This document shows positions 1 through 64,000 of a stretch of 64,000 nt of DNA, piece after piece; position 1 is the first letter of the stretch, and each line of letters starts with the position of its first letter. This DNA is from Actinoplanes ianthinogenes (lineage in GTDB: Bacteria; Actinomycetota; Actinomycetes; Mycobacteriales; Micromonosporaceae). The position numbers and the translations under genes are program-made. The stretch covers positions 9,368,501 to 9,432,500 of the forward strand of contig NZ_AP023356.1 in assembly GCF_018324205.1 (NCBI RefSeq), written 5' to 3'. Under the pieces are notes generated by a model, which saw nothing but the letters and a program-made list of their open reading frames with translations, did not search any database and was not told the DNA's origin.

Positions 1-546
1 GGCGACCAGGCTCGGCGGGATCGGCCGGTGCGCGACGAAGCGCCGGTAGAAGAACGGTGCGGCCAGCAGGTCGACGGTCAGTTCCGGGTCGAGTCCGGCG
101 GGAAGCTGACCGCGCTGCCGAGCCCGGAGCAGCACGGCCAGCATCGGCTCCCGGCGACGCCGGGTCAGCTCGGCGTGCAGCGTCCGCAGGGCGGGATCGC
201 GCTCGGCCGCGTCGATGAAGGCGGCGAGCAGGCGCGGGAACGGCGTGTGGTCCAGCAGTGCGACGAACGCGGTGAGCAACTCCGCGACGTCGGTCTCCAC
301 CCGGCCGGTGTCCGGGGTCGGCAGCGGTTCGAAGGCGGCGTCCATGGCGTCGACCAGCAGCGCGCTCGCGGTGGGCCAGTGCCGGTAGAGCGTTGCCTTG
401 CTGGCACCGGCCCGCCGGGCGACCGCTTCCATGGTGAAGCCCGCGAGGCCGTGCTCGTCGAGCACCTCCAGGGCGGCCCGGAGCACCCGCCGGCGGGCGC
501 CCGGCCCACGCGAAATGGGCCGTTGTGCCCCTGTCGGTCGTGTCAT
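1..546 (-). CDS. TetR-family transcriptional regulator (C-terminus cut by window edge)
   Basis: Reading leftwards from an ATG at 546, the frame stays open to the window edge and gives at least 182 residues, close to a full TetR protein. The N-terminal helix-turn-helix is clear: residues about 20-65 include GFTMEAVARRAGASKATLYRHW, a classic TetR recognition helix, here broken at the usual place (VARRAGASKATLYRHW). The C-terminal half is helical and TetR_C-like. The gene is divergent from the DoxX-like gene at 601, and a 16-bp inverted repeat (563-578) lies between them, so it probably represses itself and that gene. The ligand is unknown. A longer frame overlapping it on the plus strand is a shadow. 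Confidence 0.85.
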   Translation of the reverse strand, partial: MTRPTGAQRPISRGPGARRRVLRAALEVLDEHGLAGFTMEAVARRAGASKATLYRHWPTASALLVDAMDAAFEPLPTPDTGRVETDVAELLTAFVALLDHTPFPRLLAAFIDAAERDPALRTLHAELTRRRREPMLAVLLRARQRGQLPAGLDPELTVDLLAAPFFYRRFVAHRPIPPSLVA

Positions 547-562
547 TGTCCGCGCCCTCATC

Positions 563-578
563 GAAACGGTAGCGTTTC
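563..578. promoter_or_regulatory. Inverted repeat, putative TetR operator
   Basis: The arms GAAACG and CGTTTC are separated by four bases, between the divergent TetR gene (start 546) and the DoxX-like gene (start 601). Size and position fit a TetR operator covering both promoters. The assignment to this TetR is inferred from position only. Confidence 0.6.
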
Positions 579-600
579 TATAAGGGTAAGGGAGGTGTCG

Positions 601-966
601 ATGCGACCTCACCCCGGCGCCTACTGGCTGACCACCGCCGTCGTGGCGGGTGAGTGCGCGGTCGGCGGCGCCCTCGACCTGATCAAGGCGCCGCCGTTCT
701 TTCCGATGATGATCGAGTTGGGCTATCCGGCCTACCTAGCCGCGATCTTGGGCACGGCCAAACTCATCGCCGCGGTGATCCTGCTGGCACCACGCCTGCC
801 TCGCCTGAAGGAGTGGGCCTACGCCGGCGTCACCATCAACATGATCGGTGCGGCCGCCTCGCACCTCGCCGTGCACCAACCCGTCACCACTGTGCTGGCG
901 CCTACCGTGTTCGTGGTCCTGGCGTTGCTGTCCTGGGCGTGGCGTCCACCTTCCCGCACCCTCTGA
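601..966 (+). CDS. DoxX-like family membrane protein
   Basis: This 121-residue protein has four hydrophobic segments (about residues 7-25, 45-62, 70-88 and 96-113). Its layout resembles DoxX/DoxX-like (DUF4396-type) small membrane proteins, with a proline-rich KAPPFFPMM stretch in the first loop. The ATG at 601 is chosen because GGAGG lies 7-11 bases upstream; the much longer open frame starting at 28 overlaps the TetR gene antisense and is not credible. It is divergent from a TetR gene with an operator between them, so it is probably derepressed by a ligand of that regulator. Its biochemical role is not evident. Confidence 0.75.
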   Translation: MRPHPGAYWLTTAVVAGECAVGGALDLIKAPPFFPMMIELGYPAYLAAILGTAKLIAAVILLAPRLPRLKEWAYAGVTINMIGAAASHLAVHQPVTTVLAPTVFVVLALLSWAWRPPSRTL

Positions 967-1005
967 GCTGGGCCGATTGCTCCTCGGTGCGAGCATCCTG
1001 GTCCG

Positions 1006-1611
1006 ATGTTCGTGTTCGATGCGGCTTCCGAGCCGGGCCGCCGACGCTTCGCCGGCCCGGTGGTCCTCGCCGTGGTCTTGCTGATCGGGGTGGCGTTGTG
1101 GCGGTTTCCGCCCGCCGGCGTGACCGCACCCGATCCCTCGCCCCCGGCCCCGCCCCCGCCGGGGGACACCTTCAGGTGCGGGTCCGTTTACCTGGGCGAT
1201 GATGCTGTCCAGCGGGCGAAGGACGACGAGACGTGCCGGCGGCTGTCGGCTGACTACTTCCGGCGGTCACCCCGGACGAATCAGGACGCCGTCGATCCCC
1301 GGGCCGTGGACATCAGCCGCGCCGTGCTGGTGGTGGCCTGCGCCGACCAGGTGTCGAGCGGGTGTCCGTACCGGGAACGTCCGGCGCGGCCCGATGACGT
1401 GACGAAGATCAGCGGCGTCCTGCGCGGCATGGGCTACCCGGAGGCGACGGTCCGCCTCGCTCGTCCGGCCGATCCGGCGGCCGAGGGGACCGTGATCATC
1501 GGCGTACCCGTCGATGGTCTCTGCTACGTCGCCGGCATCCGGATGGGCTTCCCGCCGCAGGCGGTTCCGCTCTCCGGCCTGCTCCCCGACGGCCGCTGCC
1601 TGGACCGGTGA
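1006..1611 (+). CDS. Membrane-anchored protein of unknown function
   Basis: The 201-residue protein has a short basic N-terminus, one hydrophobic segment (about 18-33) and a Pro-rich linker (about 35-53). A soluble outer domain with several cysteines (CGSVYLG, DETCRR, VVACAD, SSGCPY, GLCYVAG, GRCLDR) suggests disulphides outside the cell. The domain ends in a region resembling a periplasmic or extracytoplasmic binding fold, but I do not recognise the family. There is no clear operon partner: the DoxX-like gene ends 40 bases upstream and the next gene is convergent. Confidence 0.65.
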   Translation: MFVFDAASEPGRRRFAGPVVLAVVLLIGVALWRFPPAGVTAPDPSPPAPPPPGDTFRCGSVYLGDDAVQRAKDDETCRRLSADYFRRSPRTNQDAVDPRAVDISRAVLVVACADQVSSGCPYRERPARPDDVTKISGVLRGMGYPEATVRLARPADPAAEGTVIIGVPVDGLCYVAGIRMGFPPQAVPLSGLLPDGRCLDR

Positions 1612-1641
1612 CCCGACGGCGGACCGTGGCGGGCTTCCGGG

Positions 1642-2379
1642 TCAGCCGAAGGCCCACTCCACGGTGACGGTCACGGACAGCTGCTGCTGCCCGGGCTCGA
1701 CCGGCGCCGCCGCGCCGGGGGCGAATGACGCGAATCTGTCCTGGCCGCCGGTGTACTCGTAGCTGGGAGTGCCCTCGGTGATCTTGACGACGTGGCCGAG
1801 TGGGCGGCCGGCCGCGCGGGCGTACAGTTCGGCCTTGCCGCGGGCGTCGGCGAAGGCCTTCTCCCGGGCCTGGGCCAGCAGGGCGGCGTCGTTCTCGATC
1901 GCGAAGGACACGCCGTTGAGCCGGGCCGCGTCACCGCCCGCCGCGACGGCCGCGGAGATGACCGGGCCGGCCTGCGGGATCTTCCGGATCTTCGCGGTGA
2001 GACCCTGGTTGACGGTGTAGCCGGTGATCTTCTGGGCATCGTCGCGGCGGGCGTTGATGCCGAAGTCCGACGTCTGGAGGTCGGCCTTGGCCACCCCGGC
2101 GCGCACGAGCGCGTCGCGCATCCGGGTGGCCGCGGTGTTGGCGCGATCCAGGGCGTCGGCGACCGTGGCGGCGCTGGTCTCCACGGCGAAGTTGGCGGCG
2201 AGCGTGTCCGGCGTACCGAAAACTTCGCCTGTGCCGGTGACCAGCACGCCTTCCCGGGGTTGATCGGCGGTCCGGTCGCCGGCGGCGACCGCCGGCTGAC
2301 TGCCGAGCAGCAGGGCCGGGGGAGTGGCCAGGGCGGCCAGGACGACGAGCGCGGGGACGGCGAGACGGGTCTTGTTCAT
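1642..2379 (-). CDS. SIMPL-domain (DUF541) secreted protein
   Basis: The 245-residue protein begins with a signal peptide (about 1-32: a basic start, an Ala/Leu-rich core and an AVAAGD cleavage region). The rest is a SIMPL/DUF541 domain: VTGTGEVFGTPDTLAANFAVET at the start (the family hallmark of an N-terminal G.G.V...PD.A), a central DLQTSDFGI motif and a C-terminal SVTVTVEWAFG strand. SIMPL proteins are periplasmic or surface proteins often linked to oxidative stress, and their activity is poorly defined. It is transcribed away from the reductase gene at 2443-3081 in the same direction, but a gap of 63 bases gives only weak operon support. Confidence 0.85.
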   Translation of the reverse strand: MNKTRLAVPALVVLAALATPPALLLGSQPAVAAGDRTADQPREGVLVTGTGEVFGTPDTLAANFAVETSAATVADALDRANTAATRMRDALVRAGVAKADLQTSDFGINARRDDAQKITGYTVNQGLTAKIRKIPQAGPVISAAVAAGGDAARLNGVSFAIENDAALLAQAREKAFADARGKAELYARAAGRPLGHVVKITEGTPSYEYTGGQDRFASFAPGAAAPVEPGQQQLSVTVTVEWAFG

Positions 2380-2442
2380 TCGTCCTGTTTACGGGCTTTT
2401 AGGCGTTTCGGCGGGCGATTCGGGGATCTGCACCCGGAGGAC

Positions 2443-3081
2443 CTATTCGGCCAGGCTGGGCGCGCGGCGCGAGAAGCGTCCCCGCTCGATCTCCTCGACG
2501 ATGAACCGGGCCACGTCGCCGCGGGTGATCTTCCAGCCGCCGGCCGGGGTGACGTTGTCGGCAACCCGGAACGTGCCCACGGGCTCGCGGTCCTGGAGAT
2601 AGGTGGGGCGCACGAACGTCCAGTCCAGATCGGTGGCGCGAACGATCTCCTCCATCCGCCGCATGTCGGTGTAGAGGTCGATGCCGATCGGGCGGATCAG
2701 CCCGCGGTACCACCAGGGGGCGTGCGGGTCGTCGTGCCGGACCCCGACCGAGGTGATGCCGAGGTAGCGGCGGACGCCGGTGGTCCGCATCGCGGCCACG
2801 GTGGCGCGGGCGCCGTCGGAGTAGAGCCCGTGCGCCTTGCGGCCGGTGGGGCCGACGGCGCTGACCACCACGTCGTGTCCGGCGATGACGTCGTGCAGGC
2901 CGCCGGGATCGCGGACGTCGGCGCGCGCGACGCGGAGCCCGGGATCGGCGGTGGACGGGAAGTTCTCCGGGGTCCGGACGGCGGCGGTGACGCGGTGCCC
3001 CGCGCGCAGCGCCTCCTCGACGATCAGGCGTCCGGTGCGGCCGGCGGCGCCGAGCACCACGAGGTTCTTGCGGGTCATCAC
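2443..3081 (-). CDS. NAD(P)-binding reductase, NmrA/atypical SDR type
   Basis: The 212-residue Rossmann protein starts with a beta strand and GAAGRTGRLIVEEAL, the GxxGxxG dinucleotide motif of atypical SDRs (NmrA-like, SDR_a5). A DVRDPGGL segment follows, then VSAVGPTG. It lacks the YxxxK of classical SDRs, as is usual for this group. Such proteins are NAD(P)H sensors or flavin/quinone reductases. It is divergent from the TetR gene at 3157, with two operator-like palindromes in between, so it is the probable target of that regulator. The inducer is unknown. Confidence 0.85.
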   Translation of the reverse strand: MMTRKNLVVLGAAGRTGRLIVEEALRAGHRVTAAVRTPENFPSTADPGLRVARADVRDPGGLHDVIAGHDVVVSAVGPTGRKAHGLYSDGARATVAAMRTTGVRRYLGITSVGVRHDDPHAPWWYRGLIRPIGIDLYTDMRRMEEIVRATDLDWTFVRPTYLQDREPVGTFRVADNVTPAGGWKITRGDVARFIVEEIERGRFSRRAPSLAE

Positions 3082-3091
3082 ATTTCTCCCT

Positions 3092-3142
3092 TGACGAACG
3101 CTGTTCGTGACGAACTATGGTCGTGACGAACAGTGTTCGTCA
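3092..3142. promoter_or_regulatory. Two tandem TetR-type operators
   Basis: Two related 19-bp palindromes occupy the 75-base gap between the divergent reductase and TetR genes. The right one (3124-3142) is perfect, with arms TGACGAACA and TGTTCGTCA around one base. The left one (3092-3110) has the same half-sites with one mismatch. Their centres are 32 bp apart, about three helical turns, which would allow cooperative binding on one face. Confidence 0.75.
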
Positions 3143-3156
3143 AGTAGGCTGCCGGC

Positions 3157-3852
3157 GTGAGGGACAACCCGAGAACCCGGCCCGCCAAGGCACCCCTGGG
3201 CCGCGCCGCCGTCGTCGCGGCGGCGCTGGCGCTGGTCGACGAGGTCGGCTTCGCCGCGGTGACCATGCGTCGCGTCGCCCAGGCTCTCGACACCGGTCCC
3301 GCCTCGCTCTATGTGTATGTCGCGGACCGCAACGAGCTGATGGCGCAGGTGTACGATCTCGCGCTGGCCGAGGTCGAACTGCCCGGTCCCGCCGACGGCG
3401 ACTGGCGGGAGCGGCTGGAGCTGCTCGTCAGCCGGATGATCCGCGTGCTCAGCCGGCACGACGACCTCGCGCTGGTCGCCCTGACCGGCGTGCAGACCGG
3501 GCCGCACTCGTTGCGCGTCATGGAGGAGACGCTGCGGCTGCTGCGCGAGGGCGGCGTCGACGACGCGACCTGCGCCTGGGCCGCGGACCTGCTCGACCAG
3601 CACGTCATCGCGTCGGCGCTGGAGCGGGCCGGTTGGCTGCGGGACCAGCGCCGCGCCGCGGACGCCGGCGCGCAGGACCTGGCCCGGGCGGCCGGGACGC
3701 AGCTGGACGAGGTGATCGGCGCGCTGCCCGCTGAGGACTACCCGACGCTGCACGCCCTGCGGCGCTCGATGACCAGCACCGGCAACGGCGACGCGCGCGC
3801 GGCGTGGCAGCTGTCGGCGATCATCGACGGACTGCTGGCCCGGCGTCGATGA
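3157..3852 (+). CDS. TetR-family regulator
   Basis: This 231-residue regulator has an N-terminal helix-turn-helix (about 18-65) containing VTMRRVAQALDTGPASLYVYV, the recognition helix of the subgroup with a TetR_C_1 ligand domain. The rest is helical. The GTG at 3157 immediately follows the operator pair and gives the expected family length. It is divergent from the NAD(P)-binding reductase at 2443-3081 and very probably represses both. Its 3' end overlaps the convergent LysR gene by 32 bases. Confidence 0.88.
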   Translation: MRDNPRTRPAKAPLGRAAVVAAALALVDEVGFAAVTMRRVAQALDTGPASLYVYVADRNELMAQVYDLALAEVELPGPADGDWRERLELLVSRMIRVLSRHDDLALVALTGVQTGPHSLRVMEETLRLLREGGVDDATCAWAADLLDQHVIASALERAGWLRDQRRAADAGAQDLARAAGTQLDEVIGALPAEDYPTLHALRRSMTSTGNGDARAAWQLSAIIDGLLARRR

Positions 3853-4711
3853 GGTCGCGGAAGCGGCCGGCCAGCGGGTTGCCGGCATCCGCGCGCCAGA
3901 CGAGCAGGTTGGTGGTGGAGGCGCCGTCCAGCGGTCGCGGCGTGACTCCCTGACGGTTCAGGGCGCGGAAGGAGTCGGCCAGCACCGCGGCGCCGAGGCC
4001 GACCGCGACCAGGGCGAGCAGGGTCTGCACCGTGCGGCCCTCGGCGGCGATCCGAGGCGTGACACCGGCCCGGTGGCACAGCTCGACGATCTCGTCGTAC
4101 GAGTGCGGTGACGCCTCGCGCGGCCAGAGCAGCAGCGGGATCTCGCCGAGCGCGGTGAGCGGCAGCGGCCCGTCGCCCCGGGCCAGTTCGTGGTCGGCGG
4201 GCAGATACAGCGCGAGCGGCTCCTGCCACCACAGCCTGGTGCGCAGCCGCTCGTCGGCGGCGGGCAGGCGCTGCACCGCGAGGTCGTAGCTGCCGTCGAG
4301 CACCCCGGCCGACATCTCCGCGTCGTTGAAGCTCTCGACCAGCCGCAGCTCGACATCGGGGAACCGGCGGCGGAACGTTGCCAGGGTGGCGGCCAGCGGC
4401 CCGTTGATGCCGGACCCGGCGAAGGCCACGGTCAGCCGCCCCCGGATGCCGGCCGCCACCTGGCGGACCTCTCGCTCGGCGGCCTCGGTCGCGGCGAGGA
4501 TGGCGCGGGCGTGGCCCAGCAGCACGGCGCCGGCGATCGTCGGTGTCATCCGGCGGTTCTCGCGGGTGAACAGGTCGGCGCCGAGCCGGCGTTCGAAATC
4601 GCGCAGCTGGCGGCCGAGGGTGGGCTGGGTGACGTGCAGCCGCTCGGCGGCGGCGGCGATCGTGCCGCAGTCCGCGATCGCGAGTGCGTAGCGCAGCAGG
4701 CGCAATTCCAT
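3821..4711 (-). CDS. LysR-family regulator
   Basis: The 296-residue protein is a full-length LysR regulator. Residues 1-60 hold the winged helix (MELRLLRYALAIADCGTIAA start, then ERLHVTQPTLGRQLRDFERR). Residues about 90-290 form the substrate-binding domain. It is divergent from the carboxymuconolactone decarboxylase-like gene, and a perfect dyad starts only three bases upstream of its ATG. By family habit it would autorepress and activate the neighbour when a small aromatic or lactone inducer is present; the inducer is not identifiable. Confidence 0.88.
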   Translation of the reverse strand: MELRLLRYALAIADCGTIAAAAERLHVTQPTLGRQLRDFERRLGADLFTRENRRMTPTIAGAVLLGHARAILAATEAAEREVRQVAAGIRGRLTVAFAGSGINGPLAATLATFRRRFPDVELRLVESFNDAEMSAGVLDGSYDLAVQRLPAADERLRTRLWWQEPLALYLPADHELARGDGPLPLTALGEIPLLLWPREASPHSYDEIVELCHRAGVTPRIAAEGRTVQTLLALVAVGLGAAVLADSFRALNRQGVTPRPLDGASTTNLLVWRADAGNPLAGRFRDLIDAGPAVRR

Positions 4712-4713
4712 GA

Positions 4714-4728
4714 TTGCCTCCGAGGCAA
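4714..4728. promoter_or_regulatory. LysR-type dyad operator
   Basis: TTGCCTC-C-GAGGCAA is a perfect 7-bp dyad with the T-N11-A layout of LysR boxes. It lies directly in front of the LysR start codon (4711) and 58 bases before the chosen start of the divergent gene. Confidence 0.7.
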
Positions 4729-4785
4729 TTTGATCATGCCCAAGAGTGCCTTGCGAGCAGTGTCCGAGCGATCGAGACTGGGCTC

Positions 4786-5217
4786 GTGGAGATCACCGAG
4801 ACCGAGCGGGAAGCCGTCCGCCGGCAGCAGTACGACCGCGGCCTGGAAGTGTTGCGGCAGATCGACGGCGAGGCCGGGCAGCGCGTCATCGACAGCCTGG
4901 CCGACGTCGCGCCCGAGCTGGGGAACCAGGTGGTGTCCTGGGCGTTCGGCGAGATCTACGCCCGGCCGGGGCTGGCGCCGCGGGATCGGCAGCTGGTCAC
5001 CCTCGGCATGCTCACCGCGCTCGGTGGCTGCGAGCCGCAGCTGGAGGTGCATGTCAACGCGGCGCTCAACGTCGGCCTGACCCGGGAGGAGATCGTGGAG
5101 GCGTTGCTGCACGCGGCGGTCTATTGCGGAATGCCGAAGGCGCTGAACGCGACCTTCGTGGCCAAAAAGGTGTTCGCGACCCGGTCGGGCGGTGACGCGT
5201 CCTCCTTGATCAAATAA
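4786..5217 (+). CDS. Carboxymuconolactone decarboxylase family protein
   Basis: The protein (143 residues from the GTG at 4786) has the all-helical CMD fold. Key segments are RGLEVLRQIDG, WAFGEIYARPGLAPRDRQLVTL and GGCEPQLEVHVNAALNVGL, where Cys and His sit as in 4-carboxymuconolactone decarboxylases, followed by HAAVYCGMPKA. The open frame extends to a TTG at 4714, but that codon lies inside the LysR operator, so the GTG start is preferred. CMD proteins decarboxylate lactones of aromatic catabolism or act as peroxidases; which applies here is open. The next gene starts 4 bases downstream and is probably co-transcribed. Confidence 0.85.
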   Translation: MEITETEREAVRRQQYDRGLEVLRQIDGEAGQRVIDSLADVAPELGNQVVSWAFGEIYARPGLAPRDRQLVTLGMLTALGGCEPQLEVHVNAALNVGLTREEIVEALLHAAVYCGMPKALNATFVAKKVFATRSGGDASSLIK

Positions 5218-5221
5218 GCGG

Positions 5222-6355
5222 ATGACCGAGGACGAGATCGTCGAGCGGATCCGCCGGGCTCGGCAGCGTGAGCAGACCCCGGCCCGGATCGGCGGGCACG
5301 AGGTGCTGATCGACACCGTCCGGCTGCCCACCGGAATCGTCACGACCGTGCACCGGATCCTTGACGGGCGGGTCACCGTGCTGCACGCCGGAGCCGGCTC
5401 GTTCCGTGAGGACGTGGCGCGGGCGCTGCTGGACGTACCCGCGGTCGCCACCGGCACGGTGCAGCCGGTCGCCATCGACGTGCCCGGCCTGCGGCTGGAC
5501 CGCGCGCTCGCGCTCGGCCCCGACGACGCGGGATCCGATCCGGAGCTGGACGAGCGGACCGTGATCGTGGTGGCCGTGCATCACAGCGAGATCCTGCCGG
5601 GCGAGCCGGAGCAGGACTTCGCGACGGCGATCTCGACGCGTGGCACCGGCCTGGCGTACCGGCTCAACGAGTGGGACCGCCACCCGGTGCCGCGCGCCGA
5701 CGCCCGGCTGCTCGACGACTGGCCCGGCGGCATGATGCACCGGTCGGAGCGGTTCCACCCGTGGCAGGCCGAGCGGATGCTGACCCGGGTCGCCCCGGAC
5801 GGCCCCGCGGAGGTACGCGTCGAGATCCGCAGCATGGCCGGGCACGACCTGGTCCTCCAGCGCCGATGGGACCGGGCCGTGGGCACGCTCACCTTCCCCG
5901 ACGGCACGCCCGTGCCGATCGACCTGCCCCGGCACGAACTGTGGGCCCGGCTCGGCGCGGTGTTCCTCGGCGAGGACACGACCGGCCTGGTCACGGTCGC
6001 CGCGGGCACGCCGGAGGCGGACGTCCTGGAGATCCGGTATCAGACCGAGGACCGGGGCTGGGCGTCACTGCCCCGGATGGAGTCCCTGGACAGCTGCGTG
6101 GCCCGGCTCGACGCGCACATCCTGCGTTCGCCGGGCAACTGGGCGGTCTTCACCTCCGCCTCGGACGCGGTGATCCAGGTGGAGTGCACCGAGGAGGGCG
6201 GCCTCTGGCTGGAGACCCCGGACCCGGACACCAAGCAGTCCCTGGGCCGGCTGGTCACCGTCGCGGAGGCCGCCACCCTGCTGGGCGTCCTGGCCCGCGA
6301 GGACCGCAGCGCCGTGGCCGACCTGCCCGGCGTCGAAACCGTCCCGTGGGACTGA
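5222..6355 (+). CDS. Protein of unknown function
   Basis: This is a 377-residue soluble protein with no signal peptide or membrane segment. I do not recognise a family. It is rich in charged and beta-forming stretches (TVIVVAVHHSEIL, AGHDLVLQRRW, GNWAVFTSASDAVIQV), and the middle contains the WDRHPVPRADARLLDDWPG region. It starts 4 bases after the CMD-like gene and shares its direction, so the two are probably one LysR-controlled transcription unit. Its codon usage is like the surrounding genes. Confidence 0.7.
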   Translation: MTEDEIVERIRRARQREQTPARIGGHEVLIDTVRLPTGIVTTVHRILDGRVTVLHAGAGSFREDVARALLDVPAVATGTVQPVAIDVPGLRLDRALALGPDDAGSDPELDERTVIVVAVHHSEILPGEPEQDFATAISTRGTGLAYRLNEWDRHPVPRADARLLDDWPGGMMHRSERFHPWQAERMLTRVAPDGPAEVRVEIRSMAGHDLVLQRRWDRAVGTLTFPDGTPVPIDLPRHELWARLGAVFLGEDTTGLVTVAAGTPEADVLEIRYQTEDRGWASLPRMESLDSCVARLDAHILRSPGNWAVFTSASDAVIQVECTEEGGLWLETPDPDTKQSLGRLVTVAEAATLLGVLAREDRSAVADLPGVETVPWD

Positions 6356-6390
6356 GCCGGTAATGCGGCCTTGGTGACGGCTGGTCGTTG

Positions 6391-7239
6391 TTACAGCCGG
6401 GCTGCCGTACGGACCAAGCCCGCGACGGCCTGGGAGCGGCTGTGCGCGGGCCAGGCGAGAACGGTCGTCACGTGCGGTGCGTCGGTCAGGGGAATGGCGG
6501 CGTGGGCGCTCCACAGCCATGATCGGGATGAGGCGCAGAGGACGGCCAGGGTGTGCCCGAGGGCGATCAGCTGTGCCAGCTGCGACTGGTCATGGATTTC
6601 GGGGCCCGGGCCAGGGTCGTAAGTGCCGTCGTGCCGGGGCCAGCGGGCGATCGGCAGGCCGGGCACCTCGCTGATGTCCGCCATGGTCAGGGATGCCCGG
6701 GTGGCGAGGGGATGTCCGGCGGGCAGGATGGCGATCTGTTGCTCGGTCAGCAGGTCCTCGGTGTCGAAGCCGGCGAGGTCGTCGAACGGGCGCTGCATGA
6801 GCGCCGCGTCGGCGCGGCCGTCGCGCAACATCCGCGCCTGGTCTCCCATGCCGCACAGCAGCACGTCGATCCCGGCCGCGTCCGGTTCGGCGGCGTGGGC
6901 GTCGAGAAGCTTCCGCAACAGCTCGTGGTTCGTGCCGGCCTTCGTCGCCAGGGTCAGCCGGCCCGGGGAGGATGCGGCACGGCGGGTGCGGTGTGCGGCT
7001 GCGGCGGTGGCGTCGAGGATGACGCGGGCCTCGTCGAGCAGTACCCGGCCGGCGCCGGTGAGGGACACGCCGCGGCGGTTGCGGTCCAGCAGGGTGACAC
7101 CGAGGCGTCGCTCGAGCTGCTGAATCGCCCGGGACAGGGGCGGCTGGGCGATGCCGAGGCGCTCCGCCGCCCGGCTGAAGTGCAGCTCCTCGGCGACGGT
7201 GACGAAATACCTGAGCTCCCGGGTCTCCAGCGCGTCCAC
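6391..7239 (-). CDS. LysR-family regulator
   Basis: From the GTG at 7239 this gives 282 residues starting VDALETRELRYFVTVAEEL. The winged helix continues with ERLGIAQPPLSRAIQQLERR, and the effector domain covers about 95-280. The open frame extends further upstream to 7374, but that extension would overlap the divergent dehydrogenase start and a dyad operator, so the internal GTG is chosen. It is divergent from the SDR gene at 7334 and is the probable activator or repressor of it. Confidence 0.85.
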   Translation of the reverse strand: MDALETRELRYFVTVAEELHFSRAAERLGIAQPPLSRAIQQLERRLGVTLLDRNRRGVSLTGAGRVLLDEARVILDATAAAAHRTRRAASSPGRLTLATKAGTNHELLRKLLDAHAAEPDAAGIDVLLCGMGDQARMLRDGRADAALMQRPFDDLAGFDTEDLLTEQQIAILPAGHPLATRASLTMADISEVPGLPIARWPRHDGTYDPGPGPEIHDQSQLAQLIALGHTLAVLCASSRSWLWSAHAAIPLTDAPHVTTVLAWPAHSRSQAVAGLVRTAARL

Positions 7240-7256
7240 CCGCCCGACGATACTGC

Positions 7257-7279
7257 GGTGATACCGGCCGGGTATCACC
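7257..7279. promoter_or_regulatory. LysR-type dyad operator
   Basis: The 9-bp arms GGTGATACC and GGTATCACC flank five bases, and the core ATAC-N7-GTAT satisfies the T-N11-A LysR rule. It lies between the divergent LysR gene (start 7239) and the SDR gene (start 7334). Confidence 0.75.
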
Positions 7280-7333
7280 AGCGCACCTGAACGGTGTAAG
7301 GATGCCGCACGCCGGCGAGCCACCATCGGCCTC

Positions 7334-8068
7334 ATGAGCAACCAGAAGACCGCGCTGGTGACCGGCGCGAACAAGGGACTCGGATACGAGATCGCGGCGG
7401 GGCTGGGTTCGCGGGGCTACCGCGTGGTGGTGGGTTCCCGCGACAGGGCCCGGGGCGATGCGGCCGTGAAGCTGCTGGACGCCGCCGGAGTGGACGCGTT
7501 CGCGGTTGCGCTGGACGTGACCAGTGACCGCAGTGTCACCGACGCGGTGGGCCTGATCGAAAGCCGAGGCGGACGCCTGGACGTCCTGGTCAACAACGCC
7601 GGCATCTCGGGAGAGACCGGACCGGGGTGGGTGCAGGATCCGACCACGCTCAATCTTGACGTGGTCCGCACGGTCGTGGAAACCAATGTCTACGGTGCGA
7701 TCCGGGTGACCAACGCGATGCTGCCGTTGTTGCGGCGCTCGGCGTCACCACGCATCGTCAACATCTCCAGCAGCGTCGGGTCGGTGAACTGGCAGGCCGA
7801 CCCGGACGTCGAAGTCGGCCCGATCATGGCGGTGTACTCGCCGACGAAGTCGTACCTGAACGCGATCACGGTGCAGTACGCCCGGCAGTTCGCCGGCACG
7901 GGCATCCTCATCAACGCGGCCTGCCCGGGCCTGGTCGCGACCGACTTCACCGGATTCCGGGGCCGGCCCGCCCGGGAAGCCGCGGCGACGGCGATCCGGC
8001 TCGCGACGCTCCCCGACGGCGGCCCGACCGGCTCCTTCTTCAACGACGACGGCGTCATCCCCTGGTGA
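7334..8068 (+). CDS. Short-chain dehydrogenase/reductase
   Basis: The 244-residue classical SDR has TGANKGLGYEIA (cofactor GxxxGxG) at residues 10-21, LVNNAG in the middle, NISSSVGSV with the catalytic serine, and YSPTKSYLNA with the Tyr-x-x-x-Lys pair. The type resembles carbonyl reductase-like plant and actinomycete SDRs (ANKGLG motif). The ATG at 7334 is the first codon after the LysR operator. The substrate is unknown. Control by the divergent LysR gene is inferred. Confidence 0.88.
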   Translation: MSNQKTALVTGANKGLGYEIAAGLGSRGYRVVVGSRDRARGDAAVKLLDAAGVDAFAVALDVTSDRSVTDAVGLIESRGGRLDVLVNNAGISGETGPGWVQDPTTLNLDVVRTVVETNVYGAIRVTNAMLPLLRRSASPRIVNISSSVGSVNWQADPDVEVGPIMAVYSPTKSYLNAITVQYARQFAGTGILINAACPGLVATDFTGFRGRPAREAAATAIRLATLPDGGPTGSFFNDDGVIPW

Positions 8069-8319
8069 CCGGACATGAGGTGGCAGCCGCGCCTGGGGAC
8101 AGGTCGGCGTCCGTGTTCCTCCGGCAGTTCCTGCCACCAGGGATACTCGGTGATCTGTTCGGGGTGCAGGACACACGGACGCGGCAGGTAGGCATCGCCG
8201 CTCACGAGGACGGGAGCCGGAGGCGTGTCGAGCGGGTCGACAACGCTCGACGCCGCGCGCCATCTCAGCGTCACCTGCGGACCCGTCGGGACATCCCCGG
8301 GGTGAGGCATCATCACACC
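8066..8319 (-). pseudogene. Possible remnant of a DUF1963-like gene
   Basis: On the minus strand this 250-base gap reads as protein-like sequence with VSGDAYLPRPCVLHPEQ followed by ITEYPWWQELPEE. That wording resembles the C-terminal part of actinobacterial DUF1963 (YwqG-like) proteins. Beyond the Glu-Glu the similarity stops and the frame continues antisense to the SDR gene. There is no credible start or stop. I infer a decayed fragment; a fortuitous antisense frame is the alternative. Confidence 0.35.
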
Positions 8320-8697
8320 GTGACCGCGAGAGTGCCTGGCCGGGTCGTGCTGATCGACGATCTCCGCTCGTTCGTCGACGGCCGTGTTGCCGAGGTGGCC
8401 CGCACGAGCGCGGACGGGGTCGCGCTGCTGAACCGCTGTCGGGATCGGCGGCTCGACGAGCTGTGGCTTGACCATGATCTCGGCGAGGACGACACGATCT
8501 GGCCGGTTGTCGAACTCCTGGAGCGCGCTGCCTTCGAGGACCGCCCTTTTGACATCGGCATCATCCACATCCATTCCGCGAACCCGGCCGGCGCCGGGAA
8601 GATGATGCAGGCTCTTCAGCGCTGGGGCTACCGCGTCCGGGTCTCGACGGGATCGTCCGACGTCGGGTACCGGGACAAGCCGACTGCCTCGAACTGA
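8320..8697 (+). CDS. Single-domain cyclic-phosphate-processing receiver-like protein
   Basis: The GTG at 8320 gives a 125-residue protein that is one domain: a strand VVLIDDLRSF with paired acidic residues, DELWLDHDLG (a phospho-acceptor-like Asp), then IGIIHIHSANPAG and a final strand. This matches the stand-alone receiver family called cPRec, proposed to process cyclic phosphates. A longer in-frame start at 8065 overlaps the SDR stop, but its extra 85 residues look unrelated. No partner histidine kinase is nearby. Confidence 0.7.
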   Translation: MTARVPGRVVLIDDLRSFVDGRVAEVARTSADGVALLNRCRDRRLDELWLDHDLGEDDTIWPVVELLERAAFEDRPFDIGIIHIHSANPAGAGKMMQALQRWGYRVRVSTGSSDVGYRDKPTASN

Positions 8698-8828
8698 CCA
8701 CCGCGAGAGGCCGATCCCGCTCCCGCCCAGCGGGTAGGCAGCAGAGCAGGCGCTGGTGAAGGAAGAACTCGCGAACGGCGGCCGACGCGGCCGTTCGGCA
8801 TCGTGTCGGAGAGTGGCATGATGCCGAG

Positions 8829-9860
8829 GTGCTCCTTGAGCGGCGTTCCCGCCGTGACCACGTCGCGGCCGTGCTGGCGGGCCGGGCCGACGGCGAGCTG
8901 GCGGCGTCGTTGCAGGCCGTGCCCCTCATCGGCGTAGGCGTGGGTGGCGGCGCGTCCAGCATCGACATCGACGGCGTGCCGGTGTTCGTCAAGTGGCTCC
9001 CGATCACCGATCGGGAGTTGGCTCATCCACACAGCACGGCAAACCTGTTCGGCCTGCCGGCCCGTTGGCAATACGGCATGTATCGCCTGCCCGGTCCGGG
9101 TTTCGGTGCGTGGCGCGAATTGGCCGCGAATCGGACCGTCACCGAAGGGGTCCTTGCCGGCGAAACGCCGTCCTTCCCGTTGCTGTACCACTGGCGGGTG
9201 CTGCCCGGCCGCCCGCCGATTGCGGCAGAGCACCTCGACATCGATGCCGTCGTCGCCCAGTTCGGTGGCGACGAAGCCGTCCGCGCCCGGCTTGACGCGC
9301 TGGCGAGCGCCACGGCGAGCCTCGTGCTGTTTCTGGAACATCTTCCCGACCGGCTGCCTCGCTGGCTGAGCGACCCGGTCGGCAGGGCCGCGACGGTGGA
9401 ACGGCAACTGTTCGAGATGGTGGCGTTCTTGCGTAACCGCGAGGTGCTGCACCTGGACGGACACTTCGGCAACATTCGGGCCGACGACGAACAGCTTTAC
9501 CTTGTCGACTTCGGGCTGGCCACCTCGCCGCGCTTCGACCTGTCGGAGGCCGAGCGCGACTTCGCGGCCGCCAACGCCGGGCACGACGCCGACTACGCGT
9601 CCATGCGGCTGGTGAACTGGCTGATCACCTCGACATGCGGGGTGCCCGCACCGGCCGGCGGCCGGCCCGTCGTCCGTGACCAGCTTGTACGCCGGTGCGC
9701 AACCGGCGACATCCCTCCCGGTTTACCGCTGCCCGTGGCAGACATCGTCGCCAGACACGCCCCCGCGGCCGCCCGGATGAACGAGTTCTGCTCGCGCTTG
9801 TTCGACGGCGACCTTTTCGCTCGGTATCCCGGCACGATGCGCTCACCCGCCCAGCCATGA
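8829..9860 (+). CDS. Protein-kinase-like/aminoglycoside-phosphotransferase-fold protein
   Basis: The 343-residue protein has a kinase-like fold. A N-terminal lobe carries VPVFVKWLP with a candidate ATP-binding Lys. The catalytic loop is HLDGHFGNI (an HxDxxxxN form) and the metal-binding Asp is in LVDFGLA. These are the diagnostic residues of small-molecule or protein kinases of the PKL superfamily. The target is not deducible. The gene uses a rare TTA leucine codon at 9723-9725, so translation could depend on the bldA tRNA. Confidence 0.7.
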   Translation: MLLERRSRRDHVAAVLAGRADGELAASLQAVPLIGVGVGGGASSIDIDGVPVFVKWLPITDRELAHPHSTANLFGLPARWQYGMYRLPGPGFGAWRELAANRTVTEGVLAGETPSFPLLYHWRVLPGRPPIAAEHLDIDAVVAQFGGDEAVRARLDALASATASLVLFLEHLPDRLPRWLSDPVGRAATVERQLFEMVAFLRNREVLHLDGHFGNIRADDEQLYLVDFGLATSPRFDLSEAERDFAAANAGHDADYASMRLVNWLITSTCGVPAPAGGRPVVRDQLVRRCATGDIPPGLPLPVADIVARHAPAAARMNEFCSRLFDGDLFARYPGTMRSPAQP

Positions 9861-10040
9861 CCGCCATCGTGGCGTATCGACGCCGGAGAACGCTGAAGAC
9901 TTCGCTGCGAAGGGTGAAGCGGCTCGCGCCGGCGGAGATCAGTGCGCTCGGCCCCCGGAGCGGCCCGCGCCGAGACTCGGGGTGAGGTGGCTCCACCGTC
10001 GCTGAAGGCTTTTTCCAGCGGGGGATGAGATGACTTCGCC

Positions 10041-10916
10041 ATGTCTATCTCCCCCTGCGAGCTTGTCGTACGCCGGCTGCTGGCCGAGGTGCACAACGGT
10101 CACCGGCTGGAGCGCCTGCGAGCCCACTACGCGCCGGACCATCGGGACCACGATCCGCGGGTGGCGCCCGGATCCGGGGTCGCCGGCCTGGAGGCGTTCT
10201 GGGCCGAGCTGCTGGACGCCGTGCCGGACCTGCGCGTCGAGCCGGGCGTGGCGCTGGCCGACGGCGATCGGATCATGCTGTTCCTGCTCTGGCGGGGCAC
10301 GTTCCGGCCGGGCACCGCGGCGGAACGTGACTTCGAGCTGCACACCAGCGAGATCTTCGAGGTCGCCGGCAGCCGGATCACCGAGCACTGGGCGGTGGCC
10401 GACTACTCGATCCTGCGGCCGCTCGGGTTCGCGCCCCGGCAGCGCACCGACCTGCGCCGGCCCGACCTGATCGGCGTGCACACGGCGGCCGAGCGGGCCA
10501 ACGCCGAGGCGGTGCTCGGGTCGTACCGCGAGGTGCTGACCGAGCATCGGCTGGACCGTGCCGAGGTCTACTACGAGCGTGACTACCTGCACCACAACCG
10601 GCAGATGCCGGCCGTGCCGAACGGGGTGGAGGCGTTCCGCGCGTACTTCGCCGGGAACTTCGCGGCGTACCCGGATCTGACCGCGACCGTGGACCACCTG
10701 GTCGCCGGCGGTGATCGGGTGATGGTCTTCGCGACCTGGCGCGGGCGGTTCACCGGGCACTCGCGCGGCCGCAAGCCGACCGGCCGGGCGCTGATCCTGC
10801 GCACCTCCGACCTGTTCCGGCTGGTGGACAACCGGGTGGCCGAGCACTGGGAGGTCGTCGACTACAGCGGCCTGGAGGACGTCGGCGTGCCGGTGCGTCA
10901 GCCGGTCGCGCGGTGA
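10041..10916 (+). CDS. Double SnoaL-like (NTF2-fold) protein, cytoplasmic
   Basis: The 291-residue protein holds two consecutive SnoaL-like domains (about 5-135 and 150-285). Each ends with a near-identical strand signature: ITEHWAVADYSILRPLG in the first and VAEHWEVVDYSGLEDVG in the second. Each also has a YPDL or VPDL helix end. The family matches COG4922-type predicted SnoaL-like aldol-condensation enzymes, whose real activity is untested. There is no signal peptide, unlike its paralogue at 12004. The ATG at 10041 has only a weak ribosome site. Confidence 0.8.
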   Translation: MSISPCELVVRRLLAEVHNGHRLERLRAHYAPDHRDHDPRVAPGSGVAGLEAFWAELLDAVPDLRVEPGVALADGDRIMLFLLWRGTFRPGTAAERDFELHTSEIFEVAGSRITEHWAVADYSILRPLGFAPRQRTDLRRPDLIGVHTAAERANAEAVLGSYREVLTEHRLDRAEVYYERDYLHHNRQMPAVPNGVEAFRAYFAGNFAAYPDLTATVDHLVAGGDRVMVFATWRGRFTGHSRGRKPTGRALILRTSDLFRLVDNRVAEHWEVVDYSGLEDVGVPVRQPVAR

Positions 10917-11008
10917 CCGCCCGGCCGGCCGCGGGAGCGCTGGAGGAGTCCTCGAGGACCGCTGAAGAGACGGTGCCCGCGGCAGCGCCCTGTGCCTCAA
11001 TGGCAGCC

Positions 11009-11962
11009 ATGCAGATTCGCAGTCTGGACGGCGACGACGAGGCCACGGTCGATCTTCTGCTCCCCGGATTCCGCGCCACCATGGCCGCGGAGTCGCCTTC
11101 GGACCCACCGGCACCGGCGCCGCTGCTGGCCCGGCTGCTGCAACGCCGGTGGGGTACCGAGCGTCTGGTGCTGGCGGCGTTCGACGGCGGCCGGCCGGTG
11201 GGGTTCGCCAAGCTCGGCACGGACGTGCGCACCGATCCGACGCGGGCGCACGGCTCGCTCTGGGTCTTCCCGGAGCACCGCCGCCGGGGCGCCGGACGCG
11301 CCCTGCTGGCCGCGGCCCGCGACGAGTTGCGGCGCACCTCGCACGAGACGCTGCTGATCGACGCTCCGGAGTCGGCGGGCGCGACGGCGTTCAGCGCGGC
11401 GCTCGGCGGCCGCCGGCACGCGGCGAACCTGCGGCACCGGCTCGACCTGCGTGGCTGGGCCCGGCGCCGGGCCCGCGCGGGGGCGGACGACCGGCCCGGG
11501 ATCCGCCTGGTGCGCTGGACCGACCACTGCCCCGACGACCTGGTGGAGTCGTACGCCCGCGCCTGGAGCCGGCTCGACGCCACGGTCAACGGGCAGGCGA
11601 CGTCGCGCGGGGGAGGGGTCGACGGCGTCCGGCTGCGCGAGGCCGAGACGGCGCGCAGCGCGAACCGTCAGGCGGCCGTCGCGGCGGTCCGGGACGGTGA
11701 GGTGCTGGGGTACAGCACGCTGTTCGTCCGTGACAGCCCGATGGCCGACACCGGCGAGACCATGGTGCTGCCCGAGTGCCGGCGCCAGGGACTCGGGCTG
11801 CTGCTCAAGTCGGAGCTGATCGGCTGGACGGTCGCCGACCACCCGCACCTGACCGTGCTCCAGGCGTGGAACGACGAGCGCAACGCCGCCGTCGTCGCGC
11901 TCAACCGCCGGGTCGGCTTCACCGTCGACCGGCGATGGCTGACCCACCGGTTCGACGTCTGA
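11009..11962 (+). CDS. GNAT acetyltransferase with two GNAT domains
   Basis: The 317-residue protein (ATG at 11009, MQIRSLDGDD) contains two GNAT folds. The first has LWVFPEHRRRGAGRALLAAA, the acetyl-CoA-binding RxxGxG/A loop. The second has MVLPECRRQGLGLLLKSEL. Two-domain GNATs of this type include mycothiol synthase-like and streptothricin-type proteins; the acceptor is not predictable. The frame is open back to a GTG at 10913 that overlaps the preceding stop, but the extra residues are low-complexity. Confidence 0.8.
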   Translation: MQIRSLDGDDEATVDLLLPGFRATMAAESPSDPPAPAPLLARLLQRRWGTERLVLAAFDGGRPVGFAKLGTDVRTDPTRAHGSLWVFPEHRRRGAGRALLAAARDELRRTSHETLLIDAPESAGATAFSAALGGRRHAANLRHRLDLRGWARRRARAGADDRPGIRLVRWTDHCPDDLVESYARAWSRLDATVNGQATSRGGGVDGVRLREAETARSANRQAAVAAVRDGEVLGYSTLFVRDSPMADTGETMVLPECRRQGLGLLLKSELIGWTVADHPHLTVLQAWNDERNAAVVALNRRVGFTVDRRWLTHRFDV

Positions 11963-12003
11963 GCCGGTAACGGAGACACCCACTCATCACGGAGGGACAG
12001 TTC

Positions 12004-12960
12004 ATGCTGCTCAAAAACCGGCTCACGCGTACCTTAGGGTCGTTGATCCTGGCGGCCGCGGTGATCGCGGCCCCGAGCCCGGCAGCGGCCCAGCCGGCTG
12101 CCGCGAGTGTCGAGCGTGCCCTGGACGGCCTGGTCGCCGACGTCTGGAACCAGCACCGGATCAACCGGGTGACCAGCTACTTCGCCAGCGACTACGTCGA
12201 GCACGACACGCGGATCGCGCCGGGGCTGCCGGGCCTGCGCGCCTACCTGAACGACCTGTTCACCGGCTTCCCGGACCTGACCGCGACGGCGCTGGTGTCG
12301 CAGGTCGACAACGACCGGGCGATGGTGTTCGTGAGCTGGCACGGCCACCAGACCGGGACGTTCGCCGGTCAGCCGGCCAGCGGCAAGGAGTTGACGCTGG
12401 TCACCAGCGAGCTGTTCCGGTTCCGCGGGCAGAAGGTCGTCGAGCACTGGGACACCGTGGACTACTCGGTGCTCAAGGCGTTCGGGGTGACGCCGCAGCT
12501 GGAGACCCAGCCGCGCAACCCGGAGCTGTCCGGCTGTCACACCGACACGGAGAAGGCCAACGCCGCGAAGATCGTCGAGGCCGCCGACGTGGTGATGACC
12601 CAGCACCGGCTGGACCTCGCCGACCGCTACTACGAGGTGGACTACCAGCACCACAACTTCCAGCGACCGGCGGTGGCCGGCGGGCTGGAAGCCTTCCGCC
12701 AGTTCTTCGCGAGCAATTTCACGACCTTCCCCGATCTTTCGGTACGCATTGATCACGTGCTCGCCCAGGGCGACCGGGTCGCCGTCTCCGCCACCTGGAG
12801 CGGTCACTTCACCGGAGACTTCCACGGCGTCCCGCCGACCGGCCAGCTGCTGGTCATGCACACCTCGGACCAGTACCGCTTCGGCGCCGACGGCAAGGTC
12901 GCCGAGCACTGGGAGGTCGTCGACTACTCCAGCTTCGCGGCCGCCGGCATCCCGATCTGA
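12004..12960 (+). CDS. Secreted double SnoaL-like protein
   Basis: This 318-residue paralogue of the gene at 10041 has a signal peptide (about 1-30, LILAAAVIAAPSPAAAQ). Two SnoaL-like domains follow, with VVEHWDTVDYSVLKAFG and VAEHWEVVDYSSFAAAG at equivalent positions and the shared YHHN-type segment (YQHHNF versus YLHHNR). GGAGGG precedes the ATG at a proper distance. Residue 11 is encoded by TTA (12034-12036), suggesting bldA dependence. A hairpin terminator follows the stop. Confidence 0.82.
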   Translation: MLLKNRLTRTLGSLILAAAVIAAPSPAAAQPAAASVERALDGLVADVWNQHRINRVTSYFASDYVEHDTRIAPGLPGLRAYLNDLFTGFPDLTATALVSQVDNDRAMVFVSWHGHQTGTFAGQPASGKELTLVTSELFRFRGQKVVEHWDTVDYSVLKAFGVTPQLETQPRNPELSGCHTDTEKANAAKIVEAADVVMTQHRLDLADRYYEVDYQHHNFQRPAVAGGLEAFRQFFASNFTTFPDLSVRIDHVLAQGDRVAVSATWSGHFTGDFHGVPPTGQLLVMHTSDQYRFGADGKVAEHWEVVDYSSFAAAGIPI

Positions 12961-12974
12961 CGCTCGCCGGTGAC

Positions 12975-13007
12975 GGCGCCCGAGCCGGCGGTCCCGGTTC
13001 GGGCGCC
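12975..13007 (+). terminator. Rho-independent-type hairpin
   Basis: A 12-bp stem (GGCGCCCGAGCC with GGTTCGGGCGCC, one G-T pair) closes a 9-base loop 15 bases after the stop of the secreted SnoaL gene. It lacks a T-run, as is common in actinomycetes. It also separates the left flank from the polyketide cluster. Confidence 0.6.
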
Positions 13008-13030
13008 GGGCACGTTGCCTACGTCCGGCA

Positions 13031-13060
13031 ATCATATGTATGGTCACATGTACTTGCATG
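13031..13060. promoter_or_regulatory. MarR-box-like sites before the first cluster operon
   Basis: On the minus strand this AT-rich stretch reads ACCATACATATGAT, sharing the 11-base core CATACATATGA with the palindrome at the MarR gene's own promoter (21672-21685). A second partial half-site (GCATGAAAAC) follows. It lies 35-64 bases before the FAD hydroxylase start at 13095, where it could overlap the promoter. Confidence 0.5.
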
Positions 13061-13094
13061 AAAACACGCAATAAGCTTTCGAGAGGGCACAGTG

Positions 13095-14609
13095 ATGACC
13101 CAGAACAACCGGACGGACGTCGTCATCGTCGGTGGCGGGCCGGTCGGCATGCTGCTCGCCGCCGAGCTGCGACTCGCCGGCACCAGCGTCGTACTGCTCG
13201 AGCAGCTGCCGGAGCGATCACCACACTCGAAGGCGTTCGGGCTGCACGCCCGGTCCCTGGAGTCGCTCGACCGGCGCGGCCTGGTCGAGCGCTTCCGTGA
13301 CGGCGCGCGCTCGTGGAACAACGGGCACTTCGCCGGCCTGGACGTGTGGGTGGACTTCAGCCTGCTCGACAGCAGCCACGGCTACGCGCTGCTCAGCGAG
13401 CAGGCCCGCACCGAGGAGCTGCTGGAGGCGCACGCGAAAGAGTCGGGGGCGGACATCCGCCGCCGGCACACGGTCACCGCGATCGACCAGGACGCCGACG
13501 GTGTCACCGTCGCGGCCACCGGCCCGGACGGGGCGTACGAGCTGCGCGCCGAGTACGTGGTCGGCTGCGACGGGGCGCGCAGCATCGTGCGCAAGGCGGC
13601 CGGCATCGGCTTCCCGGGCAGCGGCGGCCGGGTGACCGCCCGGCTCGGCGACGTCGTGCTCGCCGACCGCGACAACGCGCCGATGGGCATGGAGCGCACC
13701 GAGCGCGGCCTGCTCTTCTGCGTCCCGCTCGACGACCGGTACCACCGGGTCGCCACGTTCGACTTCGGCCCGGACAAGAAGAACCCCGAGGAGAGCCTGA
13801 CCCTCGAGGAGCTGACCGCCAGCATGCGCGAGATCTGGGGCACCGACCACGGCGCGCACGACGCCCGCTGGCTGTCCTGGTTCACCGACTCGGCCCGCCA
13901 GGCCGACCGGTACCGCGCCGGCCGGATCCTGCTGGCCGGCGACGCCGCGCACATCCACTTCCCGGTCGGCGGCCAGGGCCTCAACCTCGGCCTCCAGGAC
14001 GCGCTCAACCTCGGCTGGAAGCTGGCCGCGCAGATCCACGGCTGGGCGCCGCCCGGGCTGCTCGACACGTACGACGCCGAGCGGCAGCCGCCGGCGCGCC
14101 GGGTGCTGGAGAACACCCGGGCCCAGATCGCCCTGATGAACCCGGATCCGGACGTCACGCCGCTGCGCGAGCTGCTCGAGTCGCTGATGCGCATCGACGC
14201 GGCCAACCGGCACATCGCCGAGATGCTCTCCGGCGTCAACGTCCACTACGACCTGTCGGCCGGCGCCGAGGTGCACCCGCTGGTCGGCAAGTTCGCGTCG
14301 GACCTGCCGCTGGAGACCGCGGACGGCACGACCCGGCTGGCCGAGCTGCTGCGCGGCGGCAAGGCCGTGCTGCTCGACCTGACCGGCGGCACCGAGGTCG
14401 CCGCCGTCCAGCGGGAGTGGGCGGCGAGCGTCGCCGACGCCACCCGGGTCACCTCGGTCGCCGCGGCCGGCACGGACGCCTCCGAGCTCGCCGCGCTCCT
14501 GGTCCGCCCGGACGGCTACGTCGCCTGGGCCGCCGACCGCGACACCGCGCCGGATCGGGTCCGCGACGGGCTCGGCACGGCGCTGCGCACCTGGTTCGGC
14601 AAGAGCTGA
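13095..14609 (+). CDS. FAD-dependent aromatic hydroxylase (group A)
   Basis: The 504-residue flavoprotein monooxygenase has VVIVGGGPVGMLLAAELRLA (FAD-binding GxGxxG) at its start, a DG motif GCDGARSIVRK near 155, and the GD motif RILLAGDAAHIHFPVGGQG near 280. A C-terminal thioredoxin-like domain (about 390-504) is typical of PgaE/RdmE-type polyketide hydroxylases. It would hydroxylate the aromatic polyketide using NAD(P)H and O2. GAGAGGG sits 7 bases before the ATG, favouring 13095 over the GTG at 13092. It is the first gene of the cluster, followed by a P450. Confidence 0.9.
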   Translation: MTQNNRTDVVIVGGGPVGMLLAAELRLAGTSVVLLEQLPERSPHSKAFGLHARSLESLDRRGLVERFRDGARSWNNGHFAGLDVWVDFSLLDSSHGYALLSEQARTEELLEAHAKESGADIRRRHTVTAIDQDADGVTVAATGPDGAYELRAEYVVGCDGARSIVRKAAGIGFPGSGGRVTARLGDVVLADRDNAPMGMERTERGLLFCVPLDDRYHRVATFDFGPDKKNPEESLTLEELTASMREIWGTDHGAHDARWLSWFTDSARQADRYRAGRILLAGDAAHIHFPVGGQGLNLGLQDALNLGWKLAAQIHGWAPPGLLDTYDAERQPPARRVLENTRAQIALMNPDPDVTPLRELLESLMRIDAANRHIAEMLSGVNVHYDLSAGAEVHPLVGKFASDLPLETADGTTRLAELLRGGKAVLLDLTGGTEVAAVQREWAASVADATRVTSVAAAGTDASELAALLVRPDGYVAWAADRDTAPDRVRDGLGTALRTWFGKS

Positions 14610-14679
14610 CCACCGTCACCCCGGCCGCGGCGCGCGTCGCGGCCGGGCGCCACCTCCGGAACCACCTGGAAGGATGCAG

Positions 14680-15867
14680 ATGACCGACGACGTGGCCGAG
14701 GTGGCGTTCCCGTTCACCCGGCACTCCCCGATCGAGCCGCCGGCCGATTACCAGCGACTGCGCGAAGCCCGGGTGGTCCAGGTCCGGATGTCCACCGGAG
14801 CGCCGGCCTACCTGGTCGGGCGCTACGAGGACGTCCGGATGGTGCTCACCGATCCGCGGTTCAGCAGCGACCTGCACCGGCCGGGCGTGCCGCAGCCCTC
14901 GCCGTTCCCGCCGGACGACAGCATGCACCACACCGACGCGCCGGCACACACCCGGCTGCGCAAGCTGGTCTCGGCGGCGTTCACCCCGCGCCGGGTCGAG
15001 CAGATGCGGCCCCGGATCCAGCAACTGGCCGACGAGCTGATCGACCGGATGATCCAGGGCGGCGGGCCGGCCGACCTCAACGCCGCGCTGGCGCACCCGC
15101 TGCCGATCACGGTGATCTGCGAGCTGCTCGGCGTGCCGCTGGCCGACCGGGACGCCTTCGTCGGCTGGGCCGGCACCCTGGTGGCGCTGGCCGACGTGCC
15201 GGTCGACACCATCGTGGCGGCCTACATGTCGCTGCGCGGTTACCTCACCGACCTGACCAAGGCGAAGCGCGCCGACCCCGGCGACGACCTGCTCAGCGCC
15301 CTGGTGCAGGTGCACGACGGCGGGGACCGGCTCAGCGAGTCGGAACTGGTCTCGATGGCGACGCTGCTGCTCATCGCCGGATACGAGACGACGATCCACC
15401 AGATCGGCAGCTGTGTGGTGATGCTGCTGGAGCATCCCGGGCAGCTGGCCGCGCTGCGGGGCGACGAGCGGCTGATCGGGCCGGCCATGGAGGAGCTGAT
15501 GCGCTTCCAGGGGCCGGGCGACGGCGCCGCCTACCGGGTGACGCTCGAAGAGGTGCGGATCGGGGACACGGTGATCCCGGCCAACAGCGGGGTGCTCGCC
15601 GCGATCGGGGCGGCCAACCGGGACGAGCGGGAGTTCACCGACCCGGAGACGCTCGACATCCGGCGCCGCAACCTCGCGCATCTGACGCTGGGGCAGGGGA
15701 TGCACTACTGCCTCGGCGCGGCGCTCGGGCGGCTGGAGCTGGAGATCGCGGTGGGCACGCTGCTGCGCCGGCTGCCCGGGCTGCGGCTCGCCGTGCCCGC
15801 CACGGAGCTGGTCTGGCTGCCGAATCGGCTGCTCAGCGGCTATGCCGAGATTCCGGTCAGCTGGTAG
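14680..15867 (+). CDS. Cytochrome P450
   Basis: The 395-residue P450 has an I-helix AGYETT (residues 233-238), an ExxR (EELMR) and a heme loop LGQGMHYCLG with the ligand Cys344. The usual Phe at the start of the heme loop is replaced by Leu. GGAAGG lies 6 bases before the ATG at 14680; an upstream ATG at 14674 overlaps the ribosome site. It probably forms an operon with the hydroxylase upstream (70-base gap) and oxidises the polyketide, for example in ring or methylenedioxy formation; this is inference. Confidence 0.9.
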   Translation: MTDDVAEVAFPFTRHSPIEPPADYQRLREARVVQVRMSTGAPAYLVGRYEDVRMVLTDPRFSSDLHRPGVPQPSPFPPDDSMHHTDAPAHTRLRKLVSAAFTPRRVEQMRPRIQQLADELIDRMIQGGGPADLNAALAHPLPITVICELLGVPLADRDAFVGWAGTLVALADVPVDTIVAAYMSLRGYLTDLTKAKRADPGDDLLSALVQVHDGGDRLSESELVSMATLLLIAGYETTIHQIGSCVVMLLEHPGQLAALRGDERLIGPAMEELMRFQGPGDGAAYRVTLEEVRIGDTVIPANSGVLAAIGAANRDEREFTDPETLDIRRRNLAHLTLGQGMHYCLGAALGRLELEIAVGTLLRRLPGLRLAVPATELVWLPNRLLSGYAEIPVSW

Positions 15868-15884
15868 GCGTACGCTAATTAGGT

Positions 15885-15920
15885 GTTGTCATGCATTTGT
15901 GTGATAGCATGCATGTATCT
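15885..15920. promoter_or_regulatory. MarR-box-like site before the oxidoreductase
   Basis: GTGTTGTCATGCAT is identical over 14 bases to the element at 32448. It is followed by a second half TAGCATGCATG. The region resembles the MarR palindrome (core CATACATATGA) with a T for A change. It lies 74-109 bases before the oxidoreductase ATG (15994). Confidence 0.5.
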
Positions 15921-15993
15921 GAACCGGGGCGTCCCCGGCGGGGTCCACGAGGCTGCTCGGGACTCGATCTCTCTCCCATCTGGAGACCATCTG

Positions 15994-16974
15994 ATGCGAA
16001 TCGTTCGTCACTACGAACACGGCGACCCCTCCGTGCTGCGCGTGGAGGAGACGGCGAAGCCGGCTCCCGGCCCGCGTGACGTGCTCATCCGGGTCGAGGC
16101 CGTCGGCGTGAACTTCGCCGAGGTGCAGCGCCGGCAGGGCCTGCCGATCGGCGGCCCGGCCGAGCTGCCCGGCGCGCCCGGCGGCGACGTCGCCGGCACC
16201 GTCGAGGCCATCGGCGACTCCGTCGCCGGCGTGCAGCCCGGCGACCGCGTCGTCGCCGGTGTCTGGCACGGCGCCTACGCCGACTACGTCACCGCGGACG
16301 CCGGCTCGCTGCTGGCCATCCCGGACGGCGTCGACGCCGGCCAGGCCACCGCGCTGCTCAGCCCGGCGCAGACCGCGTACCACGCGATCACCGCGGCCGG
16401 CCGGCTGAAGGCCGGCGAGACCATCCTGATCGACGCCGCCGCCGGCGGTGTCGGCCACCTGGCCGTGCAGATCGCCAAGGCGCTCGGCGCCGGCAAGGTG
16501 ATCGCCACCGCGAGCAGCCCGGCGAAACTCGAGTTCGCCCGCTCGCTCGGCGCCGACGTCGCCATCGACTACACCCAGGACGGCTGGGCCGAGGAGGTGC
16601 TCGCCGCCACCGACGGCAAGGGCGCCGACGTGATCCTGGAGACCGTCGGCGGCGACATCCTGCGCCAGAGCATCCCGCTGATCGCCCAGTTCGGCCGACT
16701 GGTCTTCTACGGCTCGGCCGCCGGGTTCGACATCCCGCCGGTCAGCGTCGTCGACCTGATCGACATGAAGACCGTGATCGGGTTCAGCCTGTACGCGATC
16801 ATGTTCACCCAGCCGGAGGTCATCCAGGCCGGCGAGCGCGACCTGGTGAACATGCTGGCCACCGGCAAGCTCAAGCCGATCGTGCACACCACGCTCCCGC
16901 TCGACGAGGCGGCCAAGGCGCACGAGCTGATGGAGGCTCGCGCCCAGCTCGGCAAGGTCGTCCTCGTCCCGTAA
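15994..16974 (+). CDS. Quinone oxidoreductase / zinc-free MDR-family reductase
   Basis: The 326-residue medium-chain reductase starts MRIVRHYEHGDPSVLRVEET. It has the MDR GroES-like N-domain (VGVNFAEVQRRQG) and the NADPH-binding AAAGGVGHLAVQIAKALG. It lacks the zinc-ligand cysteines, as quinone oxidoreductases do. TGGAGA precedes the ATG by 8 bases. The role in the pathway is unclear: a quinone reduction or detoxification step near the exporter is plausible. It is followed by a strong hairpin, then the MFS exporter. Confidence 0.87.
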   Translation: MRIVRHYEHGDPSVLRVEETAKPAPGPRDVLIRVEAVGVNFAEVQRRQGLPIGGPAELPGAPGGDVAGTVEAIGDSVAGVQPGDRVVAGVWHGAYADYVTADAGSLLAIPDGVDAGQATALLSPAQTAYHAITAAGRLKAGETILIDAAAGGVGHLAVQIAKALGAGKVIATASSPAKLEFARSLGADVAIDYTQDGWAEEVLAATDGKGADVILETVGGDILRQSIPLIAQFGRLVFYGSAAGFDIPPVSVVDLIDMKTVIGFSLYAIMFTQPEVIQAGERDLVNMLATGKLKPIVHTTLPLDEAAKAHELMEARAQLGKVVLVP

Positions 16975-16983
16975 CACCCCGAC

Positions 16984-17019
16984 GCGCGGGGTGCGAGTCC
17001 CCCGTCTCGCGCCCCGCGC
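16984..17019 (+). terminator. Strong hairpin between oxidoreductase and exporter
   Basis: A 14-bp stem (GCGCGGGGTGCGAG with CTCGCGCCCCGCGC, one wobble) with an 8-base loop lies 10 bases after the oxidoreductase stop and 32 bases before the exporter GTG. It may act as terminator or attenuator. No T-run follows. Confidence 0.55.
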
Positions 17020-17050
17020 CCCATCTTCGCTTCTCACGAAGGAAACAGTT

Positions 17051-18604
17051 GTGACCTCCACCGCTGCCCAGAGACCGGGCACGCCGGCGGCGCCACGATC
17101 ACCTCGACCACGGCAGGGCCTGGTCATGTTCGCGCTCATGCTCGCCGTCTTTCTCGGCATGCTCGACGCGCAGATCGTCGCGACCGCTCTGCCCCGCATC
17201 GTCAGTGACCTCGGCGGACTCTCCGAGTTCGCCTGGGTGACCACCGCCTACATCATCGCCAGCAGCGTCAGCACGCCGGTGTACGGCAAGCTCGGCGACC
17301 TGCTCGGCCGCAAGAACGTCTTCCTCACCGCGATCCTGTTCTTCCTGGCCGGCTCCGCCGCGTCCGGGCTGGCCCAGAGCATCGGCCAGCTCATCCTGTT
17401 CCGGGTCGTGCAGGGCATCGGCGCCGGCGGGCTGCTCGTGTCGGTGCTCGCCATCATCGGGGAGATGTTCAGCCCCCGTGAGGGCGCCAAGTACTACGGC
17501 TACTTCTCGATCGTCTTCGCGGCCAGCGCGCTGGCCGGCCCGGCGGTCGGCGGCGCGCTCACCGACCTGCTCAGCTGGCGCTGGGTCTTCTTCGTCAACG
17601 TGCCGCTCGCGCTGCTCACCCTGCTCGCGGTCGGGCTGTTCCTGCACCTGCCCGGCCAGCCGCGGCGGCCGCAGATCGATTACGCCGGCATCGTGCTGCT
17701 GACCGGCGCCATCGTCTGCCTCACCCTGGTCACCAGCTGGGGCGGGGTCCGCTACGACTGGACCTCCGGCGTCATCGTCGGGCTCGGCGTGGCCACGGTG
17801 GTCCTCACCGCCCTGTTCATCCTGGTCGAGCGCCGGGTGGCGGAGCCGGTGATCCCGCTGCGGCTGTTCAAGAACTCGACGCTGACCCTGGCCGTGCTGA
17901 TCGGCGCGCTGGCCGGCGCGGTCTTCCTCGGCTCGGTCAACTTCCTGGCGCTGTTCGTCCAGGTGGTCACCGGCGCCACCCCGACACAGTCCGGGCTGAT
18001 CCTGCTGCCGATGATGCTCGGGCTGATCGCCTCGTCGATGCTCAGCACCAAGCACATCGCCCGCACCGGGCGCTACAAGTGGTACCCGGTGGCCAGCATG
18101 GCCCTCGGCCTGGTCGCCGCCGGGCTGCTGTCGACCATGGACGCCGACACGCCGCGCGCGGTCGCGATCGGTTACATGGTCGTGCTGGGCATCGCGGCCG
18201 GGCTCAACATCCAGGTGCTCGCCATGGCCGCGCAGAACGCGGCGCCGCGCGAGGACATGGGCGCCGTCTCGGCCACCGTGCCGTTCTTCCGGACCATCGG
18301 CACCTCGATCGGGATCTCGGTGTTCGCGGCGATCTTCTACGGCCGGCTGGCGTCGTCGCTGGCCGAGCACGTGCCGGCGGAGGCGCGCGGGCACCTGTCG
18401 GTGGACGCGACCTCGTCGCAGGAGGTGCTCAAACACCTTCCGGAGGCGGTGCGGCACGGGATCGCGCAGGCGTACGCCGACGCGCTGACCCCGGTCTTCC
18501 TCGCCACGCTGCCGATGCTCGCCGTCGGGCTGGTGCTCGCGCTGCTGCTCAAAGACGTGCGGCTGCGCCAGCACCACCACGGCGGCGACTCCACCACGGA
18601 GTAG
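17051..18604 (+). CDS. MFS exporter, DHA2 (14-TM) drug resistance type
   Basis: The 517-residue permease starts with a cytoplasmic tail, then about fourteen membrane spans. Motifs include LDAQIVATALPRIVSDLGG (span 1, DHA2 motif D1-like) and GKLGDLLGRKN (motif A, GxLaDrxGrkn). The GTG at 17051 is preceded by AAGGAAA. Being inside the cluster, it most likely exports the polyketide or confers self-resistance. It ends convergently with the FAD hydroxylase gene at a shared bidirectional hairpin. Confidence 0.92.
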   Translation: MTSTAAQRPGTPAAPRSPRPRQGLVMFALMLAVFLGMLDAQIVATALPRIVSDLGGLSEFAWVTTAYIIASSVSTPVYGKLGDLLGRKNVFLTAILFFLAGSAASGLAQSIGQLILFRVVQGIGAGGLLVSVLAIIGEMFSPREGAKYYGYFSIVFAASALAGPAVGGALTDLLSWRWVFFVNVPLALLTLLAVGLFLHLPGQPRRPQIDYAGIVLLTGAIVCLTLVTSWGGVRYDWTSGVIVGLGVATVVLTALFILVERRVAEPVIPLRLFKNSTLTLAVLIGALAGAVFLGSVNFLALFVQVVTGATPTQSGLILLPMMLGLIASSMLSTKHIARTGRYKWYPVASMALGLVAAGLLSTMDADTPRAVAIGYMVVLGIAAGLNIQVLAMAAQNAAPREDMGAVSATVPFFRTIGTSIGISVFAAIFYGRLASSLAEHVPAEARGHLSVDATSSQEVLKHLPEAVRHGIAQAYADALTPVFLATLPMLAVGLVLALLLKDVRLRQHHHGGDSTTE

Positions 18605-18623
18605 GCCCCGCGCCACCCGCCCG

Positions 18624-18659
18624 CTGGTGGTCCTCCCCGGAACCGGTGAGGACCACCAG
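18624..18659. terminator. Bidirectional terminator hairpin
   Basis: The perfect 12-bp arms CTGGTGGTCCTC and GAGGACCACCAG enclose 12 bases that can also pair. It sits in the 59-base gap between the convergent exporter and FAD hydroxylase genes, serving both. Confidence 0.75.
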
Positions 18660-18663
18660 CGTT

Positions 18664-20235
18664 TCATGCTGTCGCGGGGTGCCCGAGCAGCCGGCCGAGC
18701 ACCGCGCGCAGCGTCGCGGCCGGATCCTCGGCGAGCTCGGTGGCGCGCCAGGCCACGAAGCCGTCCGGGCGGATCAGGACCGCGCCGGTGTCGCCGACGC
18801 CGTACCGGGCGGGGAACTGCCCGTCGTCGGCCAGGTCGGACCCGACCAGGTAGCGGGCCAGCGGGACGTCGGCCGGGGCGTCCAGCCAGGCCTGACCACC
18901 CGGCGCGGCCACCAGGAGGAAGTCGCGGTCGGCCAGGTCGGCGAGGGAGACCTCGCGGTCGCCGAGGCGCAACGGCAGGTACGCCGCCCGGGTGCCGGGC
19001 CGGCCCGACGCCTGCCGCGGATCCTCCACGACGGCCGGGTCGTCGTCCTCGGTGAGCACGGCGGCCGACCGGTAGCGGTGCCCGAACAGGACGGTCGCCT
19101 CCGGATGGTGCCGGGCCGCCACCTCCGGGTCGAGCCCGCTGCGCTGGAGATAGCGGATCACGCCCTGCTCGACGGTGAACCCGGCGATCGGCAGCCGCTC
19201 CCGCTCGTAGCTGTCCAGCAGGCCCGGGGCGGCGGCGCCGCGCAGCACCAGGGCCAGCTTCCAGGCCAGGTTGTGGGCGTCCTGGATGCCCAGGTTGCCG
19301 CCGAAACCGCCGGTCGGCGGCATCACGTGCGCCGAGTCGCCGACCAGGAACACCCGGCGCTCCCGGAACCGGTCGGCGACCCGGGCGGCGATCTCCCAGC
19401 TGGAGGCGTCGGTGACGGTCACCGGCAGGTCCGGCACGCCGACCGCGGCCCGCACCAGCGCGACGCACCGCTCGGGCGGGTACTCCTGGTGCCCGTCCTC
19501 GGGGCGCAGGCTCGGCGCCAGGCACCACAGCTCGGTGCCGGCCGCGCCGAGCTGGCCGAGCACACCGTGCACCTCGGGGTTGCTGACGAAGCACAGGAAG
19601 AACTTGCGGCCCGCCACGTACTGGTCCAGATCGGCCCGGAACAGGATGATCATCTGCCGGCCGAAGGTGCCCCGGCCGGTGGTGCCGATGCCCAGCCCGG
19701 ACCGGATCGGGCTGCGGTGTCCGTCGGCGGCGATCAGATACCCGGCCCGGACGGTGCGTTCGGCGCCGTCGGCCCCGCGCACGACCGCGCTCACCCCGTC
19801 CGCGTCCTGGGTGTAGCGGACCAGCTCGGTGCCGAAGCGGATGTCGGCGCCGAGCCGCTCGGCCTCCGCCCGCAGGATCGGCTCCAGCCGGTCCTGCCCG
19901 ATCAGCGTCCACCCGGTACGGCTCACCCCGTGGGTGTCGTGCCGGAACGGCCCGTCGAAGCGGCCGAGCTCGTCGCCGGCCAGCGACCGCACCTGGAGGA
20001 TGTCGCCGTACTGGGCGTTCGGGGTCTCGGCCGCGCGCACCCGGTCGCCCAGCCCGATGGCGTCGAGCAGCTCCATCGTGCGCGGGCTGGCCGCCTGCGC
20101 ACGGGGGTGCGCGGAGATCTCCGGGTGGCGTTCGACGAGCAGCGGCCGGACGCCGTGCCGGGCCAGGAACAGCGCGGACGCCAGGCCGGCCAGGCTGCCG
20201 CCGACGATCAGCACGGGTGTCTCGTCATCAGTCAC
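18664..20235 (-). CDS. FAD-dependent aromatic hydroxylase
   Basis: The 523-residue group A flavoprotein has VLIVGGSLAGLASALFLARH at its start, ADGHRSPIRSGL near 170 and the GD motif VFLVGDSAHVMPPTGGFGG near 300. It ends with a C-terminal thioredoxin-like domain. The PRTMELL segment places it with the hydroxylases at 25246 and 27907, a TcmG-like subfamily. The GTG at 20235 is preceded by AAGGAG. It is divergent from the methyltransferase gene at 20370; SARP-like heptamers lie between them on both strands. It probably oxygenates the polyketide core. Confidence 0.9.
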   Translation of the reverse strand: MTDDETPVLIVGGSLAGLASALFLARHGVRPLLVERHPEISAHPRAQAASPRTMELLDAIGLGDRVRAAETPNAQYGDILQVRSLAGDELGRFDGPFRHDTHGVSRTGWTLIGQDRLEPILRAEAERLGADIRFGTELVRYTQDADGVSAVVRGADGAERTVRAGYLIAADGHRSPIRSGLGIGTTGRGTFGRQMIILFRADLDQYVAGRKFFLCFVSNPEVHGVLGQLGAAGTELWCLAPSLRPEDGHQEYPPERCVALVRAAVGVPDLPVTVTDASSWEIAARVADRFRERRVFLVGDSAHVMPPTGGFGGNLGIQDAHNLAWKLALVLRGAAAPGLLDSYERERLPIAGFTVEQGVIRYLQRSGLDPEVAARHHPEATVLFGHRYRSAAVLTEDDDPAVVEDPRQASGRPGTRAAYLPLRLGDREVSLADLADRDFLLVAAPGGQAWLDAPADVPLARYLVGSDLADDGQFPARYGVGDTGAVLIRPDGFVAWRATELAEDPAATLRAVLGRLLGHPATA

Positions 20236-20265
20236 GGATGCTCCTTCGGGTCGGGAATCCCGCAC

Positions 20266-20309
20266 AGCAAACCGGGTCCGGCTGGAGGTTCCGTCGAGGA
20301 TCGAGCGAC
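20266..20309 (-). promoter_or_regulatory. Possible SARP-type promoter for the hydroxylase at 20235
   Basis: On the minus strand three heptamers GTCGCTC, CTCGACG and CTCCAGC follow each other at 11-bp intervals. The last is separated by 9 bp from TTTGCT, a weak -10 element. Only the heptamer nearest the start matches the cluster pattern well. The site overlaps the plus-strand one, so one SARP complex could serve both directions. Confidence 0.4.
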
Positions 20310-20332
20310 ATTCCAGGCCCGCCCGGCAGCGT
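20289..20332 (+). promoter_or_regulatory. SARP-type promoter for the methyltransferase
   Basis: The heptamers TTCCGTC (20289), ATCGAGC (20300) and TTCCAGG (20311) are exactly 11 bp apart with 4-base spacers. Nine bases then lead to CAGCGT (20327-20332), a -10-like hexamer. The spacing is identical to the elements at 29526 and 35030, which both use CAGGGT. Confidence 0.55.
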
Positions 20333-20369
20333 GGTGCCGTCGCACCGTCAATCAGAGATGAGGAACGCC

Positions 20370-21176
20370 GTGACCCGTCCCAGCTGGGCGCCCCCGGAGA
20401 TCGACATCGACCGGCCGAGCATCGCCCGGGTCTACGACTACTGGATCGGCGGCACCCACAACTTCCCGGTCGACCGGGAGGTCGGCCGCACCGTGGAGCA
20501 GGCCAATCCGCTGCTGCCCAAGACGTTCCGGGCCAACCGCGCCTTCCTGCGGCGCGCCGTGCGGGAGTTGTCGGCGCTCGGCGTCCGGCAGTTCCTCGAC
20601 GTGGGCTCCGGCATCCCGACCGAGGGCAACGTGCACGAGATCGCGCTGGCCGGCGACCCGGACAGCCGGGTCGTGTACGTCGACATCGACCCGGTCGCGG
20701 TCGCGCACGCCGGGGCGATCCTGGCCGGCGAGCCGCGTGCGGTGGCCATCCAGGGCGACCTGTTCAAGTGGGCCGACATCCTGGATGCGCCGGAGACCCG
20801 CGGGCTGCTCGACTTCGACCAGCCGATCGCGGTGATCCTGGCCGCGATCATCCACTTCGTGCCGCCGGAGGCGGACCCGGTCGCGCTGGTCGACAAGTAC
20901 GTCGAGCCGCTCGCCCCGGGCAGCTACCTGGTCGTCACGCACGCCGGCGCGGAGACCGTGCCGGACGCCACGCCCGGCTTCGCGGCCCGGTACCAGGGCG
21001 CCGTGAACGAGGTGATCTGGCGCGACCGGGCCGAGCTGACCACCCTGTTCCACGGGCTGGACCTGCTCGAGCCCGGGGTGGTGCCGGTGCCGCTGTGGCG
21101 TCCCGAGCCCGGCGGCGACCCGGACAACCTGGGCGCGGACGCCCCGATGCTGGCCGGTGTGGCCCGCAAGCCTTAG
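20370..21176 (+). CDS. SAM-dependent methyltransferase family protein (DUF574 type)
   Basis: The 268-residue protein has the DUF574/Methyltransf_19 signature. Residues about 10-30 contain RVYDYWIGGTHNFP; a SAM-binding loop FLDVGSGIPTEGN is near 80; YVDIDPVAVAHA follows. This family is abundant in actinomycetes and its methylation targets are not established. GAGGAA precedes the GTG at 20370. A SARP-like promoter lies 38 bases upstream, so it may belong to the pathway, although the family is also common outside clusters. Its stop overlaps the convergent MarR stop. Confidence 0.85.
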   Translation: MTRPSWAPPEIDIDRPSIARVYDYWIGGTHNFPVDREVGRTVEQANPLLPKTFRANRAFLRRAVRELSALGVRQFLDVGSGIPTEGNVHEIALAGDPDSRVVYVDIDPVAVAHAGAILAGEPRAVAIQGDLFKWADILDAPETRGLLDFDQPIAVILAAIIHFVPPEADPVALVDKYVEPLAPGSYLVVTHAGAETVPDATPGFAARYQGAVNEVIWRDRAELTTLFHGLDLLEPGVVPVPLWRPEPGGDPDNLGADAPMLAGVARKP

Positions 21177-21640
21177 TCGTCGGCGCCGGGCTTCTGGTCC
21201 GGCAGCGCCGCCAGCGCGTCGACGTACTTGATCAGCAGGCGGGCGAACTCCAGGCGCTCGTGCTCCGGCCAGTCGCGGGTGATGTGCTCGTAGGCCTCGC
21301 GCTGGTGCTGGCGGAAGTCCGCCAGCATCGCGCTGCCCGCCTCGGTCAGCTCCACCACGGTGCGCCGCCCGTCGCGCTGCGAGGCGACCCGGCGCAGGTA
21401 TCCGGCCGAGATGGCGTCGGAGACCATGCGGCTCGCGGCCGACGGATCGACCGCGAGCCGCTCGGCGATGTCGCCGACCGTGATGTCGTGGTCGGCCCGC
21501 TCGGCGGCGTCGTACGCGATCTGCAGGACGCGGGTCCGGGTCAGGTCCCGGCGCGAGATCGGCTTCTGCGCGTTGAGGGCGACCGACCTGCCCAACCGGG
21601 AGAAGGCCGGGCCCACCGCGTCCATCAAGTCTTCGCCCAT
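21173..21640 (-). CDS. MarR-family regulator
   Basis: From the ATG at 21640 this is a 155-residue MarR protein. The winged helix is at about 45-100 (ITVGDIAERLAVDPSAASRMVSDAISAGYLRRV) and ends in the wing DGRRTVVELTEAG. Longer in-frame starts exist (ATG 21676), but that codon lies within the operator palindrome, so the internal start is preferred with moderate certainty. It is divergent from the operon at 21842. Related palindromes at three other cluster promoters suggest it is a cluster-wide repressor responding to a pathway product or intermediate. Confidence 0.88.
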   Translation of the reverse strand: MGEDLMDAVGPAFSRLGRSVALNAQKPISRRDLTRTRVLQIAYDAAERADHDITVGDIAERLAVDPSAASRMVSDAISAGYLRRVASQRDGRRTVVELTEAGSAMLADFRQHQREAYEHITRDWPEHERLEFARLLIKYVDALAALPDQKPGADD

Positions 21641-21666
21641 GTCCACCGTTCGTCGATCGGTTATGC

Positions 21667-21690
21667 GTGAGGTCATACATATGACTTCAC
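21667..21690. promoter_or_regulatory. MarR operator palindrome
   Basis: The core GTCATACATATGAC (21672-21685) is a perfect palindrome apart from the central two bases. It extends on both sides to 11-base arms with one mismatch. It lies between the MarR gene and the divergent operon starting at 21842, as expected for autoregulation. Confidence 0.7.
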
Positions 21691-21841
21691 TTCGCGCAGA
21701 TGCTACCCCGCCCCGGCCGGCCCTGACATCGTCCCGCACCGCACATCACGGCTACAGCGTCGCTCGACCGGCGTTCGAAGGCGGGCCCCGACAGTGATGG
21801 CCGGCGCGGGAACGGCCCGCCCCCGGACAGAGGAGAGCGCC

Positions 21842-22255
21842 TTGAGCGACGCCGTCACCACCACCCTGCCCGCCGGCCACCGCGCGTCGGTGGCGCGCCG
21901 GCTGGTCGGCTCCTGGACCACCGTGCTGGACAACGACGGCACGCCGGTCATCGGGCTGTCGGCCTTCACCGCGGACGGGGGAGTCATCCTCACCCAGCTG
22001 AACGCGAAGAACATCGGGCTCGGCAACTGGGCCGCGACCGGCGCCGACACCTTCGTCTACAACGCGCACATCCTGGCCGCCGACGAGAACGGCGGCTTCA
22101 AGGGGACCGCGCACATCACTGTCAACGGCACGCTGACCGCGGACGACAGCTGGACCGGCGACGGCGGCGCGACCTTCCACGACGCCGACGGCAAGCCGCT
22201 GCGCAGCCACGGCGGGTCGGCCGTCACCGCCACCAAGTACGGCGTCGGCCAGTAA
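21842..22255 (+). CDS. Small beta-barrel (lipocalin-like) protein of unknown function
   Basis: The 137-residue protein starts at a TTG preceded by AGGAGAG. It is dominated by beta strands: GSWTTVLDNDG, VIGLSAFTADGGVILTQ, GNWAATGADTFVYNA, FKGTAHITVNGTLTADDSW. This suggests a calycin or lipocalin-like barrel of the kind found beside aromatic polyketide oxygenases, but no catalytic residues can be named. Its stop overlaps the next start (TAATG), so it is translationally coupled to the oxidase. An ATG start at 21797 is possible but lacks a ribosome site. Confidence 0.7.
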   Translation: MSDAVTTTLPAGHRASVARRLVGSWTTVLDNDGTPVIGLSAFTADGGVILTQLNAKNIGLGNWAATGADTFVYNAHILAADENGGFKGTAHITVNGTLTADDSWTGDGGATFHDADGKPLRSHGGSAVTATKYGVGQ

Positions 22256-23682
22256 TGCCGTCCGTCGCATCCTCGGTGGCGTGGACCGCGCTGACCGACC
22301 GGCTCGCCGGTGACCTGGTCCGCCCCGGCGACGACCGCTATCCGCAGGCTCGCGAGCTGCAACAGGTGGAGTACGACGCGGTCGAGCCGCTCGCCGTCGC
22401 CTACTGCGCCACGGCCGCCGACGTGCAGGCGGCCGTCCGGTTCGCCGCCGAGCAGGACGTCCCGGTCCGGGTGCGCAGCGGCGGGCACAGTCACAACGGC
22501 TGGTCCACCGGCGAGGCGCTGATCATCGACGTGTCCCGGATCGATCACGTCCGGCTCACCGGCTCGACCGTGCACCTCGGGCCGGGGCTGCGCTCGGTCG
22601 ACGCGCTCGACCGGCTCGGCCCGCTCGGCCGGCAGATCGTCACCGGCACCTTCCCGACCGTCGCGGCCGGCGGCTTCCTGGCCGGCGGCGGCCTCGGCTG
22701 GCAGACCCGCCGGTTCGGGGTGGGCAGCGACCGGCTGGTCTCGGCCGACGTGGTGCTCGCCGACGGCCGGCTGGTGCACTGCGACGCCGAGCGGGAGCCC
22801 GACCTGTTCTGGGCGCTGCGCGGCGGTGGCGGAGGCACCTTCGGCGTGGTGGTCGACTACGAGGTGCGGGCGATCGCGGCGCCGCACCTGGTCCGTTACG
22901 ACACCACCTGGCCGCTGGACCGGGCGCCGCAGATCCTCGCCGCCTGGCAGGACTGGTGCGTGGCGGCGCCGGACACGCTCGGCTCGTCGCTGGTCGTGCT
23001 GCCGTCGTTCGGCCCGGGCAAACCGGCGTCGATCCGGATCTGGGGCGTCTCGCTGGGCGGCGCGGAGCGGCTCGGCGCCGAGCTGGCGCACCTGGCCGAC
23101 GGGGCCGGGACCGCGCCCGCCGAGGCCCGGGTGACCGGGCCGGAGCCGTATGCCGAGGCGATGCACCGCAGCCTGTGCGGCGAGCTGTCGCCGGCCGAGT
23201 GCCAGCGCGCCGGGACGAACCCGCGGGCGCGGGGGCACCGGCACCCGTACACGCTGCGCACGTACCGGCTCACCGACCGGGCCATGACGGGCGCGGAGGC
23301 GTCGGCCGCGATCGAGGCCTGGGACCCGTCGCTCGACCAGGAGCGGTACCTGCTGCTGATCGCGGTCGGCGGGCGGGCCAACGACCTCGATCCGGGCGCC
23401 ACGGCGTACGTCCACCGCACCGCCCGTTTCCTGGCCGGCTTCCAGTACGCCCTGCGCGCCCCGCGCCCCGAGGCGATGCCGGACGCCTGGGCGTGGACCG
23501 ACCGCACCGCCGCCACCCTGGACCCGGTCGCCTGCGGCTCCTACGTGAACTTCCCCAGCAGCCGCACCGAGCCGGACTGGCCGTCCCGCTTCTTCGGCGC
23601 CAACCTGCCCCGGCTGCGGGCGGTCAAGCGCGCCGTCGACCCGGGCAACTTCTTCCGGCACGACCAGAGCCTCGAGCCGTGA
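22255..23682 (+). CDS. Berberine-bridge-enzyme-like FAD oxidoreductase
   Basis: The 475-residue oxidase has a PCMH-type FAD domain with VRVRSGGHSHNGWS, where His78 would bind FAD covalently. The loop GTFPTVAAGGFLAGGGLGW follows. In bicovalent members this loop carries a Cys (GxCPTV); here that position is Thr-Phe, so attachment should be through His only. The C-terminal BBE domain ends VDPGNFFRHDQSLE. It would oxidise a hydroxyl or ring carbon of the polyketide (compare AknOx- and GilR-type enzymes). It is part of the chain of overlapping genes 21842-29475. Confidence 0.9.
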   Translation: MPSVASSVAWTALTDRLAGDLVRPGDDRYPQARELQQVEYDAVEPLAVAYCATAADVQAAVRFAAEQDVPVRVRSGGHSHNGWSTGEALIIDVSRIDHVRLTGSTVHLGPGLRSVDALDRLGPLGRQIVTGTFPTVAAGGFLAGGGLGWQTRRFGVGSDRLVSADVVLADGRLVHCDAEREPDLFWALRGGGGGTFGVVVDYEVRAIAAPHLVRYDTTWPLDRAPQILAAWQDWCVAAPDTLGSSLVVLPSFGPGKPASIRIWGVSLGGAERLGAELAHLADGAGTAPAEARVTGPEPYAEAMHRSLCGELSPAECQRAGTNPRARGHRHPYTLRTYRLTDRAMTGAEASAAIEAWDPSLDQERYLLLIAVGGRANDLDPGATAYVHRTARFLAGFQYALRAPRPEAMPDAWAWTDRTAATLDPVACGSYVNFPSSRTEPDWPSRFFGANLPRLRAVKRAVDPGNFFRHDQSLEP

Positions 23683-23873
23683 GCTGGCCGCGGTGGTGTC
23701 GCACCGGCGCCGCGCTGCTCTGGGAGGGCCTGATCGCGGTCGGCGCGGCGCACTTCGGCGCGGTGGCCCCGCCGCCGACCGGGCTGCGCGCGGAGCGGCT
23801 GCTCTGGGGCCAGCTCGGCGAGGTCGAGCGGCTGCTGCCGCTGCTCGCCGAGGCCGGCCGGGAGCCGGGGTGA
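23679..23873 (+). CDS. Small 64-residue coupled protein
   Basis: A GTG at 23679 overlaps the oxidase stop by four bases (GTGA), and its own stop overlaps the next gene by four bases. The frame gives 64 residues starting MSWPRWCRTGAALLWEGLIA, then a hydrophobic stretch LIAVGAAHFGAVAPP and an acidic tail. The double overlap and G/C-ending codons argue that it is real. I do not recognise it; it may be a membrane-associated accessory of the transporter or oxidase. Confidence 0.6.
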   Translation: MSWPRWCRTGAALLWEGLIAVGAAHFGAVAPPPTGLRAERLLWGQLGEVERLLPLLAEAGREPG

Positions 23874-25249
23874 GCGGGCGCCTCGGACCGCTGTTCGTGC
23901 TGGACATGTGCGAGCGGTTCAGCTTCTTCGGCCTGGCCGCGACCCTGGTGCTGTACCTGGTCGCGGGCGACGGCCCGGGGCTGCCGGCGACGCAGGCGGC
24001 GGCGGTGTTCGGCGCGTACGTGTCGGTGTCGTTCCTGAGTGGGGGACCGGGTGGCTGGGTTGCCGACCGGCTGCTCGGTCCTCGCGCCGCGGCGCTGACC
24101 GGCGGGACGCTGATCGCCTGCGGTCACCTGCTGCTCGCCGCCACGGCGTTGTACGCCGGCCTGCTCTGCCTCGCGGCCGGCACCGGCCTGCTCAAGCCGG
24201 CCACCGCCGCGCTGGTCGCCGAGCTGCCGTCCGGGCGCACCCGGACCGCCTCCCTGTATTCGGTCTTCTACGTCAGCATCCAGTTCAGTGCGATCGCCGG
24301 ACCGCTGGTGGCCGGGCTGGCCGCCGACCGGGCGGGGTGGACGGTCGCGTTCGCGGCGCCGGCCGTGGTGATGGTGGCCGGCCTGATCATCTTTGCCACC
24401 GGGGCGGTCCCGGCGCACGGCCCGCAGCGTCCCTTGGCGCCGGAGGAGGTGCGCCGGCTCGGATGGCGGGTGGCCGCCGGGATCGGGCTGCTGGCGGTGC
24501 TGCTGGCCGTCGCCCCGATGCTGATCGTGCTGGGCCTGATCACCGTCGCGGCGCCCTTCGTCGACCTGGGACTGCTGCGCCGGGCGGTCGCCGCCGACCC
24601 GGCCGCGCGGCGCCGCCTGACGTCACTGGCCTGGCTGCTCGGGGCCTCGTCGGCCTACTGGGCGATCTTCGCGCAGGGCTCGTCGGCGCTCGCGCTGTTC
24701 GCCCGCGACCACACCGACCGGGTCGCCGCCGGGTTCACCGTGCCGGCCGCCTGGCTCCAGGCGCTGCACCCGGCGCTGGTGCTGGTGCTCGCGCCGCTGT
24801 ACGCCGCGATGCGCCGGCGCCGGGACATCCCGCGCCGCCCGGCCCGGTCGTTCGCGGCCGCGCTCGCCGCGGCCGGCGCCAGCTTCGTGCTGCTCGCCGT
24901 CGCCCAGGTGCAGGCCGCCGCCGGTCCGGTCCCCGCCTGGTGGCTGGGCGGCGTCTACCTGCTCCAGGCGGCCGGTGAGCTGGTCGTCGGGCCGCTCGGC
25001 CTGGCGCTGACCGCCCGGCTCGCGCCGCCCGGACTGACCGCCCGCTACCTCGGCCTGTACGGGCTTTTCGCGGCGCTGGGCGCGCTGGCCGGCAACCGGC
25101 TCTACCTGCTCACCAGCGTGGTGGCACCGGAGACCTACTTCGCCGGCTGCGGCCTGGCGGTCGCGGCGGTGGGCGCCGCGCTGCTGGTGCCCGGCGCGGA
25201 CCGGCGGGCCCCAGTGACGGCTTTACCGGAGAGAGTGAGGAACGGATGA
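23870..25249 (+). CDS. POT/PTR-type MFS transporter
   Basis: The 459-residue membrane protein from the GTG at 23870 has about twelve spans. LDMCERFSFFGLAATLVLYL at the start is the ERFxxxGxxxxL/I motif of proton-dependent oligopeptide transporters. GLLKPATAALVAEL resembles the second PTR motif. In the cluster it is probably a second exporter or an importer of a precursor. Leu452 is encoded by TTA (25223-25225), so the bldA tRNA may limit it. It overlaps the next gene (ATGA). Confidence 0.85.
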   Translation: MSGRLGPLFVLDMCERFSFFGLAATLVLYLVAGDGPGLPATQAAAVFGAYVSVSFLSGGPGGWVADRLLGPRAAALTGGTLIACGHLLLAATALYAGLLCLAAGTGLLKPATAALVAELPSGRTRTASLYSVFYVSIQFSAIAGPLVAGLAADRAGWTVAFAAPAVVMVAGLIIFATGAVPAHGPQRPLAPEEVRRLGWRVAAGIGLLAVLLAVAPMLIVLGLITVAAPFVDLGLLRRAVAADPAARRRLTSLAWLLGASSAYWAIFAQGSSALALFARDHTDRVAAGFTVPAAWLQALHPALVLVLAPLYAAMRRRRDIPRRPARSFAAALAAAGASFVLLAVAQVQAAAGPVPAWWLGGVYLLQAAGELVVGPLGLALTARLAPPGLTARYLGLYGLFAALGALAGNRLYLLTSVVAPETYFAGCGLAVAAVGAALLVPGADRRAPVTALPERVRNG

Positions 25250-26868
25250 GGGAGTCGTACACGCCGGTGCTGATCGCCGGCGGCAGCCTCGTCGGACTGT
25301 CGAGCGCGGTGTTCCTGGCCCGGCAGGGCGTGTCGTGCATGCTGGTCGAGCGGCATCCGGGCACGTCGGTGCACCCGCGTGCGGTCGGCTACTACCCGCG
25401 CACGATGGAGCTGCTGCGGCAGGCCGGGCTGGAGGAACGGGCGCTCAAGGCGGCCGCCGGCTTCGCGTCGCACCGCACCCGGGCCGGGGTCGAGTCGCTG
25501 GCCGGGGCCACCCGGTTCAGCCGGACCGAGATGGACGAGGACGACCTCGGCGCGGTCACCCCCTGCCGGTTGCTGCTGCTGACCCAGGACCGGCTGGAGC
25601 CGCTGCTGCGGGAGGAGGCCGAGCACCTCGGCGCGGATCTGCGGTTCGCCACCACGCTCACGTCGTTCACCCAGGACCGGACCGGGGTGGACGCCGAGCT
25701 GTTCGACGAGCAGACCGGGCGGACCTGGCGGATGCGCTCGGACTACCTGATCGGGGCGGACGGGCCGCGCAGCCGGGTGCGGGAGGCACTGGGCATATCG
25801 CGTACCGGAAAGGGTGTCCTGTCGCGGCATGTCAGCATCGCCTTCCACGCGGACCTGGCGGCGGTCCTGGACGGACGGCGGTTCAGCGTCGTGCACGTGG
25901 AGAACGACCAGGTCCGCGGCATCCTGGTGCACGACGACACGCTGCGCGAGGGCACGCTGATCGTCGGGTACGACCCGGAGCGCGGCGAGTCCCTGGACGA
26001 CTTCACCGACCAGCGGTGCGAGCGGCTGGTCCGGGCCGCGATCGGCGTCGCGGACATCGACGTGCGGATCAGGTCGCGGTTCCCGTGGGACATGGCCGAG
26101 TCGACCGCGACCCGCTACGTCGACGCTCGGGTGCTGCTCGCCGGCGACGCCGCGCACGTCATCCCGCCGACCGGCGGTTACGGCGCCAACACCGGCATCG
26201 CCGACGCGCACAACCTGGCCTGGAAACTCGCGGCCGTGCTGGCCGGGACGGCCGGGCCGGAGCTGCTGGACACCTACGACAGCGAGCGGCGCCCGGTCGG
26301 CGCGTTCGCCGCGGCCCAGGGCGCCCTGCAACTCGCGGTCCGCTCCGGCACGGCCACCGCCGAGCAGCGCGCGGCGGCCTTCGACGCGCAGGTGGTGACC
26401 ATGGGGTACGCCTACCCGGCCCCGGGCGACCCCGTCCCGTTCGCGCTCGATCCGGCCGAGCGGACCGCCGAACCGGGCACCCGGGCGCCGCACGTGTGGC
26501 TGCCCGGCGACGGCGGCCAGACCTCCACCCTGGACCTGGTCGGGACCGGCTTCACCCTGCTGACCGCGGGCGACGGCGAGCGGTGGACGACCGCCGCCCG
26601 CGCCGCGGCCGCGGTCACCGGCGTGCCGGTCGAGGCACACGCCATCGACCCCGGCACCCCCGGCTTCACCGGCCGATACGGCCTGGACCCGGGCGGCGCG
26701 GCACTGATCCGCCCGGACGGCTTCGTGGCCCGGCGCTTCCCGGCCGGTTCTGGCGACCCGGCCCGGGAGCTGACCGCCGCGATCCGCAACGTCCTGTTCC
26801 CCGATTCCCCACCGGCACGCGAGCGCGTGCCGGACCGAGCACCCGCATCCCGGGAGGAGACGGCGTGA
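25246..26868 (+). CDS. FAD-dependent aromatic hydroxylase
   Basis: The 540-residue group A hydroxylase has VLIAGGSLVGLSSAVFLARQ, a DG motif GADGPRSRVREAL near 175, and RVLLAGDAAHVIPPTGGYG near 295. It ends in a thioredoxin-like C-terminal domain. It shares PRTMELL and NTGIADAHNLAWKLA with the hydroxylases at 18664 and 27907, so these three are paralogues that probably act at different ring positions. It is coupled by overlap to the genes before and after. One of these oxygenases could perform the Baeyer-Villiger step that leads to a xanthone, but which is unknown. Confidence 0.9.
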   Translation: MRESYTPVLIAGGSLVGLSSAVFLARQGVSCMLVERHPGTSVHPRAVGYYPRTMELLRQAGLEERALKAAAGFASHRTRAGVESLAGATRFSRTEMDEDDLGAVTPCRLLLLTQDRLEPLLREEAEHLGADLRFATTLTSFTQDRTGVDAELFDEQTGRTWRMRSDYLIGADGPRSRVREALGISRTGKGVLSRHVSIAFHADLAAVLDGRRFSVVHVENDQVRGILVHDDTLREGTLIVGYDPERGESLDDFTDQRCERLVRAAIGVADIDVRIRSRFPWDMAESTATRYVDARVLLAGDAAHVIPPTGGYGANTGIADAHNLAWKLAAVLAGTAGPELLDTYDSERRPVGAFAAAQGALQLAVRSGTATAEQRAAAFDAQVVTMGYAYPAPGDPVPFALDPAERTAEPGTRAPHVWLPGDGGQTSTLDLVGTGFTLLTAGDGERWTTAARAAAAVTGVPVEAHAIDPGTPGFTGRYGLDPGGAALIRPDGFVARRFPAGSGDPARELTAAIRNVLFPDSPPARERVPDRAPASREETA

Positions 26869-27914
26869 CCACAACAGACGCGACCGCACCCACAGTCGGG
26901 GTGGACCCCGGTCCACTGATCCGGCTCACCATCGCCGACTGCGGCGCCAAGGTCCTGCACAGCGCCGTGCAGCTGGACGTGTTCACCGCGCTGGCGGACG
27001 GCCCGCTGGACGCCGCGGAGCTGGCCGCGGCCGCGGGGCTGCACCCGCGGCTGGCCGCCGACTTCCTCGACGCGCTCGCCGGGCTGGGGCTGCTGACCCG
27101 CCAGGACGGCCGGTACCGCAACACGCCGCTGGCCGAGGTGTACCTGGTGCAGGGCCGGGACACCTACCTGGGCGGCTTCATCGACCTGACGAACGAGACG
27201 CTGTACGGCACCTGGGGCCGGCTCACCGAGGCGCTGCGCACCGGTGAGCCGCAGCACCTCGACCCGGACAAGGGCGGATTCGTCGGCGACCGGCACGCCG
27301 ACCCGGAGAAGATGAAACGGTTCCTCAAGGGACTGGACGCGTTCAGCGACCGGATGGGCGGGGAGCTGGCCGAGGCCGTCGACTGGCACGGCTACCGGTC
27401 CTTCGTCGACCTGGGCGGCGCCCGCGGCAACCTGGCGGCCGTGCTGGTGAACCGGCACCCGCACCTGGAGGCGACCTGCTACGACCTGCCCCGCACCGGG
27501 CCGATCTTCGACGAGCACGTCGGGCGGCTCGGGCAGACCGGCCGGATCCGGTTCGTCGGCGGGGACTTCTTCGCCGACCCCATCCCGTCGGCCGATGTGA
27601 TCGTTCTCGGCCACATCCTGCACGGCTTCGACGCCGACAAGTCGCGGGAGCTGCTGCGCCGGGTGTACGACGCGGTCCGCCCCGGCGGCGCCGTGCTGAT
27701 CTACGACCGGATGATCGACGACGACCGGAGCAACGCCGACCGGCTGCTCAGCAGCCTGCACATGCGCCTGGTCAGCCGGGACGGCGGCGAGTACCGGATC
27801 GCCGACTGCCGGGACTGGGTCCGCGCGGCCGGCTTCACCGACGGCGGCGCCCGCCCGCTGCTGGGCACACACACCCTGGTCGCCGGACACCGCCCCGGGA
27901 GCCGTCATGAGTGA
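26865..27914 (+). CDS. O-methyltransferase (class I SAM-dependent)
   Basis: The 349-residue O-methyltransferase has an N-terminal dimerisation winged helix (DAAELAAAAGLHPRLAADFL). Its SAM loop is FVDLGGARGNLA, slightly unusual versus the common VDVGGGxG. The catalytic region is VLGHILHGFDADKSRELL. The family includes DnrK, TcmN-OMT and MitM-like enzymes. The GTG at 26865 overlaps the preceding stop (GTGA) behind GGGAGGAG. It is the only clear O-methyltransferase of the cluster and would cap one phenol. Confidence 0.9.
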   Translation: MTTTDATAPTVGVDPGPLIRLTIADCGAKVLHSAVQLDVFTALADGPLDAAELAAAAGLHPRLAADFLDALAGLGLLTRQDGRYRNTPLAEVYLVQGRDTYLGGFIDLTNETLYGTWGRLTEALRTGEPQHLDPDKGGFVGDRHADPEKMKRFLKGLDAFSDRMGGELAEAVDWHGYRSFVDLGGARGNLAAVLVNRHPHLEATCYDLPRTGPIFDEHVGRLGQTGRIRFVGGDFFADPIPSADVIVLGHILHGFDADKSRELLRRVYDAVRPGGAVLIYDRMIDDDRSNADRLLSSLHMRLVSRDGGEYRIADCRDWVRAAGFTDGGARPLLGTHTLVAGHRPGSRHE

Positions 27915-29475
27915 CCGTCACCGTCCGGTGCTGATCGTCGGCGGCGGCCTCACCGGGCTGTCCACCGCCGTGTTCCTGGCCTGGCACGGGGTCGAGGCCA
28001 CCCTGGTCGAACGGCACCCGGGCACCTCCGAGCACCCCAAGGCGCGGGCCATCAACCCGCGCACCATGGAGGTCTTCGGCGCGGTCGGGATGGCCGAGGC
28101 CGTCCGGGCCGGCCGGTCACCGATCTCCGGCAACACCGATCTGGTGCACGTGGAGACCCTGGCCGGGCACGAGCGGGTGCGGATGCCGAGCGCCACGCCG
28201 GAGGCGATCGACCGGATCAGCCCGGCCGGCTGGACGCTGATCGACCAGAACCAGCTGGAGCCGATCCTGCGCCGGCGCGCCGAGCAGGTGGGCGCCGACG
28301 TCCGGTTCGGCACCGAGCTGACCGCGCTCACCCAGACCGCCGACGGCGTACGGGCCACGCTGCGGGAACGCTCGTCCGGCCGGGACTACGAGCTCACCGC
28401 CGACCACCTGGTCGCCGCCGACGGCAGCCGCAGCCCGCTGCGGGCGCTGCTCGGCATCGGGCACCACGGCCCCGGCGTGATCACCGAGCTGGTCAGTTTC
28501 TTCTTCGACGCCGACCTGACCGAGGCGCTGCGCGGGCGGCGGATCATCGCGGCCTACGTCAACAACGCCGAGGTGCGCGGCACGATCATCCCGCTGGACA
28601 ACGACCGGCGCTGGGTGATGAACGTGTCGTACTTCCCGGACCGCGGGCAGCGCGCCGAGGACTTCGACGACGAGCGCTGCACGGCGATCGTGCGCGCCGC
28701 GGTCGGCGTGCCGGACCTGCCGGTCACGATCGCCGGCGGCAGCCGGCCGGGCTGGGACATCTCGGCCCGGGTGGCCGACCGGATGTCCGCCGGGCGGGTG
28801 CTCGTGGCCGGGGACGCGGCCCACGTGATGCCGCCGACCGGGGCGTTCGGGGCCAGCACCGGCATCCAGGACGCGTACAACCTGGCCTGGAAGCTGGCGC
28901 TGGTGCACCGCGGCGTGGCCGGACCGGCCCTGTTGGACAGCTACGACCAGGAGCGGCGGCCGGTGGCCGAGCGGACCGTCGAGCAGGCCATGCTGCGGTT
29001 CGCGATCCGCGAGGGCAAGAAGTACGAGGACGTGGCCGACCGGATGGTCAGCGAGGAGACCATGACGTTCGGCTACTGCTACCCGCGCGGCGCGTTCGTG
29101 CCCGAGCCCGGCACGGACGGCGCGCTGGAGGATCCGGACGCGCCCGGCGGGCGTCCCGGCGCCCGCGCCCCGCACGTCGCCCTCGGCGACACGTCCACGA
29201 TCGACCTGTTCGGCCGCGGGTTCGTGGTGCTGGCGAGCGGCGCCGATCCGGACTGGGCGGCGGCCGCGGCCGGCGCCGGGTCGAAGTTCGGGGTGCCGGT
29301 CGAGGCGCACGTGATCGATCCCGGCGTGCCCGGGTTCGCCGACCGGTACGGCCTGCGCCCCGGCGGCGCGTCGCTGATCCGCCCGGACGGCTTCGTGGCG
29401 TGGCGCACGGCCCGCCGGCCGGCCGACCCGACCGGCGCGCTGACCGAGGCGCTGCGGACGGTCCTCGCCGTCTGA
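27907..29475 (+). CDS. FAD-dependent aromatic hydroxylase
   Basis: The 522-residue flavoprotein has VLIVGGGLTGLSTAVFLAWH, AADGSRSPLRALLG near 175, and RVLVAGDAAHVMPPTGAFG near 300, with a C-terminal thioredoxin-like domain. It is the third member of the PRTMEVF/PRTMELL subfamily in the cluster. It overlaps the O-methyltransferase by eight bases and is the last gene of the 21842-29475 unit, which ends at a hairpin. Its position and cofactor motifs support polyketide ring oxygenation. Confidence 0.9.
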   Translation: MSDRHRPVLIVGGGLTGLSTAVFLAWHGVEATLVERHPGTSEHPKARAINPRTMEVFGAVGMAEAVRAGRSPISGNTDLVHVETLAGHERVRMPSATPEAIDRISPAGWTLIDQNQLEPILRRRAEQVGADVRFGTELTALTQTADGVRATLRERSSGRDYELTADHLVAADGSRSPLRALLGIGHHGPGVITELVSFFFDADLTEALRGRRIIAAYVNNAEVRGTIIPLDNDRRWVMNVSYFPDRGQRAEDFDDERCTAIVRAAVGVPDLPVTIAGGSRPGWDISARVADRMSAGRVLVAGDAAHVMPPTGAFGASTGIQDAYNLAWKLALVHRGVAGPALLDSYDQERRPVAERTVEQAMLRFAIREGKKYEDVADRMVSEETMTFGYCYPRGAFVPEPGTDGALEDPDAPGGRPGARAPHVALGDTSTIDLFGRGFVVLASGADPDWAAAAAGAGSKFGVPVEAHVIDPGVPGFADRYGLRPGGASLIRPDGFVAWRTARRPADPTGALTEALRTVLAV

Positions 29476-29488
29476 GCGCCGCGACCCG

Positions 29489-29520
29489 CAACGGCCCCTC
29501 CCGCCCGGGAGGGGTCGTTG
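29489..29520 (+). terminator. Hairpin terminator
   Basis: A 14-bp stem (CAACGGCCCCTCCC with GGGAGGGGTCGTTG, one wobble) and a GCCC loop lie 14 bases after the hydroxylase stop. It ends the upstream operon just before the SARP-type promoter at 29526. Confidence 0.8.
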
Positions 29521-29525
29521 ATCGT

Positions 29526-29569
29526 TTCCAGCCTCGCTCCAGCCGAGCCCGAGCGCCGCTTGCCAGGGT
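29526..29569 (+). promoter_or_regulatory. SARP-type promoter of the amidotransferase operon
   Basis: The heptamers TTCCAGC (29526), CTCCAGC (29537) and CCCGAGC (29548) are spaced at 11 bp. Nine bases later comes the -10-like CAGGGT (29564-29569), followed by GAGG. The layout is the same as at 35030. It sits between a terminator and the DUF1772 gene start at 29619. Confidence 0.7.
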
Positions 29570-29618
29570 GAGGTCCAGCGCCCGGCCGCCCGGCCGGGGC
29601 GGAGCGGAGGAGGCGCGT

Positions 29619-30080
29619 ATGAGCTTGGTGGACCGGACCCTCACGATGACCGTGCTGACCGGTTCCGGGCTGCTGGCCGGGGTGTTGTTCGCGGTGGCGC
29701 TGAGCGTCGTCCCGGCGCTCGCCGCGATGACCCCGGACCGGTACGTGGCGACCCATCAGCTGCTCGGCCGCCGCTACGACCGGGTCATGCCGTTCATCAA
29801 CCTGGCCTCGTTCGCCTCCGCGGTGACCCTGGCGGCGCGCAGCGACAACGCCGCCCGGACCGCGCTGCTGACCGGCGTCGCGATCGCCCTGGCCGGCGTC
29901 GCCCTGGTCTCCCAGCTGGGCAACGTGCCGATCAACCGGCGGGTCAAGCGCACCGACCCGGCGCGGGTGGACGACTCCTGGCCGGATCCGCGGCGGCGCT
30001 GGCGCGGCTGGAACCTGCTGCGGACCACGTTCGCGGTCACCGCCTGCGTGCTGGCGGCCGCCGCCGTGGTGCAGCCGTGA
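29619..30080 (+). CDS. DUF1772 (anthrone-oxygenase-like) membrane protein
   Basis: The 153-residue protein has four hydrophobic segments and the DUF1772 hallmarks: an N-terminal span GSGLLAGVLFAVALSVVPAL and the conserved QLGNVPINRRVKR before the last span. Fungal DUF1772 proteins such as HypC and MdpH act as anthrone oxygenases, so a role in oxidising an anthrone-like intermediate is plausible. GGAGGAGG precedes the ATG. It is the first gene of the unit driven by the SARP-type promoter at 29526 and overlaps the next gene by four bases. Confidence 0.8.
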   Translation: MSLVDRTLTMTVLTGSGLLAGVLFAVALSVVPALAAMTPDRYVATHQLLGRRYDRVMPFINLASFASAVTLAARSDNAARTALLTGVAIALAGVALVSQLGNVPINRRVKRTDPARVDDSWPDPRRRWRGWNLLRTTFAVTACVLAAAAVVQP

Positions 30081-30556
30081 CCGCCCCGGCGATCGTGCGC
30101 AACGTCCCGGCGCCGCACCAGCAGGACGCGGTGATCCGGGACCGGCTGGCCGGGCCGGCGCCCGGGCCGATGGGGGAGCGGCTGGTGCTGCTGCACTTCC
30201 GCGGCCGGCGTACCGGCCGGGACCTGGAGGTGATCGCCGGGCTGCACCGGATCGACGACCGGCTCTACATCGCCACCGGCAGCCGGTGGCGGCACAACTT
30301 CGCCGGCGGGACGCCCGCGGCCATGACCTGGCGCGGCCGGCGCCGGCCGGTCGAGCTGCGGCTGGTCGAGTCGGACGACACCACGACGGCCGGGTACGCC
30401 CGGCTGATCAGCGCATACGGCCGGACCGACGCGGAACGCCGGCTCGGCATCATCATCAACGTGGAGCGCGCCCCGACCGGCGAGGAGGTCCGTGACGCGG
30501 TCCGCCGCTGCGGCCTGTCGCTGGTCGAGGTGCTCCTGGAGGAGGAATCGGCATGA
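30077..30556 (+). CDS. Split-barrel nitroreductase/DUF385-like protein
   Basis: The 159-residue protein resembles the F420/FMN-binding split-barrel group. LVLLHFRGRRTGRDLEVIAGL is the typical strand-turn (GRRTG/S) of deazaflavin-dependent nitroreductase-like proteins. LYIATGSRWRHNFAGG and a final beta-alpha part follow. Whether it binds F420 or flavin cannot be told. It overlaps both neighbours by four bases, so it is co-translated with the DUF1772 protein and the asparagine-synthetase homologue and probably works in the same steps. Confidence 0.65.
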   Translation: MTAPAIVRNVPAPHQQDAVIRDRLAGPAPGPMGERLVLLHFRGRRTGRDLEVIAGLHRIDDRLYIATGSRWRHNFAGGTPAAMTWRGRRRPVELRLVESDDTTTAGYARLISAYGRTDAERRLGIIINVERAPTGEEVRDAVRRCGLSLVEVLLEEESA

Positions 30557-32397
30557 GCGGACTGGCAGCGTGGGTGGACTTCGGCCGGCAGGACGTGGTG
30601 CACCCGGCGACGGTGCGGGAGATGGCCCGGCGGCTGCGCCATCGCGGCCCGGACGGCGAGGGGGAGTGGTCGGCGCCGCACGTCGCGTTCGCCGTTCAGC
30701 GCCTGGCCGCGGTGGACCCGGCCGGCAGCGCGCAGCCGGCGGTGGCGCCGGACCGGGCCGTCCTGATGCTCGACGGCATGATCTACAACCACGAGGAGCT
30801 GCGCCGCGACCTGCACGGGCGCGGCCACTGGTACCGCGGCGGCGGTGACGCGGAGGTGGCCCTGGCCGCCTATGTGGAGTGGGGCGCCGACTTCGCGTCC
30901 CGGCTGGAGGGCATGTTCGCGATCGTCGTCTGGGACCCGCGCCGGGAGGAGTTGCTGCTGGTCCGCGACCGGCTGGGCGTCAAGCCGCTCTGCTACACCC
31001 GCCGTGACGCGGGACTGATCGTCGGCTCCGAGCCGAAGGCGCTGTTCGCGCACCCGGCGGTCGACCCGGTGGTCGACGCCGACGGGCTGCGGGAGCTGTT
31101 CGCGCACGGCAAGCTGCCCGGCACGACCGTCTTTCAAGACATCTTCGAGGTACGCCCGGGGCACTGCGTCCGGTTCGGCAGCCGTGGCCTCACCCAGCAG
31201 CGCTACTGGAACCTGGAGGCCGCCGAGCACCACGACGACCTGCCGGCCACCGTCGGCACCGTGCGGCGGCTGCTGAGCGACGCGGTCGCCACCCACCGGC
31301 GTGGTGACGTGCCGGTCGACGCCATGCTCTCCGGCGGCATCGACTCCAGCGCGCTGACCGCCCTGGCCGCCCGCCACGACGCCGGGCTGCGGTCGTACTC
31401 GGTGAACTTCGCCGGGTACACCGAGAACTTCGAGCCGCACCCGACGATGCGGGCCACGCCGGACGCGCCGTACGCCGCGATGGTGGCCGAGCACGTCGGC
31501 ACCCGGCACACCGAGATCCTGGTGCACCTGGCCGAGCTGACCGACCCCGGGCTGCACCGGGCCGCGATGGCCGCGCAGGACGCGCCGTCGCCGCTGGGTG
31601 ACATGGACGCCTCGCTGCTGCTGTTCTTCCGGCGGCTGGGCGAGCAGGGCCGCCGGGCGGTGCTCTCCGGGGAGACCGCCGACGAGGTGTTCGACGGCTA
31701 CTTCTGGGCGTACGACCCGCAGCACAGCAACTCGGCGACGTTCCCGTGGGTGTCGTTCGAGCGCGGGCACGACGCGGCCGTCGGGGGGCTCGGCTGCTCG
31801 CTCATCGACCTGTCGCTGCGCAAGGAGCTCGACTTCCTCGGGTACGCCGACGGGCACTACCGGGACGCGCTGGCCGAGGTGTCGCACCTGCCGGGCGCCA
31901 CGCCGCGGGAGCGCCGGGCCCGGGAGGTGACCTATCTGGCGCTGACCCGCTGGGCGCCGACGCATCTGGACCGGGCCGACCGGCTGAGCATGGCCGCCGG
32001 CGTGCAGCTGCGGCCGCCGTTCTGCGACCGCCGCCTGATCGAGTACGTGTACAACGTGCCGGCCGCGCTCAAGCGGGCCGGCGGCCGGGAGAAGGGCCTG
32101 CTGCGCGAGGCGGTGGGCGATCTGCTGCCGGCCCCGGTGCTGGAGCGGCGCAAGAGCGCCTATCCGACAATCCAGGAGTCCGCGTACGGCGCCGCGGTGC
32201 GCAGCCGGTTCGCCGAGCTGGCGAACGACCGCAACGCGGCGGTCGCCCCGCTGCTCGACCCGGCGGCCACCACGGCCGCGCTGGCTGCGGTGACGGCCCC
32301 GGAGGGCGCGTTCGCCTGGGTGGAGCGGGCCAGCATGGAGATGGTCCTGCAACTGGACGCCTGGCTCACCGACTACGCGGTGACGTTGCGGGTGTGA
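30553..32397 (+). CDS. Asparagine-synthetase-type amidotransferase lacking Cys2
   Basis: The 614-residue protein has an N-terminal class II amidotransferase domain (MSGLAAWVDFG, RHRGPDGEGEW, MIYNHEEL, GDAEVALAAY) and a C-terminal AsnB-like synthetase domain with the PPi loop SGGIDSS (260-266). The catalytic N-terminal Cys of MCGI is Ser here, so glutamine hydrolysis should fail and free ammonia or another donor is expected. In lysolipin-, xantholipin- and fredericamycin-type clusters such enzymes amidate the polyketide acid to give a lactam. That is the inferred role. It ends the 29619-32397 operon. Confidence 0.9.
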   Translation: MSGLAAWVDFGRQDVVHPATVREMARRLRHRGPDGEGEWSAPHVAFAVQRLAAVDPAGSAQPAVAPDRAVLMLDGMIYNHEELRRDLHGRGHWYRGGGDAEVALAAYVEWGADFASRLEGMFAIVVWDPRREELLLVRDRLGVKPLCYTRRDAGLIVGSEPKALFAHPAVDPVVDADGLRELFAHGKLPGTTVFQDIFEVRPGHCVRFGSRGLTQQRYWNLEAAEHHDDLPATVGTVRRLLSDAVATHRRGDVPVDAMLSGGIDSSALTALAARHDAGLRSYSVNFAGYTENFEPHPTMRATPDAPYAAMVAEHVGTRHTEILVHLAELTDPGLHRAAMAAQDAPSPLGDMDASLLLFFRRLGEQGRRAVLSGETADEVFDGYFWAYDPQHSNSATFPWVSFERGHDAAVGGLGCSLIDLSLRKELDFLGYADGHYRDALAEVSHLPGATPRERRAREVTYLALTRWAPTHLDRADRLSMAAGVQLRPPFCDRRLIEYVYNVPAALKRAGGREKGLLREAVGDLLPAPVLERRKSAYPTIQESAYGAAVRSRFAELANDRNAAVAPLLDPAATTAALAAVTAPEGAFAWVERASMEMVLQLDAWLTDYAVTLRV

Positions 32398-32447
32398 CCG
32401 GCTCACGGATTGTGACGCCGGAAGGAGCCCGGCAACGATTCACATGA

Positions 32448-32474
32448 GTGTTGTCATGCATATGAAATTGGCAA
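32448..32474. promoter_or_regulatory. MarR-box-like element
   Basis: GTGTTGTCATGCATATGAAA contains GTCATGCATATGA, one base off the core of the MarR palindrome. It shares 14 bases with the element at 15885. It lies between the amidotransferase stop and the hairpin at 32500, about 420 bases before the SARP start, so its target promoter is unclear. Confidence 0.4.
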
Positions 32475-32499
32475 CTCAATGTTGTTGCCGAGCGGTCTC

Positions 32500-32529
32500 G
32501 AGGGGCCGGCGCCGTCGCGCCGGCCCCTC
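32500..32529 (+). terminator. Strong hairpin terminator
   Basis: A perfect 13-bp stem (GAGGGGCCGGCGC with GCGCCGGCCCCTC) and the 4-base loop CGTC lie 103 bases after the amidotransferase stop. It isolates the SARP gene from upstream transcription. Confidence 0.8.
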
Positions 32530-32892
32530 GCCCCGTCCCCGGGCCGGTCCGCTTTGCGCTGCTGGCGGCTGTTGCTGATAGCCCGCTGAAAACGCCGCGC
32601 ATTTCGAAAAGTATTCCTTGCGGAAAGTAAACTGCACGACAGATCGCATTCTTACGGCCTTGCCGAAACGATCGTTAAATGGCGGAGCGACGTCACGCGA
32701 TGTGACGCCAGGCGGTGTGTTGTACATCGCTCTCGGCTCTCTCCAGGCCTCTGACCTGGTAATTCATCGGTTTTTAAATATCTTGGATTTGTGTCGCGGA
32801 CCTGTTCACAGTCGCCCTCCAGCAATCTTCGAGCACTTGTTAGCCCAATGTCCCATGGCTAGTGTGGGTGATGGCCCGCTTGGGGAAGTTCC
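32530..32892 (+). promoter_or_regulatory. SARP gene leader region
   Basis: This non-coding stretch is clearly less GC-rich than the rest, with AT-rich patches around 32580-32680 and 32760-32790. Two features stand out: a 6-bp inverted repeat (32691-32707) and a heptamer pair CTCCAGC (32817) and TTCCGAGC-like TTCGAGC (32828) spaced 11 bp apart, possibly SARP autoregulation. A short open frame from 32618 lacks normal codon bias and is not counted as a gene. Confidence 0.5.
32691..32707. promoter_or_regulatory. Inverted repeat upstream of the SARP gene
   Basis: CGTCAC and GTGACG are separated by five bases, about 190 bases before the SARP start. It may be an operator of an unidentified regulator. 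Confidence 0.4.
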
Positions 32893-34953
32893 GTGAAGGA
32901 CGTCAATGTGACGAACATGGGCATGGGCCGGGACGGGGGCGAAGTGATCAAGATTGAGTTATTGGGTTCGCTGCGCGTGCGGAGGAAACGAGACCTGACA
33001 CCGTCGGCGCCCAAGCTGCGCCGGGTGCTGGCCGCCCTGGTGCTGAACGCCAATCTGGTGGTCAGCGTCGAGCAGCTGGCCGAGGAGCTCTGGGAGGACA
33101 GCCCGCCCGCCAGCGCGCAGACCACCATGCAGACCTACATCTACCAGTTGCGCCGGCGGCTCGGCCTGGCCGAGGAGCAGAGCCGCCCGGCCTATCCCGG
33201 ACACGCCGAGGAGGCGACGGCCCCGGTCCTGCTCACCCGGGTGGGTGGCTACGAGCTGCGCCTCGGCGACGACGCGTGGGTGGACGTGCACGACTTCGAC
33301 CGGGCGGTCAGCCGCGGCCGGGCGTTGCTCGACTCCGGCCGGCTCGCCGAGGCGGTGGAGAGCTTCGGCGCCGGGCTGGCGCTCTGGCGCGGGCCGGCGC
33401 TGGTCGACGTCACGGTCGGCCGGCAGCTCTCGGTCTGGGCCACCGAGCTGGAGGAGCGTCGCAAGACCACCATCGAGCGGCGATTCGGCGCGCTGCTCCA
33501 GATGGGCCAGCACCACGCCATCGTGGACGAACTGGCCGGTGTCGCCGGGACATACCCGACCCACGAGGGCTTCGCCCGCCAGCTGATGCTCGCGCTGCAC
33601 CGGTGCGGGCGCCGCGCGGAGGGGCTGGACGCCTTCCGCCGGCTGCGCAGCCGGCTCGTCGAGGATCTCGGCGTCGAGCCGTCCGCCGCGCTGCACCGGC
33701 TGCACCAGGGCATCCTCGCCGACGACCCGAAACTGTACGCGACCCCGCACGCCGCGCCGGCCGAGCAGGCGGCGCCGGTCGTCCGGCCCTGCCCGGCCCC
33801 GGCCGCCGTGACCACCCGGACGGTGACGGCGCCCGCCCAGCTGCCGCCCGGCATCCCGGACTTCGTCGGCCGCGCCGAGGAGCTGTCCCTGGTGGAGCGG
33901 GTGCTCACGGACAGCCGGCCGAGCGACGCCGGTGCCCGGATCGTCGAGGTGCACGGCCCGCCCGGGATCGGCAAGACCACCTTCGCGGTGCGGGCCGCGC
34001 ATCGCGTCCGCGAGCACTTCCCCGACGGCCAGCTGTTCATCGACGCCTCCGGGCTGACCTCGGGCGACGTCCGGATGGCCGACGTGCTCACCGCCACGCT
34101 GCGCTCCTGCGGGCTGCCCCGGGAGACGCTGCCGGAGAGCGTCGCCGACCTGAGCCGGACGCTGCGCAGCTGGACCGGCGACCGCCGGGTGCTGCTGGTG
34201 ATCGACGACGTGCTCAGCGCCGAGCTGCTGAAACCGCTGTTGCCGGGCTCGTCCGGGTGCGCCGTCGTCTGCACCAACCGGTACCGGCACGAGGGCCTGG
34301 CCGGCGCCCACCGGGTCACCCTGCCCGCGCCCACGCTGGACGAGGGGATGCGGTTGTTCGCCGGCATCGCCGGGTCGTGGCGGATCGAGGACGAGGGCGA
34401 CGTGGTCGAGGAGCTGCTGACCATGTGCGACCTGCTCCCGCTCGTGGTGCGTGGTGTCGCCACCCGGCTGTCGACCCGTCCCGGGTGGAGCGCCGGGCGG
34501 CTGCGCGACCGGCTGCGGGTCGACGAGTCGATGTTCCTCGACCTCGCCGCCGGCCCGGCCAACCTGGTCGGCAGCATCGCGCTGAGCTACCGCAACCTGC
34601 CCGACGCGCACCGCCGGGTGCTGCAACTGATGGCCACCGGTCGTCCGGCCGGCTGGACGCCGCGCGTGGTCGCCGACGAGCTCGGCGAGTCGCCGGAGGC
34701 CGCCGAGATCATCCTGGAACACCTCGTCGACATGAACCTGGCGGAGGAGACGCCGTCCGCCACCACCCCGAGCCACCGCGCCCTCGCCCCGCTGCCGGAG
34801 TACCGCTACCGGCTGCCCCGGCTCACCGCGCTCGCGCTGCGCTCGATCACCCGGGCCGAGGAGTCCGGCCTCTACACCCCCGCCGTGCCGCTGCCGAGCC
34901 CCCACCGGTTCCACTGGTCCCCGTTCTCGCTGCCCGCCGGCAACCCCGCCTGA
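32893..34953 (+). CDS. AfsR/SARP-type pathway activator with NB-ARC domain
   Basis: The 686-residue regulator has an OmpR-like winged helix (about 20-110: IKIELLGSLRVRRKRD, LAEELWEDSPP) and a BTAD (about 125-270, ending LRSRLVEDLGVEPSAALHRL). An NB-ARC ATPase follows, with Walker A GPPGIGKTT (355-363) and Walker B VLLVIDDV. TTA encodes Leu23 (32959-32961), linking it to bldA. The GTG at 32893 has GGGGAAG upstream. A GTG at 32944, giving the usual VIKIELLG start behind GGGGG, is an equally good alternative. It is the expected activator of the SARP-type promoters at 20289, 29526 and 35030. Confidence 0.92.
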   Translation: MKDVNVTNMGMGRDGGEVIKIELLGSLRVRRKRDLTPSAPKLRRVLAALVLNANLVVSVEQLAEELWEDSPPASAQTTMQTYIYQLRRRLGLAEEQSRPAYPGHAEEATAPVLLTRVGGYELRLGDDAWVDVHDFDRAVSRGRALLDSGRLAEAVESFGAGLALWRGPALVDVTVGRQLSVWATELEERRKTTIERRFGALLQMGQHHAIVDELAGVAGTYPTHEGFARQLMLALHRCGRRAEGLDAFRRLRSRLVEDLGVEPSAALHRLHQGILADDPKLYATPHAAPAEQAAPVVRPCPAPAAVTTRTVTAPAQLPPGIPDFVGRAEELSLVERVLTDSRPSDAGARIVEVHGPPGIGKTTFAVRAAHRVREHFPDGQLFIDASGLTSGDVRMADVLTATLRSCGLPRETLPESVADLSRTLRSWTGDRRVLLVIDDVLSAELLKPLLPGSSGCAVVCTNRYRHEGLAGAHRVTLPAPTLDEGMRLFAGIAGSWRIEDEGDVVEELLTMCDLLPLVVRGVATRLSTRPGWSAGRLRDRLRVDESMFLDLAAGPANLVGSIALSYRNLPDAHRRVLQLMATGRPAGWTPRVVADELGESPEAAEIILEHLVDMNLAEETPSATTPSHRALAPLPEYRYRLPRLTALALRSITRAEESGLYTPAVPLPSPHRFHWSPFSLPAGNPA

Positions 34954-34968
34954 CGCCCGCCCCCTGAC

Positions 34969-35000
34969 GCGCCCCGCCCGGTCCCGGGCGGGGCGCCTTT
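34969..35000 (+). terminator. Hairpin terminator after the SARP gene
   Basis: A GC-rich 13-bp stem (GCGCCCCGCCCGG with CCGGGCGGGGCGC) followed by CTTT lies 15 bases after the stop. It separates the SARP gene from the PKS core operon promoter. Confidence 0.8.
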
Positions 35001-35029
35001 CGTCGTCCCGGCGAGGTGTTCGACGCCGC

Positions 35030-35073
35030 CTCCAGACACGTTCCATCACGTCTCCAGAACGGTCCACCAGGGT
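35030..35073 (+). promoter_or_regulatory. SARP-type promoter of the PKS core operon
   Basis: The heptamers CTCCAGA (35030), TTCCATC (35041) and CTCCAGA (35052) are exactly 11 bp apart. Nine bases later is CAGGGT (35068-35073) as -10 element. The first PKS gene starts at 35104. Heptamer direct repeats at helical periodicity before the -10 are the known binding arrangement of SARP activators. Confidence 0.75.
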
Positions 35074-35103
35074 GAGGGCATCACAGCGACCCCTGGAGGA
35101 AAC

Positions 35104-35469
35104 GTGCACCGAAGCCTGATCGTGGCCAGGATGAAGCCCGGCGACGCGGAGGCCGTGGCCGGTGTCTTCGCCGACTCGGACCGGACCGACCTGCCGCGCA
35201 TGGTGGGGGTCACGCGCCGGACCCTGTTCCGCTTCCACAACCTCTACTTCCACCTGGTGGAGGCGCCGGAGGACATCACGCCCCACCTGTACCGGGCCCG
35301 CAGCCACCCGCTGTACGGCGACATCAACACCCGACTCGGCGAGTTCATCTCGCCCTACGACCCGAACTGGCGTGAGCCCAAGGACGCGATGGCCGAGCCG
35401 TTCTACGTCTGGACGCCCGAGGACGGACCGGCGTTCGCCGGCACCCCGGCGCCGGGGCGGAGCGCCTGA
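35104..35469 (+). CDS. TcmI-type polyketide cyclase
   Basis: The 121-residue protein has the dimeric ferredoxin-like fold of TcmI/SchA/CurD-type cyclases: [41 protein letters not shown] and FYVWTP near the end. These enzymes close later rings of aromatic polyketides. GGAGGAAAC precedes the GTG start. It is the first gene of the core operon, 31 bases after the SARP-type -10 element, and overlaps the cupin gene (TGATG). Confidence 0.88.
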
Positions 35470-35882
35470 TGGGCGCGCAGAAGGTCGCCGTCGCCGAGGT
35501 CGCGGCGAACACCCGGCGCGGCGGCGACATCCGGGTCACGCTCAGCCCGAAGACGGTCGGCTGCACGTCCGGTTTCGGCGGCGTGCTCACCCTGGCGCCC
35601 GGCGACCGCGTCACCGAGCACCTGCACCCGCACTCCGAGGAGTTCCTGCACGTCGTCGCGGGAACCCTGGAGATGGCGGTGGACGGCGTCCCGGTCCGGC
35701 TGGAGCCGGGCGACTCGCTGCTGGTGCCGATCGGCGTGCGGCACCGCCTGGTGAACGTGGGCGCCGGCGAGGCCCGCGCGGTGTTCCACCTGTCCCCGCT
35801 GGCCCCGCGCCCCGAGCTCGGGCATGTCGACCTGGAGGAGACCGGGCCGGGCGCCAACCCCGACGTCGGGGGCCGATCGTGA
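35469..35882 (+). CDS. Cupin-fold polyketide cyclase-type protein
   Basis: The 137-residue single cupin has [19 protein letters not shown] (His-x-His plus Glu of metal-binding motif 1) and [22 protein letters not shown] (motif 2). Cupins of this type are partners of TcmI-like cyclases in whiE/cur/sch-type and pentangular clusters, where they help in later ring closure. It overlaps both neighbours (start codon at the cyclase stop, four bases into KS-alpha). Confidence 0.85.
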
Positions 35883-37132
35883 CCCGCCGGGCGGTCATCA
35901 CCGGCATCGGCGCTGTCGCGCCCGGCGGCGTCGGCCGGGACCGGATGTGGGACCTGCTGACCGCCGGGCGTACCGCCACCCGCACCATCTCGCTGTTCGA
36001 CGCGTCGGGCTTCCGCTCGCGGATCGCCGCCGAGTGCGACTTCGATCCGGCCGCCGCCGGGCTGAGCCCGCAGGAGATCCGCCGGATGGACAGGGCCGCT
36101 CAGTTCGCGGTGGTCTCCGCCCGCGAGGCGATCGCCGACAGCGGCATCGACGCGGCCGGGTACGACCCGGCCCGGATCACGGTGAGCGTGGGCAGCGCGG
36201 TCGGCTGCACGATGGGCCTGGAGCAGGAGTACGCCGTGCTCTCCGACGGCGGCCGGAAGTGGCTGGTCGACCACCGGTACGGCGTGCCGCACCTGTACGG
36301 CTACATGGTGCCGAGCACCCTGGCCGTCGAGGTCGCCTGGCAGATCGGCGCGGAAGGGCCGGTGGCGCTGATCTCCACCGGCTGCACGTCCGGACTGGAC
36401 GCCGTCGGGCACGCCGTGCAGCTGATCGAGGAGGGCGGCGCCGACCTGGCGGTGGCCGGCGCGACCGACGCCCCGCTGTCGCCGATCACCTCGGCCTGCT
36501 TCGACGCGATCCGGGCCACCTCGCCGCACAACGACGACCCGGAGCACGCCTCCCGGCCCTTCGACGGGCGGCGCAACGGCTTCGTCCTCGGCGAGGGCTC
36601 GGCGATCATGGTGATCGAGGAGGCCGAGGCCGCCCGGGCGCGCGGGGCGCGGATCTACGCCGAGGTGTCCGGCTTCGCCAGCCGCAGCAACGCCTACCAC
36701 ATGACCGGGCTCAAGCCGGACGGCCGGGAGATGGCCGAGGCGATCCGGGTGGCGCTGGACCGGGCCCGGCTGGACCCGGCCGCGGTGGGCTACGTCAACG
36801 CGCACGGCTCCGGCACCAAGCAGAACGACCGGCACGAGACCGCCGCCTTCAAACGGACGCTCGGCGCGCACGCGTACCGGGTGCCGGTCAGCTCGATCAA
36901 ATCGATGATCGGGCACTCGCTGGGCGCCATCGGCTCGCTGGAGGTCGCCGCGTCGGCGCTCGCCCTGCACCACCAGGTCGTGCCGCCGACCGCCAACCTC
37001 ACCGTCGCCGACCCGGAGTGCGATCTCGACTACGTGCCCGGCGACGCCCGGGAGCACCGGATGGACGTGGTGCTCAGCGTCGGCAGCGGCTTCGGCGGCT
37101 TCCAGAGCGCGATGGTGCTGAGCCGGTGCTGA
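35879..37132 (+). CDS. Ketosynthase alpha subunit, type II PKS
   Basis: The 417-residue KS-alpha catalyses the chain-building condensations. The active Cys169 lies in [11 protein letters not shown], His309 in [14 protein letters not shown] and His346 in [12 protein letters not shown]. The end has the GFGGFQSA signature. The GTG at 35879 overlaps the cupin stop. It acts as a heterodimer with the chain-length factor encoded immediately downstream and loads malonyl units from the ACP at 38379. No KSIII or acyltransferase for an unusual starter is present, so acetate priming is the simplest reading. Confidence 0.96.
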
Positions 37133-37152
37133 GCCGCGAACGGGGGGAATCC

Positions 37153-38382
37153 GTGACCACATCCCACGCCGTGGTGACCGGGATCGGCGTCGTCGCGCCG
37201 ACCGGCGTCACCACCGCCGAACACTGGGCGTCCGTGCTGGCCGGCAAGAGCGGGCTCGGCCGGATCACCCGCTTCGACGCCGGTGACTACCCGGTCCGGG
37301 TGGCCGGGCAGGTTCCCGGCTTCCGGGCCACCGAGCAGGTCCCGGCCCGGCTGGTGCCGCAGACCGACCGCGGCACCCACTTCGGGCTGGTGGCCGCCGC
37401 CGACGCGCTGATCGACGCCCGGGTCGACCCGCAGGAACTGCCCGAGTACGAGATGGCCGTGGTGACCGCCGCCTCGTCCGGCGGCACCGAGTTCGGCCAG
37501 CACGAGATGGAACGGCTCTACACCAAGGGACCGGACTGGGTCGGCGCCTACCAGTCGATCGCCTGGTTCTACGCCGCCACCACCGGCCAGGTGTCGATCC
37601 GGCACGGGATGCGCGGGCCGTGCGGGGTGATCTGCACCGAGCAGGCCGGCGGGCTCGACGTGCTCGGCCAGTCCCGGCGGCTGCTCGGCAGCGGCTCCCG
37701 GCTGGTGCTCGGCGGCGGCTCCGACGCGTCGCTGTGCCCGTACGGCCTGGTCGCCCAGCTCAGCAACGGCGGGCTGTCGGCGGATCCGGACCCGGCGCGG
37801 GCGTACCTGCCGTTCGACGCCGACGCGGCCGGGTACGTGCCGGGCGAGGGCGCCGCGATGCTGGTCGTCGAGGACGAGGCGGCCGCCGCGACCCGTGGCG
37901 CCCCGGTCTACGGCCGGATCACCGGGTACGCCGCGGGCTTCGACCCGCCGCCCGGCTCGCCCCGCCCGCCCGTGCTGGCCCGGACCATCCGCGCCGCCCT
38001 CGCCGAGGCGCGCCTCGACCCGGGCGACGTGGACATGGTCTTCGCCGACGCCGCCGGGCAGCCGGACGCCGACCGGCGCGAGGCCGAGGCGCTCGCCGAG
38101 ATCTTCACACCGGGCGGCGTCCCGGTCACCGCGCCCAAGACGCTCACCGGCCGGATGTACGCCGCCGGCGCCGCGCTCGACGTCGCCACCGCCCTGCTCG
38201 CCCTGCGTGCCGGGGTGATCCCGCCGACCGCGCCGGTCGCCCGCCCGGCCTCCGGACCGGCCCTCGACCTGGTCTCCGAAACCCGTTCCAGCGATCCGCG
38301 CACCGCCCTGGTGCTCGCCCGGGGCCACGGCGGCTTCACCGCCGCCCTGGTCGTGACCGCTCCCCGAAAGGACACCGCATGA
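37153..38382 (+). CDS. Chain-length factor (KS-beta)
   Basis: The 409-residue KS-beta partner has Gln164 in GVICTEQAGGLD where KS-alpha has its Cys. This is the hallmark of chain-length factors, which decarboxylate malonyl-ACP and set chain length. Other family features such as YVPGEGAAMLVVED and the C-terminal GHGGFTAA are present. GGGGGGA precedes the GTG at 37153. Co-occurrence with pentangular-type tailoring genes suggests a long (C24-C26) chain, which remains inference. Confidence 0.95.
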   Translation: MTTSHAVVTGIGVVAPTGVTTAEHWASVLAGKSGLGRITRFDAGDYPVRVAGQVPGFRATEQVPARLVPQTDRGTHFGLVAAADALIDARVDPQELPEYEMAVVTAASSGGTEFGQHEMERLYTKGPDWVGAYQSIAWFYAATTGQVSIRHGMRGPCGVICTEQAGGLDVLGQSRRLLGSGSRLVLGGGSDASLCPYGLVAQLSNGGLSADPDPARAYLPFDADAAGYVPGEGAAMLVVEDEAAAATRGAPVYGRITGYAAGFDPPPGSPRPPVLARTIRAALAEARLDPGDVDMVFADAAGQPDADRREAEALAEIFTPGGVPVTAPKTLTGRMYAAGAALDVATALLALRAGVIPPTAPVARPASGPALDLVSETRSSDPRTALVLARGHGGFTAALVVTAPRKDTA

Positions 38383-38642
38383 CCACCTTCACCGTGACCG
38401 ACCTGCGGCACCTGTTCGCCTCCAGCGAGGGCCTGGCCGGCAACCCCGCCTTCGGGCCGGACGAGCTGGACGTCGCGCTGGCCGACCTCGGCTACGACTC
38501 GCTGGCGATGCTGGAGCTCGCCGCGATCGTGCAGCGCGAGTACGGCGTACGGATGCCGGACGACTGCGTGATCGAGATGACCACGCCCCGCGCCGCCATC
38601 GAGTACATCAACCGCCGGCTGACCGAGGTGAACGCCGCATGA
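38379..38642 (+). CDS. Acyl carrier protein
   Basis: The 87-residue ACP carries the phosphopantetheine-accepting Ser41 in LGYDSLAMLE. Helices follow the usual pattern. It overlaps the chain-length factor stop by four bases and the aromatase start by four bases. It holds the growing poly-beta-ketone during synthesis and early cyclisation. Confidence 0.95.
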   Translation: MTTFTVTDLRHLFASSEGLAGNPAFGPDELDVALADLGYDSLAMLELAAIVQREYGVRMPDDCVIEMTTPRAAIEYINRRLTEVNAA

Positions 38643-39103
38643 GCGGACACACCGACAACGTGATCGTCATCGACGCGCCGCTGGACCTGGTCTGGGCGAT
38701 GACCAACGACGTGGCGAGCTGGCCGCGCCTGTTCAGCGAGTACGCCGCCGCCGAGATCCTCGCCCAGGACGGGCCGACCGTCCGGTTTCGCCTCACCCTG
38801 CACCCCGACGAGCAGGGCCGCACGTGGAGCTGGGTGTCCGAGCGCACCCCCGACCGCGACGCCCTCCAGGTGCACGCGCACCGGGTCGAGACCGGGGTGT
38901 TCGCGTTCATGAACATCCACTGGACGTACGAGCAGACCGCCGCCGGCGTGCGGATGCGCTGGGTGCAGGACTTCCGGATGAAGCCGGAGGCGCCGCTCGA
39001 CGACGCCGCCATGACCGAGCGGCTCAACCGCAACACCGCCGTCCAGATGCGGCTGATCAAGGACAAGGTCGAGGCCGCCGCCCGGGCCGGAGCGATCCGG
39101 TGA
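38639..39103 (+). CDS. SRPBCC aromatase/cyclase
   Basis: The 154-residue monodomain START/SRPBCC protein starts DNVIVIDAPLDLVWAMTNDV, with WPRLFSEYAAAEIL, then FAFMNIHWTYEQT and a long C-terminal helix. It resembles WhiE-ORFVI, TcmN-ARO and PdmD-type aromatases, which close and aromatise the first ring. It overlaps the ACP and ketoreductase genes by four bases each. Confidence 0.92.
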   Translation: MSGHTDNVIVIDAPLDLVWAMTNDVASWPRLFSEYAAAEILAQDGPTVRFRLTLHPDEQGRTWSWVSERTPDRDALQVHAHRVETGVFAFMNIHWTYEQTAAGVRMRWVQDFRMKPEAPLDDAAMTERLNRNTAVQMRLIKDKVEAAARAGAIR

Positions 39104-39855
39104 CCGCGGCGGGCGCGCTCGCCGGGCGGCGGGCGCTGGTCACCGGCGGCACCAAGGGGATCGGCCGGGGCGTCGTGCTGGCCATGGCCCGGGCCGGCGC
39201 CGACGTGCTCACATGTCACCGGGCGGACGACGACAGCGCCGCCTCGCTGCGCGCCGAGCTGGCCGGCCTGCCCGGCAAGCACCACGTCGTCCGGGCCGAC
39301 GTCAGCGACCCGGCCGACGCGCGGCGCCTGCTCGCCGAGTGCGAGTCGGCGCTCGGCGGCCTGGAGGTGCTGGTGAACAACGCCGGCGCGTTCCGGCCGC
39401 GGCCGTACGCCGAACTCAGCGCCGGCGAGTGGAGCACCACGCTGGCCGGCAACCTGACCGCGACGCACCAGCTGACCCAGGGCGCGCTGCGGCTGCTCGC
39501 GCCCGGCTCGTCGATCGTCAACTTCGGATCGACGGTCACCTTCGTCGGCATGGCCGGCGGCGTGCACTACACAGCGGCGAAGGCGGCGATCGTCGGCTAC
39601 ACCCGCTCGCTCGCCCGTGAACTCGGCCCGGAGGGCATCCGGGTCAACGTCATCTCACCGGGCCGGATCGACACCGAGGCCCTGGACGCGCTCGGACCCG
39701 AGGAGGCGGCCCGGCAGCGGGCGATCTTCTCCCGGTTCAACGCCCTGGGCCGGCTCGGCACGGTGGCCGAGATCGCGGCGGTCGCGGTCTTCCTGGCCGG
39801 CCCGGTTTCCGGATATGTCACCGGCCAGAACATCCACGTCGACGGTTGCGTCTAA
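39100..39855 (+). CDS. Polyketide ketoreductase, first copy (SDR)
   Basis: The 251-residue SDR has VTGGTKGIGRGVV (NADPH loop), LVNNAG, the catalytic Ser in NFGSTVTF and the Tyr/Lys in HYTAAKAA. It shares the unusual segment GADVLTCHRAD with its downstream copy at 39869. In pentangular polyphenol systems a ketoreductase sets one specific carbonyl before cyclisation. The GTG at 39100 overlaps the aromatase stop. Confidence 0.92.
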   Translation: MTAAGALAGRRALVTGGTKGIGRGVVLAMARAGADVLTCHRADDDSAASLRAELAGLPGKHHVVRADVSDPADARRLLAECESALGGLEVLVNNAGAFRPRPYAELSAGEWSTTLAGNLTATHQLTQGALRLLAPGSSIVNFGSTVTFVGMAGGVHYTAAKAAIVGYTRSLARELGPEGIRVNVISPGRIDTEALDALGPEEAARQRAIFSRFNALGRLGTVAEIAAVAVFLAGPVSGYVTGQNIHVDGCV

Positions 39856-39868
39856 CAGGGAGAAGAAG

Positions 39869-40618
39869 ATGGACTTCGGTCTGCAAGGCCGCAAAATCCT
39901 GGTCACCGGCGGCACCCGGGGCATCGGCCGGGGGATCGTCCTGGCCGCCGCCGAGGCCGGCGCCGACGTGCTCACCTGCCATCGCAGCGACGGACCGGCG
40001 GTGGACAGCCTGGTCGCGGCACTCAAGGAGACCGGCGGCGACCACCACGTCGTCCGCGCCGACCTGGCCGAGGTCGGCGAGGTCGACCGGCTCGCCGCCG
40101 AGGCCCGGGAGCGGTTCGGCCGGCTCGACGGCGTCGTCAACAACGCCGGCGTGATCAGCCACATCCCGTACGAAAATCTGGCCGTCGAGGAGTGGCACCG
40201 GGTGCTGGACACCAACCTCACCGCGGCCTTCCGGGTCGTGCAGCAGTGCCTGCCGCTGCTCGGCGAGCGGGGCTCGATCGTGAACATCGGCTCCCGCGGC
40301 GCGGCGGCCGGCATCCCGCTGCGCGCCCACTACACCGCGGCCAAGTCGGCGATGATCGGGCTCACCCGCTCGCTGGCCAAGGAGTACGGCTCGCGCGGGC
40401 TGCGGATCAACGTGCTCGCGCCCGGCGTCATCGAGACCGAGGCGATGGACGAGATGCCGCCGGAGCGCGCGCAGGCGCTGCGCGACATGTACTCGGGCAA
40501 GACCGCCCTGGCCCGCCTGGGCACCGTCCCGGAGGTCGCCGCGGTGGCGTTGTTCCTGCTCAGCGACCTCAGTGGATACATCACCGGGGAGACCCTGAAC
40601 GTCGACGGAGGGATCTGA
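39869..40618 (+). CDS. Polyketide ketoreductase, second copy (SDR)
   Basis: This 249-residue paralogue of the preceding gene has VTGGTRGIGRGIV, GADVLTCHRSD, VVNNAG, NIGSRGAAAG and HYTAAKSA. Both copies keep the Asn-Ser-Tyr-Lys set, so both should be active, perhaps on different carbonyls. They clearly arose by tandem duplication with later divergence. GGGAGAAGAAG precedes the ATG. Confidence 0.92.
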   Translation: MDFGLQGRKILVTGGTRGIGRGIVLAAAEAGADVLTCHRSDGPAVDSLVAALKETGGDHHVVRADLAEVGEVDRLAAEARERFGRLDGVVNNAGVISHIPYENLAVEEWHRVLDTNLTAAFRVVQQCLPLLGERGSIVNIGSRGAAAGIPLRAHYTAAKSAMIGLTRSLAKEYGSRGLRINVLAPGVIETEAMDEMPPERAQALRDMYSGKTALARLGTVPEVAAVALFLLSDLSGYITGETLNVDGGI

Positions 40619-40619
40619 G

Positions 40620-40946
40620 ATGGCTGCCGAACGGTTCCGGGTGATGCTGCGCATGCAGATCAAGCCCGGTGTGGAGGCCGAGTTCGAGCGGGTGTGGCGC
40701 GAGGTCGGCGACTCGGTGACCAGCCACCCGGCCAACCTCGGGCAGTGGCTGTCGCGCAGCATCGACGAGGACGGCATCTACTACATCGTCAGCGACTGGG
40801 TGGACGAGCCGCTGTTCCGCGAGTTCGAGACCAGCGACCGGCACCTCGAGCACCGCACGAAGCTGCACCCTTACCGCAGCGGCGGCTCGATGACCACGAT
40901 GCACGTGGTGGCCCACCTGCCGGCCGGGACCGGGGCGTCGCGGTGA
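40620..40946 (+). CDS. ABM-family monooxygenase/cyclase, first copy
   Basis: The 108-residue protein has the antibiotic biosynthesis monooxygenase fold: [21 protein letters not shown], then [22 protein letters not shown] proteins such as PdmH, ActVA-6 or TcmH oxidise anthrone-like intermediates to quinones without cofactor. GGAGGG precedes the ATG. It overlaps the next ABM gene by four bases. Confidence 0.88.
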
Positions 40947-41275
40947 GCGAGCAGGTGCAGGTGGTGGTCTACCACCAGGCCGACGACTACCACGCGGTGC
41001 TCGCGGCGTACCACGAGTCGAGCGAGCGGATGGCGGGGACGCCCGGGCTGCTCGGCAACGAGCTCCAGCAGGGCGTCGCCGATCGGAGCAGCTTCGCCGT
41101 GGTGAGCCGGTGGAGCGGGTGGGACGACTTCGCCAGCTGGGAGGGCAGCCCGGGGCATCGGGAGCAGACGGCGCCGCTGCGACCGTTCCGCGACCACAGC
41201 CGGGCGCGGCCGTTCGAGGTGTTCCGGGTGGCGGCCCGCTACGGCGAGCCGTTCCCGGTGGGGGGCCCGGCATGA
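40943..41275 (+). CDS. ABM-family monooxygenase, second copy
   Basis: The 110-residue ABM-type protein has [40 protein letters not shown] and a short tail. The pair of ABM proteins resembles the two small oxygenases of pentangular polyphenol clusters that work together on B-ring oxidation. The GTG at 40943 overlaps the first ABM gene, and its stop overlaps the carboxylase gene. Confidence 0.85.
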
Positions 41276-42939
41276 CGACGGCGTTGCGGGAGACCCGGAT
41301 CGGCGCGGACGAGTGGATCCGCTGTCCGGGGTGCGGGCATCTGGCGTACGGAAAGCGGTTTGTTCGTGATCTTGGGGTGTGTCCCGGCTGCGGCCGGCAC
41401 AGTCGGCTGACCGCGGCGCAACGGATCGGCCAGCTGCTCGACGAGGACAGCGCCACGCCGGTGCCGGTGCCCGCAACGGTCGAGGACCCGCTGGGCTTCG
41501 CGGATCTCAAGCCTTACCCGGAGCGGGCACGCGCGGCCCGGACGTCGACCGGGATGAGCTGCGGCGTCCTGGTCGCGCGCGGGACGATCGGCGGGCATCC
41601 GGTGGTGCTCGCGGCGATGGACTTCCGGTTCCTGGGCGGCAGCCTCGGCGTGGCCGAGGGCGAGGCGATCGTGGTCGCCGCCGAGACCGCCCTGGCCGAG
41701 CGGCGGCCGCTGATCGTGGTCACCGCGTCCGGCGGCGCCCGCATGCAGGAGGGCGCGCTGGCCCTGATGCAGATGGCCACGACCGGTAACGCGTACGCGG
41801 CGCTGGACCGTGCCGGGATCCTCACCGTCACCGTGGTCACCGATCCGACCTACGGCGGGGTCGCGGCGTCGTTCGCCTCGCTCGGCGACGTCGTGGTGGC
41901 CGAGCCGGGCGCCCGGATGGGATTCGCCGGCCGCCGGGTGATCGAGCAGACCATCAAGGAGCGGCTGCCCGAGGACTTCCAGACCGCCGAGCACCTGCTG
42001 GCCCACGGCATGGTCGACGACGTGCAGCCGCGGGCGAACCTGCGGTCGTACCTGACCCGGCTGCTCGCCGTCACCGGCGGCACCCCGGACGGCTGGGCCG
42101 AGGGACGGCCGGACATCGTCGCCCGGGACCCGGGGCGCCTGCCCCGGCACGCCGCCTGGGACGTGGTGCGGCTGGCCCGCGAGGCCGGCCGGCCGACCGT
42201 CACCGACCACCTGGCGCACCTGCTGGACGGCTTCGTCGAGCTGCGCGGCGACCGGGCCGGCACCGACTGCCCGGCCGTGCTCACCGGGGTCGGCCTGCTC
42301 GACGGCCTGCCGGTGGCGGTGGCCGGGCACCACAAGGGCCACACCACCCACGAGCTGGTGGCACACCACTTCGGGATGGCCTCACCGGCCGGCTTCCGCA
42401 AGGCCGCCCGGCTGTTCCGGCTCGCCGGCAAGCTCGGCCTGCCGCTGCTCACCCTGGTCGACACGCCCGGCGCCCACCCCGGCGTGCACGCCGAGGAGAC
42501 CGGGCAGGCCGCGGCCATCGCCGACAACCTGCGGCTGATGAGCAGTCTCGACGTCCCGATCGTCACCGTGGTGACCGGCGAGGGCGGCAGCGGCGGCGCG
42601 CTCGCCCTGGCGGTCGCCGACGAGGTCCTGATCGCCGCGAACGGCACCTACTCGGTGATCAGCCCGGAGGGGTGCGCCGCGATCCTGTGGCGCGACGCGG
42701 CCGCCGCGCCGCGGGCCGCCGAGGCGCTCGGCGTCGACGCGGTGTCGCTGCTGCGCCACGGGATCGTCGACGGCGTCGTCCCGGAGCCCGGCGGCGGCGC
42801 GCACCGTGATCCGCAGGCCGCCTCGGAGCTGCTGCTCGACGCGGTGACCGGCGCGTTCGCCGGGCAGCTGCGCGGCGATCCGCGGACCCGGCTGCGGGAC
42901 CGGGCCGAGCGCCTGCGCCGGATCGGGAGGCCGCGATGA
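41272..42939 (+). CDS. Acetyl-CoA carboxylase carboxyltransferase, AccD-AccA fusion
   Basis: The 555-residue protein fuses a beta half (zinc ribbon [13 protein letters not shown] and CPGCGRHS, residues about 18-45; [16 protein letters not shown]) with an alpha half ([38 protein letters not shown]). It transfers carboxyl from biotin to acetyl-CoA to give malonyl-CoA. With the biotin carrier and biotin carboxylase encoded next, it forms a complete cluster-specific malonyl-CoA supply. It overlaps both neighbours by four bases. Confidence 0.93.
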
Positions 42940-43373
42940 GCACGGTTCCACCGGAGTCCTCGGCGCTGCTCGCGGAGATGTGCCGGCACCTGAGCGGGCT
43001 GCTCGCCGCGGGCGCCAGCCGGGTCACGATGGCCGCCGGACCGGTCCGTCTCGAGGTGGAGGGAGGCGGCCGGCCGGCTGCCCCTGCTGCTGTCGCGCCG
43101 GAGCCGGCCGCGGAACCCGGGCTGGCCGTCGTGGCGCCGCTGGTCGGCGTCTTCTACCGGGCGCCGCAGCCCGGCGCGGCCCCGTTCGTCGAGGTCGGCG
43201 ACCAGGTCGAGCCCGGCCAGCAGGTCGGCATCGTCGAGGCGATGAAGCTGATGAACCCGGTGCTGGCCGAGCGGGCCGGCCGGGTCACCCGGATCGCCGC
43301 CGACGACGGCGCGCCGGTCGAGTACGAGCAACCGCTGCTCCTGCTCGAACCGGCCGGCGGGGAGGTGGGCTGA
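42936..43373 (+). CDS. accB: Biotin carboxyl carrier protein
   Basis: The 145-residue protein has a Pro/Ala linker (about 47-60) and a biotinyl domain with Lys104 in [11 protein letters not shown], the biotin attachment site. It shuttles carboxyl groups between the biotin carboxylase at 43376 and the carboxyltransferase at 41272. Its position in an overlapping operon argues for a dedicated malonyl-CoA supply. Confidence 0.93.
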
Positions 43374-43375
43374 GC

Positions 43376-44728
43376 ATGTTCGCCACCGTCCTGATCGCCA
43401 ACCGCGGCGAGATCGCGCTGCGGGTCGTGCGCACCTGCCGGGAGATGGGCATCCGCACCGTCGTGGCGCACTCCACCGCCGACCGTGACTCGGCGGCCGT
43501 GCGCGCCGCCGACGCGGCCGTCCAGATCGGTCCGGCCGCGCCCAAGGGCAGCTACCTGTCGATCCCGGCGGTGATCGAGGCGGCCCGCGCGGCCGGCGCG
43601 CAGGCCGTGCACCCCGGTTACGGCTTCCTGTCCGAGGACGCCGACTTCGCCGAGGTGTGCGCCGCCAACGACCTGGTGTTCATCGGCCCGCCGCCGGAGG
43701 TGATGGCCCGCCTCGGGGACAAGGCGGCGGCCCGCCGGGAGATGGCCTCGTACGGCCTGCCGGTGCTGCCCGGCAGCGCCGGCACGGTCAACTCGCTGGC
43801 CGAGGCGGCCGAGGTGGTGGACCGGATCGGCTACCCGGTGATCATCAAGGCGGCGGCCGGGGGCGGCGGGCGCGGGATGAGCGTGGTGCGGTCCGCGCGG
43901 GAGCTGGGGCGGGCGTACCGGGCCACCCGGGCGGCGGCCCAAGCCGTCTTCGGTGACGGCCGGGTCTATCTGGAACGCTTCTGCGACCAGGCCCGCCACG
44001 TCGAGGTGCAGGTGCTCGCCGACCGGCACGGCACGGTGCTGCACCTGGGCGAGCGCGACTGCTCGGTGCAGCGCCGGCACCAGAAGCTGGTCGAGGAGGC
44101 GCCCGCCCCGAACCTGCCGGACGCCCTGCGCGCGGAGATGGCGGCCGCGGCCGTCGCCGGCGCCCGGGCGGCCGGGTACGTGGGCGCCGGCACCTTCGAG
44201 TTCCTGGTCGCCGACGACGGCTTCCACTTCATGGAGATCAACTGCCGGATCCAGGTGGAGCACCCGGTCACCGAGATGGTCACCGGCCTGGACCTGGTCC
44301 GCGAGCAGATCCGGATCGCGGCCGGCCTGCCGCTGAAGGCCGGCCAGCACGACGTCCGGCCCCGCGGCGTCGCCCTGGAGTGCCGGGTCAACGCCGAGGA
44401 CCCGGCCCGCGAGTACGCCCCGGCCCCCGGCACCCTCGACGAGTTCGTCCCGCCCGGCGGCCCGTTCACCCGGGTCGACACCCACGGGTACGCCGGCTGG
44501 CGGGTCACCTCCGACTACGACTCGCTGCTGGCCAAGGTGATCGTCTGGGCGCCGGACCGGCTGCACGCCATCGCCCGGATGCGCCGCGCGCTGGCCGAGT
44601 TCCGCGTCGCCGGGCGCGGCGTGCGGACCACCATCCCGGCGCTCGACCGGGTGCTCGACGAACCCGACTTCATCGCCGGCGTGCACGGCACCGACCTGCT
44701 GTCCCGGATGACCCAGGAGACCCCATGA
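43376..44728 (+). CDS. accC: Biotin carboxylase
   Basis: The 450-residue ATP-grasp enzyme has VLIANRGEIALRVVRTC at the start, AVHPGYGFLSEDADFAEVC, the glycine-rich AAAGGGGRGMSVV, and MEINCRIQVEHPVTEMVTG with the active residues. The C-terminal biotin carboxylase domain ends near 440. It carboxylates the biotin carrier using ATP and bicarbonate. It starts two bases after the accB stop and overlaps the P450 gene by four bases. Confidence 0.95.
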   Translation: MFATVLIANRGEIALRVVRTCREMGIRTVVAHSTADRDSAAVRAADAAVQIGPAAPKGSYLSIPAVIEAARAAGAQAVHPGYGFLSEDADFAEVCAANDLVFIGPPPEVMARLGDKAAARREMASYGLPVLPGSAGTVNSLAEAAEVVDRIGYPVIIKAAAGGGGRGMSVVRSARELGRAYRATRAAAQAVFGDGRVYLERFCDQARHVEVQVLADRHGTVLHLGERDCSVQRRHQKLVEEAPAPNLPDALRAEMAAAAVAGARAAGYVGAGTFEFLVADDGFHFMEINCRIQVEHPVTEMVTGLDLVREQIRIAAGLPLKAGQHDVRPRGVALECRVNAEDPAREYAPAPGTLDEFVPPGGPFTRVDTHGYAGWRVTSDYDSLLAKVIVWAPDRLHAIARMRRALAEFRVAGRGVRTTIPALDRVLDEPDFIAGVHGTDLLSRMTQETP

Positions 44729-45972
44729 CGACGTCGATTCCCACCCGGCCGCTGTTCGACGACGGGTTCGTGCGGGATCCGTACCCAGTGCTGGCCGCCC
44801 TGCGCGAGCAGGCGCCGGTGCATCCGATCGAGACGCCCAACGGGCTGCGCACCTGGCTCGTGGTGCGCTACGACGATGCCCGCGCCCTGCTCACCGACCC
44901 GCGGCTGAGCAAGGACATGACGGTCGGGCACCGGTTCCTCGCGGAGAACTTCGCCGACCCGGTGAAACGGGCCGCGTTCCTGCGGGAGAGCGGCACCCGC
45001 CGGCAGTTCCCCGCCGAGCTGGGCCGGCACATGCTGGACAGTGACCCGCCCGACCACACCCGGCTGCGGCGCCTGGTCGGCCGGGTCTTCACCACCGGCG
45101 CGATCACCGCGCTGCGCCCGCGGATCGAGCAGCTCGTCGGCACGCTGCTCGACGACGCCGCGGCCGGCGGTGACGTCGTCGACCTGATGGCGGCGCTCGC
45201 CTTCCCGCTGCCGTTCACCGTCATCTGCTGGCTGCTCGGTGTGCCGCCGGACGATCGGGCGCGGTTCCGCACCTGGTCGAACCTGCTGGTCTCGGGGACC
45301 GGCGGCGACGACGTGCTGGACGCCAGCGAGGCGATGGTGGCCTACCTGCGCGAGCTGATCGCCGACAAGCGGACCGGGACCGCCGACGACCTGCTCGCCG
45401 ACCTGGTCCGGGTCGGCGACCAGGGCGACCGGCTGACCGGCGACGAGCTGCTCGGCATGGCGTTCCTGCTGCTGGTGGCCGGGCACGAGACGACGGTCAA
45501 CCTGATCGGCAACGGCACGCTGGCGCTGCTGACCCATCCCGGCCAGCGCGCGCTGCTCGCCGCCGAACCGGAGCGCTGGCCGGCCGCGATCGACGAATTC
45601 CTCCGGTACGACGGCCCGGTCAGCAACGCCACCTGGCGGTTCACCACCGAGGACGTACGCGTCGGGCAGACCACCATCCCGGCGAACGAGTTCGTGACCA
45701 TCTGCCTCGGCGCGGCCGGCCGCGACCCGGACCGCTACCCGGAGCCGGACGTCCTGGACATCACCCGGGACCGGAGCGGGGGACTGGCGTTCGGGCACGG
45801 CATCCACCACTGCCTCGGCGCGCCACTGGCCCGGCTCGAGGCCGAGGTAGCGCTGCGCGCGCTGTTCGACCGGTTCCCCGGGGTGCGCCTGGCCGCACCC
45901 GCCGACCGGCTGCCGTGGCGGCTCAGCCTGATGATGCGCGGACTCCAGGAGCTGCCGCTGCGACTGCATTGA
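44725..45972 (+). CDS. Cytochrome P450
   Basis: The 415-residue P450 has an I-helix AGHETT (252-257), an ExxR within DEFLRY and the heme loop FGHGIHHCLG with Cys363. MLDSDPPDHTRLRRLVGRVF is the typical C-helix stretch of CYP105/107-like enzymes. As last gene of the core operon it is probably a late oxidation. The frames downstream belong to a different functional group, so I place the right cluster border here. Confidence 0.9.
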   Translation: MTTSIPTRPLFDDGFVRDPYPVLAALREQAPVHPIETPNGLRTWLVVRYDDARALLTDPRLSKDMTVGHRFLAENFADPVKRAAFLRESGTRRQFPAELGRHMLDSDPPDHTRLRRLVGRVFTTGAITALRPRIEQLVGTLLDDAAAGGDVVDLMAALAFPLPFTVICWLLGVPPDDRARFRTWSNLLVSGTGGDDVLDASEAMVAYLRELIADKRTGTADDLLADLVRVGDQGDRLTGDELLGMAFLLLVAGHETTVNLIGNGTLALLTHPGQRALLAAEPERWPAAIDEFLRYDGPVSNATWRFTTEDVRVGQTTIPANEFVTICLGAAGRDPDRYPEPDVLDITRDRSGGLAFGHGIHHCLGAPLARLEAEVALRALFDRFPGVRLAAPADRLPWRLSLMMRGLQELPLRLH

Positions 45973-46070
45973 CCGGCCCGCGCACTCCCGCGAACGAGTG
46001 CTGCTCCTTTCGGGGGATACCTGCGAGAATGGGGCGGTCCCAGCTGACCCTGCGGGCGCGGGAGGAAGCG

Positions 46071-46409
46071 ATGCAGTGGGTGAACACCGCCGCGAACCCC
46101 GGCGGCAGCCTGCGCGTGGTGCTGCGCGGCGACATCGACTTCACCAATTCCGGGGAGGTCATCCGGAGCATCCGGGCCGGCGCGGCGGACGCCACCGGTC
46201 CGGACATCGAGGTCGATCTCGCCGAGGTGACCTTCCTGGACTCCTCCGGCATCGCGGTGCTGGTGCGGCTGCTGCACCTGGCCGAGCAGCGCGGCGGCAG
46301 CCTCAGCCTCCAGCGGCCCACCGACAAGGTGCGTGACCAGCTGTACCTGGCCGGTCTGGCGGAGCTGCTCGGCACGTCCGGCGGACCGCCGAGCTGGCTG
46401 GGCAGATGA
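46071..46409 (+). CDS. STAS-domain anti-sigma factor antagonist
   Basis: The 112-residue protein starts MQWVNTAANPGGSLRVVL behind GGAGGAA. The STAS fold includes VVLRGDIDFTNSGEVI and VDLAEVTFLDSSGIAVLVRL, where the Ser of DSSG is the usual phosphorylation site. Such proteins bind and neutralise an anti-sigma kinase when unphosphorylated. It overlaps the ANTAR-PAS gene at 46406, its likely upstream sensor or phosphatase, which is truncated. No cognate kinase is in the window. Confidence 0.88.
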   Translation: MQWVNTAANPGGSLRVVLRGDIDFTNSGEVIRSIRAGAADATGPDIEVDLAEVTFLDSSGIAVLVRLLHLAEQRGGSLSLQRPTDKVRDQLYLAGLAELLGTSGGPPSWLGR

Positions 46410-47424
46410 GTTCGTCGCAGGAGTACCTGCAACGACTGGCCGAGATCGACGAAGCCGTCGCCCGCGCCCGCCCGGACCCGCTGGTGCTGGTGGAGCGCGC
46501 GGCCGGGCTGCTGGCCGGCCGGATCGGCTGCCGGGTGGACGAGGCGCACGCGCAGCTGCGGCAGATCGCCACCGAACGCGGGCGCGCCCCCGCGGAGGTC
46601 GCCCAGGAGGTGCTGGCCGCGCTGGAGAGCCGGCCGCCCACCACCCGGCAGACGGTGCGTACCGCGGTCGAGAAGGTGCTGCGCCCGCCACCGGCCAAAC
46701 GGGCCGCGCCGCGTGACCCGGTGGTCCTGCCGGCCGGTCAGCAGTGGGCCGGGTCGCTGCGCCAGGTGCTCGCCGCCCTGCCCGGCAACCACACGGTGCT
46801 GCTGCCGGTCCGCGGGCCGCAGGAGACGGTCGTCGACTACGACATCGTCGCGGTGAGCCCGGCCGTGGTGGACCTGTCCGGCCGGCCCGGCGAGGCCGTC
46901 GTCGGCGGCCGGGTCAGCCAGATCTATCCCGGCATCGTCGGCGGAGCGATCTGGCAGGCCTGGCAGGACACCCTGGCCGACGGGGTGGCGCGGGAGGTCG
47001 GCCCGGTCACCTACGAGGGCGGCGACGGCCCGGCGCGGGTCGCGATCAGCCTCGTCATGCGCGTCCACCCGATCGGGCCGGGCCTGCTGCACAGCTGGGT
47101 CCGCCCGGACGAGCAGCAGCGGATGGGTGAACGCATCGCGCAGACCGAGCGGCTCGGCAACCTCGGCTGGGGCGAGTGGGACCTGCTCTCCGGCCGGATC
47201 GTCTGGTCCGAGGAGATGTACCGGATCTACGAGCGGGATCCGGAGGACGGCCCGCTCAGCGACGAGGAGTCCCAGGCGCTGCGGCTGCCCGAGGACGAGG
47301 CGATCCACTCGCGGGCCGCCGACGCGTTCGGGCGGGGCGAGACGGTGGACATCACGTACCGGGCCCGGATCGGCGGCCGGATCAAGCATCTGCGCTCGGT
47401 GGTCGACGCGGTCCGTGACGTCCA
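46406..47424 (+). pseudogene. Truncated ANTAR-PAS-PAS regulator
   Basis: The frame encodes an N-terminal ANTAR-like helical part (RAAGLLAGRIGCRVDEAHAQL, about 28-75) and two PAS domains (about 110-235 and 245-340, with LGNLGWGEWDLLSGRIVWSE). The conserved PAS sequence stops at about RSVVDAVRDVQ. From there on the frame reads through the antisense of a MarR fragment and an acyltransferase gene up to 48283. The expected C-terminal output domain (SpoIIE-type phosphatase or kinase) is therefore missing. Its overlap with the STAS gene suggests a former partner-switching module. Confidence 0.7.
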
Positions 47425-47530
47425 GGTCGTCGACCGTGCGCAGCATCGTCGACTTGTCCGCGCCCAGCTCGGCCGTCAGCTGAGCCTGCGTGGACGGCCC
47501 GAGCCGCCCCACCGTCGACAGCATGAAGTA
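47425..47530 (-). pseudogene. Fragment of a MarR-family winged helix
   Basis: On the minus strand about 35 codons read LSTVGRLGPSTQAQLTAELG then ADKSTMLRTVDDLD. This is the typical helix-turn-helix of MarR regulators. It has neither its own start nor the wing and C-terminal dimerisation helix. It is fused in frame to the acyltransferase remnant on one side and abuts the PAS fragment on the other, which marks a recombination scar or assembly join. Confidence 0.6.
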
Positions 47531-47539
47531 GTGCGCCCA

Positions 47540-48154
47540 TTTCGGCATGACCAGGGTGGTGACCAGGTCGCTGTTGAGGGTGGGTGCGAGGATCGCGGCG
47601 ATCATCCAGAGGATGCAGAAGGTGGTGGCGCGGCGGTAGGTGAGGCCGCGCCAGCTGAGGATGGCGAAGAGCAGGTAGAAGCGGAGTTCGACCCAGAGGG
47701 TCCAGTAGGCGGGTTCGAGGACGTGGGCGCCGAGGGGTTCGGCGAGCATGGTGAGGTTGGCGGCCAGGTCCTGGCGGGTGAACTGGGTGACGTCGAAGGG
47801 CACGCCGGTGGTGACCGGGAGCAGGGTCACGACGGTGGCGGTGATGAGTGCGCAGGCCCAGTAGGCGGGGTAGATGCGGGTGGCGCGGGAGATGAAGTAG
47901 TCGCCGAGGCTGCGTCCCCAGGTGCTCATGCAGATGACGAAGCCGCTGATGAGGAAGAAGATTTCGACGCCGAGCATGCCGTAGATCAGGAAGTGGCTGG
48001 CGACGGGGAGTTGCTGGGTGACGGGGTGGGTGCCGTCGAGTTGCCAGGTGGCGCCGTAGTGGAAGCCGGCGACGGCGAGGGCGCAGAGCAGGCGGAGGCC
48101 GTCCATGGCGAGAAGGCGGGGTTGGTGGGGACGGTCTGTTGCGGTTTGCGCCAT
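47540..48154 (-). pseudogene. Truncated acyltransferase 3 family membrane protein
   Basis: From the ATG at 48154 the protein reads as an acyltransferase-3/OafA-like enzyme: LLAMDGLRLLCALAVAGFHY with the family His, GVEIFFLISGFVICMSTWGR, RIYPAYWACALIT and ILSWRGLTYRRAT. After about 205 residues, near MPKWAHYF, the homology breaks into the MarR fragment. A complete enzyme would have around 350-400 residues and ten spans, so this copy is probably inactive. Confidence 0.75.
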
Positions 48155-48173
48155 ATCCGCCAGGTTAGGGCGG

Positions 48174-48650
48174 TCAGGGGGCGGAGGTCGGCGGAATGGG
48201 GGTTTCGTAGAGGGCGAGGATTTGGTCGGCGACGCAGGCGGGGCGGCGTTCGCCGTCGATTTCGGCGGTGGTGCGCAGGATGAGGCGGGCGCCGGCGGTG
48301 AGGCGGCGGGCTTCGAGGAGGCGGACTTTGCCGCGGAGGCGGGCGCCGCAGCGGACCGGGGTGTGGAAGCGGACGCGGTCGAAGCCGCCGTTGACGACGA
48401 AGGTGACGTTGTCGACGTCGACGACCTCGGTCAGGAAGGTCATGCAGAGGGAGAGGGTGAGGGCGCCGTGGGCGATGGTGGTGCCGAACGGGCCGTCTTT
48501 GCGGGCGCGTTCGGGGTCGGTGTGGATCCATTGGTGGTCGCCGGTGACGGTGGCGAAGGCGTCGATGCGGTCCTGGTCGATCAGGAGCCAGTCGCTGGTG
48601 CCCAGCTCGTCGTGGCCGAGCAGGTCGTCGAGGCTGGTAAACCGGGGCAT
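48174..48650 (-). CDS. MaoC-like enoyl hydratase/dehydratase
   Basis: The 158-residue hot-dog-fold protein carries the MaoC catalytic motif FATVTGDHQWIHTDPERA (Asp and His), then GPFGTTIAHGALTLSL. It resembles R-specific enoyl-CoA hydratases of actinomycetes. It is transcribed in the same direction as the truncated acyltransferase, 19 bases upstream of that start. Substrate unknown. Confidence 0.88.
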   Translation of the reverse strand: MPRFTSLDDLLGHDELGTSDWLLIDQDRIDAFATVTGDHQWIHTDPERARKDGPFGTTIAHGALTLSLCMTFLTEVVDVDNVTFVVNGGFDRVRFHTPVRCGARLRGKVRLLEARRLTAGARLILRTTAEIDGERRPACVADQILALYETPIPPTSAP

Positions 48651-48723
48651 CGCCTCACCCTAGTGGCAGTAGACGCCACATGGGTCGGGCCCATGTGGCG
48701 TCTGGTGTGGTGCTGCGTGCCGG

Positions 48724-49488
48724 TCAGGCGTCGGCGGTGGCCGCTTTGTCGGCGGCGACGTCCGGGGTGGGGTTGCTGGTGGCCAGTCGGTTGAGCAGGC
48801 CGGCGAAGGCGATGCCGAGGACGGTCCAGAGGATGGTCTGGGTGCCGAGTGAGGCGATCCGGAACTTCCAGAGGAGCACGGCCGGGAAGGTGTCGGGCAC
48901 CTCGTTGATGGTGGGTAGTAGCAGGTAGGCGATGGTGACCACGACGGCGAACCCGAGCAGGCCGGCGGTGGCGCGGCGCCACTCGTGGGTCTGGGTGCGG
49001 GCGGCGAGGATGCCGGCCCAGATGGCGACCAGGCCGAGCACGAGCACGGCGAGGTAGCTCCAGGTTCGCTGGTTGATGGTGGCGGGGTCGCCGACGGCGG
49101 GTGGGTTGGGTGGGTATTTGAGCCAGGGGACCAGGACGATGCCGGTGAGGGCGGCGGCGGCCAGGCCGAGGGCGGCGCGGGTGTCGCTGCTGGTGTGCAG
49201 GCGGCGCCGGAGCAGGGCGTAGGCGGTGGCGAGGAAGCCGCCGAGGGCGGTGCCGTAGAGGCCGGTGGCCAGGAACAGGCCGACGTTTTTCTGGGTGTCG
49301 CGGCTGACGAGCTCTTCGCCGCCCTGTGCTTCGCCGTGGGCGAGGGCGTTCTGCTCCTCGATGGCGATGGCGGCGTCGATGCGGGGTTCGCCGGCCAGAT
49401 AGGCGAAACCGCCGGCCAGCAGGCCGGCGATGAGTCCGGCGAGCAGTCCGGCGGTCAGCAGGCGCCCGAAGCTGAGCGTCAGTGGCAC
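48724..49488 (-). CDS. cbtA: CbtA cobalt transporter subunit
   Basis: From the GTG at 49488 the 254-residue protein has about six spans, including SFGRLLTAGLLAGLIAGLLAGG with a following acidic stretch and KYPPNPPAVGDPATINQRT. This loop is typical of CbtA. With CbtB it forms a cobalt uptake system for cobalamin synthesis. The gene overlaps cbtB by ten bases and lies behind a cobalamin riboswitch, which supports the assignment. Confidence 0.88.
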   Translation of the reverse strand: MPLTLSFGRLLTAGLLAGLIAGLLAGGFAYLAGEPRIDAAIAIEEQNALAHGEAQGGEELVSRDTQKNVGLFLATGLYGTALGGFLATAYALLRRRLHTSSDTRAALGLAAAALTGIVLVPWLKYPPNPPAVGDPATINQRTWSYLAVLVLGLVAIWAGILAARTQTHEWRRATAGLLGFAVVVTIAYLLLPTINEVPDTFPAVLLWKFRIASLGTQTILWTVLGIAFAGLLNRLATSNPTPDVAADKAATADA

Positions 49489-49682
49489 GGGACGCCCAGC
49501 AGGTGGCGGCCGTCGTGCATGAGCTCGTGCATGTACATGCCGCTGCGGGACAGGGCGCCTTGGTCGAAGGCGACCAGGTAGGCCAGGGCGAGCAGCAGGA
49601 TGGTGACGCCGGCGGCGGTGAGCAGCAGGCGGGTGGAGATGGCGGGGATGGCGAGGGGCCGCACGGTCTGGGCCTTGGGCAT
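49479..49682 (-). CDS. cbtB: CbtB cobalt transporter small subunit
   Basis: The 67-residue protein has one membrane span (TRLLLTAAGVTILLLALAYL) and a His-rich end, MHELMHDGRHLLGVPCH, the metal-binding signature of CbtB. It is the first gene downstream of the cobalamin riboswitch, so B12 sufficiency should lower its expression. Confidence 0.9.
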   Translation of the reverse strand: MPKAQTVRPLAIPAISTRLLLTAAGVTILLLALAYLVAFDQGALSRSGMYMHELMHDGRHLLGVPCH

Positions 49683-49699
49683 GGCTGATCAACCTCCTA

Positions 49700-49845
49700 C
49701 GGGATGACGCGTCCCGGTGGACAGGCTGCGGTCGCGTGAGCGTCCTGACTCATCGCGTCCCCGTGGCCGGGGGGCGATTCACAGTGGCGCGACCGCACCG
49801 GAGTTTCACCGGTTTCCCTCACGACGCCGCAGATGGCCTTCACAA
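49700..49845 (-). ncRNA. Cobalamin riboswitch
   Basis: On the minus strand the leader of cbtB contains the conserved B12 elements: GAGGGAAACCGGTG, then ACTCCGGTGCGGTCG and CGCCACTGT (B12 box region, 49781-49820). A 3' segment GATGAGTCAGGACGC (about 49740-49755) follows. The order and spacing fit a class-I cobalamin aptamer. The cbtB ribosome site TAGGAGG lies directly downstream, so translational control is plausible. The exact borders are approximate. Confidence 0.85.
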
Positions 49846-49927
49846 CCTAGCTGTCGTGGTGGTGGGGGCACAACCGGGATGGCGTGGCGCGGATAACATT
49901 CACGTTCGTCGTTGTGATGGGGGTCGG

Positions 49928-50845
49928 ATGGTGTGGCGGCTGTGGACGCTGGTGGCGTGTGCGCCGCTGGTGCCGGTGGTGCACGGCCCCTATCCGGCGG
50001 TGCCGGTCGCGTCCGGGGCGGGTGTGCGGGTGGCGGTGGTCGATTCCGGGGTGGATCCGTCGAATGGGCAGGTGGCCGGCCGGGTCGCGGCGGGCCGGGG
50101 TGGCCGGGACTGTGTGGGGCACGGGACGGCGGTGGCGGCGTCGGTCCTGGCGGTGGCGCCGCGGGCGGTGATCGTGCCGGTGCGGGTCGGCGACGGTGAT
50201 CCGGGTGATGCCGGTGGTGTGGCGCGGGTGGCGGAGGGGATCCGGTGGGCGGCCGGGCCGGGTCACGCCCAGGTGATCAACATCTCGTTGGTGGTGGCGG
50301 CCGACGACCGGCGGGTGCGTTCGGCGGTGGCCGAGGCGCTCGGCCGGGGCGTGGTGGTGGTCGCCGCGGTGGGCAATCAGCCGGGTGCGGGCCGCCGGTT
50401 CCCGGCCGGGTATCCGGGGGTGATCGGGGTGGGGGCGATCCTGTCGTCGGGGGAGCCGGCGCCGTTCTCGCCGGCCGGTCCGGATGTGGATCTGGTGGCG
50501 GTCGGTGATGGGGGGACGAGTTTTGCGGCGGGGTTCGTGTCGGGTGCGGCGGCCCTGGTGCGGGAGCGGTTCCCCGGGGCTTCGGCCGGCGAGGTGGCGC
50601 GGCGCCTGGCGGCGACCGCGGATGCGGGGCGGCGGCTGAATCCGTATCGGGCGGTGACCGCGGCGGGTTCCGGTCCGCTGGCAGCGCCGTCGCCTTTTCG
50701 GTACGCGCACAGCAATGTCACGCCCCGCCGCCGCGCGTACTGGCCGGTCGTGGCGGCGCTCGGTGCCGGCGCCGTGGCGGCGGTGATCGGTGCGGTGGTG
50801 GCGCGGGCGCGTCGCCGGCGGTGGCGTCCCGCCGCTCAGCTCTGA
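49928..50845 (+). CDS. Mycosin-like subtilisin (S8) protease, membrane-anchored
   Basis: The 305-residue protease has a short hydrophobic N-terminus (signal), the catalytic Asp in VAVVDSGVDPS, His in DCVGHGTAVAAS and Ser in GGTSFAAGFVSGAA. A C-terminal span precedes an Arg-rich cytoplasmic tail. This layout matches mycosins, the proteases of type VII secretion systems, although no ESX genes lie nearby. It converges on the metallo-hydrolase gene with a 10-base overlap. The ATG at 49928 is preceded by a G-rich ribosome site. Confidence 0.85.
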   Translation: MVWRLWTLVACAPLVPVVHGPYPAVPVASGAGVRVAVVDSGVDPSNGQVAGRVAAGRGGRDCVGHGTAVAASVLAVAPRAVIVPVRVGDGDPGDAGGVARVAEGIRWAAGPGHAQVINISLVVAADDRRVRSAVAEALGRGVVVVAAVGNQPGAGRRFPAGYPGVIGVGAILSSGEPAPFSPAGPDVDLVAVGDGGTSFAAGFVSGAAALVRERFPGASAGEVARRLAATADAGRRLNPYRAVTAAGSGPLAAPSPFRYAHSNVTPRRRAYWPVVAALGAGAVAAVIGAVVARARRRRWRPAAQL

Positions 50846-51672
50846 CCGGTGAGTGCGGTGTAGCCGCGGCGTACCGCGACCAGCGAGGCGGCGGGCCCGA
50901 ACGGTGAGCGGGCGGCGACGTCCTCGGGTGTGGCGCCGGTGGCGTGTCCTTGCCGGATCAGCGTGCCGAGTTCGGTGAGCTGGCGGTGCTGGGCGGTCAC
51001 GAAGGCGTGGTCGACGGGGGCGCCGTGGCCGGGTACGACGAGGCCGTCCGGTGGGAGCAGGCGCAGCAGGGCGGCGACGGTGGCGGGCCACTCCAGGGGG
51101 TAGGCGTCGGTGCCGTAGGACGGTGGGGCGCCCTGTTCGACCAGGTCGCCGGCGAGCAGCAGGCGCGCGTCGGGCACGGTGAGGACCAGGTCGCCGGCGG
51201 TGTGGCCGCGGCCGAGGTGGTGCAGGGTGATGGGGCGTCCGGCCAGGTCGATGCTCGCCTCGGTGTGCACCAGGTGGTCGGGGACGCGGACGGTGACGGC
51301 GGCGAGGCCGGTGGCCAGGGCCGGGTCGGTGGGCAGCCATTCGTCGTACCAGTGCTGTTGCAGCCGGGGTGCGTTGTCGCGCAGTTCGCGGGCGGCGGCC
51401 TCGTGCGCCCAGATGGGGGTTGCCGGGCCGGCCAGGGTGGCGTTGCCGAAGCAGTGGTCGAAGTGGTGGTGGGTGTTGACGATGGTCAGCGGGTCGCGGG
51501 TGATCCGGCGGATCGCGCCGGCGAGTTCGCGGGCCTGGGTGTCGGTGGACAGGGTGTCGACGAGCAGGGCGGCGCCGGGGGCGGTGATCAGGGTGACGTT
51601 GACGTCGAGGACCGGGTGGCGCAGGAGGTGGACGCGGTCGGCGATCTCGTGGAAGGCGGGGGTGTGGGTCAT
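50836..51672 (-). CDS. Metallo-beta-lactamase-fold hydrolase
   Basis: The 278-residue protein has the metal motif NTHHHFDHCFGN (HxHxDH), further His residues in LGRGHTAGD and a final VVPGHGAPVDH. These are the MBL superfamily ligands. It may act as lactonase, glyoxalase or beta-lactamase-like hydrolase; the sequence does not decide. The ATG at 51672 follows a G-rich site. Codon usage is ordinary for the window. Confidence 0.88.
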   Translation of the reverse strand: MTHTPAFHEIADRVHLLRHPVLDVNVTLITAPGAALLVDTLSTDTQARELAGAIRRITRDPLTIVNTHHHFDHCFGNATLAGPATPIWAHEAAARELRDNAPRLQQHWYDEWLPTDPALATGLAAVTVRVPDHLVHTEASIDLAGRPITLHHLGRGHTAGDLVLTVPDARLLLAGDLVEQGAPPSYGTDAYPLEWPATVAALLRLLPPDGLVVPGHGAPVDHAFVTAQHRQLTELGTLIRQGHATGATPEDVAARSPFGPAASLVAVRRGYTALTGQS

Positions 51673-51857
51673 GGGGTCACCTCGGGCGGGGGGCGCGAGG
51701 ACCTGACGCCTGCGCAAGATCGCCTCACTGTGCCAGACCCCGCCCGCCCAGGGGGGCCGAGCCCATCAATGAGTGTGGCCGAATCCGAGCGATCCCGCCG
51801 ACGCCCTGTGGACAACCGGTCGACTGCGCGCCGCCCGTGGCACGGGAGTGGATCGGG

Positions 51858-52541
51858 CTAGAGGTCCCAGTCCGCGTGCACCACCTCGGAGTCCAGGACG
51901 ACGGTGATGTGCAGGCGGGTCAGGCGGGCGTCCCGCGGGACGGTGAAGTAAAAGCGCTTCACGGTCTGCTCGCCCGGCGACAGGTAGCCGTTCGCATCGG
52001 GCTGCCAGGCCGGGCCGGCGAGGCCGCGCGCGCCGATGATCGATACCAGTGCGGCCGGCAGGTCGTCGGCCGGGTATTTCGTTCCCCTGGTGTCCAGCAC
52101 CCAGGCGTTGCCCAGGCCGGTGTCGACCGCGGACGTGCCGGTGTTGCGGATCTGGATGGCGTAGACGACGGCCGGCCGGCCCGGGGCGCCGTCGTGGTCC
52201 TGGAGTTCGATCTCGGCCCGGGCGCCGTTGCTGCCGGTCAGGGTCAGAGAATGGGTGCCGCCGCGGTGGGCGGGGCGGGTGGCGACGGCGATGGTGATGG
52301 CCAGGACGACGGCGATGGCGCCGCCGATGGCCATCCGGGTCAGCTGCCGGGACGGGTCGGCGGCGGAGGTTCCGGCGGGCCGGGGCGGCAGGACCGGGAT
52401 CGGTGCGGGGGCCGGCGAGTTGGTGGGTCGCCGCCGGGTGAGGCGGACGGCGATGCCGCCGCCGAGGACGAGCCCGGCCACGGCGAGCAGGATCGGCCAG
52501 CCCGGGCGTGAGCGGCGGGTCGGCGGGTGCGGGGTCGTCAT
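51858..52541 (-). CDS. Membrane protein with an extracellular DUF4352-like domain
   Basis: The 227-residue protein has two hydrophobic segments (about 15-31 and 71-86) separated by a Pro-rich stretch. A beta-rich outer domain (about 95-225) contains AVVYAIQIRNTGTSAVDTGL, PGEQTVKRFYFTVPRDARL and HADWDL. The domain looks like the immunoglobulin-like DUF4352 fold seen in secreted actinobacterial proteins. No specific function can be named. Confidence 0.7.
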   Translation of the reverse strand: MTTPHPPTRRSRPGWPILLAVAGLVLGGGIAVRLTRRRPTNSPAPAPIPVLPPRPAGTSAADPSRQLTRMAIGGAIAVVLAITIAVATRPAHRGGTHSLTLTGSNGARAEIELQDHDGAPGRPAVVYAIQIRNTGTSAVDTGLGNAWVLDTRGTKYPADDLPAALVSIIGARGLAGPAWQPDANGYLSPGEQTVKRFYFTVPRDARLTRLHITVVLDSEVVHADWDL

Positions 52542-52621
52542 GGCCGGGTATATCGGCAGGACCGGGCCGGAGGTGAGCGGGCGGGGCGCGGGCCGTGCTG
52601 CGGGCGTACCCGAACAGGGTT

Positions 52622-54010
52622 TTATCGGCGGTTGAGCAGGGAGTGTTTGCGGCTGTAGGTGAAGTAGACGACGAGGCCGATCAGGAACCAGACGGCGAAC
52701 CGCAGCCAGGTGATCGGGGCGAGGAAGGTGATCAGCCACAGGGAGAACACCACGCCGACGGCGGGGATCACCGGCATCCATGGCAGCCGGAATGTCCGGG
52801 GCAGGTCGGGCTGGCGGTAGCGCAGCACGATGACCGCCACGCAGACCACGACGAACGCGAGCAGGATGCCGATGTTGGTGAGTTCGGCCGCTTCGCGGAT
52901 GGGCAGGAAGCCGGCGATGGCGGCCGAGGCGATGCCGGCGATCCAGGTGACGCGGGTGGGGACGCGGCGGACCGGGTGCACGTGGGCGAACCAGGACGGG
53001 AGCAGGCCGTCGCGGCTCATCGCGTACCAGACGCGGGTGACGCCGAGCATGAAGGTGAACATGACGGTGAGGATGCCGATGATGGCGCCGACGGCGATGA
53101 CGTCGGCGAGGCCGGTGAGGCCGACGGCCGCGAACGCGCTGGAGAAGCCGCTCTCCGGGTCGATGTCCTGGTAGTTCTGCATGCCGGTGAGCACGAGGGT
53201 GGCCAGCACGTACAGGATCATGGAGATGACCAGGGAGTAGATGATGGCTTTGGGGAGGTGGCGGCGGGCGTCGGCGGACTCCTCGGCCGCGGTCGACATG
53301 GCGTCGTAGCCGAAGACGGCGAAGAAGACGGTGGCGGCGCCGGTGATGGCGCCGCCGACGCCGAACGGGAAGAACGGCGTGTAGTTGTCGGTGTTGATGT
53401 GGAACCAGCCGACGACGACGATCAGCAGCACGATCAGGATCTTGATGCCGACGACGGCGGTCTCGAAGCGGGCGGCGGCGCGGATGCCGAGGTTGAGCAG
53501 GCCGGCGATGAGCAGGCAGAGGATCAGGGCGAACAGGTCGACGACGTGGCCGTCGCCGCTGCCGGGGGCGCCGAGCATCCAGGCGGGCAGGTCGGCGCCG
53601 AGTTCGCCGACCAGGAAGCCGAAGTAGCCGGAGATGCCGATGGCCACGACGGAGACGATGGCGGTGTATTCGAGCAGCAGGTCCCAGCCGATGAACCAGC
53701 CGGCGATCTCGCCGAGGACGGCGTAGCCGTAGGTGTAGGCGGAGCCGGCTTTGGGGATCAGGCCGGCGAACTCGGCGTAGGACAGGGCGGCGGCCGCGGA
53801 GGCGACGCCGGCGATCAGGAACGAGACGAGCACGGCCGGGCCGGCGGTCTCGTGGGCGACGGCGCCGGCCAGGGCGAAGATGCCGGCGCCGATGATGCCG
53901 CCGACGCCGATGGCGGTCAGCTGCCACAGCCCGAGGGTGGCGGCGAGTCCGGTGTCGCGGTCGGCGGTGATGTCCTCGACGGGTTTCCTGCGGAAGATCT
54001 CCGAGCGCAT
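52622..54010 (-). CDS. APC-family amino acid permease
   Basis: The 462-residue permease has about twelve spans. GVGGIIGAGIFALAGAVAHE is the APC span-1 motif, and AALSYAEFAGLIPKAGSAYT is typical of the cationic amino acid transporter (CAT) subgroup. It is divergent from the TetR gene at 54101, with a perfect 12-bp inverted repeat in between, so import is probably under that repressor. The amino acid is not predictable from sequence alone. Confidence 0.92.
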   Translation of the reverse strand: MRSEIFRRKPVEDITADRDTGLAATLGLWQLTAIGVGGIIGAGIFALAGAVAHETAGPAVLVSFLIAGVASAAAALSYAEFAGLIPKAGSAYTYGYAVLGEIAGWFIGWDLLLEYTAIVSVVAIGISGYFGFLVGELGADLPAWMLGAPGSGDGHVVDLFALILCLLIAGLLNLGIRAAARFETAVVGIKILIVLLIVVVGWFHINTDNYTPFFPFGVGGAITGAATVFFAVFGYDAMSTAAEESADARRHLPKAIIYSLVISMILYVLATLVLTGMQNYQDIDPESGFSSAFAAVGLTGLADVIAVGAIIGILTVMFTFMLGVTRVWYAMSRDGLLPSWFAHVHPVRRVPTRVTWIAGIASAAIAGFLPIREAAELTNIGILLAFVVVCVAVIVLRYRQPDLPRTFRLPWMPVIPAVGVVFSLWLITFLAPITWLRFAVWFLIGLVVYFTYSRKHSLLNRR

Positions 54011-54045
54011 GGCACCTCCTAGGTATTCATCACCATAGATCTAAA

Positions 54046-54083
54046 GTTTAGGAACGATTGTTCTTGACCGGTCGTTCCTAAAC
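54046..54083. promoter_or_regulatory. Perfect inverted repeat between permease and TetR gene
   Basis: The arms GTTTAGGAACGA and TCGTTCCTAAAC (12 bp, no mismatch) are separated by 14 bases. The right arm ends 18 bases before the TetR start (54101). It is almost certainly the TetR operator, and could also cover the permease promoter. Confidence 0.75.
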
Positions 54084-54100
54084 CGGCTAGCGTGATCGGC

Positions 54101-54514
54101 ATGGGACGACCACGAGCGTTCGACGAGACCGAGGCCGTGCAGGCCGCCGCCGCGCTGTTCGCGCGGCGCGCGTTCGACGGCGTCTCGGTCGACGACCTGG
54201 TCAGCCACCTGGGCGTGCACCGCAACAGCCTCTACCAGGTGTTCGGCAGCAAACGCGGGCTCTATCTGCGGGCGCTGCGCTGGAGCCTGCAGCACCAGGT
54301 CCGGCCACTGATCGGGGCCGACACCGCCGTGCTGGTCAGCGAGCCGGCCCTGGACCTGCTGCTGATGGCGGCCACCGAGCGGGCCCCGGAGGACCCGGAG
54401 GTGGCCCGGGAGGTCAGCACGATCCTGGCCGAGCTCGACACGGCCGTGCGGCCGGAGACCACCGCCACCCTGCTCGGGATGCGCCTGCGCGCCCGGGTCA
54501 CCCGCGAAGGATAG
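54101..54514 (+). CDS. Short TetR-family regulator
   Basis: The 137-residue protein starts MGRPRAFDETEAVQAAAALF and has the helix-turn-helix DDLVSHLGVHRNSLYQVFGSK. The ligand domain is shortened compared with the usual 180-200 residues. A GTG at 54092 is in frame but poorly placed. Divergent from the amino acid permease; the perfect palindrome at 54046-54083 is its probable binding site. Confidence 0.82.
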   Translation: MGRPRAFDETEAVQAAAALFARRAFDGVSVDDLVSHLGVHRNSLYQVFGSKRGLYLRALRWSLQHQVRPLIGADTAVLVSEPALDLLLMAATERAPEDPEVAREVSTILAELDTAVRPETTATLLGMRLRARVTREG

Positions 54515-54525
54515 GAGCGTCCACC

Positions 54526-54885
54526 ATGGCAGCAGAGATCCGCGTCGACGGCGACACCCTGGTCGTCGACATCATCGGGATGGACAAGTTCTGGGCGCTC
54601 AAGAGCCGCCTGGAGATCCCGCTGGCCCATGTCGCCGGGGCGACCCTCGACCCGGGCGTCGACCGGGAGTTCAAGGGGATCCGCACCGGCGGCACGCACT
54701 TCCCCGGCTGGCTGACCGCCGGCCGGTTCCGCAAGGACGGCGAGATGGTGTTCTGGGACGTGCGCGACCCGAACAAGGCCGTGGTCATCGCGCTGCGTGA
54801 CGAGACCTACGCCCGGCTGATCATCGAGGTCGCCGACCCGCGTGCCACCGTGGACCTGGTGGAGCACGCCATCATCCGGTCGTAG
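54526..54885 (+). CDS. Conserved PH-like small protein of unknown function
   Basis: The 119-residue protein is beta-rich with a C-terminal helix (RATVDLVEHAIIRS). AGGAG precedes the ATG at 54526. The arrangement, with FWALKSRLEIPLAHV early and a WDVRDPNKAVVIALRDETY strand pair later, resembles bacterial PH-like proteins. It starts 11 bases after the TetR stop, suggesting co-transcription. Function unknown. Confidence 0.7.
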   Translation: MAAEIRVDGDTLVVDIIGMDKFWALKSRLEIPLAHVAGATLDPGVDREFKGIRTGGTHFPGWLTAGRFRKDGEMVFWDVRDPNKAVVIALRDETYARLIIEVADPRATVDLVEHAIIRS

Positions 54886-54895
54886 GGTGGCGGGC

Positions 54896-55369
54896 GTGTC
54901 CACCGGCGACAGCGACATGACGATCGGCCCGGCCGTGCCGGGCGACCTGCCCCGGATCCTGGAGATCCGTTATGCGGCGTTCGCCCGGCACGCACCGTCG
55001 GCTTACTCGCCGCAGGAGGTGCAGACACTGCTCGGCGACGTCGACCCGGACGAGATCGCCTCGATGATCACCGGCCGGACGGTGTTCGTGGCGCGCGAGG
55101 CCGGGCACACCCTCGGCTGCGCCGGCTGGCAGGGCGAGCGGCTGCGGCACGTCTACGTCGACCCGCGGGCCGGGCGCCGCGGGATCGGCACCGCGCTGCT
55201 GGCCACGGTCGAAACCGATTTCGGTACGCGTACCGGCCGCACCCACCTGCACGCCGGCGTCGCCCTGCACGCCGAGGGCTTCTACCGCGCCAACGGCTAT
55301 CAGGTCCTGCGCCGCGCCCGCGACTGGGACGGCAGCAGCTACCTGGAGATGCGCAAACCGCTGCCCTGA
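54896..55369 (+). CDS. GNAT acetyltransferase
   Basis: The 157-residue protein (GTG at 54896) has a single GNAT fold: IGPAVPGDLPRILEIRYAAF and LRHVYVDPRAGRRGIGTALLA, the acetyl-CoA loop, then HAEGFYRANGYQVLRR. The acceptor is unknown. It starts 10 bases after the PH-like gene. Its end overlaps the convergent P-loop gene by 31 bases. Confidence 0.85.
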   Translation: MSTGDSDMTIGPAVPGDLPRILEIRYAAFARHAPSAYSPQEVQTLLGDVDPDEIASMITGRTVFVAREAGHTLGCAGWQGERLRHVYVDPRAGRRGIGTALLATVETDFGTRTGRTHLHAGVALHAEGFYRANGYQVLRRARDWDGSSYLEMRKPLP

Positions 55370-55884
55370 TCACCCAGCCCGGCCAGCCAGTCCCGGACCT
55401 CGCGCGGCCGGCGGAACAGCAGCACCGGCGGCATCGCCGGATCCGAGCACCACGCCCGCAGCCGGGCCCGTTTGCGCGGCCACGACCGGAACTGCTGCAC
55501 CACGATCGAGTCCCGGGTGAACAGCTCCCGCAACGACTCGATGTTGCCGTTGCACACCGGCGTGCGGGTCACCGCCCGGTGCAGGGTGCGGCGCAGCAGC
55601 CGCGACAGGCACAGCCCGCGCGAGAAGTCCAGGCCGACGATCAGGTCCGCGCGGGCCATCGGCACGTCCAGCCACGCCAGGTACGCGCTGTCGAGCACCC
55701 ACGCGTCCCCGGCGCAGACCGCCGCGATCCGCTCCCGCTGCACCGGCATCGGCACCTCGACCCAGCCGGGCTCCCACGTCAGGTCGTCAACCGCGTGATA
55801 CGGCAGACCGGTACGCTCGCCGATCGCCCGGGCCAGCGTCGACTTGCCCGACCCGGTCACCCCGTAGACGACGATGCGTCTCAT
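55339..55884 (-). CDS. P-loop nucleotide kinase-like protein
   Basis: The 181-residue protein begins RRIVVYGVTGSGKSTLARAI, a Walker A motif (GxxGSGKST). AVDDLTWEPGW and a final DWLAGLG follow. It is like FlaR/adenylate-kinase-related NTPases of the topology-modulation type. The substrate is not known. It overlaps the hydrolase gene by four bases on the same strand, so both are translationally coupled. Confidence 0.82.
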   Translation of the reverse strand: MRRIVVYGVTGSGKSTLARAIGERTGLPYHAVDDLTWEPGWVEVPMPVQRERIAAVCAGDAWVLDSAYLAWLDVPMARADLIVGLDFSRGLCLSRLLRRTLHRAVTRTPVCNGNIESLRELFTRDSIVVQQFRSWPRKRARLRAWCSDPAMPPVLLFRRPREVRDWLAGLGDQGSGLRISR

Positions 55885-56564
55885 GCCGGATGCAGGAACC
55901 GGTGGATCTCGGTGACGAACGCGGTCGGCTGCTCCACGTGCACGTTGTGCCCGGCCGTCACCGACACCAGCACCGCGTCCGGGATCCGGTCGGCCGAGTC
56001 GGCGAGCAGCTCGTGCGGGATGGCACTCTCCGCCCCGCTGATGATCAGCGTCGGGACGCGCAGACTCGCCAGCGCCTGCCACCAGGCCGGATCCGGGTCG
56101 TTGAGCTGGGCGCGGATCTGGTTGACCGCGGCGAAGTCGAACGGGGCCGGCTCGGCCGGCGTGGGCAGCGGCGGCCGGGGCAGGCTGCCCGGGCGCGGGA
56201 CGCTGCTGTCCTCCAGGACCAGGTGGGTGACCCGGTGCGGGGCCTCGATCGCCAGCAGCGCCGCCACGGTGCCGCCCATCGAATGGCCGATCAGCAGGCA
56301 CGGGGGAATCCCGGCCGCGTCCAGGAAAGCCAGGACATCGTCGCGCATCAACTCGAACGAGTATTTGCCCGGATGCGAGCTGGCGCCGTGCCCGCGCAGA
56401 TCCACCGCGTACACGAAATGGGTGGCGGCCAGGTCCGGCAGGACCGTGTCCCAATCGGCGGCGCTGTCGCCGAGCCCGTGCAGCAGCACCGCCGGCGGAT
56501 TCCCGGCGACGCCCGCCGTGCGATAGGCGATGGTCACATCATTGACGTCCAGCGTCGTCGTCAC
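55881..56564 (-). CDS. Alpha/beta hydrolase
   Basis: The 227-residue hydrolase has the nucleophile elbow LLIGHSMGGTVAAL (Ser), YAVDLRGHGASSHPG for the oxyanion region and a late AGHNVHVEQP with the catalytic His. The acid is probably in the LIISGAES region. It starts with a GTG at 56564, overlapping the stop of a small membrane protein gene. Substrate unknown; esterase or haloperoxidase-like activity is possible. Confidence 0.88.
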   Translation of the reverse strand: MTTTLDVNDVTIAYRTAGVAGNPPAVLLHGLGDSAADWDTVLPDLAATHFVYAVDLRGHGASSHPGKYSFELMRDDVLAFLDAAGIPPCLLIGHSMGGTVAALLAIEAPHRVTHLVLEDSSVPRPGSLPRPPLPTPAEPAPFDFAAVNQIRAQLNDPDPAWWQALASLRVPTLIISGAESAIPHELLADSADRIPDAVLVSVTAGHNVHVEQPTAFVTEIHRFLHPA

Positions 56565-56797
56565 GAATTCCTCATCTCGGTCTCCGCATCAGCCACGAGG
56601 CGCCGCCGAAGGAACGCGCCCAGCACGATTCCGGCTGTCGCGCCGGCGGCGGCGAGGCCGCCCGGGCCGGCGAACGCGACGAGCAGCGCACTGCCGGCGA
56701 AGGCTATCAGGCAAACCACCGGCAGCGGGCCCGACGACATTCGCGGCTGTGGATGGCGGCGCCGCCACCTGCCCGGCACGGTAGCCAGCACCGGCAA
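56561..56797 (-). CDS. Small membrane protein
   Basis: The 78-residue protein has two likely membrane segments (about 25-43 and 48-64, LPVVCLIAFAGSALLVAFAG and LAAAGATAGIVLGAFL) and a basic C-terminal part. Its stop overlaps the hydrolase GTG (GTGA), supporting a real coupled gene. No family recognised. Confidence 0.55.
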   Translation of the reverse strand: MPVLATVPGRWRRRHPQPRMSSGPLPVVCLIAFAGSALLVAFAGPGGLAAAGATAGIVLGAFLRRRLVADAETEMRNS

Positions 56798-56814
56798 GCG
56801 GGTAAGGGAACCAT

Positions 56815-57054
56815 ATGACGAGCAGCGAACACGTGGCGGGCGCCAGCACCGACCAGCACATCTCCGGGCCGCAGGAGCAGGGCACGTTCACGACCGACGA
56901 GCCGCCGACCGCGACGACCCCGGCCGACGGCAGCAGCAACGCCGGCATCAACCGGCTGCGCGCCAACCGGCCCGGCCCGCTAGCGGAGCAGGGTGACGAC
57001 CAGGTTGGCGACCGTGGTGACGAAGAAGACGGCCCAGCCGACGAGATCGTGTGA
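56815..57054 (+). CDS. Possible small hydrophilic protein
   Basis: The 79-residue frame starts at ATG 56815 behind AAGGGA. It encodes a disordered, Thr/Gln/Pro-rich sequence (TSSEHVAGASTDQHISGPQ, INRLRANRPGPL). The last 25 residues lie antisense to the end of the DoxX-like gene. The N-terminal part has normal codon bias. It may be a degraded or truncated gene. Confidence 0.4.
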   Translation: MTSSEHVAGASTDQHISGPQEQGTFTTDEPPTATTPADGSSNAGINRLRANRPGPLAEQGDDQVGDRGDEEDGPADEIV

Positions 57055-57324
57055 GCCCACCCGCAGGTGGGCGATCAGCGCACCGGCGAAATAGAGGACC
57101 AGGCCGGTCGCGGCGAGCGTGCCCAGCAGCGGGACGGCGAACCCGAGCAGCAGGCCGAGCGCGCCGAGCGCCAGGATCACGCCGAGCAGCCACCGCCACC
57201 ACATCGGCAGGCGCTTCATTCTCAGCTGTGCCTTCGGGTAGTCGTGGCCGATCAGATAGGTGACGGCGGCGCTCGCGGTGAAGACAGCGGTGACGACGGT
57301 GAGCGTGACGTAAGCGGCGAACAT
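56980..57324 (-). CDS. DoxX-like family membrane protein
   Basis: The 114-residue protein has four spans (for example LTVVTAVFTASAAVTYLIG and GVILALGALGLLLGFAVP), with the YPKAQLRMKRLPMWWRWLLG loop of DoxX-like proteins. GCAGGAGG precedes the ATG at 57324. Function unclear. It overlaps the plus-strand frame at 56815. Confidence 0.75.
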   Translation of the reverse strand: MFAAYVTLTVVTAVFTASAAVTYLIGHDYPKAQLRMKRLPMWWRWLLGVILALGALGLLLGFAVPLLGTLAATGLVLYFAGALIAHLRVGSHDLVGWAVFFVTTVANLVVTLLR

Positions 57325-57598
57325 CGGGCCTCCTGCCGGCCGTGACGGGTCACCGGTCCGACGAGACGGCACGGCCGAATGTGAGGTGGCCGTTCGGCCA
57401 CCGGAAAATGGCCGGTGACGTTTCCCACAAGCCCTTTTTGCGTACGCGACGAGCACGGTGTCCGCATCGATTCGGACAGGCGCCGTTCCCGGCGACGGAA
57501 ACGAATAATCAGAAGTACCGCCGATGCGGTCGTCAAATGGTTGCCGGGCGGGTGCGGTCCGGTCGTCGCATTGTCATTCTTTGGGCGTGAGACACGGG
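57325..57598. other. Intergenic region with a hairpin
   Basis: This 274-base gap contains a perfect 7-bp stem-loop (GGTGGCC-GTTC-GGCCACC, 57385-57402) and then relatively A-rich stretches (57480-57530). I see no gene. It probably holds the promoter of the secreted repeat protein. Confidence 0.5.
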
Positions 57599-59302
57599 AT
57601 GCGCACGGTGGCGGTCGCGGCGGTGGCCGCTGCCGCCCTGACGTCGGCGTCGCTGGTGGCCGGGGGCGCGGCGTGGGCGGCCGGAGGAGCGCCACCGCAG
57701 CGCCGGGACCCGTCGCCGGCCGCCTCGGACCTCGTCGCGCAGGAGTCCACGCCCGCGCCGGATCCGAGCACATCGGAGCCCTCCGGCTCGGATCCGGTGG
57801 CCTCATCGTCCTTGCCGACGAGTGCCGGTGAGGAGCCGACGATCCCGGCCCCCGCGGAGAGCACCGTCGCATCGGATGCCCCCGCGCCGGACGTCATCGC
57901 GCCGGACGCGGAGCCGCCGTCCGCGGAATTCGTTCTGCCCGCGGAGGTGTCCGGGCAGGTCACGGTCACTCTGGTCGCGCCGTCGGCAGACACCGCGAGC
58001 ATGGAGGTGCGGATCGGCGGACGCAGTGCCGGCTACACCGAGTCGGCGCCGTGGAGCACCCTGGGCCACGCCGACGGGCCGGCGCTGGTCGAGGTCGTGA
58101 CCGTTGACCGGGCCGGCAACGTCGGCACGGCAACCCAGGCCGTCACGGTCACCAACGGGCCGGCCCCGGTGGTCCCGGACCTGTCACCGACCACCGACCC
58201 GTCGACCCCGGAACCCGATCCGGCAACCTCCGACCCGTCGGCCACTGACCCGTCGGCCACTGACCCGTCGGCCACTGACCCGTCGGCCACTGATCCGTCG
58301 ACCTCTGGCCCGTCGGCTCCGGAGCCGACGACCGTGCCGGCCGCTTCTGACCCCGCACCCGCGGAGCCGACGACCGTCACGGCAACCACCGACCCGGCGG
58401 TTCCCGACACGTGGAACCTGGACCCGGATCCGGCGACGACCGCCCCGGCCCCGGCCCTCACGACCGGCGCCCCTGGCACGACCACCGTCGCCCCGGCGCC
58501 GCCCACCACCTCGCCGCCCCCGGCAGACCGCACACCGCCCTCCTCCGCCTTCGCCATGGCCGGCGCCGTCCGCGGCGCCGTCACCGTCGCCCTGACCACC
58601 GCCGCCCCCGACACCGCCTCCATGCAACTGCAGGTCGACGGCGCCCAACGAGGCATGACCCTCCGCGCCCCCTGGTCCCTGCCGTGGAGCACCATCGGCA
58701 CCACCGACGGCTGGGTCACCGTCAAAGTCACCACCACCGACCGCGCCGGCAACCGCGCCGAGACCACCCGCGTGGTCCGCGTCGACAACACCGCCCCCAC
58801 CGCCGCGATCACCGCACCGTCCGCGGTCCACGGCACCGTCACGGTGAGCGCCGGCGCCACCGACGCCACCGGCATCGCCCAGGCCCAGCTCCTGGTCGAC
58901 GGGCGGACGGCCGGCACCACCACCCGCGCTCCGTACCAGTTCCGGGTCGCCACCACCGGCACCGGCACCCACACCTGGACCCTGCGCGTCACCGACCTGG
59001 CCCGCAACGTCCGCACGGTCACCAAGACCGTCGCCTACGACAACGCCGCCCCGACCCTCAAGGTGACCCCGGCGCGCGGCGCCCGGGTCTCGGCGACCTT
59101 CACCGTCCGGGCGGCGGCCGCGGACCGGGGCACCGGCGTTGCCACGATCCGGCTCTACGCCGGCACCAGGCTGGTCAAGCAGACGACGCGGGCGACGCTG
59201 ACCGCGACCGTGCGCACCGGCAAGAAGCCCTACCGCTTCACCGTCCGGGTGACCGACCGGGCCGGCAACGTCACCTCAGTGACGCGGACCGTCACCCGCT
59301 GA
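57599..59302 (+). CDS. Large secreted Ser/Thr/Pro-rich protein with Ig-like repeats
   Basis: The 567-residue protein has a signal peptide (about 1-28: AVAAVAAAALTSASLVAGGA). A low-complexity acidic/Pro/Ser/Thr linker follows. The outer part has at least four bacterial Ig-like repeats, each ending with the signature TVDRAGNVGTATQAVTV, TTDRAGNRAETTRVVRV, TDLARNVRTVTKTVAY or TDRAGNVTSVTRTVTR. A DPSAT pentapeptide is repeated in the middle linker. It is probably a cell-surface or extracellular structural protein. An in-frame GTG at 57587 is another possible start. Confidence 0.8.
   Translation: MRTVAVAAVAAAALTSASLVAGGAAWAAGGAPPQRRDPSPAASDLVAQESTPAPDPSTSEPSGSDPVASSSLPTSAGEEPTIPAPAESTVASDAPAPDVIAPDAEPPSAEFVLPAEVSGQVTVTLVAPSADTASMEVRIGGRSAGYTESAPWSTLGHADGPALVEVVTVDRAGNVGTATQAVTVTNGPAPVVPDLSPTTDPSTPEPDPATSDPSATDPSATDPSATDPSATDPSTSGPSAPEPTTVPAASDPAPAEPTTVTATTDPAVPDTWNLDPDPATTAPAPALTTGAPGTTTVAPAPPTTSPPPADRTPPSSAFAMAGAVRGAVTVALTTAAPDTASMQLQVDGAQRGMTLRAPWSLPWSTIGTTDGWVTVKVTTTDRAGNRAETTRVVRVDNTAPTAAITAPSAVHGTVTVSAGATDATGIAQAQLLVDGRTAGTTTRAPYQFRVATTGTGTHTWTLRVTDLARNVRTVTKTVAYDNAAPTLKVTPARGARVSATFTVRAAAADRGTGVATIRLYAGTRLVKQTTRATLTATVRTGKKPYRFTVRVTDRAGNVTSVTRTVTR
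58232..58321 (+). repeat. 15-bp tandem repeats inside the secreted protein gene
   Basis: The unit GACCCGTCGGCCACT occurs four times without change (58232-58291), followed by two diverged copies. It encodes DPSAT pentapeptides in the linker. Perfect copies in a GC-rich gene suggest recent slippage expansion. Confidence 0.85.
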
Positions 59303-60304
59303 CGTCCACAAGTGCACCGCCGTCGCGTCCGCGGCCACCGTGTACCAGATCCCGGTGGCCGCGGCCCGGGCCGGCCCGCACACCGCGAACGGGTAGCCGA
59401 CCGGCCCGCGTACCGTCATCGACGGCAGCTCCACCAGCCAGTGCCGGGGCGGATCGGTGTAGTCCTCGGTGCCGACGACCGCGGTGTGATCCCACGGGAC
59501 CGCCGCCACCCGGTCCCAGCGGGCCCGATCATCACCCGGAGGTGCCGGGACCGCGCCGTCCGCGTCGGCCCGCCCCACCTGCGCCCCGCCGGCGGACAGG
59601 TGCAGGTGGAGCGCCGACTGCTCCGGATCCGTGGTCAGCAGATGCGTCCCCGACGGGCTCACGCCGAGCAGGACCTCCTCGTCGAAGCGCCGCACGTGCA
59701 GCTTGTCCCCGTCCCAGTGCCCCCACAACGCCGGCGAGTCCTCGGCGACGGTCAGTCCCATGGAGGCCGGATCCGGGTGCGGGACGTGCGCGGACCCCGA
59801 CCCGAGCGTCCCGGTGGCGGCCCGGGCGAGCACCGTGCCGTCCGCGGCGTCCACAATCAGCCACTGCTCGTCGGCGTCGTCGCCGCGGACGTGCGCCCAC
59901 AGCAGCCTGCCGTCCGACGAGAACGCCGCCGAACCCCGGTCGGCGTAAAAGTGGCTGGTGTCCTGCGCATACTCGGCGAACGACACGTGCGCGACCGTGC
60001 ACATCGCCGCCGACCAGCATCCGTGCCGCAGCTCCCACCGCACCGCCCCGTCCGCGCCGACCGCTCGCAGCGCGTGCACCCCGGCGAACACGGCCAGCTC
60101 CCCGTCCGGCGACACGGCGACCGACCCGAACGGGCGCGGCCAGGGCGCCGGAAACCGCCGCCGCTCCCGCTGCCCACTCAGGTCGTCGACGACCAACTCG
60201 GTGTCGGCGCGCTGCACCAGCAGCGATCCGGTCACCGCGGGCGGGTCGGCGGACGCCGGGCTCAGCGGCGCGGGCACCGTGGCGACGAGACGGGCTTCAA
60301 GCAC
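59276..60304 (-). CDS. Beta-propeller-like protein of unknown function
   Basis: The 342-residue protein has no signal peptide. Its repeated strand pattern (SVAVSPDGELAVFAG, SAAFSSDGRLLWAHV, VLLGVSPSGTHLLTTD, WLVELPSMTVRGPVGYP) resembles WD40/beta-propeller blades with the SPDG-type turn. It may sense or bind a protein or ligand, but no enzyme residues are visible. It ends convergently with the secreted repeat protein, overlapping by 27 bases. Confidence 0.7.
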   Translation of the reverse strand: MLEARLVATVPAPLSPASADPPAVTGSLLVQRADTELVVDDLSGQRERRRFPAPWPRPFGSVAVSPDGELAVFAGVHALRAVGADGAVRWELRHGCWSAAMCTVAHVSFAEYAQDTSHFYADRGSAAFSSDGRLLWAHVRGDDADEQWLIVDAADGTVLARAATGTLGSGSAHVPHPDPASMGLTVAEDSPALWGHWDGDKLHVRRFDEEVLLGVSPSGTHLLTTDPEQSALHLHLSAGGAQVGRADADGAVPAPPGDDRARWDRVAAVPWDHTAVVGTEDYTDPPRHWLVELPSMTVRGPVGYPFAVCGPARAAATGIWYTVAADATAVHLWTSAGDGPRH

Positions 60305-60325
60305 GCCTCACGATAGAGGGCACGG

Positions 60326-60430
60326 TTACCAGCCGGGATCGGGGCCGAACAGGTCGGCGTAGCGTGGCGACACCGGATCCGGATCGTCGGGCAGGTCCGC
60401 GCCGACCGGGTCACGCACGTCCTGGCGCAC
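60326..60430 (-). CDS. Possible small or remnant reading frame
   Basis: On the minus strand a short frame from a GTG at 60430 gives 34 residues, including DPVGADLPDDPDPVSPRYAD and ending FGPDPGW. It is in the frame of the methyltransferase upstream, beyond that gene's stop. The sequence has coding-like codon bias but no recognised family. It may be the tail of a decayed gene. Confidence 0.3.
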   Translation of the reverse strand: MRQDVRDPVGADLPDDPDPVSPRYADLFGPDPGW

Positions 60431-60496
60431 CAGGCCACCACCTGCCAGCGTCCGCGGTCTACCGGTGCGCGAGGGCGGCGCCGAAACCGCGCCGGG

Positions 60497-61231
60497 TCAC
60501 CGCAGGACGAGCAGGTCGAGGGTGTCGGTCTGCGGCCCGGTCACGGTCCGCGCCGCCGCGCGCAGACGATCAACCCCGTTCGCGTACGCCTCATCGCTGA
60601 TCAGTTGCAGCAGCGTGTGCGCCTGCCTGCGCAGCCCGTCGGCGGCCACGGCCAGCGACGGCGCCGACACCTGGGTGACCGGCTCCAGCCCGGCCACCGT
60701 GAACCCGGCCGTCGCGAACGCCTCCGCGATCGTCGCGACACTCGGATACCGCTCGTCGAGCACCGCGATCGTTTCCGGCCAGTACCGGCACAGCGTCAAC
60801 CCGTCGCCGCGGCCCGGGAACGCCGAGCGGATCAGCACCGGGGCCCCCGGGGCGAGCACCCGCCGGATCTCCCGGGCCGCCGCGGCCAGGTCGGGCACGT
60901 GGTGGATCACCGTGGAGATCCAGACCGCGTCGATGCTGCCGTCCGCGGCCGGGATGCTCGCGGCGTCGCCGGCCAGCACCACCGTGCCGCCGGCGCGGTC
61001 GCGCATGGCCGGTGACGGGTCGACGGCGACGACGGTGACGTCCGGCCACCACGTACCGAAAGCCCTGGTCCAGCTGCCGGTGCCGCAGCCGAGGTCGAGC
61101 AGCCGCATGCCGGGCCGCGGATCCAGGTGCCGGGTGATCGCCGCCCGCCACGGTGCGAGAGCGTCGGCGGGCAGGTGCCGGGTCGCCTGGAACGCGGCAG
61201 CGTCCGCGTCGTCGTACGCGATAAGTCCCAT
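60497..61231 (-). CDS. SAM-dependent methyltransferase
   Basis: The 244-residue protein starts at ATG 61231 with MGLIAYDDADAAAFQATRHL. It has motif I LLDLGCGTGSWTRAF, VVAVDPSPAMRDRA and HHVPDLAAAAREIRRVLAPG, the class I methyltransferase (Methyltransf_11/25) pattern. The substrate is unknown. It is separate from the polyketide cluster by some 15 kb, so a role in that pathway is unlikely. The intergenic space to the divergent gene at 61318 is 86 bases. Confidence 0.87.
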   Translation of the reverse strand: MGLIAYDDADAAAFQATRHLPADALAPWRAAITRHLDPRPGMRLLDLGCGTGSWTRAFGTWWPDVTVVAVDPSPAMRDRAGGTVVLAGDAASIPAADGSIDAVWISTVIHHVPDLAAAAREIRRVLAPGAPVLIRSAFPGRGDGLTLCRYWPETIAVLDERYPSVATIAEAFATAGFTVAGLEPVTQVSAPSLAVAADGLRRQAHTLLQLISDEAYANGVDRLRAAARTVTGPQTDTLDLLVLR

Positions 61232-61317
61232 GCCCCCGAGCGAACCCCGCACCGATCCCGCCCGCAAGTGTGAAGATCACATCGAAACCGGGGCGGAACA
61301 CGCCTACCGTGACATCC

Positions 61318-61851
61318 ATGAGCTTCGACAGTGCGAAGGCGTTCCTGCGCGAGCACGGCGCGGAGGCGATCGAGCATCCCGGCGGCACCCTGTACGCGCA
61401 CCTGTGCCGGGTCGCGGACCGGCTCGCCGAGCTGGGCGCCGGCCCCGATGTGCAGCTGGCGGGGCTGACCCACGCGACCTACGGCACCGACGGTTTCCCG
61501 CGCCCGCTACTGGCGCTCACCGCTCGTGACCGGTTGCGCGCGGTGATCGGCGAGCCCGCCGAAACCCTGGTCTACCTGTACGGCGCGTGTGATCGTGATC
61601 GGACATGGCCGATGCTGGCCGAGACCGCGACCGTGCACGACCGGTTCACCGGCGAGGCGGTGCGGCTCGACGGCGGGCAGCTGATGCCGTTCGTCGACCT
61701 GAGCATCGTCAACGAGCTCGACGTGATCGAACACCATCCGCGGCTGCTGGCCGAACACGGCCCGTACTTCCACGACCTGTTCGACCGGTGGGCCCTGGTC
61801 ACCTCACCGGACGTGGCCGACGAGGCCCAGCGCGTGCTGACCGGCATCTGA
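61318..61851 (+). CDS. DUF6817-like protein
   Basis: The 177-residue protein starts MSFDSAKAFLREHGAEAIEH and has HPGGTLYAHLCRVADRLAELG, then GLTHATYGTDGF, with several His/Asp residues in an HD-like order. The later FVDLSIVNELDVIEHHPRL is also His-rich. This resembles a small metal-dependent HD-like fold, but the activity is unknown. Divergent from the methyltransferase. Confidence 0.75.
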   Translation: MSFDSAKAFLREHGAEAIEHPGGTLYAHLCRVADRLAELGAGPDVQLAGLTHATYGTDGFPRPLLALTARDRLRAVIGEPAETLVYLYGACDRDRTWPMLAETATVHDRFTGEAVRLDGGQLMPFVDLSIVNELDVIEHHPRLLAEHGPYFHDLFDRWALVTSPDVADEAQRVLTGI

Positions 61852-61854
61852 GGG

Positions 61855-62589
61855 TCAGAACCGGGTGTGCTCCCGCCACCGTGCGAGCAGCTCCCGGTCC
61901 CCGTCGACCGGCCCGGGCGCCCGGCGCCGGTTCAGCATCAGCAGCAACTGCGCGGCCGGTGCCCGGCAGACGACGTCGGCCGGCCCGTCCCCGTCGCGCC
62001 AGGTCGCCCCGTCCGGGGTCAGCGTCACCTGCCAGCTCCGGTCACCGTCGGTGAACAGCAACGTCTCGCCGGAGCCGCGCACCCCCGCCATCCGCGCCCC
62101 GGACCGGCTGAGCGTCTCGATGCACAGCAGCATGTCGGCCACCCCGTCCGCCGCCAGGTCGCCGTCGATCTCGAAGTCGTCGCCGGGCGTCGCGTCGAAC
62201 CGGTGAATCACCAGGTCATGCAGCATCCGCCGCAGCCAGAACCCGGCCGTGCGATACCGCGGCGACCACGTCCACACCTCGGTGCCGAACCCGTGCTCCG
62301 CCACCGCCCGCCGCAGCCGCTCCGACCCGCTGACCAGCCAGTCCGGCCACTGCCGCACCGCATCCGGCGCCGGAATAAGCTCATACCCGGGTGACGTCCG
62401 CGCCTCCCGCTCCACCACCCCGGCCGCGAGGCGATGCCCGGTCCCGACATGCGTGACCAGGTCCCGCAGCGTCCACTCCGGGCAGGCCGGCACGCTCTCG
62501 CCCGGGTCCCGCCCACCGATCACCGCCGCCAGCCGGGCCGTCTCCGACTCCATGGCCGCCAGATACCGCTCCGGTGCAAGCCACTCCAC
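61855..62589 (-). CDS. Maleylpyruvate isomerase/DinB-like family protein
   Basis: The 244-residue protein (GTG at 62589) has LAAVIGGRDPGESVPACPEW, then TLRDLVTHVGTGHRLA with a metal-type His, HDLVIHRFDATPG, and a C-terminal beta domain. This fits the TIGR03083 (actinobacterial mycothiol-dependent maleylpyruvate isomerase-like) family. AGGA lies 9 bases before the start. The substrate is unknown. Confidence 0.82.
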   Translation of the reverse strand: MEWLAPERYLAAMESETARLAAVIGGRDPGESVPACPEWTLRDLVTHVGTGHRLAAGVVEREARTSPGYELIPAPDAVRQWPDWLVSGSERLRRAVAEHGFGTEVWTWSPRYRTAGFWLRRMLHDLVIHRFDATPGDDFEIDGDLAADGVADMLLCIETLSRSGARMAGVRGSGETLLFTDGDRSWQVTLTPDGATWRDGDGPADVVCRAPAAQLLLMLNRRRAPGPVDGDRELLARWREHTRF

Positions 62590-62761
62590 GCCCACCGATC
62601 CTACGCATTTCACCCCCCATTTCCGTACGCCCGAAGCCCCGTCCCGCCCCTCATGCCACCCGCACTGGATCCGGAGCGGCGGTACCAAGCGCCTCACCGC
62701 GGCCTGCGCCATGTTCCGCGCCGGGAATCGGCCGGCGGAGCGAGAGATGGTGTGGTGCCGT

Positions 62762-63076
62762 CTACACCACGATCTGATGGTCGATCGATCGATGTGCCGG
62801 ACCGGCGTACTGCGCCAGCGTGATCCGGTCATTCGATCCCACCTGCACCATGACGGGGATCGTGCTGCCGTCCTCGAACCGCAACGTGAAGACCGGGTCA
62901 AGATCGCAGAGGAACGCGAATCCGTCACGCTCGTCGTCATCGTCGCTGACCAACCGGGCTCGGGCGTCCCACCCGGCGTCGGAAGCGGTGATGACCACGT
63001 CCACCGCCGCGCTGCCGAGAAGCGTGGAGGAGTTCGCCCACCAGTCCAGCCAGCAGCGACCCTCGTACCGATCCAT
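62762..63076 (-). CDS. Small protein of unknown function
   Basis: The 104-residue protein from the ATG at 63076 starts MDRYEGRCWLDWWANSS. It is rich in acidic residues (DDDDERDGFAFLCDLDPVF) and ends with an Ile-Val-Val tail. It looks like a small beta-rich domain, but I do not recognise the family. Normal codon usage supports a real gene. Confidence 0.55.
   Translation of the reverse strand: MDRYEGRCWLDWWANSSTLLGSAAVDVVITASDAGWDARARLVSDDDDERDGFAFLCDLDPVFTLRFEDGSTIPVMVQVGSNDRITLAQYAGPAHRSIDHQIVV

Positions 63077-64000
<924 letters not shown>

Follow-up and report, generated by a model that had tools for sequence, protein, structure and literature searches.

Results

Gene content of the locus and layout of the upstream array

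The window analysed here, a stretch of 64,000 nt with a G+C content of 72.8%, is part of the 9.9-Mb single-contig genome of Actinoplanes ianthinogenes (G000:C1:9368501-9432500). It carries a type II aromatic polyketide cluster, with KS-alpha, CLF, ACP and cyclase genes lying downstream of the array described below (Table 1). Orientation and spacing suggest that the core operon is one transcript. Besides the AsnB-type gene, the region upstream of the core operon contains an anthrone-oxygenase-like gene, FAD monooxygenase and methyltransferase genes and two SnoaL-like cyclase genes, and the gene set as a whole suggests that the product may be pentangular or xanthone-like. The two SDR genes are adjacent at 39100-40618, and the open reading frame listed at 39617 exceeds the matched domain of the second, which starts at about residue 90.

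Table 1. Coordinates of genes and sequence features in the window; arrays, heptamer pair, -10-like hexamers and hairpins are predicted elements
Feature	Position	Strand	Description	Basis
Possible array	9991..10034	+	CTCCACC-CTGAAGG-TTCCAGC; before SnoaL-like gene
Array	20289..20332	+	TTCCGTC-4-ATCGAGC-4-TTCCAGG-9-CAGCGT; before SAM methyltransferase gene (GTG 20370)
Probable array	21752..21795	+	CTACAGC-CTCGACC-TTCGAAG plus GACAGT; before BBE/POT/FAD genes
Hairpin, terminator-like	29489..29520	+	14 bp; just upstream of 29526 array; z -4.73
Array	29526..29569	+	TTCCAGC-4-CTCCAGC-4-CCCGAGC-9-CAGGGT; before anthrone-oxygenase-like gene (ATG 29619) and AsnB
AsnB-type amidotransferase gene	30553		Upstream of core operon
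Heptamer pair	32817..32834	+	CTCCAGC-4-TTCGAGC; upstream of SARP gene
SARP gene, medium-sized	32893..34953	+	686 aa	Pfam and structure match
GC hairpin, terminator-like	34969..34996	+	12 bp; between SARP gene and 35030 array
SARP-type array, heptamer 1	35030-35036	+	CTCCAGA	Sequence reading
SARP-type array, heptamer 2	35041-35047	+	TTCCATC	Sequence reading
SARP-type array, heptamer 3	35052-35058	+	CTCCAGA	Sequence reading
-10-like hexamer	35068-35073	+	CAGGGT; 9 nt past heptamer 3
Ribosome site	35095-35099	+	GGAGG	Sequence reading
Core operon start codon	35104-35106	+	GTG	Sequence reading
Core operon	35104..40946	+		Pfam searches
TcmI-type cyclase gene	35104			Pfam
Cupin gene	35469			Pfam
KS-alpha gene	35879			Pfam
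CLF gene	37129			Pfam
ACP gene	38379			Pfam
TcmN-type cyclase gene	38639			Pfam
Two short-chain dehydrogenase (SDR)/KR genes	from ~39100; within 39617-40618			Pfam
ABM monooxygenase gene	40620			Pfam
Acetyl-CoA carboxylase (ACC) homologue	41110		After core operon	Pfam

The three heptamers before the core operon are separated by 4 nt each, giving an 11-bp period of about one DNA turn, and CAGGGT ends 30 bp ahead of the first codon. Direct reading of the sequence thus bore out the original prediction, which placed three heptamers 11 bp apart and 9 nt from CAGGGT in front of a PKS core operon; the Pfam assignments agree with the latter part. The geometry had also been described as that of SARP activators, and it matches the published one, in which direct repeats 11 or 22 bp apart end 8 bp from the -10 element by the authors' counting, as given in the cited passages of PMC10936776. 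Here the distance is 9 nt counted from the heptamer end, the published value depending on where repeat boundaries are drawn. No sigma-70 type promoter exceeded the scan threshold in 32390-35120, and the position of a -35 box before the core operon is, by reading, occupied by heptamer 2.

The hairpin region between the SARP gene and the array (34964-35010) has a folding energy of -32.1 kcal/mol (z -3.94), with only CTTT after the stem. Few T residues follow the stem of this hairpin or of the one before the 29526 array, and the terminator scan, whose range took in one of the two, did not report it. These hairpins probably end the previous transcript, so that each of the two arrays would open a new one.

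The SARP gene and its upstream heptamer pair

The product of the gene at 32893 begins with an OmpR-type winged helix (Trans_reg_C, residues 40-95, E 7.1e-10) followed by BTAD (130-275, E 1.6e-40), the arrangement that defines the SARP family, and continues with NB-ARC (347-529). At 686 aa it agrees with the medium SARP layout of about 600 aa with a SARP domain and NB-ARC outlined in the cited passages of PMC10972967. No TPR match was found in it by Pfam at E 0.001. Its best match among solved structures was AfsR (E 2.7e-64), and its P-loop looks intact in that alignment. These data confirm the earlier assignment of 32893 as a SARP gene. An identification as AfsR itself, the global regulator, was rejected, since that would call for a TPR region and a match along the whole AfsR equivalog model, NF053617, whereas the match reached 297.5 bits against a cut-off of 1430 and covered only positions 27-592 of 986. 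When the recognition helix was aligned with those of AfsR and the SARPs of related clusters other than the sister cluster G010, residues corresponding to AfsR W74, P79, T88 and R94 were identical, while K95 was replaced by R, Q48 by K and R92 by Q. Given that R92 of AfsR contacts T-38 (PMC10936776, cited passages), base reading may differ in detail. Taken together, the domain make-up marks the 32893 SARP as the likely reader of the arrays.

The heptamer pair upstream of this gene scores 14/14, a value reached by none of 3000 random 300-bp stretches. It is followed by TTGTTA (32837-32842) and, after 17 nt, TAGTGT (32860-32865), a pair found by reading that lies below the promoter-scan threshold; TAGTGT stands 14 nt, not 9, past the third 11-bp unit. 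We read TTGTTA/TAGTGT as a putative basal promoter that would be boosted by the SARP. The 32817 site is located within a block that is almost identical in G010, the whole 487-bp intergenic alignment being 69% identical. Among 10 SARP genes examined, whose starts were taken from alignment starts and are therefore approximate, a strong forward pair precedes three (14/14 in the window, 13/14 in G031 and G030). The gene of G037a has a 14/14 pair on the opposite strand, and the remaining six reach at most 11/14, within the background range. The G010 SARP gene, which is outside the 10, keeps the forward pair. Auto-regulation as a general rule is unsupported, a forward pair being present only in the window, G010, G031 and G030.

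Other arrays in the window

The same layout had been proposed at 29526 and 20289, and both the 11-bp period and a NANNNT hexamer at 9 nt hold at all three sites. The proposed consensus, close to YTCCAGM, was upheld in part: when three heptamers in 11-bp register were scored (maximum 21), 35030 and 29526 reached 20 and 19, but 20289 fits poorly (16/21). The bottom strand of the 20289 region, toward the divergent FAD monooxygenase gene, has a weak score of 14 and is not counted as a site.

Further SARP-type sites are likely at 32817, before the SARP gene, and at 21752, before the BBE operon, where the predicted array scores 17/21 for the wider consensus YTCSAGM. A MarR-type regulator gene diverges from the BBE genes (21173-21795), and the 21752 array lies in their common intergenic region, so an activator and the MarR protein may compete there. 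The predicted site at 9991, before the SnoaL operon, is a possible one; it fits the consensus poorly and its hexamer, GATGAC, is a poor -10. A minus-strand array at 10939-10967 (score 18) was rejected, being inside coding DNA with no -10. G010 has a score-18 array at the place matching 10967, as coding conservation alone would give.

Rarity of the arrays

YTCCAGM triples with at most three mismatches were found three times in the window (35030, 29526 and the antisense 10939-10967) against an expectation of 0.02; 20289 was not among them. A background sample taken from the same genome (120 stretches of 20 kb, both strands, together 2.4 Mb or 24% of it) contained no array scoring at least 18/21 for YTCCAGM, and the window has one each at 18 (antisense, coding), 19 and 20. 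Arrays comparable to 20289 (16 with a -10) number five in this background, at 16 or 17. In the 24% of the genome sampled, the pattern is thus not frequent at the level of 35030 and 29526, but sites like 20289 are not rare. With YTCSAGM, which was chosen after the sites had been seen, the same background gave eight arrays at 18 and none at 19, and none of the eight has NANNNT at 9 nt. When periods of 7-18 were compared in the window, only a period of 11 gave scores of at least 19. One background stretch (G000:C1:8000001-8020000, about 7550-7770) holds a repeat unit of about 53 bp with TTCCGGC/CCCCAGC words, which supplies all three score-17 matches in the first 400 kb of the background.

Because the consensus was derived from these same sites, the rarity counts are partly circular; the evidence from conservation and related clusters is less so. 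Self-similar heptamer triples (first identical to third, second matching in at least 4/7) occur about twice per 64 kb by chance, so that 35030 would fall short of significance if its consensus, spacing and conservation were set aside, and self-similarity was rejected as stand-alone evidence. Given this, and given that 20289-like sites are not rare, the argument needs all three of consensus, spacing and conservation.

Conservation in the sister cluster

The cluster is also present in G010, a genome of the same genus, where the SARP is 91% identical. At 35030, none of the 21 heptamer positions differs from G010, compared with 7/17 spacer positions and 17/30 upstream bases (ungapped), and the hexamer is GAGGGT in G010. 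The 29526 and 20289 arrays each have one heptamer change in 21, with 3/17 and 2/17 spacer changes. Over the three arrays, 2/63 heptamer and 12/51 spacer positions are changed (Fisher p = 0.001). Adding 9991, where heptamers (3/21) and spacers (3/17) vary alike, and 32817 (1/21 and 0/17) gives 6/105 and 15/85 (p = 0.009); as its spacers do not vary, 32817 gives no support to the contrast. At 21752, which was treated apart from these totals, heptamers 1 and 2 are the same in both clusters and heptamer 3 differs at four positions. Both terminator-like hairpins differ in their letters in G010 with their pairing intact. G010 also has an extra strong array with GACGGT before an O-methyltransferase gene (13585 of its locus, minus strand); the sequence upstream of that gene differs in the window and has no array of that strength.

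Arrays in more distant clusters

Of 67 genomes of the genus searched, 12 gave a cyclase match, the genome studied here included, and SARP matches were added from G133 and G009. From 12 genomes besides G010, 17 loci (335 kb) were fetched, and dropping the near-duplicates L122, L123 and L130 left 14. Arrays were picked by heptamer score alone (YTCSAGM, both strands, overlapping registers counted), and the offsets of NANNNT were then tallied. Among 44 arrays scoring at least 17, NANNNT stands at exactly 9 nt in 21, every other offset from 0 to 19 occurring at most three times; in the background of the genome studied here, the figure at 9 nt is 4 of 70 arrays. This choice of arrays, blind to the -10, provides the strongest support for the 9-nt rule.

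In the 160 bp before the cyclase gene, 7 of 13 loci (5 of 11 when the window and G010 are set aside) reach a combined score of at least 18, as does 1 of 3000 random stretches of the genome studied here, which are mostly coding DNA and hence a lenient control for promoter regions. The arrays lie at -74 in the window and G010, -75 in G006, -79 in G041 and G043 (nearly identical to each other), -113 in G001 and -120 in G037a. No such array precedes the cyclase gene at this distance in the other six loci (G031, G030, G037b, G046, G017 and G018). In G031, G030, G017 and G018 another gene of the same direction closely precedes the cyclase gene; G031 and G030 have their 13/14 pair before the SARP gene heading that gene series, and G017 has a score-17 array with a -10 farther upstream of the cyclase gene. 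G031 and G030 also contain, on the minus strand (L118 8697 and L123 9330), four successive TCSAG heptamers in 11-bp register (TTCGAGC, CTCCAGC, TTCGAGC, CTCGAGC), the best-scoring arrays found.

The array is kept in G006, G041 and G043. On the core contig, the BTAD match closest to the cyclase gene lies 66 kb away in G006 and 53 kb away in G041, and in G043 the 40-kb core contig has no listed BTAD match. Since the contig continues for about 22 kb after the core in G041 and is 40 kb long in G043, a SARP past the contig end is possible in these two, less so in G006. The arrays of G006, G041 and G043 (L128-L130) could serve a remote SARP or some other reader, or could be remnants.

Discussion

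What this study establishes directly is the sequence, its spacing, the gene identities, the conservation and the rarity in the sampled genome. From these we infer binding, a transcription start, activation and auto-activation, and we consider it highly probable that a SARP-dependent promoter drives the core operon, with 35030-35073 supplying its activator-binding and -10 elements. Judging from the sequence, the three repeats very probably dock the cluster's own activator. The array is a well-supported example of an already known kind of bacterial switch; the present analysis extends the earlier prediction by adding sites to it, by showing the exact 9-nt rule in related clusters and by making a case for auto-activation.

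The closest parallel is AfsR at afsS of Streptomyces coelicolor. According to the cited passages of PMC10936776, two AfsR protomers sit on 11-bp repeats, contacting the first 8 bp of each, cover the -35 region and hold sigma region 4, and changing T-38 and T-27 to A prevents binding. The 35030 region likewise has 11-bp direct repeats overlapping a poor -35, with an inferred T-38/T-27 register, and a suboptimal -10 of similar form (CACTGT at afsS, CAGGGT here), and the 32893 protein has related DNA-binding, BTAD and NB-ARC regions. Unlike afsS, which has two heptamers and the half-site TTCAGC in the same passages, the array here has three heptamers and the half-site TCCAGM, and unlike AfsR, the 32893 regulator is encoded within the cluster and gave no TPR match in Pfam. 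FdmR1 at fdmD of the fredericamycin cluster is also a medium SARP with NB-ARC in a type II PKS cluster, acting at three heptamers 8 bp upstream of the -10 (PMC10972967 and PMC7040171, cited passages); the comparison made here is one of layout. PimR at pimM also has three heptamers with 4-nt spacers, two being the minimum for binding, but its heptamer is CGGCAAG, there is no -35 overlap and the protein is a SARP-LAL (PMC5930380, as far as the cited passages go). The oxy promoters bound by OtcR resemble the present case in having several arrays in one aromatic polyketide (oxytetracycline) cluster, an 11-bp period and 8 bp to the -10; they differ in a unit of 9 nt, e.g. CGGTCGAAG, mostly with two repeats, and in a different SARP (PMC4393881, cited passages). 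The published SARP site sequences compared here are other than TCCAG in the passages cited (including PMC5930380, PMC10972967, PMC4393881 and PMC7040171).

We propose that the cluster's SARP (32893-34953) would bind the heptamers side by side on one DNA face. The two gene-proximal heptamers would take the place where sigma region 4 otherwise needs a -35 box, and, as with AfsR at afsS, the SARP would keep both sigma region 4 and the RNA polymerase core in position. Heptamer 1 may accommodate a third protomer, in line with the three-heptamer SARP sites and the two-heptamer minimum of PimR. If CAGGGT is placed at -12 to -7, transcription would start near 35080 (+1), and the T conserved in heptamer 2 (35042) would fall at -38 and that in heptamer 3 (35053) at -27. 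The other arrays are probably switched on together by the same SARP, whose gene may be amplified by its own product through 32817.

Other readings of the array were weighed. One is that the arrays are SARP-type sites whose main reader is a different SARP encoded in the genome, for instance a global regulator like AfsR, the local protein having a minor part. There are 22 BTAD matches in the genome, so that another SARP could bind; the array persists in G006, G041 and G043, where the contig examined showed no SARP within about 50 kb; and TCCAGM resembles the afsS -35/half-site TTCAGC (PMC10936776, cited passages). However, arrays this strong occur mainly here, none having turned up in the 2.4 Mb sampled from other parts of the genome, and the SARP gene adjoins the array and itself has a 14/14 pair, making a mainly foreign reader unlikely.

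Binding by PhoP or another OmpR-type response regulator using 11-bp direct repeats appears very unlikely. The PhoP unit, GTTCACC, differs from YTCCAGM. Strong sites are found in this biosynthetic cluster with none in the sampled rest of the genome. In favour of this reading, AfsR and PhoP recognise overlapping repeats at afsS (PMC10972967, cited passages), and the 11-bp period is the same. A chance origin from words that abound in 73% GC DNA would be in keeping with the frequency of self-similar triples and with the score-18 antisense coding array at 10967, seen again in G010; but the conservation of heptamers over spacers in G010, the recurrence before cyclase genes and the 9-nt peak argue against it, and we regard it as extremely improbable.

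Returning to the cluster's own SARP as the reader, it is conceivable, though we hold this tentatively, that these aromatic-PKS clusters share a heptamer code peculiar to their lineage, with TCCAG and TCGAG intermixed, and that the circuit amplifies itself. The SARP gene, with two heptamers beside TTGTTA-17-TAGTGT, would have basal expression; its targets, in which a third heptamer replaces the -35, would be silent without SARP; and in G006, G041 and G043 the reader of the array would be a SARP whose gene lies in another part of the genome.

In summary, the analysis identifies a likely switch for an aromatic polyketide cluster, together with the transcription units under its probable control, so that overexpressing the single SARP gene would be a rational way to wake the cluster. 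The aligned SARP-type sites from related clusters and the clear 9-nt rule should be useful for predicting SARP regulons.
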